Shown here: in pieces, positions 1 to 29,342 of the stretch
Numbering within the stretch: position 1 is the stretch's first letter
Layout: each line of letters opens with the position of its first letter
Virus record (IMG/VR): IMGVR_UViG_3300017714_001672
Coordinates: 1 to 29,342 of that record
Source: a virus
Strand: one strand, 5' to 3'
Length of the DNA stretch: 29,342 bases
Position numbers and translations under genes: made by a program
The notes under the pieces: generated by a model
What the model was told of the DNA's origin: nothing
The model's input: the letters and a program-made list of their open reading frames with translations, nothing else
The model's database searches: none

Positions 1-1335
1 ATAATAAACCACTACGACCATTTAAAATGTGAAAAAGAATTTTTAAAAGAAACTGGCGCTACTTACAAATATGGTATTAGACATATTGATTGGTATAAAA
101 ACAATGATTCTTTTTTAAGTCCTATTGGTTCAGATTTTGAAAATGATACAACATATCCAAGTAAAGATTACGATTACTTTAGAATATATCACGTTGCCGA
201 AAATAGAAAATATGAAGTACCTATACAAAATCAAATGATGTTACAAAACAAACTGTATCCTATTGGAGAGCACAACTATGATGTCACTTATCATATAGAT
301 GCATATAAGACAGGTGAGTTTTTAAGAAAAAAATGTCTAGCCACAGGCAGAGTAAAACGAATTGAAGCAACAATAGAAAATGTTAATTTAAATGATTTGG
401 GTGGTGTTAAAAGTTTAGATTTAAGTAATGGTGAAAAAGTAAATGGTGATTTCTTTGTTGATTGTACAGGTTGGGCAAAAGTATTAATTGATAAAGTTGG
501 TGCTAAATTTAAATCATATAGAGATAATTTATTAGTAAATAAAGCAATAGTATTTCCAAGACCAACAAAAGAAAATGAAGTTATAAAAAATCATACTGTA
601 GCAACAGCTAGAAAATACGGATGGACTTTTGATTTACCTTTACAAAATAAAGTTGGTAGAGGTTATGTATTTAATGGTGATATGATAAGTGTTGATGATG
701 CTATAAAAGAAATGAACGATTGTTATGATGAAGAAATAGACGTTAAAAAAGTTATAGATTTTAAAAGTGGTCGTTTAGATAAAATGTGGATAAAAAATGT
801 TTTGGCTACAGGATTAAGCGCTAGTTTTTTAGAACCGTTAGAGGCAACAGCAATACATACTACAATATCTCAATTTACACATTTTATGGAAAATTATTTT
901 ACAAAAGACTTAAACTTATATGATAAAAGTTTACAAAAACAATACAATGATTATATGACAGGTTATGTAGATGACATAAGAGATTTTATTACCTTTCATT
1001 ATATTACACCTAGAAAAGATACAGAATTTTGGATTGAATCATCGGACCCTAAAAGATGGTCGGATGAATTAAAAAAGAAAATGTATATATGGCAAAGTAA
1101 AATGCCAAGACAAATAGACTATCCACATAGGGGTGTATGGTATGGTATAGGTAATTCATTGTGGTTACAAGTTGGTATGGGTATGAATTTATTTGATAGT
1201 GGCATTGCTAAAAAAGAACTAAATTATTATGGCCTTTATGATAAAGCAAAAACAGATTATGATTTAATAAAAGAAAAAGCGACTGCTGTCGTTTCTAATT
1301 TACAAACAACAAATGAGGTGTACAACTCTTTATGA
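1..1335 (+). CDS. Flavin-dependent tryptophan-halogenase-like protein (5' end missing)
   Basis: The reading frame is open from base 1, so the true start and the N-terminal FAD-binding part lie upstream; 444 residues are visible. Two halogenase signatures can be read: a W-T-F-D-L-P version of the family W-x-W-x-I-P motif followed by a G-R-G-Y-V-F stretch (about bases 610-680), and FLEPLEATAIH (about 826-858), matching the conserved FLEPLE(S/A)T segment. A DCTGW segment near base 460 fits the end of the FAD domain. Family members use FADH2, O2 and halide to make HOCl-type species, delivered by a Lys that would be in the missing part. The second Trp of W-x-W is Phe here. A cyanophage enzyme of this family (VirX1 of Syn10) has been shown to halogenate, so a phage setting is not unprecedented. 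No flavin reductase is visible. The substrate cannot be told from sequence. The gene overlaps gene 47 by 4 bases (ATGA). Confidence 0.85.
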   Translation: MINHYDHLKCEKEFLKETGATYKYGIRHIDWYKNNDSFLSPIGSDFENDTTYPSKDYDYFRIYHVAENRKYEVPIQNQMMLQNKLYPIGEHNYDVTYHIDAYKTGEFLRKKCLATGRVKRIEATIENVNLNDLGGVKSLDLSNGEKVNGDFFVDCTGWAKVLIDKVGAKFKSYRDNLLVNKAIVFPRPTKENEVIKNHTVATARKYGWTFDLPLQNKVGRGYVFNGDMISVDDAIKEMNDCYDEEIDVKKVIDFKSGRLDKMWIKNVLATGLSASFLEPLEATAIHTTISQFTHFMENYFTKDLNLYDKSLQKQYNDYMTGYVDDIRDFITFHYITPRKDTEFWIESSDPKRWSDELKKKMYIWQSKMPRQIDYPHRGVWYGIGNSLWLQVGMGMNLFDSGIAKKELNYYGLYDKAKTDYDLIKEKATAVVSNLQTTNEVYNSL

Positions 1336-2396
1336 AAATAGCATTACTTAACGACACACACTTTGGTGTAAGAAATGATAGTCAGGCATTTAGAAACTAT
1401 CAATTAAGATTTTACAATGAAATATTTTTTCCATATCTAAAAGAAAACAATATTAAAACACTTGTACATTTAGGTGACGTTGTTGATAGAAGAAAGTTTA
1501 TTAACTTTCAAACTGCTTCTGTTTTTAAAAAACATTTTTGGGATAGATTATGGAAAGAAAAAATAGACACACATATAATTATAGGTAACCACGATACATA
1601 TTATAAAAACACAAACGAAGTAAATGCTATTGAAAACTTATATACTAGTTTTGACGGAGTAAACGAACCATTTATATATACTGGTCCTAAAGAAGTTGAA
1701 CTTGGTGGTTGTAATATATTGTTTTTACCTTGGATATGTGATGATAATATTGAAGATAGTATCCACGCATTAGACAGTGCAACTGCTAGTGTTGTTATGG
1801 GACACCTAGAGATAAAAGGTTTTGAGATGCAAAAAGGTATGATAAATGACCAAGGTTTAGAAAAGAATCAATTTAAAAGATTTGAAAAAGTTATTAGTGG
1901 TCACTTTCATAAAAAATCAGATGATGGTCAAATATATTATTGTGGTGCTCAATATGAAATGACTTGGTCAGATTATAAAGACCCAAAAGGTTTCCATATT
2001 TTTGATACAGAAACTAGAGAACTAACAAGAGTGTCTAATCCTTTAAGAATACATAAAAAATTAATTTACAATGATAAAGAAACTAACTATGCAAATATAG
2101 ACCTTTCAGAATTTGAAGACAGCTTTGTAAAGATATTTGTTGTAAATAAAACTGATGATAATATGTTTAATAATCTATTAGACAATATGCATAATAAAAT
2201 AAACACACACGAAATAAATGTTATTGAAGATTTAAACTCTGATGTAACAGCAAGTGTGAGAGAAGATATATTAGATCAAGGTGAAGACACACTTACGTTT
2301 TTAGGTAATTACATAGATCAAGCAGATACTGAATTAGATAAGCAAAAACTAAAAAATGTAATAAAAGAAATATTTGTTGAGGCAAGTGAAAGATGA
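1332..2396 (+). CDS. 47: Recombination endonuclease subunit, Mre11/SbcD family (T4 gp47)
   Basis: This is the nuclease half of the gp46/gp47 complex, which resects DNA ends for phage recombination-dependent replication. The calcineurin-like phosphoesterase motifs are all present in order: D8-x-H10 (NDTH), GDVVD at 48-52, GNHD at 85-88, GH at 157-158 and SGHFH with H191 and H193. At 354 residues it is close to T4 gp47 (about 340). It starts with an ATGA overlap with the halogenase, and its own end overlaps gene 46 by 4 bases, so translational coupling of the nuclease and ATPase subunits is likely. The 47-46 order matches T4. Confidence 0.96.
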   Translation: MKIALLNDTHFGVRNDSQAFRNYQLRFYNEIFFPYLKENNIKTLVHLGDVVDRRKFINFQTASVFKKHFWDRLWKEKIDTHIIIGNHDTYYKNTNEVNAIENLYTSFDGVNEPFIYTGPKEVELGGCNILFLPWICDDNIEDSIHALDSATASVVMGHLEIKGFEMQKGMINDQGLEKNQFKRFEKVISGHFHKKSDDGQIYYCGAQYEMTWSDYKDPKGFHIFDTETRELTRVSNPLRIHKKLIYNDKETNYANIDLSEFEDSFVKIFVVNKTDDNMFNNLLDNMHNKINTHEINVIEDLNSDVTASVREDILDQGEDTLTFLGNYIDQADTELDKQKLKNVIKEIFVEASER

Positions 2397-4108
2397 TTGT
2401 ATTTAAAAAATTACGTTGGAAAAACTTTTTATCTACTGGTAATAATTATATAGAAGTAGAATTAAACAATTCACAAACAACATTAATAATTGGTCCAAAT
2501 GGTTCTGGTAAATCTACTTTATTGGATGCTTTATGTTTTGCTTTATTTAATAGACCATTTAGATTAATAAAAAAAGAACAAATTATAAACACAATAAACA
2601 CAGCAGATTGTTTAGTAGAATTAGAGTTTACTATAGGCAGAAAAGAATATAAAATTATTAGAGGTATCAAACCAACTATTTTTCAAATATATTGTGATGG
2701 TACTCTACTTAACCAAGAAGCGTCAACTATTGATTATCAAAATGTATTAGAAGATCAAATACTAAAATTAAATTATAGGGCTTTCAAACAAGTTATTATA
2801 TTAGGTTCTTCAGCATATCAACCATTTATGCAGATGAGACCTAGACATAGACGTGAGGTTGTAGAAGAAATATTAGATATTAGAGTGTTAACTCATATGG
2901 ATATATTGTTAAGAAACCAACAAACAGATTTATCAAACAAAATAACTGAAGCCAAACATCAATGTGATTTAATTGAATCAAAGTATGAACTAGAAAATAA
3001 ACACTATACAGAACTTAAAAATAGAAGTACAGAAGACCTTGATGTAAAAAGAAACTCATTAGATAAAATAAAAGAAGACAAAAGAAAATATTTAGAAGAT
3101 GTACAAAAACTAGACAATGAATATAAGTCATTAGAAGATGATACAAAAGACAAACAAAAAGTAGAAAAAAAACTAAAAGAGTTAGAGAAAATAGAAACTA
3201 AAATTGAAACGAATCTTAAATCACACGAAAAGAATTTAAAATTTTTTGATGATAATGATTCGTGTCCTACTTGTACTCAACAAATAGAGCCAGAGCTTAG
3301 AACAGAAAAGACAAGATACGAAAAAGGTAAGATTACTACGTTAAATCAAGGAATGAAACAATTAGTAGAAGAAATAACAAAAACCGAGAATAGATTAAAT
3401 GACCTTGACAAAATCTCAAAAAGGATGTATGATATACAGATAGATATGTCAAAAATAACTACATCTGTTGATGAGTTAAAAAAGTATTCTGACAATCTAC
3501 ATAATGAAATTGTAACACTAGAAAGCAAAGATAGTGATACAAAAGATATTGAAGAACAGTTACAAAAGTTTAAAACAGAATTAGAACAAACTAAAACTGA
3601 TTTAGACAAAATAATTGAAGAAAAGAAATATGCTGATGTAATTAGAGAAATATTATCGGATAAAGGTGCTAAAGCTAAGATTATTAAAAAGTATCTTCCG
3701 ATAATGAATACTTTGATAAATCAATATTTACAACAAATGGATTTCTTTGTTTCTTTTCATTTAGACGAAGAATTTAAAGAGACAGTAAAAAGTAGATTTA
3801 GAGATACCTTTGATTACAATAGTTTTAGTGAAGGTGAAAAAATGAGAATAGATTTGGCATTAGTATTTACTTGGAGAGCTATTGCTAAAATGAAAAACAG
3901 TACAAATACAAACTTAATGATACTAGATGAAATATTTGATAGCAGTTTAGATGGTCAAGGTACAGATGACTTCTTTAAGATTGTTAAGGGTATGACAAAA
4001 GAAAACATCTTTATTATATCACATAAAGGCGATATACTATTTGATAAATTTACAAACATAATTAAATTTGAGAAAGAACACAATTTTACGAGGTTACAAA
4101 ATGTCTAA
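2393..4108 (+). CDS. 46: Recombination endonuclease subunit, Rad50/SbcC-type SMC ATPase (T4 gp46)
   Basis: This is the ATPase and tether partner of gp47. The Walker A motif GPNGSGKST ends at S41 (K40). Two long charged coiled-coil arms flank a zinc hook C291-P-T-C294. The ABC signature appears as S-F-S-E-G-E-K near residue 478, and Walker B/D-loop is L-D512-E513 followed by IFDSSLD. Its 571 residues match T4 gp46 (560). The start is fixed by the ATGA overlap with gene 47. The stop at 4106-4108 overlaps the deformylase start (4101) by 8 bases. Confidence 0.96.
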   Translation: MIVFKKLRWKNFLSTGNNYIEVELNNSQTTLIIGPNGSGKSTLLDALCFALFNRPFRLIKKEQIINTINTADCLVELEFTIGRKEYKIIRGIKPTIFQIYCDGTLLNQEASTIDYQNVLEDQILKLNYRAFKQVIILGSSAYQPFMQMRPRHRREVVEEILDIRVLTHMDILLRNQQTDLSNKITEAKHQCDLIESKYELENKHYTELKNRSTEDLDVKRNSLDKIKEDKRKYLEDVQKLDNEYKSLEDDTKDKQKVEKKLKELEKIETKIETNLKSHEKNLKFFDDNDSCPTCTQQIEPELRTEKTRYEKGKITTLNQGMKQLVEEITKTENRLNDLDKISKRMYDIQIDMSKITTSVDELKKYSDNLHNEIVTLESKDSDTKDIEEQLQKFKTELEQTKTDLDKIIEEKKYADVIREILSDKGAKAKIIKKYLPIMNTLINQYLQQMDFFVSFHLDEEFKETVKSRFRDTFDYNSFSEGEKMRIDLALVFTWRAIAKMKNSTNTNLMILDEIFDSSLDGQGTDDFFKIVKGMTKENIFIISHKGDILFDKFTNIIKFEKEHNFTRLQNV

Positions 4109-4667
4109 AAAAGATTATAAATTGATACCACCAACAGATCCTAGAGTGTTATCAGCAGTAGCACCATTTACGGATGATATGTTAAAAGAGCATGGCTTTA
4201 AAGATAGAAAAGAATTATCTGATAAACTATTTGAAACAATGTTTAGATTTGGTGGCATAGGATTATCAGCAAATCAAATAGGTTTACCATTTAATGTTTT
4301 TGTTATGGGAGGACATCCTGAATTAGAAAAAGGAATAAAAATAACTTGTTTCAATCCTGTAATTATACAAAGTAGTGAAGAAACGGTTGTAATGAAAGAA
4401 GGTTGTTTAACTTTTCCATTTGTATTTTTATCTTTGACAAGACCTCGTAAAGTCACAGTAAAATACGAAGATGAAAAAGGTGATTTAAAAGAAGCATATT
4501 TTGATGGTATGATGAGTAGAATCTTTCAACACGAACACGATCATATGATGGGTAAAGTATTTGTTGATGGTGTAACAAAACTAAAATTAGATAGAGCATA
4601 TAAGAAAGCTGAAAAAGAAATGGATAAATTAAAAAAATATCAAAATGCAGTCAAGTCAAAAAAGTAG
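4101..4667 (+). CDS. def: Peptide deformylase
   Basis: The enzyme removes the formyl group from nascent N-terminal formyl-Met at the ribosome exit. All three family motifs are present: G52-x-G-L-S-A-N-Q59 (consensus GxGLAAxQ), E100-G-C-L-T-F-P with the metal ligand C102, and H144-E-H-D-H148 (HExDH) with both His ligands and catalytic Glu. The 188-residue length is normal, with a Lys-rich C-terminal helix. I start it at 4101, after a GAGG Shine-Dalgarno at 4090-4093, not at the upstream in-frame ATG at 4068, which would add residues read from inside gene 46. Deformylases are known in marine phages, where they are thought to favour processing of phage proteins. Confidence 0.95.
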   Translation: MSKKDYKLIPPTDPRVLSAVAPFTDDMLKEHGFKDRKELSDKLFETMFRFGGIGLSANQIGLPFNVFVMGGHPELEKGIKITCFNPVIIQSSEETVVMKEGCLTFPFVFLSLTRPRKVTVKYEDEKGDLKEAYFDGMMSRIFQHEHDHMMGKVFVDGVTKLKLDRAYKKAEKEMDKLKKYQNAVKSKK

Positions 4668-4686
4668 ATTATTGAGAAATGGACTT

Positions 4687-4833
4687 ATGGTACAAGAGTT
4701 AGAAAAACCAATTACTTTAAAGATACATACAAAGTGCCCTAGGAAGTGGATGATAACAGATTTAGAAACAGGTGAGAAGTATAAAGCCACAGGTAAAACA
4801 GAATTATATAAGATGTGGAAAAAGTATGAGTAA
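4687..4833 (+). CDS. Small hypothetical protein, 48 residues
   Basis: This short reading frame lies between the deformylase and the first C5-methyltransferase and overlaps the latter by 8 bases. I use the ATG at 4687; an in-frame ATG at 4645 would overlap the deformylase. The product begins MVQELEKPITLKIH and ends in a Lys/Tyr-rich tail. It contains a segment (ITDLETGEKYKATGKTELY) that reads like a small beta-hairpin followed by a helix. I do not recognise it. Tight packing between two real genes on the same strand supports expression. Confidence 0.55.
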   Translation: MVQELEKPITLKIHTKCPRKWMITDLETGEKYKATGKTELYKMWKKYE

Positions 4834-5965
4834 TTATAAACCTTACAAATTAAAAGACGTAATAGATAATTCAAATAAAGAATTATTTACTGTCATATCT
4901 ACTTTTGCTGGTGGTGGTGGTTCTTCTACTGGTTATAGACTAGCTGGTGGTAAGATATTATGTGTAAATGAATTTGTTGAAGCAGCAGTAGAAACATATA
5001 AATCAAATTATCCAAACACACCTGTTTTACCAGATGATATAAAACAATTAAAAGGTGAAGACTTTTTAAAGATTGCTGGTATCAAAAAAGGCGAGTTAGA
5101 TATATTAGATGGTAGTCCACCTTGTTCAGCGTTTAGTACAGCAGGTAAAAGAGAAAAAGGTTGGGACCAAACAAAGACTTATTCAGATGGTAAACAAGTT
5201 GAAAATATAGAAGATTTATTTTTTGAGTTTACTAGAATTGCAGGTGATATAATGCCTAAAGTAGTTATTGGTGAAAACGTGGCTGGTATTACTATGGGTG
5301 AAGCAACAGAATATAGAAATAAAATTATTAATGAATTTGATAAACTAGGGTATGAAACTGTTTATAAAGTATTAAGTGCAGCAGATTTTGAAACACCACA
5401 AGATAGAAAGAGATGTTTTTTTGTTGCTGTTAGAAATGATATAATGGAAAATGCAGGTATAAACTTTATGACTTTAGAGAGTGAAATATATCCTGAGCCT
5501 GTAACACCTGAACGTATATCAATTAAGTCAGCGATAGATGATTGTAAAAATGACCCTGAACAAGAAAAAGAATTATTTGAATATGTACAAAAGGGCTTTC
5601 AAAAAAAGTGGATAGAACTATTAGAGTTTAATCCTAAAAGACATAGAAAACCAAGTGATATTGATTTCATAGATATAAACCCTAAAAGATCAATGTTTAA
5701 TATGATAAGACCTTGTCCTGATTTACCAAGTCCTACATTAACACAAAGGGGACAACAGATGAGTGTATCAGGTGTATTTCATTATGCCAAGAATAGAAAA
5801 CTTACAATACCAGAATTAAAAAGACTTATGGGTTTACCTGAAGATTTTAGATTAGAAGGTAAATTTGATAAACAAGCTGAAAGAATCGGTCGTATGGTTG
5901 CCCCTCTAATGATGAAGAATCTGGCGGCAAATATATACGAAAAAGTGTTAAAAAGAACAAAATAA
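4826..5965 (+). CDS. C5-cytosine DNA methyltransferase 1, with Arg in motif X
   Basis: A Dcm/M.HhaI-type enzyme of 379 residues. Motif I is FAGGGG at 27-32; motif IV is GSPPC with catalytic C100; motif VI is E150-N-V; motif VIII is Q192-D-R194-K-R196. Motif IX is NRKLTIPELKRLMGLPEDF (about 323-341). Motif X is R-I-G355-R356-M-V-A-P, where the usual G-N-x-V has become G-R-M-V. The target-recognition part (about 215-320) differs from that of the paralogue at 20714, so a different target site is likely. The start at 4826 overlaps the small upstream gene by 8 bases; an in-frame ATG at 4772 would overlap it heavily. A plain methyltransferase is the default reading. The motif X change raises the possibility that the enzyme transfers a carboxymethyl group from carboxy-SAM (see findings). 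Confidence 0.92.
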   Translation: MSNYKPYKLKDVIDNSNKELFTVISTFAGGGGSSTGYRLAGGKILCVNEFVEAAVETYKSNYPNTPVLPDDIKQLKGEDFLKIAGIKKGELDILDGSPPCSAFSTAGKREKGWDQTKTYSDGKQVENIEDLFFEFTRIAGDIMPKVVIGENVAGITMGEATEYRNKIINEFDKLGYETVYKVLSAADFETPQDRKRCFFVAVRNDIMENAGINFMTLESEIYPEPVTPERISIKSAIDDCKNDPEQEKELFEYVQKGFQKKWIELLEFNPKRHRKPSDIDFIDINPKRSMFNMIRPCPDLPSPTLTQRGQQMSVSGVFHYAKNRKLTIPELKRLMGLPEDFRLEGKFDKQAERIGRMVAPLMMKNLAANIYEKVLKRTK

Positions 5966-6012
5966 GAACATTTATCTTAAATAAGTATTGATATTACTAG
6001 CCAAATTAAACC

Positions 6013-6040
6013 TTGACATTTATAAGGTTCCTGATATTAT
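6013..6040 (+). promoter_or_regulatory. Sigma70-type promoter for the CobT-like gene, possibly giving a leaderless message
   Basis: TTGACA at 6013-6018, 16-base spacer, TATTAT at 6035-6040. The expected transcription start, about 7 bases on, falls on the ATG at 6047. No Shine-Dalgarno is visible just upstream of that ATG. Bases 5966-6012 before it are AT-rich with nothing else recognisable. Confidence 0.65.
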
Positions 6041-6046
6041 GGCTGT

Positions 6047-8305
6047 ATGACTAAACTAAACTTTACTACTAAAAGCCAACTGGCTAAATTACTCGCTACA
6101 GAAAATATCATTGTAGAACAAAATCAAGTTAGAACCGCATCGTTTGATACGTTGAATCGTATTTTAACTATTCCTATTTTCAAATTTGAAAGTGGTGATG
6201 TGTACGATATGTTAATTGCACACGAGGTATCACACGCTTTATATACTCCAGCTGATGGTTGGAAAAAAGTTGAAGATGATGAGTTAAGATCATATGTAAA
6301 TGTATTAGAAGATACAAGAATTGATAGACTTATACAAAAGAAATATCCAGGTGTTATTACAAACTATTTAAATGGTTTTACAATATTAAACAAAAAAGAT
6401 TTCTTTGGTATTAAAAGTAAAAACATCAATACAGATTTGATGTTAATTGATAAAATTAATTTGAGAAGTAAATCATCAAATAGATTACCATTTAAATTTA
6501 CAGATGAAGACCAAATATGGTTGAATAAAGTTGACGACCTAAAAACTTTCAAGCAAGTTGTTGGTCTAGCTAAAGATATGTTAGATTGGCAAAAGAAAAA
6601 ACTTGAAGATATGAAAAAATTACCTGACTTTGATGAGCACGTAATATCTAAAAATTATGACTTGGAAAAAGGACCTGATGCTGGTGAAGGTGACGGCGAA
6701 GGTGAAGAAGTTGATAAACAAAAAAACGTATCTCAAGGTAAAGAAGAATCTAGTGACAATTCAAACAAACCAGCTGTAGGTGATAAGACTGCTAAAGACA
6801 ATAACAAAGAAGAAGGTAATGCAACTGGTGGTAATGTTCCTGAAGGTGGTGGTAACAAAAATGATAAGTTGTCAGCGATTACTGATAAAGCTTTTGAAAT
6901 GCAAAAACAAACTTTATATGATGGTGATAAAAAATATACTTATGTTAGTTTACCAAAACCTAAACTAAAAAATATTCTTGTTTATAATAATGAGTTTAGA
7001 GATATGTATAGAAAATTTATCAAAAATGAAATTAAAAGTCATACAGGTAATCAGTGGTATTACCAAGAGTTGAAAAAAGATTTTACAAAACATAAAAATG
7101 ATATGAAAAGAACAGTTATGTATTTGGTAAAAGAATTTGAGATGAAAAAATCTGCTACTGCTTACAAAAAAGCACAAACAGATAAAACTGGTGTTATTGA
7201 CCCTCTTAAATTAAAAAATTACAAATTTAGTGATGACATATTCAAAAGATTAACAATCTTACCTAATGAAAAAAATCACGGTATGATGATGTTACTTGAT
7301 TGGTCAGGTTCAATGCAAGATTGTCTAATGAAAACTGTTGATCAGTTATTGAATCTTGTTTGGTTCTGTCAAAAGATTAGAATACCTTATGATGTTTATT
7401 TCTTTACAAGTGAAATGGAAAGAGATGACTTTCCAAGAAGATCATCTATTTGTAGCGTAGATGCATCAACTAAAGATAAAAATACAGCATTTGAATTTAA
7501 ACACGGTAGTTTAAACCTAGATCACGTTAGATTAGTAAACATTGCTAATCACAAAATGAAAACAAAAGATGTTGACGAATCATTAATGTATTTGTATTCA
7601 ATGGGTCAATATTTTGGTGAAAGATATAGTTGGTCATACAGAAGTGGTAGACAACACTATTCACAAAATCATTTTGGTATACCTAGAGAATTTTGGTTAG
7701 GTTCAACACCATTGAACGAAGCTTTAGTTGCTTTTTCAGAAATGGTACCTCAATTCAAAAATACTTATAGAGTTGAAAAGATGACTTTGATTACACTTAC
7801 AGATGGTGGTGCTAATTCATCAAATGGTAAATGGCATCAATCAGATACAGGTTGGAATATTGAGGATACTTATTCTGGTGAGATGGTATTAAAACATAAT
7901 GGTAAGTATTACAAACCAGATGAAAAACAATTATATTCAAGTGGTAAGTTAACGACACATATGTTAAATGTATTGAGAACAGAACACAATGTTAATACTA
8001 TTGGTTTCTATATTCTTAAAAGAATAAGAGGTTGGGATGGCGAGAAATACTTTCCAGCTTGGGGTAAAGATACTATTAAAAGAAAAAAACAATTTACAAA
8101 AGATAAAGTGGTTACACATAAAGAACCAGGTTACAGTAGATTCTTTGTAGTCAATGGTAAAAGTATGGATGTGCAGAACACAGATTTAGAAGGTATTAAT
8201 CCCGAATTGAAAACTGGTAAGATTAAACAATTATTCAGTAAAAGTATGAAAGGGAGAATCACTAGTAGAGTGTTATTAAACAAATTTATTGAACAGGTGG
8301 CTTAA
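6047..8305 (+). CDS. cobT: CobT-like VWA protein with an N-terminal zincin-like HExxH motif
   Basis: A 752-residue protein in three parts. The N-terminal part (about 1-200) has H59-E-V-S-H63 followed by N85-V-L-E88-D, the spacing of a zinc peptidase with a third Glu ligand. A Gly/Glu/Asn-rich acidic linker spans about 205-280, as in CobT. The C-terminal part has a von Willebrand A fold with a MIDAS: D418-W-S420-G-S422 and T585-D-G. CobT is a cobaltochelatase subunit that works with the AAA+ protein CobS, which is encoded next. No CobN-like chelatase subunit is seen, so a MoxR/VWA-type protein-remodelling role is as likely as B12 synthesis. The zincin-like domain is not part of ordinary CobT as I know it. 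The ATG at 6047 directly follows a promoter. The gene name is a similarity label only. Confidence 0.8.
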   Translation: MTKLNFTTKSQLAKLLATENIIVEQNQVRTASFDTLNRILTIPIFKFESGDVYDMLIAHEVSHALYTPADGWKKVEDDELRSYVNVLEDTRIDRLIQKKYPGVITNYLNGFTILNKKDFFGIKSKNINTDLMLIDKINLRSKSSNRLPFKFTDEDQIWLNKVDDLKTFKQVVGLAKDMLDWQKKKLEDMKKLPDFDEHVISKNYDLEKGPDAGEGDGEGEEVDKQKNVSQGKEESSDNSNKPAVGDKTAKDNNKEEGNATGGNVPEGGGNKNDKLSAITDKAFEMQKQTLYDGDKKYTYVSLPKPKLKNILVYNNEFRDMYRKFIKNEIKSHTGNQWYYQELKKDFTKHKNDMKRTVMYLVKEFEMKKSATAYKKAQTDKTGVIDPLKLKNYKFSDDIFKRLTILPNEKNHGMMMLLDWSGSMQDCLMKTVDQLLNLVWFCQKIRIPYDVYFFTSEMERDDFPRRSSICSVDASTKDKNTAFEFKHGSLNLDHVRLVNIANHKMKTKDVDESLMYLYSMGQYFGERYSWSYRSGRQHYSQNHFGIPREFWLGSTPLNEALVAFSEMVPQFKNTYRVEKMTLITLTDGGANSSNGKWHQSDTGWNIEDTYSGEMVLKHNGKYYKPDEKQLYSSGKLTTHMLNVLRTEHNVNTIGFYILKRIRGWDGEKYFPAWGKDTIKRKKQFTKDKVVTHKEPGYSRFFVVNGKSMDVQNTDLEGINPELKTGKIKQLFSKSMKGRITSRVLLNKFIEQVA

Positions 8306-8335
8306 AAATGACGATATATCTAGCAATTATCTATA

Positions 8336-8364
8336 TTGACTTTCACTTAAAATCCCTGTATAAT
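8336..8364 (+). promoter_or_regulatory. Strong sigma70-type promoter for cobS
   Basis: TTGACT at 8336-8341, 17-base spacer, TATAAT at 8359-8364. The predicted start near 8371 gives a leader of about 26 bases that includes the strong Shine-Dalgarno AAAGGAGG at 8383-8390. Bases 8306-8335 hold nothing else I recognise. Confidence 0.85.
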
Positions 8365-8396
8365 AATAGTATAATCATTAATAAAGGAGGACTAAA

Positions 8397-9611
8397 ATGA
8401 TTGAGTTGAACAAAGTACAAACGGAACAAGTAACCGTTTTATATGATGTCTATAAAAAAGACGTTTTAACTAGGGCAGAAATTAATGCCGTAGTAAAAAA
8501 GGGTAAAATAAAAAACCCATCTTGGCTGAAAACAGACAAGTATAAAGTTGACAGAGGTTGTTACAAATTACCTCTTAACAATACCGAAGATAATAATAAA
8601 GTAGATGATAAGGTATTAGATGACGCTCCTAAAAAACAAGAAGCGGCATATATCGTTTCATCTCTTACAGGTGATATAGTTCCTAAAAAAGATAAGGTGT
8701 TTGTACCTTTTGGTAACTATTCAGATGTTAAGAATATTATCAAGTCGGGTCAATTCTATCCTTGTTTTGTAACAGGTTTATCTGGTAACGGTAAGACTAT
8801 GGCTGTTACTCAAGCTTGTGCTGAGATGAAAAAAGAATTGATAAGAGTTAATATCACAATTGAAACAGATGAAGATGATCTATTAGGTGGTTATAGACTT
8901 AAAGACGGTCAAACTGTTTGGCAGAATGGTCCAGTAATTGAGGCTATGGAAAGAGGCGCATTACTTTTACTTGATGAAGTTGATTTGGCAAGTAATAAGA
9001 TTATGTGTTTACAACCAATCCTTGAAGGTTCTGGTGTCTTTGTTAAGAAGATTAACAAATTCGTAAAACCAAAAGCTGGGTTCAATGTGATTGCAACTGC
9101 AAACACTAAAGGTCAAGGTTCCGAAGACGGTAAGTTTATCGGTACTAATATCTTAAACGAAGCATTTTTGGAAAGATTTCCTGTTACTTTTGAACAGAAA
9201 TATCCTACTGCAAAAGTTGAAAAAAAGATATTGACTAATACATTAAAGGCCAATGGTAAGTCAGACGCTAAGTTTGTTGAAAAACTTGTCACTTGGGCTG
9301 ATGTCATTAGAAGAACCTTTTTTGACGGTGGTGTAGATGAGATTATCTCTACTAGAAGATTGGTACACATAACACAAGCTTATGCAATCTTCGGTGATAA
9401 AATCAAAGCTATTCAGTTATGTACTAATAGATTTGATGATGATACAAAGAATTCCTTTGTTGAATTATATACAAAGGTAGACTCTGGTTCTAGTTTAGAT
9501 GATATTCTAAAAGAACAGAATGAGGCTGACCTTTCTCAACAATTGGAATCAGAGGATGATAGTGACTCTGATGAAACAGATGCAGATCAATCTGCAAGTG
9601 TTTATAATTAA
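8397..9611 (+). CDS. cobS: CobS/MoxR-type AAA+ ATPase
   Basis: 404 residues. Walker A is GLSGNGKT at 127-134, Walker B is LLLLDEVD with D193-E194, and sensor 1 is in ATANTKGQG, followed by a G-T-N-I-L-N-E-A-F-L-E-R-F segment typical of CobS. An N-terminal extension of about 85 residues precedes the ATPase core, and the tail (about 380-404) is strongly acidic. CobS energises metal insertion with CobT; T4-like cyanophages carry a CobS homologue that is often called an auxiliary metabolic gene. The partner VWA protein lies directly upstream, 91 bases away, but cobS has its own strong promoter and ribosome binding site, so it can be made in excess over the VWA protein, as expected for a hexameric ATPase. 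Confidence 0.9.
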   Translation: MIELNKVQTEQVTVLYDVYKKDVLTRAEINAVVKKGKIKNPSWLKTDKYKVDRGCYKLPLNNTEDNNKVDDKVLDDAPKKQEAAYIVSSLTGDIVPKKDKVFVPFGNYSDVKNIIKSGQFYPCFVTGLSGNGKTMAVTQACAEMKKELIRVNITIETDEDDLLGGYRLKDGQTVWQNGPVIEAMERGALLLLDEVDLASNKIMCLQPILEGSGVFVKKINKFVKPKAGFNVIATANTKGQGSEDGKFIGTNILNEAFLERFPVTFEQKYPTAKVEKKILTNTLKANGKSDAKFVEKLVTWADVIRRTFFDGGVDEIISTRRLVHITQAYAIFGDKIKAIQLCTNRFDDDTKNSFVELYTKVDSGSSLDDILKEQNEADLSQQLESEDDSDSDETDADQSASVYN

Positions 9612-9630
9612 CCTATTAGTTTAGTCCTCC

Positions 9631-9654
9631 GTGGGTGGTGAAATATCCACCCAC
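9631..9654 (+). promoter_or_regulatory. GC-rich perfect stem-loop just upstream of the bS21 ribosome binding site
   Basis: GTGGGTGG (9631-9638) pairs with CCACCCAC (9647-9654) over an 8-base loop. It lies 19 bases after the cobS stop and 12 bases before the AAAGGAG of rpsU. There is no following T-run, so it is a poor intrinsic terminator. A role as attenuator, mRNA 3'-end protector or translational control element is more likely. It stands out sharply in an AT-rich genome. Confidence 0.7.
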
Positions 9655-9678
9655 ACTTTAGGACAGAAAGGAGTAAAA

Positions 9679-9888
9679 TTGACAGGTATAAAAATAGAAG
9701 TAAGAAATAACAACGTAGAAAAAGCCCTTAGGATTTTGAAAAAAAAACTTATGAAAGATGGTGTCTTAAAAGAATTAAAAGCTAGACAATATTATGAAAA
9801 ACCATCTGACCGTAAAGTCCGTAAGAAAAAAGAAATGATTGCTAATTGGAAAAAGAAACAAAGACTATTAGAAAAATTTAAAGATTAG
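9679..9888 (+). CDS. rpsU: Ribosomal protein bS21, TTG start
   Basis: A 69-residue basic protein matching bacterial S21 from end to end: I-x-V-R-x-N at 5-10, then a helix A-L-R-I-L-K-K-K, then G-V-L-K-E-L-K-A-R-Q-Y-Y-E-K-P (28-42) equivalent to the S21 core GVLxExRRRExYEKP, then a long Lys-rich helix. S21 sits by the anti-Shine-Dalgarno end of 16S rRNA and helps initiation. The start is TTG at 9679, chosen because AAAGGAG lies at 9667-9673 with a 5-base gap; the upstream in-frame GTG at 9631 lies inside the stem-loop and lacks a ribosome site. S21 genes have been reported in pelagiphages and other marine viruses and are thought to bias ribosomes to phage messages. Confidence 0.93.
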   Translation: MTGIKIEVRNNNVEKALRILKKKLMKDGVLKELKARQYYEKPSDRKVRKKKEMIANWKKKQRLLEKFKD

Positions 9889-9891
9889 AGA

Positions 9892-9977
9892 ATTTACGCC
9901 CTTTGATCCCTTATATATATTGTAGTCAAGGCATCTCATAAGACCTTGACGGCGTAAATAAGCCGACTTCGTTCGGC
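9892..9977 (+). ncRNA. Candidate structured non-coding RNA
   Basis: Perfect nested complementarity is visible. ATTTACGCC (9892-9900) pairs with GGCGTAAAT (9951-9959). Inside it, GTCAAGG (9925-9931) pairs with CCTTGAC (9944-9950) over a 12-base loop. Bases 9950 and 9951 are adjacent, so the two helices can stack directly, leaving a 24-base single-stranded bulge (9901-9924). A further hairpin GCCGA/TCGGC (9962-9966 with 9973-9977) follows. No reading frame of note fits, and the order of stems is not that of a tRNA. It begins 3 bases after the rpsU stop, so it could be a 3'UTR structure, a processed small RNA or a regulatory leader for hsp20. I recognise no known family. Confidence 0.55.
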
Positions 9978-9995
9978 GTTGCTAAGGTGAGATTT

Positions 9996-10038
9996 GGCAG
10001 TTTCACTCCTTGATAAAAGAAACTGCCCTTGTATTTTT
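9996..10038 (+). terminator. Likely intrinsic terminator after the rpsU/structured RNA segment
   Basis: GGCAGTTTC (9996-10004) pairs perfectly with GAAACTGCC (10019-10027) over a 14-base loop and is followed by a T-rich run with interruptions (10028-10039). The T-tract is imperfect, so efficiency is uncertain. It would end the cobS-rpsU transcript before the hsp20 promoter. Confidence 0.6.
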
Positions 10039-10052
10039 ATAATTAATGATTA

Positions 10053-10060
10053 TATAAATA
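10053..10060 (+). promoter_or_regulatory. T4-type late promoter box upstream of hsp20
   Basis: Exact TATAAATA, the T4 late consensus read by the gp55-type sigma with the sliding clamp. It lies 58 bases before the hsp20 ATG. The box is short and the region is AT-rich, but position in an intergenic gap and the same box at 27045 support it. Confidence 0.55.
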
Positions 10061-10061
10061 A

Positions 10062-10090
10062 TTGTACAACGCCATAATGGGTTGTATTAA
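10062..10090 (+). promoter_or_regulatory. Weak sigma70-type promoter candidate for hsp20
   Basis: TTGTAC at 10062-10067, 17-base spacer, TATTAA at 10085-10090. The match is weaker than for the other promoters here, so hsp20 may depend mainly on the adjoining late box. Confidence 0.35.
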
Positions 10091-10118
10091 ATAAACTTGC
10101 TTAACAAAAGGAGTTATA

Positions 10119-10559
10119 ATGACTAATAAAGCACTTTCTATTTTTAATCAATTAAGACCACTATCCGTAGGATTTGATGATGTATTTGACCACTTTGAGT
10201 CAATGTTTGAAGGTCCCACTTTAACACTAGGGTCTAATTACCCACCATACAATATCGTAAAAACTGGTGATAATAAATTTGATATTGAGGTCGCACTTGC
10301 TGGTTTCAATAAAAAAGATATTAACGTCACAAGCGAAAACGGTATGTTGACTATCGAATCAAAAGAAGATGATAAGTCAAAAGATAAAGACGGTGAGGTA
10401 TTGCATAAAGGTATATCTAAAAGATACTTTAAGAAATCTTTTACAATCGCTGATGATGTAGAAATCACAGGCGCTAATTTAAAAGATGGTATGTTAAAAG
10501 TATCAATGGAAAAGATAGTACCAGAAGCGAAAAAACTAAAAACTATTGAAATCAAATAG
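10119..10559 (+). CDS. hsp20: Small heat-shock protein Hsp20 (IbpA-like)
   Basis: 146 residues with the alpha-crystallin domain at about 40-135: a Y-N-I-V-K start, D-I-E-V-A-L-A-G-F (the usual (V/A)-x-(L/V)-(P/A)-G strand), L-T-I-E-S-K, and the A-N-L-K-D-G-M-L-K-V segment equivalent to AxLxdGvLxv. The tail T-I-E-I-K carries the I-x-I oligomerisation motif. The start has GGAG at 10110-10113. Hsp20 homologues are common in T4-like marine phages, where a role in virion assembly or scaffolding has been suggested. It is bounded by a terminator on each side, so it looks monocistronic, with a late box upstream. Confidence 0.95.
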   Translation: MTNKALSIFNQLRPLSVGFDDVFDHFESMFEGPTLTLGSNYPPYNIVKTGDNKFDIEVALAGFNKKDINVTSENGMLTIESKEDDKSKDKDGEVLHKGISKRYFKKSFTIADDVEITGANLKDGMLKVSMEKIVPEAKKLKTIEIK

Positions 10560-10569
10560 TTAAAAATAG

Positions 10570-10603
10570 AGAGGCCGAGAACGCATTGACATTTTCGGCC
10601 TCT
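10570..10603 (+). terminator. Terminator-like hairpin after hsp20, interleaved with the next promoter
   Basis: AGAGGCCGA (10570-10578) pairs perfectly with TCGGCCTCT (10595-10603) over a 16-base loop, followed by TAATATATAAT rather than a clean T-run. The loop contains the -35 box of the next promoter and the 3' arm forms part of its spacer. Confidence 0.6.
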
Positions 10604-10614
10604 TAATATATAAT
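10586..10614 (+). promoter_or_regulatory. Perfect consensus sigma70 promoter for the DUF3310 gene
   Basis: TTGACA at 10586-10591, 17-base spacer, TATAAT at 10609-10614. The expected start near 10621 leaves only about 5 bases before the ATG at 10626 and lies after the GGAG at 10615-10618, so messages from this promoter would lack that ribosome site. Confidence 0.85.
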
Positions 10615-10625
10615 GGAGTTATATT

Positions 10626-10961
10626 ATGAAATACGGTGAAGACAGAATATTGAACGAGATTGGTGATTATATAGAAACAACTTATAGTCAGCATTATTCA
10701 ACCACAAAAGACGGTTTTCAAGTACAAGATATGCTAAGACAACTTGACATTGATAAAGATTTTTGTCAAGCAAATGCTATCAAATATCTTTGTAGGTATG
10801 GAAAAAAAGCTGGGTATAATCGTAAAGACTTATTAAAAGCAATTCACTACATAGTTTTATTAATGTCATCGCTTGACAAAGACTATATAGAAGATGGCAA
10901 ACCTGTAGAGGTCTCTACAGAAAACTTTGACTATTCAGGTGTTAGCCATAATGAGTCATAA
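10626..10961 (+). CDS. DUF3310 family protein
   Basis: 111 residues. The diagnostic segment C-Q-A-N-A-I-K-Y-L-C-R-Y-G-K-K-A-G (about 53-69) followed by D-L-L-K-A-I-H-Y-I matches the DUF3310 pattern NAIKYlwRagkK...DLkKAiwYL found in many phages, sometimes annotated as a nucleotide kinase without a P-loop to justify it. None is present here either. The function is unknown; the conserved basic and aromatic helix hints at nucleotide or nucleic-acid binding. GGAG at 10615-10618 is well placed for the ATG but may only be present on read-through transcripts. Confidence 0.8.
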   Translation: MKYGEDRILNEIGDYIETTYSQHYSTTKDGFQVQDMLRQLDIDKDFCQANAIKYLCRYGKKAGYNRKDLLKAIHYIVLLMSSLDKDYIEDGKPVEVSTENFDYSGVSHNES

Positions 10962-10991
10962 TATATTATTTTAAATTATGAAGGAGATGAA

Positions 10992-11657
10992 ATGAATATA
11001 ACAAGTGATACACTTTCGGTTTTAAAAAATTTTTCTGAAATCAATCAGAACATTTTATTTAAACCTGGAAATAAGATAAGTACAATATCTGCTATGAAAA
11101 ACATATTAGCAGAGGCAGAAGTTACAGAGAACTTTGAATCAGAATTTGGAATTTATGATTTACCAGAGTTTTTGAGAGCAGTAGAGTTATTTGAAAAACC
11201 TGCATTCAAATTAAATGGTGGTGAGTATGTAACAATTGCTGACGACAAAACAAGACAATCAATCAAATACTTTTTTGCTGATAAATCAGTTATTGTTGCG
11301 CCATCTAAAGGCATTAATATGCCAGATAAAACAGTGGCGTTTACTCTTAAAAAAGACGACTTTGGTAAACTACAAAAAGCTGTAAACACTTTAAATTTAC
11401 CTGATGTTGCTGTTAAGGGTGATGGTAAAGTAATTTCTTTAGTTGCACTTGATAAAAAGAATAAATCATCAAATGACTATTCAATCAATATTGGTGAAAC
11501 AGATAAGAAGTTTACTGCATACTTTAAAGCAGAAAACTTTAAAATCATATCAGATGATTATGATGTTGCTATTTCAAAAGCTAAAATTAGTAACTTCATT
11601 AACAGAAACAAACCTATAAAATACTGGATTGCATTAGAACCTGACTCGGAGTTTTAA
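10992..11657 (+). CDS. 45: DNA polymerase sliding clamp (T4 gp45)
   Basis: 221 residues, near the 228 of T4 gp45. The opening S-x-x-T-L-x-V-L-K-N-F and N-I-L-F-K-P-G, and the closing N-K-P-I-K-Y-W-I-A-L-E-P-D-S-E-F are clamp features. It forms the trimeric ring that tethers the polymerase and, in T4, also activates late transcription. AAGGAG at 10981-10986 is correctly spaced. It is followed without a gap by a 39-residue gene and then by the clamp loader. Confidence 0.93.
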   Translation: MNITSDTLSVLKNFSEINQNILFKPGNKISTISAMKNILAEAEVTENFESEFGIYDLPEFLRAVELFEKPAFKLNGGEYVTIADDKTRQSIKYFFADKSVIVAPSKGINMPDKTVAFTLKKDDFGKLQKAVNTLNLPDVAVKGDGKVISLVALDKKNKSSNDYSINIGETDKKFTAYFKAENFKIISDDYDVAISKAKISNFINRNKPIKYWIALEPDSEF

Positions 11658-11777
11658 ATGAGTGATAGAGAATTTGTCCCTATGACACCAGAAGAAGAAG
11701 ACGAAACTGCTGGTGTAAAAAGAGATGAAAATGGTAATGTAATTTCAGAACAAACTGAAAATAATGAAAATGAATAA
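11658..11777 (+). CDS. Small acidic hypothetical protein, 39 residues
   Basis: The ATG directly abuts the gene 45 stop (TAAATG), and the frame runs to 11777 just before the gene 44 ribosome site. The product is very acidic: MSDREFVPMTPEEEDETAGV and a tail rich in Glu and Asn. No membrane segment or known motif. A position between the clamp and its loader suggests a small clamp-related accessory protein, but this is only context. Confidence 0.6.
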   Translation: MSDREFVPMTPEEEDETAGVKRDENGNVISEQTENNENE

Positions 11778-11792
11778 CTTGAGGTTTATATT

Positions 11793-12737
11793 ATGTCAGA
11801 CTTTTTATGGGTTGAAAAATACCGTCCTAAAAAAATTAGTGAGTGTATTCTTACAGAAGATTTAAAACATACATTTACTGAATTTCTAAAACAAAAAGAG
11901 ATACCTAATCTGTTGTTATCAGGTAGTGCTGGTACAGGTAAGACTACTGTTGCCAGAGCATTATGTGAAGAACTAGGTGCAGATTATATTATAATAAATG
12001 GTTCAGATGAAGGCCGTCAGATTGATACGTTAAGATACAAAATCAAAAACTTTGCTGCAACTGTATCTCTTACAAAAGAATCTAATCACAAAGTTGTTAT
12101 TGTAGATGAGGCAGATTATATGAATGCTGATAGTGTTCAACCTGCTTTAAGAAATTTTATTGAAACATTTTACAATAATTGTAGATTCATATTTACTTGT
12201 AATTATAAGAACAAAATCATACCAGCGTTACATAGTCGTTGTACGGTGATTGATTTTCGTATTACTAATGGTCAACGAGTAAAGACTGCTACTGCCTTCT
12301 TAAATCGCCTAGAAACTGTCTTAAAGGGCGAGAATATAGGGTTTGAGAAGAAGATACTAGCAGAACTAATACAAAAATACTATCCTGATTTTAGAAGAAC
12401 AATCAACGAATTACAGAGGTATTCTGTAAGAGGTAAGATAGATAGTGGTATTTTGTTTAGTTTATCAGAGGCAAATACTAAAACTCTCATTGTAAAACTT
12501 AAAGAAAAAGACTTTAATGGAATGAGAAAATGGGTGATTCAAAATTTAGATAAAGAACCATCATCTCTTTTTAGTAGTGTCTATGATGTATTGTATAATC
12601 ATTTAGAACCAAAATCTATTCCACAAGCAGTATTAATTATTGCTGGATACCAATATAAATCAGCGTTTGTAGCCGACCAAGAGATAAATATGGTTGCGTG
12701 TTTAACCGAAATAATGGCAGGATGTAAGTTTAAATGA
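11793..12737 (+). CDS. 44: Clamp loader ATPase subunit (T4 gp44)
   Basis: 314 residues, like T4 gp44 (319). Opening W-V-E-K-Y-R-P-K is the clamp-loader start. Walker A GSAGTGKTT has K50, the DEAD-type Walker B is D105-E-A-D108, sensor 1 is I-F-T-C-N-Y, and the SRC arginine-finger motif is at 148-150. It loads gp45 onto primed DNA together with gp62, encoded two genes downstream. TTGAGG at 11779-11784 is the likely ribosome site. Its stop overlaps the next small gene by 4 bases. Confidence 0.97.
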   Translation: MSDFLWVEKYRPKKISECILTEDLKHTFTEFLKQKEIPNLLLSGSAGTGKTTVARALCEELGADYIIINGSDEGRQIDTLRYKIKNFAATVSLTKESNHKVVIVDEADYMNADSVQPALRNFIETFYNNCRFIFTCNYKNKIIPALHSRCTVIDFRITNGQRVKTATAFLNRLETVLKGENIGFEKKILAELIQKYYPDFRRTINELQRYSVRGKIDSGILFSLSEANTKTLIVKLKEKDFNGMRKWVIQNLDKEPSSLFSSVYDVLYNHLEPKSIPQAVLIIAGYQYKSAFVADQEINMVACLTEIMAGCKFK

Positions 12738-12883
12738 CTTTATATTTAAGAAAACTAATCGTTAAATTAAGAATGTATTACTGTGACCTACGAGGACACC
12801 ACGGCAAGAGATGGAACTACGAGCCAGGTGACCACTATATGGGCAGAGGAATTGATAGAAGACGAAGAAATGGAAAAAGTTAG
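12734..12883 (+). CDS. Small basic hypothetical protein, 49 residues
   Basis: It starts with an ATGA overlap on gene 44 and ends 14 bases into the 2OG-oxygenase gene. The product has an N-terminal hydrophobic/basic helix (MTLYLRKLIVKLRMYY), then C17, H22 and H23, a W-N-Y-E-P-G-D-H-Y segment and an Arg-rich tail (D-R-R-R-R-N-G-K). The middle of the gene (about 12784-12840) is more GC-rich than its surroundings, with CGA and GGC codons that are rare elsewhere. No known function; nucleic-acid binding would fit the charge. Confidence 0.6.
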   Translation: MTLYLRKLIVKLRMYYCDLRGHHGKRWNYEPGDHYMGRGIDRRRRNGKS

Positions 12884-13475
12884 TTACTTTAGTTTGTTTC
12901 CCAAACTAGTGTATTCATCTTTTTTAGGTAGAGATTTTACTGGAGCTGAAAAAGAATACACAGAGATTTTAAGTAGGAATACTAATAGAAATAGTAGTAA
13001 TTCCATATCACAAAATATCAATGTGTTGGAACACCCTGCTTATGCTGATATTAGAACTTGGCTAATAAAAAATTTAAATAATTATAGAGATAACATATTA
13101 AATCCAAAATTTGATATGGAAATTTATATAACAGAGTCTTGGGTAAACTATACTAATCAAAACGAAAAACATCATCCTCATAAACACTCAAATAGCTATT
13201 TGAGTGGAGTGTTTTATTTGAATGGAATTGATGATGATACCATACAATTTTATCAGGATGAAAATTTATTTGACATTGAAACGGATAATTATAATTTATA
13301 TAATTGTCCATCTTGGAATTATCCAGTAAGTACAGGTCAATTAATTTTATTTCCATCTGGTATTAGACACGGAGTTGCTACTAATACACAAAATAAAACT
13401 AGAATAAGTTTGGCATTTAATACTTTTTTAAAAGGTAAAATATCAGATACAAGAACAATAGGATTGAAAATATAA
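12870..13475 (+). CDS. 2OG-Fe(II) oxygenase family protein 1
   Basis: 201 residues from the ATG at 12870; an in-frame GTG at 12783 would duplicate the small upstream gene in another frame. The C-terminal half reads as the 2OG-Fe(II) oxygenase family seen in marine phages (Pfam 2OG-FeII_Oxy_5 type). A H-H-P-H104-K-H106 cluster precedes L-S-G-V-F-Y-L, then G-Q-L-I-L-F-P-S-G-I-R-H167-G, then R178-I-S-L-A-F-N, where Arg would hold 2-oxoglutarate. Members hydroxylate proteins, small molecules or bases; the substrate is not readable. It is inserted between the two clamp-loader genes and ends with a TAATG overlap on gene 62. Confidence 0.82.
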   Translation: MEKVSYFSLFPKLVYSSFLGRDFTGAEKEYTEILSRNTNRNSSNSISQNINVLEHPAYADIRTWLIKNLNNYRDNILNPKFDMEIYITESWVNYTNQNEKHHPHKHSNSYLSGVFYLNGIDDDTIQFYQDENLFDIETDNYNLYNCPSWNYPVSTGQLILFPSGIRHGVATNTQNKTRISLAFNTFLKGKISDTRTIGLKI

Positions 13476-13867
13476 TGTATGAATTGAAAGATTATTTAAA
13501 GGCAATAAATGAAACAAAAATGCCTTTGTTAGATTCGGATGATATTACTTGGGAAAAGAAATATCCACCATATGTAATTAATCGTTGTTTATCAATGTTC
13601 TATGACACATTGATGTCAGCAAATGAAATGAATGGTTATCACTTTTTATCAAAGAAACTACAATTTCATTTTTTACTAAATAGTGTTAGGAAGAAAAAAA
13701 GATTTGGAGGCAAGTGGCTTTCTAAATCTAAAATTAACGAATTAGAATTTGTTAAAAATTATTATGGATATAGTAACGAGAAAGCGAGAGAGGCTCTAAC
13801 AATACTATCCAAAAAACAAATTGAATGTATTAAACAGAAGTTAAATACAGGTGGGAGAAAAAGATGA
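13475..13867 (+). CDS. 62: Clamp loader small subunit (T4 gp62)
   Basis: 130 residues. The opening E-L-K-D-Y-L-K-A-I-N, then K-K-Y-P-P-Y-V-I-N-R-C-L-S and the late K-N-Y-Y-G-Y-S-N-E-K-A motif are those I associate with gp62 of T4-like marine phages; it is shorter than T4 gp62 (187). It lies between genes 44 and regA as in T4. It has a 1-base overlap with the oxygenase and a 4-base overlap with regA (ATGA). Confidence 0.88.
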   Translation: MYELKDYLKAINETKMPLLDSDDITWEKKYPPYVINRCLSMFYDTLMSANEMNGYHFLSKKLQFHFLLNSVRKKKRFGGKWLSKSKINELEFVKNYYGYSNEKAREALTILSKKQIECIKQKLNTGGRKR

Positions 13868-14292
13868 GTGATGAGATTAAGTGGTCTCCAGAGGATATGT
13901 TAGAGGTCACTATAAACAAACCTGATGATTTTTTAAAAGTCAGAGAGACCTTAACTAGAATTGGTGTAGCAAGTAGAAAAGATAAAACATTATTTCAATC
14001 TTGCCATATACTACACAAGCAAGGAAAATATTTCATAGTACATTTTAAAGAGTTATTTGCATTAGATGGTAAATCATCTACATTATCAGAAAACGATATA
14101 CAAAGAAGAAACACAATAGCAGTATTATTACAAGATTGGAATTTGATTGACGTGGTTAAAAAAGAAGCTACTAACAACAAAGCTCCATTAAGTCAGATAA
14201 AAGTTTTACCTTTCAAAGAAAAGAAAGAATGGAATTTATCAGCAAAATATAATATTGGTAAAAAAGTTGAAAAGACTGAAGATGAGAAATAA
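13864..14292 (+). CDS. regA: RegA translational repressor
   Basis: 142 residues, slightly longer than T4 RegA (122) because of an 8-residue N-terminal extension and a Lys/Glu tail. The core aligns clearly: T-I-N-K-P-D-D-F-L-K-V-R-E-T-L-T-R-I-G, K-D-K-T-L-F-Q-S-C-H-I-L, Y-F-I-V-H-F-K-E, R-R-N-T-I-A-V-L-L-Q-D-W-N-L-I, and K-E-W-N-L-S-A-K-Y-N-I-G. RegA binds early phage messages near the start codon and blocks translation, including those of clamp and clamp-loader genes. The position before gene 43 matches T4. Confidence 0.96.
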   Translation: MSDEIKWSPEDMLEVTINKPDDFLKVRETLTRIGVASRKDKTLFQSCHILHKQGKYFIVHFKELFALDGKSSTLSENDIQRRNTIAVLLQDWNLIDVVKKEATNNKAPLSQIKVLPFKEKKEWNLSAKYNIGKKVEKTEDEK

Positions 14293-15786
14293 ATGCAAGT
14301 ACCAAAGTTTAGAGAATTTATCACAGAAACAGATGTAGGTCGTAAAGACAAACCTATAACAGTTGCTATTGTAACGATAGCAGATTCAAAAGACCCTAAA
14401 GAAAATACAACTGCTGATCTTATATCAAAAGCGTGTAAGAAAAAAGGCATTAAGTGTGTTATAGTAAATACTAAATCAACAATCATCACACAAAAAGACG
14501 AAGACAAAAATACATTAACAGTATATAATTATGACGGCAAGAATGCTGAACATACATTTACTGGTAGAGATACTTGTTGTATAGTTAGAGGTGGCGCTTT
14601 GGAAGACGAAGCTGGTTTATCAATCATCTCCGCTTTTCAAAACTCACAAGCATTTATGATGAATACTAGGGCAGCAATGTTGACCTGTGATAACAAACTT
14701 ACAACTGCATTACTATTTGAAAAGTATGGAATACCCACACCTAGAACAGCATACGTTTCTAACGAAAATAATATTAAAACAGCATTAGATATGATTGGTG
14801 CAAAATTTCCAATCATCTTAAAAACATTAACAGGAACTCAAGGTGTTGGTGTAATTAAAATAGAAAGTTACGAAGGTCTTGTGGCTACGTTACAAGCAAT
14901 GTGGAAATTAGAGGCAGAAGTATTAATACAAGAATATATGCCTAGTGATTTTGACGTAAGAACTTTCTGTGTTGATAATAAAATATTTGCTAGTACAAAA
15001 AGAAGTCATAGTAGCTATGATTTTAGATCAAACACACATAGAGGTGCTGAGGCAGAGCCATATATTTTAAGTAAAGAAGAAAAAGAATTAGTTTTAAAAA
15101 CTGCTAGAGCTTCAAAAGCATATATGGTAGGTGTTGACCATATTATACATAAAGACAAACCATACTTACTAGAAATTAATGGTAGTCCAGGTTCAGGTGC
15201 AGATTACGAGGGTTATCAACACAAAGATTATTACTCTGATTCAGAACCAGCTGGTAGAATAGATGGTGAAAAAATGATGTCAAATGTAATAGATTGGGTT
15301 AATGATAGAGCACATTGGGATAGACAATCACTTGTTGAGTGTGGTTGGTTAGAAACAATAGACCTAGATGAAATTGGTAAAGTAAGATGTAAGTTTGATA
15401 CTGGTAATGGTTCTAAAGCTTGTGCATTACACGCTGATGAAATTATATCAGATGGTAAAATTGTCAAATGGAAATATAATGGCAAGACTTTCACAAAACC
15501 TAGACACGGAAAAAGTGAAGTGTTCAGATCAAATGCTACTAACGAACCATCAGAAGTTAGACCTACAATCTTACTGGATATTACATTTAATGGTTTTACA
15601 TATAAAGACGTAGAAGTAGGTTTAGACCAAAGACCTAGGTCAGGTTCTGACTTACTAGTCAATAGAGATTTAATGAGATTAATGAATTTGAGTGTCAATC
15701 CTAATAGAACTTTCGTATTAAGTAGAAGATTGAGACCAATTGATAAAAAAGGAAAGCCAGATAAAGTAGGGTTTGATAAGAAGTAG
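14293..15786 (+). CDS. RimK-like ATP-grasp ligase fused to a RimB-like aspartic protease domain
   Basis: 497 residues, two domains. Residues 1-340 are an ATP-grasp ligase: a T-V-A-I-V-T start, K-L-T-T-A-L-L-F-E-K-Y-G-I-P-T-P, T-G-T-Q-G-V-G-V ATP loop, I-Q-E-Y-M segment and L-E-I-N-G-S-P-G metal-binding end, closest to RimK, which adds glutamates to the C-terminus of ribosomal protein S6. Residues about 350-490 resemble the RimB/ATP-dependent zinc protease (retropepsin-like) family: K-F-D369-T-G-N-G-S-K-A and a late R-S-G-S-D-L-L-V-N-R-D-L-M. In Pseudomonas, RimB works with RimK and cuts the glutamate tail. Here both activities may be in one chain. The start abuts the regA stop. Alternatives are ligation on another carboxylate substrate. 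Confidence 0.88.
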   Translation: MQVPKFREFITETDVGRKDKPITVAIVTIADSKDPKENTTADLISKACKKKGIKCVIVNTKSTIITQKDEDKNTLTVYNYDGKNAEHTFTGRDTCCIVRGGALEDEAGLSIISAFQNSQAFMMNTRAAMLTCDNKLTTALLFEKYGIPTPRTAYVSNENNIKTALDMIGAKFPIILKTLTGTQGVGVIKIESYEGLVATLQAMWKLEAEVLIQEYMPSDFDVRTFCVDNKIFASTKRSHSSYDFRSNTHRGAEAEPYILSKEEKELVLKTARASKAYMVGVDHIIHKDKPYLLEINGSPGSGADYEGYQHKDYYSDSEPAGRIDGEKMMSNVIDWVNDRAHWDRQSLVECGWLETIDLDEIGKVRCKFDTGNGSKACALHADEIISDGKIVKWKYNGKTFTKPRHGKSEVFRSNATNEPSEVRPTILLDITFNGFTYKDVEVGLDQRPRSGSDLLVNRDLMRLMNLSVNPNRTFVLSRRLRPIDKKGKPDKVGFDKK

Positions 15787-15788
15787 TA

Positions 15789-15817
15789 TTGACAAATCCC
15801 TTAAATTATGGTATAAT
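15789..15817 (+). promoter_or_regulatory. Perfect consensus sigma70 promoter for the Sm-like/ferredoxin/polymerase group
   Basis: TTGACA at 15789-15794, 17-base spacer, TATAAT at 15812-15817. The predicted start near 15824 gives a leader of about 15 bases that contains AGGAG at 15829-15833. It begins 2 bases after the RimK-RimB stop and could drive the next genes through DNA polymerase. Confidence 0.87.
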
Positions 15818-15838
15818 GAAACACAAATAGGAGATATT

Positions 15839-16162
15839 ATGTCAGAAGTGAAAATATTAAGATTGGTTACAGGCGAAGATGTCATAGCCAAAATAGGCGA
15901 GAACGATCAAGGTGTAAGTTTAAATAAATCGTTTGTTATCATACCTCAACAATTAGGTCCAGGAAAACCTGTTCAATTGATGATGACACCATACGCACCA
16001 TATAGTAAAAGCGACACTATAACAATTAAATCAGATAAGATTATTTCTTCAGTAGAACCAAAAGAAGAAATACTAAAATCTTATACTCAAAATACAAGTC
16101 GTATTTTACAACCAAATAGCAATTTAATAACAGAAACAAAGTTACCAAAATTAGATAGTTAG
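15839..16162 (+). CDS. Small conserved phage protein, possible Sm-like fold
   Basis: 107 residues. The opening S-E-V-K-I-L-R-L-V-T-G-E-D-V-I-A-K-I matches a family of T4-like marine phage proteins whose first strands look like the Sm/LSm barrel (K-x-x-T-G-E-x-V-x-G/A). The rest is a short beta-rich segment and a polar tail. RNA binding is a guess from fold only. I start it at 15839, preceded by AGGAG, and not at an in-frame ATG at 15773 inside the upstream gene and before the promoter. It overlaps the ferredoxin gene by 1 base. Confidence 0.75.
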   Translation: MSEVKILRLVTGEDVIAKIGENDQGVSLNKSFVIIPQQLGPGKPVQLMMTPYAPYSKSDTITIKSDKIISSVEPKEEILKSYTQNTSRILQPNSNLITETKLPKLDS

Positions 16163-16494
16163 TGATTACAGTAAACTTTATACGGACAAATAACGAAAAA
16201 GTCCAAGTAAAGGTGCCAATTGGTTGGACTGTAATGGAGGCAGCTAAAGAGGCAAACTTGGATGAGATACCAGGCGACTGTGGTGGTTGTTGTGCTTGTG
16301 CAACTTGTCACGTCTATGTAAACAATGCATGGATTGACAAACTTGGTATAATAGATTATAATAAACCTGAACAAGAATTATTAGAGTATGAGAAAGGTTA
16401 TAAAAAAGGTATTAGTAGATTAGGTTGTCAAATCCAATTAACTAAAGAACTTGATAATATAACTTTTCATTTGAAAGATGATGAACTTTTATAA
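16162..16494 (+). CDS. 2Fe-2S ferredoxin, adrenodoxin/Isc type
   Basis: 110 residues. Cluster ligands are C40-x5-C46-x2-C49 and C89 (R-L-G-C-Q-I), the [2Fe-2S] pattern of vertebrate-type/Isc ferredoxins, with two extra Cys at 43 and 44. The surrounding G-D-C-G-G-C-C-A-C-A-T-C-H is typical. The start is GTG at 16162, overlapping the previous stop by 1 base (TAGTG). It is a soluble one-electron carrier. Its partner is not evident: ribonucleotide reductase repair, Fe-S assembly or an oxygenase or halogenase could be served. It overlaps gene 43 by 17 bases. Confidence 0.92.
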   Translation: MITVNFIRTNNEKVQVKVPIGWTVMEAAKEANLDEIPGDCGGCCACATCHVYVNNAWIDKLGIIDYNKPEQELLEYEKGYKKGISRLGCQIQLTKELDNITFHLKDDELL

Positions 16495-18970
16495 AAATGT
16501 AATTGAATATAGAGGCAAACTTTTGGTTCGTGGTATACACGAAGGTAAAGAGTTTAAAGAAAAGATTGATTATAGTCCTACGTTATATGCTATGACACAG
16601 GAACAAACAAACCATAAAACTCTTAATGGTCAATATCTAAAACCTATTACGTTTAAATCTATTTCAAAAGCAAGAGAGTTTAAAAAGAATTATAATTTAG
16701 ATAATGCACCAATCTTTGGTATGGATAGATACCAATATCAATATATCTCTGATAGTTATCCTAATGATATGCAATTTTCTAAAGACCATATTAAAATATT
16801 TACACTTGATATAGAGTGTGGTGCAGAAAATGGTTTTCCTGATGTAGAAAATCCTATTGAAGAACTACTAGCAATTACAGTAAAAAATCAATCTAACAAA
16901 CAAATTATAACTTGGGGTACAGGTGAGTTTAAAACAGATAGAACAGATGTAACTTATGTAAGATGTAAGTCAGAAAAAAGTCTTATTATGGAGTTTATGA
17001 AATTTTGGATGAAGAACTATCCAGATGTTATTACTGGTTGGAATACAAAATTTTTTGATTTACCTTATTTACTTAATCGTATAATTTCATTAACAGATGA
17101 AAAAGTTATTAAAAGATTTTCACCTTGGAATTTAGTTGAAAGAGAACAAATAGTAGTTAGAGGTAGACCACAAACCTCTTATAACATATTTGGTGTTGTA
17201 ATGTTAGATTATTTAGATTTGTATAAAAAATTTATACCAGCAAGACAAGAAAGTTATAAACTTGATTACATAGGTAAAGTAGAACTTGGTAAAGGTAAAG
17301 ATGAAATGCCATATGATACATTTAGAGAATGGTATACAAAAGATTTTCAATCTTTTATAGATTACAACATACAAGACGTTGAAATTGTTGATGGCTTAGA
17401 AGATAAACTTAAACTGATTGAGTTAGTATTGACTATGGCATACGAGGCAAAAGTAAATTATAATGATGTATTTTCTCAGGTTAGAATGTGGGATATGTTA
17501 ATATATAATTTTTTAAGAAAAGAAAATACAGTTGTGCCACCAAAGGAAGATAATGTTAAGGAAACAAAGTACGATGGCGCTTATGTAAAAGAACCATTAA
17601 CAGGTATGCATAACTGGATTGTTTCTTTTGATATTAACTCACTATATCCACATTTAATTATGCAGTACAATATCTCACCAGAAAAAATTATTGGTATGAA
17701 ACCAAATGGTATATCAGTTGATAGATTGTTAAACCATGCGACACCTTTAACACATTTAAAAACTGAAGGTGCTTGTATTACACCAAATGGTGCTACATTT
17801 AAAACAGATAGTCCAGGTTTTTTACCTAGACTTATGGAAAAGATGTATAATGATAGAGTTAAATTTAAAACACTAGCATTTCAAGCAAAGAAAGAATACC
17901 AAAAGACAAAAGACCCTGTAACTGCTAAAGAAATATCTCGTTGTCACAATATACAATGGGCAAAGAAGATTGCTCTTAACTCAGCTTATGGTGCTATTGG
18001 TAATCAATATTTTAGATATTATGATGTAAGACAAGCAACTGCTATCACATCATCTGGTCAATTTGTAATTAGATTTATTGAAAAAAATGTAAATGAATAT
18101 ATGAATAAGATATTAAAGACACACGATAAGGTTGATTACATTGTTGCGTCAGATACAGATTCAATTTATCTTACACTAGACAAATTAGTACAAGCAACTT
18201 GTAAAGATAAAACAAAAGAAGAAACATTAAGATTTTTAAACAAAGTTGTCAGTAGTAGAATAGAACCTTTTATAGACAAATGTTTTGATGAACTTGCTGA
18301 ATATACAAACGCTATTGAACAAAAAATGGTTATGAAACGAGAAGTAATTGCTGATAAAGGTATATGGACTGCTAAAAAAAGATATATGTTAAACGTATTG
18401 GATGAAGAAGGTATTACATACGAAGAACCTAAATTAAAAATTATGGGTATTGAAGCCGTTAAATCATCTACACCTGAAGTTTGTAGAGGTAAAATTAAAG
18501 AAGCAATCAATATCATAATGAAAAAAGATGAAAAAACTTTGATTGATTTTGTTTCTAAATTTAAAGAAGAATTTTTTAATATGAAAGCTGAGCTAATATC
18601 TTTTCCTAGGTCTTGTAATAACTTGGCCAAGTATAGCCATGCCAGTAGTGTGTTTATTAAAGGAACGCCAATGCACGTAAAAGGTGCTTTGATTTATAAT
18701 CATCAAATAAAACAATTCAAATTGACCAATAAATATCCTTTGATACAAGAAGGCGATAAAATTAAGTTTATAAAATTACTAGAACCTAATCCATTTAAGT
18801 TTGATGTAATAAGTTATATGACCAAATTACCTAGTGAGTTTAAATTGAAAGAATATATTGATTACAATATGCAATTTCAAAAAACATTTTTAGACCCATT
18901 AAGTTTTATATTGAACTCAATAGGTTGGAACTATGAAAAGAAAGCAACATTAGAAAGTTTTTTTGAATGA
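16478..18970 (+). CDS. 43: Replicative DNA polymerase, family B (T4 gp43)
   Basis: 830 residues, shorter than T4 gp43 (898). Exonuclease motifs: T-L-D-I-E-C-G (Exo I), I-T-G-W-N-T-K-F-F-D (Exo II) and Y-N-I-Q-D-V (Exo III). Polymerase motifs: F-D-I-N-S-L-Y-P (motif A), K-I-A-L-N-S-A-Y-G (motif B), S-D-T-D-S-I-Y (motif C) and K-K-R-Y. Both proofreading and synthesis sites look intact. Two adjacent Met codons (16478 and 16481) are possible starts inside the ferredoxin 3' end; there is no clear choice. The stop overlaps the GNAT gene by 4 bases. Confidence 0.98.
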   Translation: MMNFYKNVIEYRGKLLVRGIHEGKEFKEKIDYSPTLYAMTQEQTNHKTLNGQYLKPITFKSISKAREFKKNYNLDNAPIFGMDRYQYQYISDSYPNDMQFSKDHIKIFTLDIECGAENGFPDVENPIEELLAITVKNQSNKQIITWGTGEFKTDRTDVTYVRCKSEKSLIMEFMKFWMKNYPDVITGWNTKFFDLPYLLNRIISLTDEKVIKRFSPWNLVEREQIVVRGRPQTSYNIFGVVMLDYLDLYKKFIPARQESYKLDYIGKVELGKGKDEMPYDTFREWYTKDFQSFIDYNIQDVEIVDGLEDKLKLIELVLTMAYEAKVNYNDVFSQVRMWDMLIYNFLRKENTVVPPKEDNVKETKYDGAYVKEPLTGMHNWIVSFDINSLYPHLIMQYNISPEKIIGMKPNGISVDRLLNHATPLTHLKTEGACITPNGATFKTDSPGFLPRLMEKMYNDRVKFKTLAFQAKKEYQKTKDPVTAKEISRCHNIQWAKKIALNSAYGAIGNQYFRYYDVRQATAITSSGQFVIRFIEKNVNEYMNKILKTHDKVDYIVASDTDSIYLTLDKLVQATCKDKTKEETLRFLNKVVSSRIEPFIDKCFDELAEYTNAIEQKMVMKREVIADKGIWTAKKRYMLNVLDEEGITYEEPKLKIMGIEAVKSSTPEVCRGKIKEAINIIMKKDEKTLIDFVSKFKEEFFNMKAELISFPRSCNNLAKYSHASSVFIKGTPMHVKGALIYNHQIKQFKLTNKYPLIQEGDKIKFIKLLEPNPFKFDVISYMTKLPSEFKLKEYIDYNMQFQKTFLDPLSFILNSIGWNYEKKATLESFFE

Positions 18971-19449
18971 AAATAATAAAAGATAATATTAACGATTTTT
19001 TCAAATGGGTTAAGGGTACTGACCTTGTTTTACTAGACGACATAGATGTAGCAGAGGATCCTGTTAGACCTGAATTAACTTTAGGTTTTAGAATTACACA
19101 CGGTAGAAAAATCTTTGGATTAAGATACAACAACGAAATAGAAGCAATAGTTTGTATTGCATTGTGTCCTGAAATACCACATACTGTAAGAGAAATGGAT
19201 TATATGAGTCAAGCAGCTAATTCAAACGGACACGGTGAGATAGTGGTTGCATATACAGTATGGTCTCGTAAACGAGGTGCAGGTAGAGAAATTATAAGTA
19301 AATTAAGAGAATGGGCATTAGAAAAAGATTATAAAAGATTAGTTACCTTATCTCCATTAACACCTATGGCAACTCACTTTCATATTAAAAATGGTGCTAA
19401 ACAAGTACACATAAATGAAGTAACACAAAATTTTGAGTATAAACTATGA
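18967..19449 (+). CDS. GNAT-family N-acetyltransferase
   Basis: 160 residues. Acetyl-CoA binding motif A is recognisable: I-V-V-A-Y-T-V-W-S-R-K-R-G-A-G-R-E-I-I-S-K-L (about 91-112), with R-x-x-G-x-G/A loop, followed by H-I-K-N-G-A-K. Substrate unknown; proteins, small molecules and DNA bases are all options for phage GNATs. It starts with ATGA on gene 43 and ends with ATGA on the next oxygenase. Confidence 0.78.
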   Translation: MKIIKDNINDFFKWVKGTDLVLLDDIDVAEDPVRPELTLGFRITHGRKIFGLRYNNEIEAIVCIALCPEIPHTVREMDYMSQAANSNGHGEIVVAYTVWSRKRGAGREIISKLREWALEKDYKRLVTLSPLTPMATHFHIKNGAKQVHINEVTQNFEYKL

Positions 19450-19970
19450 CAAAAGATGTAACAATAATAGATAATTTATTACCTGATAATTTACACAAAA
19501 TGTGCTATGAACTTATTACACAGGAAGCTTGTTGGCAATTAAGTATGGCATCTATGGATTCAGCACACAAAATTGCTGGTACAACACTATTTGATTTATA
19601 TGATGGAGTTAATACAAATACAAGATCACAAACACTTGCTTCAGTAATATATCAAATGGTAAGAACTAAAATACCAGCATTACCAAATGATTTAAGAAGA
19701 ATACAATTAGGAGCTAAAGCAGCAAACCAAGATGATGTAATACATAAAGATAGTGAAAGAGATGATAGAATAACTGTACTTTATCATTTAAATTACGAGT
19801 GGAATCCTATGTGGGGAGGACCTACAGTTGTTAATGGAGTATCCTACGATTATAAACCTAATCGTGCATTGATTTATAAATCAAATTTATTGCATGGAGG
19901 TAAAGCTGGTACTGGTAAAATGTTTAGAACTTATATTAATTACATAATAGCTGATAATAGAGATGAATAG
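19446..19970 (+). CDS. 2OG-Fe(II) oxygenase family protein 2
   Basis: 174 residues with a readable facial triad: H100-K-D102, H150 in L-L-H-G-G, and R161 for 2-oxoglutarate in M-F-R-T-Y-I-N. The strand T-V-L-Y-H-L-N-Y after HxD and the W-G-G-P segment are typical of prolyl-hydroxylase-like folds (similar to T4-like cyanophage proteins annotated as 2OG oxygenases). It has a 4-base overlap with the GNAT and an 8-base overlap with a small membrane-protein gene. Substrate unknown; it opens the block that also holds the MT-A70, C5-methyltransferase and CmoA-like genes. Confidence 0.82.
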   Translation: MTKDVTIIDNLLPDNLHKMCYELITQEACWQLSMASMDSAHKIAGTTLFDLYDGVNTNTRSQTLASVIYQMVRTKIPALPNDLRRIQLGAKAANQDDVIHKDSERDDRITVLYHLNYEWNPMWGGPTVVNGVSYDYKPNRALIYKSNLLHGGKAGTGKMFRTYINYIIADNRDE

Positions 19971-20109
19971 TTTATTAATTTTAATCGTTGTAATACATTG
20001 GAGTGTAGCACTTGGTATGTATTTTGCTGCAAGTACAAGGTTAACCATACCACAATTTTTGATGTTGGTATTAGGGTTTAGATATATGATGTTATCTTAT
20101 GGATTTTAA
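19963..20109 (+). CDS. Small membrane protein, 48 residues
   Basis: The frame MNSLLILIVVIHWSVALGMY... has two hydrophobic stretches (about 3-23 and 32-46) separated by a short polar turn (A-S-T-R). It overlaps the oxygenase end by 8 bases and the MT-A70 start by 11 bases and fills the gap between them exactly. No motif. Possible superinfection-exclusion or membrane-lesion role is only a guess from small phage membrane proteins in general. Confidence 0.6.
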   Translation: MNSLLILIVVIHWSVALGMYFAASTRLTIPQFLMLVLGFRYMMLSYGF

Positions 20110-20635
20110 AACAAACAAAAAATATGGAGTGATATATGCAGACCCACCTTGGACGTTTAAAACGTATAGCAATAAAGGAAAAGATAAAAGTCCTGAAAAA
20201 CATTATTCTTGTATGCCTTTATCTGACATCCTTCGGTTACCTGTTGGTGACCTTGCTAAGGATGATGCAGTCCTCTTAATGTGGGTAGTTGACCCATTAT
20301 TAGATCAAGCATTTAAAGTAATAGACGCTTGGGGTTTCAAGTATAAGACAGTAGGATTTACTTGGGCAAAGACAAATAAAAAATCTTTAGGTTTTTTTAC
20401 AGGCTTAGGTTACTGGACTAGAGGAAATCCAGAGATGTGTTTATTAGCAACAAAGGGTAAACCTAAACGGCTAAATAAAAGTATACCACAATTAGTGGTT
20501 AGTCAAAGACAAGAACATAGTAGAAAACCAGATATAGTATATAATCATATAGAAAAAATGTTAGAAGGACCATACATAGAATTGTTTGCTAGACGTAAAA
20601 GAGATGGTTGGTTTAGTTGGGGTAACGAAGTATGA
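20099..20635 (+). CDS. MT-A70 family N6-adenine methyltransferase
   Basis: 178 residues. The catalytic D15-P-P-W18 follows Y-G-V-I-Y-A; H-Y-S-C-M-P-L-S-D-I, the L-L-M-W-V segment, G-F-x-W-x-K and R-G-N-P-E-M-C-L-L-A-T-K-G are family features, and the end has E-L-F-A-R-R-x-R-D-G-W-x-S-W-G-N-E. In phages these enzymes methylate adenine in DNA, often to evade restriction. The SAM site is the second half (the order typical of beta-class enzymes). Starts 11 bases inside the small membrane gene and ends with ATGA on the next small gene. Confidence 0.92.
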   Translation: MDFKTNKKYGVIYADPPWTFKTYSNKGKDKSPEKHYSCMPLSDILRLPVGDLAKDDAVLLMWVVDPLLDQAFKVIDAWGFKYKTVGFTWAKTNKKSLGFFTGLGYWTRGNPEMCLLATKGKPKRLNKSIPQLVVSQRQEHSRKPDIVYNHIEKMLEGPYIELFARRKRDGWFSWGNEV

Positions 20636-20727
20636 TACTGCACTTGACTCTATCTTTATTATATGTTATAATGATCTATGGTTTTGTCATATGGTTATTA
20701 ATGAAGTGGAATAATGAACAATTATAA
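20632..20727 (+). CDS. Tiny single-pass membrane protein, 31 residues
   Basis: It starts as ATGA on the MT-A70 stop and runs 14 bases into the second C5-methyltransferase. The product is almost wholly hydrophobic from residue 4 to 24 (L-H-L-T-L-S-L-L-Y-V...), then K-W-N-N-E-Q-L. One membrane helix is predicted by eye. The frame also contains the promoter at 20644-20672, so it may be a spacer that happens to be open; the start-stop overlap favours a real gene. Confidence 0.45.
   Translation: MILHLTLSLLYVIMIYGFVIWLLMKWNNEQL
20644..20672 (+). promoter_or_regulatory. Strong sigma70-type promoter for the second C5-methyltransferase and CmoA-like gene
   Basis: TTGACT at 20644-20649, 17-base spacer, TATAAT at 20667-20672. 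The expected start near 20679 gives about 35 bases of leader before the ATG at 20714. It gives the methyltransferase/CmoA-like pair its own transcript. Confidence 0.82.
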
Positions 20728-21877
20728 AAGATATACATTAGAAGATACTTTACAAAGTGAGAAAAAAGCACTATTCAATGTGCTATCAACTTTCGCTGGT
20801 GGAGGTGGTTCGTCAACAGGTTATAGACTGGCTGGTGGTAAGATACTAGCTGTTAATGAGTTTGTTGAAGAAGCACAAAACACATATAGGGAAAATTATC
20901 CCAATACATTAATTATACCTGGTGATATAAACAAGTTGACAGGAAAAGATTTTTTAGATAAGATAGGATTAAAACCAGGTGAACTAGATTTATTAGACGG
21001 TAGTCCACCTTGTTCAGCATTTAGTATGGCAGGTTCAGTATCACACGGTAAAGGTAATACACACGCTGATGCATTTGGTAAAACAAAACAATATAGTGAT
21101 ATTAAAGGTGTAAGTAACGTAGAAGATTTATTTTTTCAATTTTTAAGAGTGGCAGATGAAATAAAACCAAAAGTAATTATTGGTGAAAATGTTGAAGGTT
21201 TGACAATGGGAGAAGCAAAAGAATACTTCCATAAGATACAAAATACTTTTGAACAAATGGGTTATCTAGTTGTTGCTGATGTATTAAATGCTAGTTATTT
21301 TGGCGTACCACAATCTCGTAAAAGAACTTTTTTTATTGGTGTTAGAGAAGATGTTGCTGATAAGATTGGTTTAAATTTTATGACAATGTATCAATTGTAT
21401 CCTGAAGTAAACAAAGAACAAACTATTTTGAGCGAAGCAATAAGTGATATTGTAAATGAAGACAAAGAAGAATTAGATTATTTGTTTGAGAAGATAGGAC
21501 CTGATAGAGCTGTTGGTAAGACATTGGCTAAAATGCCTACAGATCCTGACAAAGTATTAACAGGTATGGATTACCACGAGAAAGGTCATCACTTTAATTT
21601 AAAAAGAAGTAGTTTAAGAAAACCTTGTCCAACAATAACAGCTATGGGTAATCTTGCTGGTGTCGCTGGTACTTGTCATCCAATAGAGAATAGAAAGTTT
21701 ACTATAAAAGAATTAAAAAGAATTATGAGTCTACCTGAAAACTTTAAATTAACAGGTCAACATAAACAGAAGTCAGAACGGATAGGTCGTATGGTGCCAC
21801 CGTTAATGATGAAAGCACTTTCGGAAAGTGTATATAACAAAGTATTGAAACCATATAAGGAGATATGTAATGACTAA
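20714..21877 (+). CDS. C5-cytosine DNA methyltransferase 2, with Arg in motif X
   Basis: 387 residues, clearly a paralogue of the enzyme at 4826: both share S-T-F-A-G-G-G-G-S-S-T-G-Y-R-L-A-G-G at the SAM loop and catalytic C100 in GSPPC. ENV is at 158-160 and Q200-S-R202-K-R204 is motif VIII. Motif X is R-I-G358-R359-M-V-P-P, again Arg for the usual Asn. There is an insertion of about nine residues after motif IV (S-H-G-K-G-N-T-H) compared with enzyme 1, and the target-recognition part diverges, pointing to another target site. It is driven by its own promoter and overlaps the CmoA-like gene by 8 bases, so the two are probably co-translated. Methylation with SAM is the default; carboxymethylation with carboxy-SAM is proposed in findings. 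Confidence 0.93.
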   Translation: MNNYKRYTLEDTLQSEKKALFNVLSTFAGGGGSSTGYRLAGGKILAVNEFVEEAQNTYRENYPNTLIIPGDINKLTGKDFLDKIGLKPGELDLLDGSPPCSAFSMAGSVSHGKGNTHADAFGKTKQYSDIKGVSNVEDLFFQFLRVADEIKPKVIIGENVEGLTMGEAKEYFHKIQNTFEQMGYLVVADVLNASYFGVPQSRKRTFFIGVREDVADKIGLNFMTMYQLYPEVNKEQTILSEAISDIVNEDKEELDYLFEKIGPDRAVGKTLAKMPTDPDKVLTGMDYHEKGHHFNLKRSSLRKPCPTITAMGNLAGVAGTCHPIENRKFTIKELKRIMSLPENFKLTGQHKQKSERIGRMVPPLMMKALSESVYNKVLKPYKEICND

Positions 21878-22547
21878 ATTTACTTTTGCCACAAGCAACG
21901 AAGGCTTTGATAATCACATAGATAAATCTGTACGTGGTTATAGTAACTTATGGAGTGATATACTTTCATTGTCAAAATACTTTGTAGAAGACAATACAAA
22001 TGTTGTTGATATAGGTTGTTCTACTGGTAAGTTATTAAAGGGTATGATAGAACAAAATCAAAAACACATACCAAAAGCAAAGTATATGGGTATAGAAATT
22101 GAAGAAGATTTTTATGGCGACTATGTTTTTGATGAACAAAAGTTTGATAATTTAAGATACCATAAAGGTGATGTTAGAAGTTTTGAATTTAATAATTGTA
22201 GTTTAGTTACTTCAATATTTACTTTACAATTTATGCCACCAAAAGATAGAGAAGAAGTTATTAATAGAGTATATAATGGTCTTAATGTTGGTGGTGCTTT
22301 TATCTTTTCAGAAAAAACTTTTAGTTGTAATCCTAGAATACAAGATATGATGACCTTTACATATTACGATTACAAAAGAAATAATTTTACTGATGCAGAG
22401 ATATTAGACAAAGAAGTACAGCTAAGGCATATGATGAAACCAAATACAAAGACAGAGTTGTATGATATGTTTACTAATGCTGGTTTTGAAGTACACAATT
22501 TCTGGCAGAACTTTAATTTTATAGGGGCGATTGCTTTAAAGAAATAA
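21870..22547 (+). CDS. CmoA-like SAM-dependent enzyme (candidate carboxy-SAM synthase)
   Basis: 225 residues that follow CmoA from end to end: S20-V-R-G-Y24-S-N (CmoA S-V-P-G-Y-S-N), V-V-D47-I-G-C-S-T-G at the SAM loop, F-T-L-Q-F-M (CmoA F-T-L-Q-F-L), N-G-L-N-V-G-G-A-F-I-F-S-E-K, Y-D-Y-K-R and N-A-G-F-E with a final W-x-x-x-x-F-N-F-x-x-x-x-A-L-K. CmoA makes carboxy-SAM from SAM and prephenate; cells use it with CmoB to modify tRNA U34. As I recall E. coli CmoA, Arg199 holds the carboxylate; the residue aligned here is Glu182, with Arg186 one helical turn on. The product chemistry therefore needs testing, and a plain methyltransferase cannot be excluded. No CmoB is visible. The AAGGAG at 21858-21863 and the overlap with the DNA methyltransferase gene set the start. 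Confidence 0.8.
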   Translation: MTKFTFATSNEGFDNHIDKSVRGYSNLWSDILSLSKYFVEDNTNVVDIGCSTGKLLKGMIEQNQKHIPKAKYMGIEIEEDFYGDYVFDEQKFDNLRYHKGDVRSFEFNNCSLVTSIFTLQFMPPKDREEVINRVYNGLNVGGAFIFSEKTFSCNPRIQDMMTFTYYDYKRNNFTDAEILDKEVQLRHMMKPNTKTELYDMFTNAGFEVHNFWQNFNFIGAIALKK

Positions 22548-22555
22548 ATATCTTT

Positions 22556-22861
22556 ATGGCAATTACAAAAAAATCTTATGAAGATTTAAGACAGTATTGG
22601 GACTATCAAAGAAAAGTAGAATACAATAAAGAGATGGTACACTTTATGGCTGATAGATTTGAGGGTAGAGTGTATAATGATTTTGGTATGGTACATATAG
22701 ATGAGATGAAAAATGTTTTATGGACAAAAGTTGATCCTAAAGATTATGAAGAACCTAGAAAAGGTTATGTACCAGCAAATCCAAAGTTAAGATTTGAATG
22801 GGAAGGTGGGGCATATTTACCTCAACCAGCAATACCTCATTATGATGATGAAAAGCATTGA
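22556..22861 (+). CDS. Hypothetical protein, 101 residues
   Basis: A charged, aromatic-rich soluble protein (opening MAITKKSYEDLRQYWDYQRK, later a P-R-K-G-Y-V-P-A-N-P segment and a W-E-G-G-A-Y-L-P-Q-P tail). No membrane segment or catalytic motif seen. No clear Shine-Dalgarno precedes the ATG. It lies between the CmoA-like gene and uvsX, and its stop codon overlaps the -35 box of the uvsX promoter. I do not recognise the family. Confidence 0.7.
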   Translation: MAITKKSYEDLRQYWDYQRKVEYNKEMVHFMADRFEGRVYNDFGMVHIDEMKNVLWTKVDPKDYEEPRKGYVPANPKLRFEWEGGAYLPQPAIPHYDDEKH

Positions 22862-22886
22862 CATTTTAAATAGAATGATATATAAT
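22858..22886 (+). promoter_or_regulatory. Perfect consensus sigma70 promoter for uvsX
   Basis: TTGACA at 22858-22863, 17-base spacer, TATAAT at 22881-22886. The start near 22893 gives about 22 bases of leader, including AGGAG at 22903-22907 before the ATG at 22915. Confidence 0.88.
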
Positions 22887-22914
22887 AGAAACATAAATTT
22901 ATAGGAGTTATGGA

Positions 22915-23931
22915 ATGAGTGATTTTTTAAAAGATATAATTAAAAACGTAGATAATGAATATGCCTCACTAGCAAGTGAAGGTATTGATGGCGCAGATGT
23001 AACAAGTTTTATAGACACAGGTTCTTATTCTTTTAATGCTCTTTTATCAGGTAGTATATATGGTGGTATGCCTGGAAATAAAATTACAGCAATCGCTGGT
23101 GAAGCAGCAACAGGTAAAACATTTTTTGCTTTAGGTATTTGTAAACATTTTTTAGATACCGATAAAGACGCTGGTGTAATTTACTTTGAATCAGAAAGTG
23201 CTATTTCAAAAGATATGATTGAAGGTCGTGGTGTAGATAGTAAAAGAATGGTCATAGTACCAGTTGCTACAGTACAAGAGTTTAGAGCACAATCAATAAA
23301 AATTATAGACAAATATTTAGAACAACCAGAAGCAAATAGAAAACCTTTAATGTTTGTATTAGATAGTTTAGGTATGTTATCTACTACAAAAGAGATGGAA
23401 GATACAGCTGCTGGTAAAGAAACAAGAGATATGACTAGATCACAAATAGTCAAATCTACATTTAGAGTTTTAACATTGAAATTAGGTAAAGCAAATATAC
23501 CTATGATAATGACTAACCATACTTATGATGTCATTGGTTCAATGTTTCCACAAAAAGAAATGGGTGGCGGCTCAGGTTTGAAATACGCTGCCTCATCTAT
23601 CATCTATCTAAGCAAACGTAAAGAAAAAGACGGTACTGAGGTAGTTGGTAATATAATTCATTGTAAAAATTTTAAGTCAAGGTTGACAAAAGAAAACGCT
23701 ATGATTGATGTAAGACTCACTTATGAAAAAGGTTTAGATAGACACTATGGTCTTTTAGAACTAGCAGAAGAAGCTGGTATCTTTAAGAAAGTATCTACTA
23801 GATACGAAACACCAGATGGTACGAAAGTCTTTGGTAAGTCTATCAATACAGAACCTAAAAAATATTTTACAAAGGAAGTATTAAAACAGATAGATGACCA
23901 TGCTAAACAAAAATTTTCTTACGGAACATAG
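22915..23931 (+). CDS. uvsX: RecA-like recombinase UvsX
   Basis: 338 residues. Walker A is G62-E-A-A-T-G-K68-T, Walker B is M-F-V-L-D-S-L-G, followed by E-T-R-D-M-T-R-S-Q and the conserved [13 protein letters not shown] and [11 protein letters not shown] strand-exchange loop segments. UvsX drives strand invasion for recombination-dependent replication, using ends made by gp46/47. The start at 22915 is set by AGGAG; an ATG at 22910 runs into an immediate stop. Confidence 0.96.
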
Positions 23932-24583
23932 AGAACATTTATTATTTTTTACACATTTAACAGAAAGACTTTACGACTTTCCACTTAATGATGATTTAAT
24001 AGATGCTTTACATATAGCAAGAAAAAATCTAAAATCAAAAGAAAACAAAACTTTTGATGATCCTAATTTTCAGTATGGTAATAAAACATTAGGTGGTTTC
24101 CAACCTTGTTTTCCAGTTGCCAATTTTACAGATATTACTAAAGAACACGCACCATATTTACAAGACAAACATTTTGAAGCTATAAAATCTTTTAAAAATA
24201 ATATAATTATAGACACGGTAGATGATTATATTAACAGATATTATCCAAATACTCGTAATGAATTAACGTATGCTAATTGGGCTGTTATGTATGACAAAAA
24301 TTCTTTTCAAAGAGTACATACACACGGTAGCAGTTTATTTACTTCTATTTTTTATGTTGATATGCCTAAAACAAAATATCCATATGAAGGACAGATAGAA
24401 ATAACGGATGTAAGTAGCAACCACGATGGATTAACAACGAGAGTAGTAGAACCTATAAAAGGTTTAATGGTAACTTTTCCAGGGAAGTATCCTCACTATA
24501 CTTTACCTATACAAAGTGAGGGCGAAAGAATTGTAATAGTAAATGATGTTAGGTTAAAAAATAATGACACACCAGGAAAATAA
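23894..24583 (+). CDS. 2OG-Fe(II) oxygenase family protein 3
   Basis: 229 residues from the first of two nearby Met codons (23894; 23900 is equally possible), overlapping uvsX by 38 bases. The C-terminal half carries N-W-A-V-M-Y-D, then [15 protein letters not shown] (the H-x-H plus strand of 2OG-FeII_Oxy_5-type proteins), then F-P-G-K-Y-P-H-Y and E-R-I-V-I-V-N for the distal His and the 2-oxoglutarate Arg. It resembles the protein at 12870 in domain type. The first 100 residues are of unknown role. Substrate unknown. Confidence 0.78.
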
Positions 24584-24857
24584 AAAATATATTTTTGTAC
24601 AAAAAGAAGGTGCAGATTGGACAGGTATAAAATTAATAGATGAAAAATATAAAGGTGTTATATTTAAATATGGTAAGGTTGCATTTGCTAAAGATGAAAA
24701 TTCAGATGGTACTTTACCTATGAAATTTGATTATGATATTTTACAAAACCCTAACCAAATAGATATTGACAAAAACGAATTTATAGATTATATTGGAGAC
24801 ATACTTTTAGAAGTTTTAGAAAAACAAATAAAGGAAGGCAAGGCAATCGTTGACTAG
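24564..24857 (+). CDS. Hypothetical protein, 97 residues
   Basis: Small acidic protein with a beta-rich front (K-Y-I-F-V-Q-K-E-G-A-D-W-T-G-I-K-L) and an amphipathic C-terminal helix (F-I-D-Y-I-G-D-I-L-L-E-V-L-E). Overlaps the oxygenase by 20 bases and the helicase by 8. Similar small proteins occur next to gene 41 in T4-like marine phages, as far as I recall, but no function is known. Confidence 0.72.
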   Translation: MTHQENKKYIFVQKEGADWTGIKLIDEKYKGVIFKYGKVAFAKDENSDGTLPMKFDYDILQNPNQIDIDKNEFIDYIGDILLEVLEKQIKEGKAIVD

Positions 24858-26220
24858 TGAAAGAATAGAAATAACTATATTAAGAAATCTAATTTTTAAT
24901 GAAGATTATACAAGAAAGGTTTTACCTTTTTTAAAAGAAATATATTTTTCTGATAGAAATGAACAGGTTTTATATAAACAGATAGAGTTATTTGTAAACG
25001 AATATAAAAATCTTCCAACAAAAGAAGCTCTATTAATAGAACTCAATCAAAGAAAAGATATAAACGAAGATGAGTTTAAAGCAGTAAAAGAATTGATGAC
25101 AACACTTTCAACAGAAGATGTTGATGGACAGTGGTTGTTAGATACTACAGAAAAATTTTGTAAAGATAGAGCAGTACATAATGCTGTGTTAGATGGTATC
25201 AAAATTTTAGATAAGAAAGATAAAAAGAGAACACCAGAAGCAATACCAAGTATTCTTGCTGATGCATTGGCTGTTTCTTTTGACAATCATATTGGGCACG
25301 ATTATTTAGAAGATGCAGAAAAACGATATGATTGGTACCATACAAAAGAGAAAAAGTATCAATTTGATTTGTCGTATATGAACAAGATTACTAAAGGTGG
25401 TGTACCAAGTAAAACTTTGAATATCGCTCTTGCTGGTACTGGTGTAGGTAAATCTTTGTTTATGTGTCATTGTGCTAGTAGTTTCTTGGCTCAAGGTCAA
25501 AATGTTTTGTATATTACTTTAGAAATGGCAGAAGAAAGAATTGCTGAAAGAATAGATGCTAATTTATTAGATGTAACTATTGATGATCTACACACAATGC
25601 CTAAACAATTATATGAAGATAAGATTGGTAAAATTAGGAATAAGACTTCAGGCAAATTAATTATAAAAGAATATCCAACAGCATCTGCACACGCAGGTCA
25701 TTTTAGAGCTTTGTTAAATGAATTGGCTTTAAAAAAATCTTATAGACCTGATGTTATATTCATAGACTATTTAAACATCTGTACAAGTAGTCGTTTCAAA
25801 GGTGGTAATATTAATTCATACACATTGATTAAATCTATTGCTGAAGAACTCAGAGGTCTTGCAGTAGAGTTTAATTTGCCTATCTTTAGTGCAACACAAA
25901 CAACAAGAACTGGTTTTGTAAGTACAGATATTGGTTTAGAAGATACATCAGAATCTTTTGGTTTACCAGCAACTGCTGACTTTATGTTTGCTTTAATATC
26001 AAATGAAGAATTAGAATCATTAAATCAAATGAAAGTTAAACAGTTAAAGAATAGATACAATGACCCAGGTATCAATAGATCATTTATTATTGGTGTAGAT
26101 AGAGCTAAAATGAAACTCTATGATGTAGAAAACTCAGCACAAAATATTGTACAGAGTAGTGATACTAAAAAAAGTGATCCTGATACGTCATATGAAAAGT
26201 TTTCGGATTTTAAATTATGA
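24850..26220 (+). CDS. 41: Replicative DNA helicase, DnaB family (T4 gp41), TTG start
   Basis: 456 residues, as in T4 gp41 (475). Opening E-I-T-I-L-R-N-L-I-F-N-E-D-Y matches the gp41 N-terminus. Walker A is A-G-T-G-V-G-K201-S, Walker B is V-I-F-I-D-Y-L-N, and S-A-T-Q-T-T-R and L-K-N-R-Y-N-D-P-G are helicase motif segments. The frame has no ATG before the conserved region, so I use TTG at 24850, with AAGGAAGG at 24831-24838 upstream. It unwinds the fork on the lagging strand and recruits primase. The stop overlaps the next oxygenase by 4 bases. Confidence 0.95.
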   Translation: MTSERIEITILRNLIFNEDYTRKVLPFLKEIYFSDRNEQVLYKQIELFVNEYKNLPTKEALLIELNQRKDINEDEFKAVKELMTTLSTEDVDGQWLLDTTEKFCKDRAVHNAVLDGIKILDKKDKKRTPEAIPSILADALAVSFDNHIGHDYLEDAEKRYDWYHTKEKKYQFDLSYMNKITKGGVPSKTLNIALAGTGVGKSLFMCHCASSFLAQGQNVLYITLEMAEERIAERIDANLLDVTIDDLHTMPKQLYEDKIGKIRNKTSGKLIIKEYPTASAHAGHFRALLNELALKKSYRPDVIFIDYLNICTSSRFKGGNINSYTLIKSIAEELRGLAVEFNLPIFSATQTTRTGFVSTDIGLEDTSESFGLPATADFMFALISNEELESLNQMKVKQLKNRYNDPGINRSFIIGVDRAKMKLYDVENSAQNIVQSSDTKKSDPDTSYEKFSDFKL

Positions 26221-26783
26221 TTTATGATTTAAAACATTATGTTCAACATCAAAAAAGTTTTCTACCTAAAACCTTTTGTGATAAAGTGTTAGGTGAAATG
26301 AAATCTACAAAGTTTGAAGAACATACATTTTTTAATCCTAAAACAAATCAACATGCACCTATGAGTGGTAACCAAGAGTTATCAATGAGTTTTGATAATA
26401 CACCATCAAAAAATGAATTAACAGATAGATTGTGGAATGCAATAAAAAATTATAAAGAGTTTATAAACATGCCTTGGTTTTCAAGTTGGCAAGGATACTC
26501 TGCTGTTAGATTTAATGAATACAAAGAAAATAAAAAGATGGCTTTACATTGCGACCATACTAAAGATTTGTTTGATGGTGAGAGAAAAGGAATACCAATA
26601 TTAAGTGTGTTAGGTGTTTTAAATGATGATTATGAAGGTGGCGAATTTATAATGTTTGATGATTACGAAATAGAGTTTAAACAAGGTGATGTGGTAATAT
26701 TTCCTTCTTTGTTTTTATATCCTCATAAAGTTGAACCAGTAACAAAAGGTACTAGATATTCATATATCAGTTGGGTATGGTAA
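26217..26783 (+). CDS. 2OG-Fe(II) oxygenase family protein 4 (prolyl-4-hydroxylase type)
   Basis: 188 residues with a clear facial triad: H111-C-D113, H170 in L-Y-P-H-K-V and R180 (G-T-R-Y-S), plus Y-E-G-G-E-F-I-M-F-D-D and G-D-V-V-I-F-P-S strands. This is the prolyl-4-hydroxylase-like arrangement (HxD...H...R) and the best conserved of the four oxygenases here. It begins with ATGA on the helicase stop. Substrate unknown. Confidence 0.88.
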   Translation: MIYDLKHYVQHQKSFLPKTFCDKVLGEMKSTKFEEHTFFNPKTNQHAPMSGNQELSMSFDNTPSKNELTDRLWNAIKNYKEFINMPWFSSWQGYSAVRFNEYKENKKMALHCDHTKDLFDGERKGIPILSVLGVLNDDYEGGEFIMFDDYEIEFKQGDVVIFPSLFLYPHKVEPVTKGTRYSYISWVW

Positions 26784-27034
26784 AAAAGAAAAAACAAAAA
26801 GTAGTATTCCATAAAGGTGATAGAAGACCTAGCAAAGGTGTACAATTAAACTACTCAAAAGAGATGTTAAAAAAGGGTAGAAAGATATTGTGGTGCGTTA
26901 GAGAACAACCTAGTGATAAAATTGTGGCAAAATATTTTTTTGAAGAAGACGCTGATAAACTAGTTAAATATCAAAATAAAAATCAAGTCTTTGCTAACAA
27001 CGGCGGAATACCTTCCTTTTTATACAAAGTCTAA
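26777..27034 (+). CDS. Small basic hypothetical protein, 85 residues
   Basis: Starts at the ATG 26777, overlapping the oxygenase stop by 7 bases; a TTG at 26771 in frame is less likely. The first residues are MVKKKKQKVVFHKGDRR, followed by a K-I-L-W-C-V-R-E strand. High charge suggests nucleic-acid binding. I do not recognise it. Confidence 0.68.
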   Translation: MVKKKKQKVVFHKGDRRPSKGVQLNYSKEMLKKGRKILWCVREQPSDKIVAKYFFEEDADKLVKYQNKNQVFANNGGIPSFLYKV

Positions 27035-27044
27035 TAAAAACATT

Positions 27045-27052
27045 TATAAATA
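27045..27052 (+). promoter_or_regulatory. T4-type late promoter box
   Basis: Exact TATAAATA in the 87-base gap before the ligase-like gene, 70 bases upstream of its ATG and just before a sigma70-type promoter. The two together suggest both early and late expression of the following trio of genes. Confidence 0.55.
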
Positions 27053-27074
27053 GTTAAGATATTTGATTTTTTAC

Positions 27075-27103
27075 TTGACTATGGGCAATTATTTTGGTAT
27101 AAT
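27075..27103 (+). promoter_or_regulatory. Strong sigma70-type promoter for the ligase-like/kinase/nucleotidyltransferase genes
   Basis: TTGACT at 27075-27080, 17-base spacer, TATAAT at 27098-27103. Start near 27110; GGAAG at 27113-27117 lies before the ATG at 27122. Confidence 0.85.
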
Positions 27104-27121
27104 GGAACAATTGGAAGAGGG

Positions 27122-28342
27122 ATGTTTAGTTTTAAAGGATTTATAACAAAAGGTACGAATACACACCTAGAACATTTAGAAGATGACATTATTAATAATG
27201 GCACTAGAGGTGGCAGAAACGCTGTTAACTTTTTAAAATCATTAAAGAAAATGTTATCTAGTAATGTAGGCGGCAAGCTTAATGTTACAGTTAAATGGGA
27301 TGGTGCGCCTGCTATTATCTGTGGTAAAAATCCAGAGAACGGCAAATTCTTTGTAGGTACAAAATCAATATTTAATAAAAATCCAAAAATCAATTATTCA
27401 ACTGGTGACATTAGAAAAAATCACTCTGGTGATTTGGCTAACAAGCTTTCTATATGTTTAAGAGAATTATCAAAATTAAGAATGAACACCATACTACAAG
27501 GTGATTTATTATTTACATCAAAAGATTTAAAAAGAACAAGTATAGATGGTGAGGATATGTTTACTTTCACACCAAATACTATTACATATGCAGTACCAAC
27601 AAATAGTGGTCTAGGTAAAAAGATTGCTAGAGCAAGATTAGGTATTGTTTTCCACACAATGTATTCTGGTAAAGATATGAAAAGTTTAAATGCTACTTTT
27701 GGTAGATTTACAGGTTTACCTAGAACTAGCTCTATCTTTATTACAGATGCAACATACAAAGATTCATCTGGTAGTGTTACTTTCAATAGAGCAGAATCAG
27801 CTCAAGTAGATAGTATGATAAGAATGGCAGAAGGTTCACTATCAAAAGCAAAACCAGTGTTAGATAAATTTAATACTAACGATGCTTTATCCGTAGGTTA
27901 TAGATTAAAAACTTTCTTTAATTATTATATAAAAAATACTCAAGGCGATATGGGTAGAGTAAAAGATATGATTAATCAATTTGAAACCTATTATGAAAAT
28001 ATGTTAAAAGCAGAAATAGATAAAGTTAGTAGAGAACAAACTAAAGATAAGTACAGAACATTTTTAAAAAATGGACAAGACTTTATAAACAAACATAGAC
28101 AATCTATTTACTTTGCCGTAGCAAGTTATATTACTTTACAAAAAGCTAAAAATTTTTTAATTAGAAAACTAAATCAAATACAAAGTGTTGGACATTTTAT
28201 AAGAACAGCTGATGGTTACAGAGTAACAGCACCAGAGGGTTATGTGGCTGTAGATAGAGTTGCTGGTGCAGTAAAACTTGTAGATAGATTAGAATTTAGT
28301 AGAGCAAACTTTACAATAGCTAAAGATTGGGTAAAAGGATAA
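27122..28342 (+). CDS. Ligase/nucleotidyltransferase-like protein (conserved in T4-like marine phages)
   Basis: 406 residues. By eye it has the motif order of the covalent nucleotidyltransferase (DNA/RNA ligase) superfamily: K58-W-D-G61 (motif I KxDG), I-L-Q-G-D-L-L-F at 124-131 (motif III-like), L-G-I-V-F-H-T at 173-179 (motif IIIa-like), E372-G-Y-V (motif IV-like) and V-K385-L-V-D-R389 (motif V-like). A long helical insert sits between IIIa and IV. This matches, I believe, a conserved uncharacterised family of cyanophages (DUF6267). The start at 27122 follows its own promoter and GGAAG. The stop shares a base with the next start (TAATG). Ligase activity is an inference from motifs only. Confidence 0.7.
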   Translation: MFSFKGFITKGTNTHLEHLEDDIINNGTRGGRNAVNFLKSLKKMLSSNVGGKLNVTVKWDGAPAIICGKNPENGKFFVGTKSIFNKNPKINYSTGDIRKNHSGDLANKLSICLRELSKLRMNTILQGDLLFTSKDLKRTSIDGEDMFTFTPNTITYAVPTNSGLGKKIARARLGIVFHTMYSGKDMKSLNATFGRFTGLPRTSSIFITDATYKDSSGSVTFNRAESAQVDSMIRMAEGSLSKAKPVLDKFNTNDALSVGYRLKTFFNYYIKNTQGDMGRVKDMINQFETYYENMLKAEIDKVSREQTKDKYRTFLKNGQDFINKHRQSIYFAVASYITLQKAKNFLIRKLNQIQSVGHFIRTADGYRVTAPEGYVAVDRVAGAVKLVDRLEFSRANFTIAKDWVKG

Positions 28343-29025
28343 TGAAAAAATTTAGTAACATATTAATAAATGAAGGCCTTTACGATCCAGGTATATTCAA
28401 AGTATTCTTTTTAGCTGGTGGTCCAGGCTCAGGTAAAACTTTTGTTACTGCAGGTGCATTTGCTGGCACTGGATTAAAGTTAGTAAACTCTGATAGATTT
28501 TTAGAAAGTGGTTTAAGAAAAGCTAACTTGTCTTTATCAATGCCAGATGAAGAAGAATATTTTAGAAATATTATAAGAACACAAGCTAAAGCAAAAACTG
28601 AAAAACAATTAGACTTATACTTAAAAGGTAGATTAGGAATAGTTGTTGATGGTACAGCTAGAAATTTACAACTTATACAAAGTCAATATAATAATTTCAA
28701 AGCTTTAGGTTATGATTGTTATATGGTATTTGTTAATACAAGTTTAGATGTAGCATTAGAAAGAAATGCTAAAAGAGAAAGAACTGTACCAGAATATATT
28801 ACAAAAAAAAGTTGGGAAACTGTACAAGCTAATATAGGAAAATTACAAAACGTCTTTGGTTTAAGTAATTTTTTTGTTGTTGATAATAATAGAAGTGAAC
28901 AAGAATTAGTATCACAAACATTAAGTAGAGTTGGTTCTATTGTTAGAAGATTGTTAAATACTCCAATAAGAAGTTACATAGCCAAAAGATGGATGGCTAA
29001 AGAAAGAGCAGCTAAAAGAAGATGA
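28342..29025 (+). CDS. P-loop kinase, polynucleotide-kinase/zeta-toxin-like
   Basis: 227 residues. Walker A is A25-G-G-P-G-S-G-K32-T, with N-S-D51-R-F as the acceptor-side acid, V-V-D-G-T-A-R-N as the second strand, and an R-N-A-K-R-E-R lid with Arg residues, the pattern of the AAA_33/T4 PseT kinase/zeta-toxin group. The last 25 residues are strongly basic. I start it at 28342 (TAATG overlap); an in-frame ATG at 28327 would overlap more. Substrate could be a nucleic-acid 5' end or a nucleotide sugar; the neighbours favour the former. Confidence 0.82.
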   Translation: MKKFSNILINEGLYDPGIFKVFFLAGGPGSGKTFVTAGAFAGTGLKLVNSDRFLESGLRKANLSLSMPDEEEYFRNIIRTQAKAKTEKQLDLYLKGRLGIVVDGTARNLQLIQSQYNNFKALGYDCYMVFVNTSLDVALERNAKRERTVPEYITKKSWETVQANIGKLQNVFGLSNFFVVDNNRSEQELVSQTLSRVGSIVRRLLNTPIRSYIAKRWMAKERAAKRR

Positions 29026-29342
29026 TAAAAGAAAGTATTATAGACATACCTAGAAGAATATATGCAACAGGTGTATTTGATGATGCAGAAACATCAAATC
29101 CAAAATTAAAACCTGTTGTTCTTAAAATGATAAAAGATCAAATTAAAGAATTTGAGAAGTACCATCCTGTAAGCAAATATTCATTAATTGGTTCTATACT
29201 TACAAAAAGATATAGAAACGATGCAGATTTGGACATTAACGTATTGTTTGATGTACCAGAAAAAGATAGAGAGTCAGCTAGAATAGCATTAGCTAAAAAT
29301 TTAAGAAGTATAAACGGAAAACTTATACCAGGAACAAAACAC
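29022..29342 (+). CDS. Pol-beta-type nucleotidyltransferase (3' end missing)
   Basis: The first 107 residues are present. S-L-I-G57-S58-I-L-T-K-R-Y then D-A-D69-L-D71-I-N-V is the G-S...D-x-D active site of minimal, CCA-adding and poly(A)-type nucleotidyltransferases. It starts as ATGA on the kinase stop, so the two are probably coupled. The third catalytic acid would lie beyond the window. Possible jobs: RNA 3'-end addition, nucleotidylation of a protein, or oligonucleotide synthesis. Confidence 0.78.
   Translation, partial: MIKESIIDIPRRIYATGVFDDAETSNPKLKPVVLKMIKDQIKEFEKYHPVSKYSLIGSILTKRYRNDADLDINVLFDVPEKDRESARIALAKNLRSINGKLIPGTKH

Follow-up and report, generated by a model that had tools for sequence, protein, structure and literature searches.

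The phage from which the studied stretch of DNA originates (IMG/VR record IMGVR_UViG_3300017714_001672, 29,342 nucleotides, further referred to as the window) probably carboxymethylates cytosines of its own DNA, using one CmoA and two C5-methyltransferase-like enzymes of the CmoX kind with arginine at motif X. CmoX1 would probably act at GC, CmoX2 probably at another target, and the mark may be a bare carboxylate. We estimate the probability of this reading as about 0.82. It is based on the observed gene content, residue conservation, co-occurrence, gene order and clade membership, and on chemistry taken by analogy from Synechococcus phage S-B43; activity, targets, host and end product were deduced. 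According to the proposed scheme, predicted CmoA would convert SAM and prephenate to carboxy-SAM (Cx-SAM) and feed both CmoX1 and CmoX2, where the motif X Arg would hold the carboxylate of the cofactor. The catalytic Cys would form the usual adduct at C6 of cytosine and the carboxymethyl group would move to C5, giving 5-carboxymethylcytosine (5cxmC), which may remain a bare carboxylate blocking host restriction.

In phage S-B43 5cxmC is produced by CmoA together with CmoX, which has Arg at motif X, and CmoY then adds glycine (Yang et al., Nat Commun, 7 Dec 2025, PMC12783734). S-B43 CmoA was shown by assay to make Cx-SAM, CmoX was found to use Cx-SAM and not SAM and to place 5cxmC at GC motifs, and its R350 touches the carboxymethyl group in crystal structure 8YF3 (PMC12783734). 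The same authors reported 5,615 phage CmoX candidates and 4,257 CmoA. Contrary to the original prediction, a natural system of this type has thus been described; the carboxymethylation mechanism that it proposed is very probably right. Among the titles listed there was no second phage system of this kind (preprints and most subscription journals lay outside the search), and the main text of PMC12783734 makes no mention of CmoX paralogues, ATP-grasp, S-CRM01, Pelagibacter or RimK. The system of the window is of the CmoA-CmoX kind, but it is a variant with two types of CmoX and no CmoY seen. Its novelty relative to S-B43 lies in a second CmoX of a separate clade, in one CmoA that apparently supplies two CmoX enzymes and in this lack of a visible CmoY, and it extends a pathway characterized in one phage to a probable Pelagibacter-type lineage.

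Overlapping genes of CmoX1 and CmoA

CmoX1 (20714..21877, plus strand, 387 aa) has the C5-methyltransferase fold and is a predicted type 1 DNA cytosine carboxymethyltransferase, as indicated by its PF00145 domain, its match to 8YF3, its pocket residues and its place in the type-1 clade. PF00145 covers residues 21-373 (4e-54), TIGR00675 matches as well, and residues 7-379 align to 8YF3 with 1.7e-137. The catalytic Cys is C100 (codon 21011-21013) in the SPPC motif, and motif X reads ERIGRMVPP with Arg359 (codon 21788-21790), so that the replacement of the motif X Asn by Arg, put forward in the original prediction, is there. Asn at this position, expected of an ordinary 5mC methyltransferase, is absent from both CmoX1 and CmoX2, which have Arg. 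Residues F27, E49, F50, D71, C100 and R359 of CmoX1 correspond to F25, E47, F48, D69, C98 and R350 of the S-B43 enzyme, C98 being its nucleophile and the other five its named contacts to Cx-SAM.

The CmoA gene (21870..22547, 225 aa) lies on the same plus strand and overlaps the CmoX1 frame by 8 bases, in agreement with the earlier description of the pair. A single strong promoter had also been proposed for it. A promoter-like site is indeed present before CmoX1 at 20644..20672 of the plus strand (TTGACT-17-TATAAT, 11 of 12 positions, with TG preceding the second hexamer), but it is a consensus match only, and the region contains 27 such sites versus 28.6 in shuffles, which does not sustain the word "strong".

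The likeness to S-B43 comprises identities of 53% for CmoA and 56% for CmoX, Arg at motif X, the Cx-SAM contacts and the type-1 recognition domain. Gene order is different: CmoA-CmoY-CmoX in S-B43 versus CmoX1 followed by CmoA here, and the window has an extra type-2 CmoX and no CmoY found. Synechococcus phage S-CRM01 is similar to the window in that its CmoA and its Arg-type CmoX are neighbors and its complete record shows no CmoY, but it has only one C5-methyltransferase, its CmoA comes first and the pair is located between clamp loader gp62 and RegA. An engineered parallel is given by M.MpeI, in which Arg in place of N374 reportedly works. The part of PMC12783734 available to us names N374K as the motif X change and contains no mention of Arg; as cited there, this basic residue in place of Asn allows the use of Cx-SAM, as proposed for the enzymes of the window, but M.MpeI N374K is engineered, carries Lys instead of Arg and has CG rather than GC as its target.

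Phage-type CmoA

The assignment of CmoA as a predicted carboxy-SAM synthase follows from TIGR00740, from its identity to S-B43 CmoA and from PDB chains, the best of which are CmoA structures 4iwn, 4gek and 1im8. The family model is matched over positions 15-239 of 239, which bears out the claim that the product follows CmoA from end to end, although the score (116.9 bits, 1.1e-33) does not reach the curated cut-off of 193.3. The enzymes of S-B43 (115.6 bits) and S-CRM01 (118.6 bits) fall short of it as well, and since the assayed S-B43 CmoA also fails, this cut-off does not cover phage CmoA.

The bacterial enzyme of the tRNA cmo5U pathway (E. coli CmoA, PMC12783734; PDB 4gek) resembles the window protein along its entire length with 33% identity, but the partner of the latter is a DNA methyltransferase. 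A further difference concerns Arg199, which in E. coli binds the carboxymethyl group by a salt bridge according to the available part of PMC3663124: Arg199 and Glu203 correspond to Glu182 and Arg186 in the window, so that Arg is not found at the position of this salt bridge. Judged by sequence, the score below the cut-off and Glu182 would count against carboxymethylation. The assayed S-B43 CmoA shows the same exchange, with Glu at 199 and Arg four residues on. Since it is nevertheless active, one can assume that in phage CmoA the carboxylate-binding Arg may be displaced by one helical turn. Among 209 distinct CmoA homologues, the two positions are Glu/Arg in 126 and Arg/Glu in 15, and Tyr39, Asp62, Gly64 and Ser66 are conserved in at least 200.

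Predicted second carboxymethyltransferase of a separate clade

The original prediction described CmoX1 accurately but overlooked a second Arg-type C5-methyltransferase located 16 kb upstream of CmoA. CmoX2 (4826..5965, plus strand, 379 aa from ATG 4826, with the frame open from GTG 4772) is a predicted type 2 carboxymethyltransferase (PF00145, 2.5e-52). It contains SPPC with C100 (codon 5123-5125) and ERIGRMVAP with Arg356 (codon 5891-5893) and keeps the pocket residues F27, E49, F50, D71 and C100, R356 taking the place of R350. Its identity is 51% to CmoX1 and likewise 51% to S-B43 CmoX. For the AlphaFold2 model of CmoX2 (pLDDT 86) the top match was 8yf3 (E 2e-40, TM 0.82 relative to the length of the query); an HhaI structure scored lower (2.9e-20).

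In a tree of 53 methyltransferases, obtained from 175 by reduction at 90% identity, CmoX2 belongs to a 16-member type-2 clade (support 100/98), and CmoX1 falls with the S-B43 and S-CRM01 enzymes in a 31-member type-1 clade (97/97). Between the types, mean identity is 64% in the N-terminal core versus 30% in the recognition domain, as compared with 59% and 65% inside the clades. The recognition domain of CmoX2 shares 65% identity within type 2 and 30% with type 1. Since the recognition domain of CmoX1 is of the type found in the GC-specific S-B43 enzyme, GC is its probable target; that of CmoX2 is different, and its target probably differs as well. A search of 50,697 phage records with CmoX2 gave an enzyme of the S-B43 group as the best match, with 52% identity; a close isolate of type 2 is thus missing from that collection. 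A type-2 subfamily with its own recognition domain would broaden the range of sites able to take a carboxyl handle.

Two chromosomal slots

PF00145 was sought in 31 records chosen for length or layout, and two separate C5-methyltransferases were found in 7 of them (G001, G005, G006, G015, G033, G034 and, in part, G026) as well as in the window; single genes matched in two pieces (G008, G018) were not counted as two. G001 (40.9 kb) is a near-identical twin of the window, and two CmoX genes thus occur in six further records. Wherever both motifs X are present on a record, both are Arg; the second gene of G026 is cut by the contig end.

The same two slots of the chromosome are used in the window, in its twin and in G005, G006 and G015. 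In the window, G001 and G015 CmoX2 stands before a VWA/CobT-like gene, and MTA70-CmoX1-CmoA is located between DNA polymerase and UvsX. G005 and G006 have CmoX2-CmoY-CmoA at the first slot and a lone type-1 CmoX at the second. All records that span the distance from the type-2 gene to the second slot (window, G001, G015 and G026, the last ending inside CmoX1) hold CmoX1 there. Tandem arrangements followed by CmoA were observed as well: type 2 with type 1 in locus L118 (G033) and two type-2 genes in L032 (G034). Locus L279 has the order polymerase-MTA70-orf101-UvsX, the same but for the missing CmoX1-CmoA, which therefore behaves as a two-gene cassette. Apparently one CmoA supplies both CmoX1 and CmoX2.

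Motif X residue and the presence of CmoA

Co-occurrence of CmoA with Arg-type enzymes, suggested earlier as a check, was evident in several samples: Arg-type relatives are accompanied by CmoA, and Asn, Met and Leu types are not. The A5, Melnitz-relative and bacterial-genome sets were fetched by patterns that made no use of motif X; many of the sampled loci are related, and the counts given here are not numbers of independent events. In scan A5 (best 80 of 569) Arg was found in 57 cases, 53 of them with CmoA, and CmoA was seen with none of the 20 Asn and none of the 3 Met enzymes; in each of the four Arg loci without it (L448, L450, L456, L460) the contig breaks off on one side within 1.8 kb. 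The 43 loci from bacterial genomes gave 23/23 for Arg and 0/19 for Asn (L520 among the Asn cases), and in L533 CmoA is present but motif X is absent. The Leu-type methyltransferase of Methylophilales phage Melnitz, also a T4-like phage, is 41-44% identical to CmoX1 and CmoX2 but differs from them in that its motif X has Leu and CmoA is missing, and so do its relatives (best 80 of 178), 80/80 with Leu and 0/80 with CmoA in the locus.

Isolates are divided in the same way. Arg and CmoA are combined in S-B43, S-CRM01, PaBG, Mcat8 and TurkishDelight, and both are missing from Melnitz, CL131, phi18:3, FPSV-S2 and tooticki (Fisher p 0.008 for 5 vs 5, SPbeta-like and SscF1 being left out of the table). 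The latter two, Staphylococcus phages, provide a counter-example: their CmoA adjoins a distant C5-methyltransferase without that Arg. From the side of CmoA, 92 of 95 nonredundant CmoA loci (from 155) have CmoX within 4 kb, which agrees with the proposed reading, as do the CmoY-CmoX fusions present in L526 and L533.

Scans with CmoA, CmoX and CmoX2 kept the best 80 of 194, 80 of 512 and 79 of 84 loci, respectively. The methyltransferase frames of L005-L232, where some contigs are duplicated, include 212 with Arg, one with Leu (L222) and 12 cut before motif X, which is written as ERCGRMV or ERNGRMV in ten frames. CmoA was not found in the locus of 47 of the 212 Arg frames. Type-2 genes make up 41 of these 47, and if they are arranged as in the window, their CmoA would be about 16 kb away, beyond the fetched flanks. 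L111, L115, L148 and L201 are truncated by the end of the contig or of the locus and in L139 CmoA is cut, which leaves L152, an Arg-type CmoX with no CmoA on its 5.4-kb contig, as the exception. These 41 genes, L152 and the SPbeta-like and SscF1 phages weigh against the proposed reading. Within this methyltransferase subfamily the residue at motif X can be taken as a simple genomic code for the use of Cx-SAM.

End product and alternative readings

No match to CmoY was obtained among the open reading frames of the window, which is a genome fragment, and neither CmoY nor Asn_synthase was matched in the 40.9-kb fragment G001, in G015 or in the complete isolate S-CRM01. Since no CmoY ligase is seen in the fragment, its mark may stay a bare carboxylate, and the same search result for the twin and for S-CRM01 implies that some phages may carry bare 5cxmC. 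If true, such a final base would contrast with the glycine amide of S-B43, and S-CRM01, as a complete isolate without CmoY, could show directly whether bare 5cxmC is ever the final base. The original prediction named 5cxmC as the mark. Carboxymethylation with the cofactor supplied by CmoA is still the best reading, in view of the S-B43 assay and structure and of the co-occurrence, but further modification of the CmoY type had not been considered.

There is an appreciable chance, somewhat below even, that the carboxymethyl group serves only as a handle and is converted to an amide as in S-B43 by CmoY encoded elsewhere in the genome or by a non-homologous ligase; the CmoA-CmoX core would then be kept and only the end product would differ. 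DNA of S-B43 contains 5-glycylcarboxymethylcytosine (5gcxmC) and no 5cxmC (PMC12783734), which fits this possibility. So do the presence of CmoY within 4 kb in 40 of the 95 nonredundant CmoA loci, the CmoX2-CmoY-CmoA order in G005 and G006, and the incompleteness of the window. The lack of CmoY matches in the window, its twin, G015 and S-CRM01 speaks against it, although the window and the twin are fragments. The RimK-like ATP-grasp protein of the window (14293-15786) was considered as a substitute for CmoY and rejected, being retained without CmoX or CmoA in relatives that share the gene order, namely Pelagibacter phage Mosig and loci L242 and L279. The C-terminal part of this protein presumably resembles RimB, and a RimK-like gene is found near the Leu-type methyltransferase of Melnitz, too. 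That this phage lineage practises carboxymethylation of two specificities, with GC-type CmoX1 and type-2 CmoX for another target served by one CmoA and with bare, negatively charged 5cxmC as the final base, is a tentative and rather doubtful proposition.

CmoX2 could also be a redundant or decaying remnant of a CmoX2-CmoY-CmoA operon that has lost CmoY and CmoA, sharing its target with CmoX1 or lacking one altogether. It is true that the slot occupied by this operon in G005 and G006 contains CmoX2 alone in the window and that for 41 type-2 genes the fetched flanks contained no CmoA. Nevertheless, the frame of CmoX2 is open, its pocket residues are kept, many of its close relatives have an intact motif X, its recognition domain follows type 2 and not type 1, and pairs of CmoX genes recur in the six further records, all of which makes a remnant unlikely. 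That the genes are functionally unrelated, the methyltransferases making ordinary 5-methylcytosine as members of PF00145 and CmoA serving tRNA modification of the host as in the E. coli cmo5U pathway, is hardly credible given Arg at motif X of both enzymes, its association with CmoA in the samples, the use of Cx-SAM but not of SAM by S-B43 CmoX (PMC12783734), and the overlap of CmoX1 with CmoA and their joint absence from L279.

Host and neighboring genes

The DNA polymerase of the window shares 69% identity with its counterpart in Pelagibacter phage Mosig, a phage of largely similar gene order that gave no match to C5-methyltransferase, CmoA or CmoY. The window belongs to a T4-like marine phage, the host of which is probably of the SAR11 (Pelagibacter) type. 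The MT-A70 adenine methyltransferase was rejected as a partner of the system: it is present in Mosig and L279 without CmoX. Avoidance of the GC dinucleotide as a trace of modification was uninformative (0.93 in the window vs 0.94 and 0.92 in two stretches of Mosig). The small frame orf101 (22556-22861) was likewise dismissed as a member of the module, since L242 and L279 carry orf101 in the absence of CmoA and, conversely, it is missing from 12 CmoX1-clade loci that do contain CmoA. Its model (pLDDT 87) had no PDB match at E 0.001, and 45 of its 47 matches, some contigs being counted twice, are located directly after CmoA.

Natural association of CmoY-like and CmoX-like domains

In two bacterial contigs a domain similar to CmoY, the amide ligase that adds glycine to 5-carboxymethylcytosine in Synechococcus phage S-B43, is encoded in one reading frame with a domain similar to CmoX, the predicted DNA cytosine carboxymethyltransferase. 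The fusion ORFs encode 713 aa in a SAR116 single-cell contig (L526, 4945-7083) and 649 aa in an alphaproteobacterial MAG (L533, 5068-7014; motif X is absent from this protein), both with a gene of CmoA, the predicted carboxy-SAM (Cx-SAM) synthase, upstream. These fusions are a natural link between ligase and carboxymethyltransferase functions. Twenty-three loci on bacterial genome contigs (L492-L507, L509-L511, L513, L516, L523 and L526) contain both CmoA and a CmoX with Arg at motif X; their sources include Endozoicomonas, Nonomuraea and Streptomyces, and Verrucomicrobia MAGs contribute several copies.

Variation in the carboxylate-site and motif X residues

CmoA of the window (21870-22547) has E182/R186 at the positions of Arg199/Glu203 in the E. 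coli enzyme, where Arg199 binds the carboxylate (PMC3663124). The same Glu/Arg swap was found in 126 of 209 CmoA homologues, while the E. coli arrangement is retained by 15. In Staphylococcus phages SPbeta-like (L324, 5959-7658) and SscF1 (L325, 5950-8468) CmoA adjoins a C5-methyltransferase of a distant subfamily with FGSPCQ and with Gly, not Arg, aligned at motif X; in SscF1 a CmoY-like gene lies between them. If this methyltransferase uses Cx-SAM, its carboxylate binding must differ from that of Arg-type CmoX. A large marine phage group (L004, 4010-5227, and relatives L332-L411, the best 80 of 178) carries Leu at motif X, differing both from ordinary C5-methyltransferases (Asn) and from CmoX (Arg), and CmoA was not found in these loci.

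Other genes of the window

After CmoA the window encodes a 101-residue protein (22556-22861), whose confident model (pLDDT 87) had no PDB match at an E threshold of 0.001; two relatives sharing the window gene order (L242 and L279) contain its homologue without CmoA. The gene of a RimK-like ATP-grasp protein (497 aa, 14293-15786), located among replication genes, is also present in relatives without CmoX. A tryptophan halogenase-like gene (235-1335; PF04820, 4.6e-66) lies at the start of the window.
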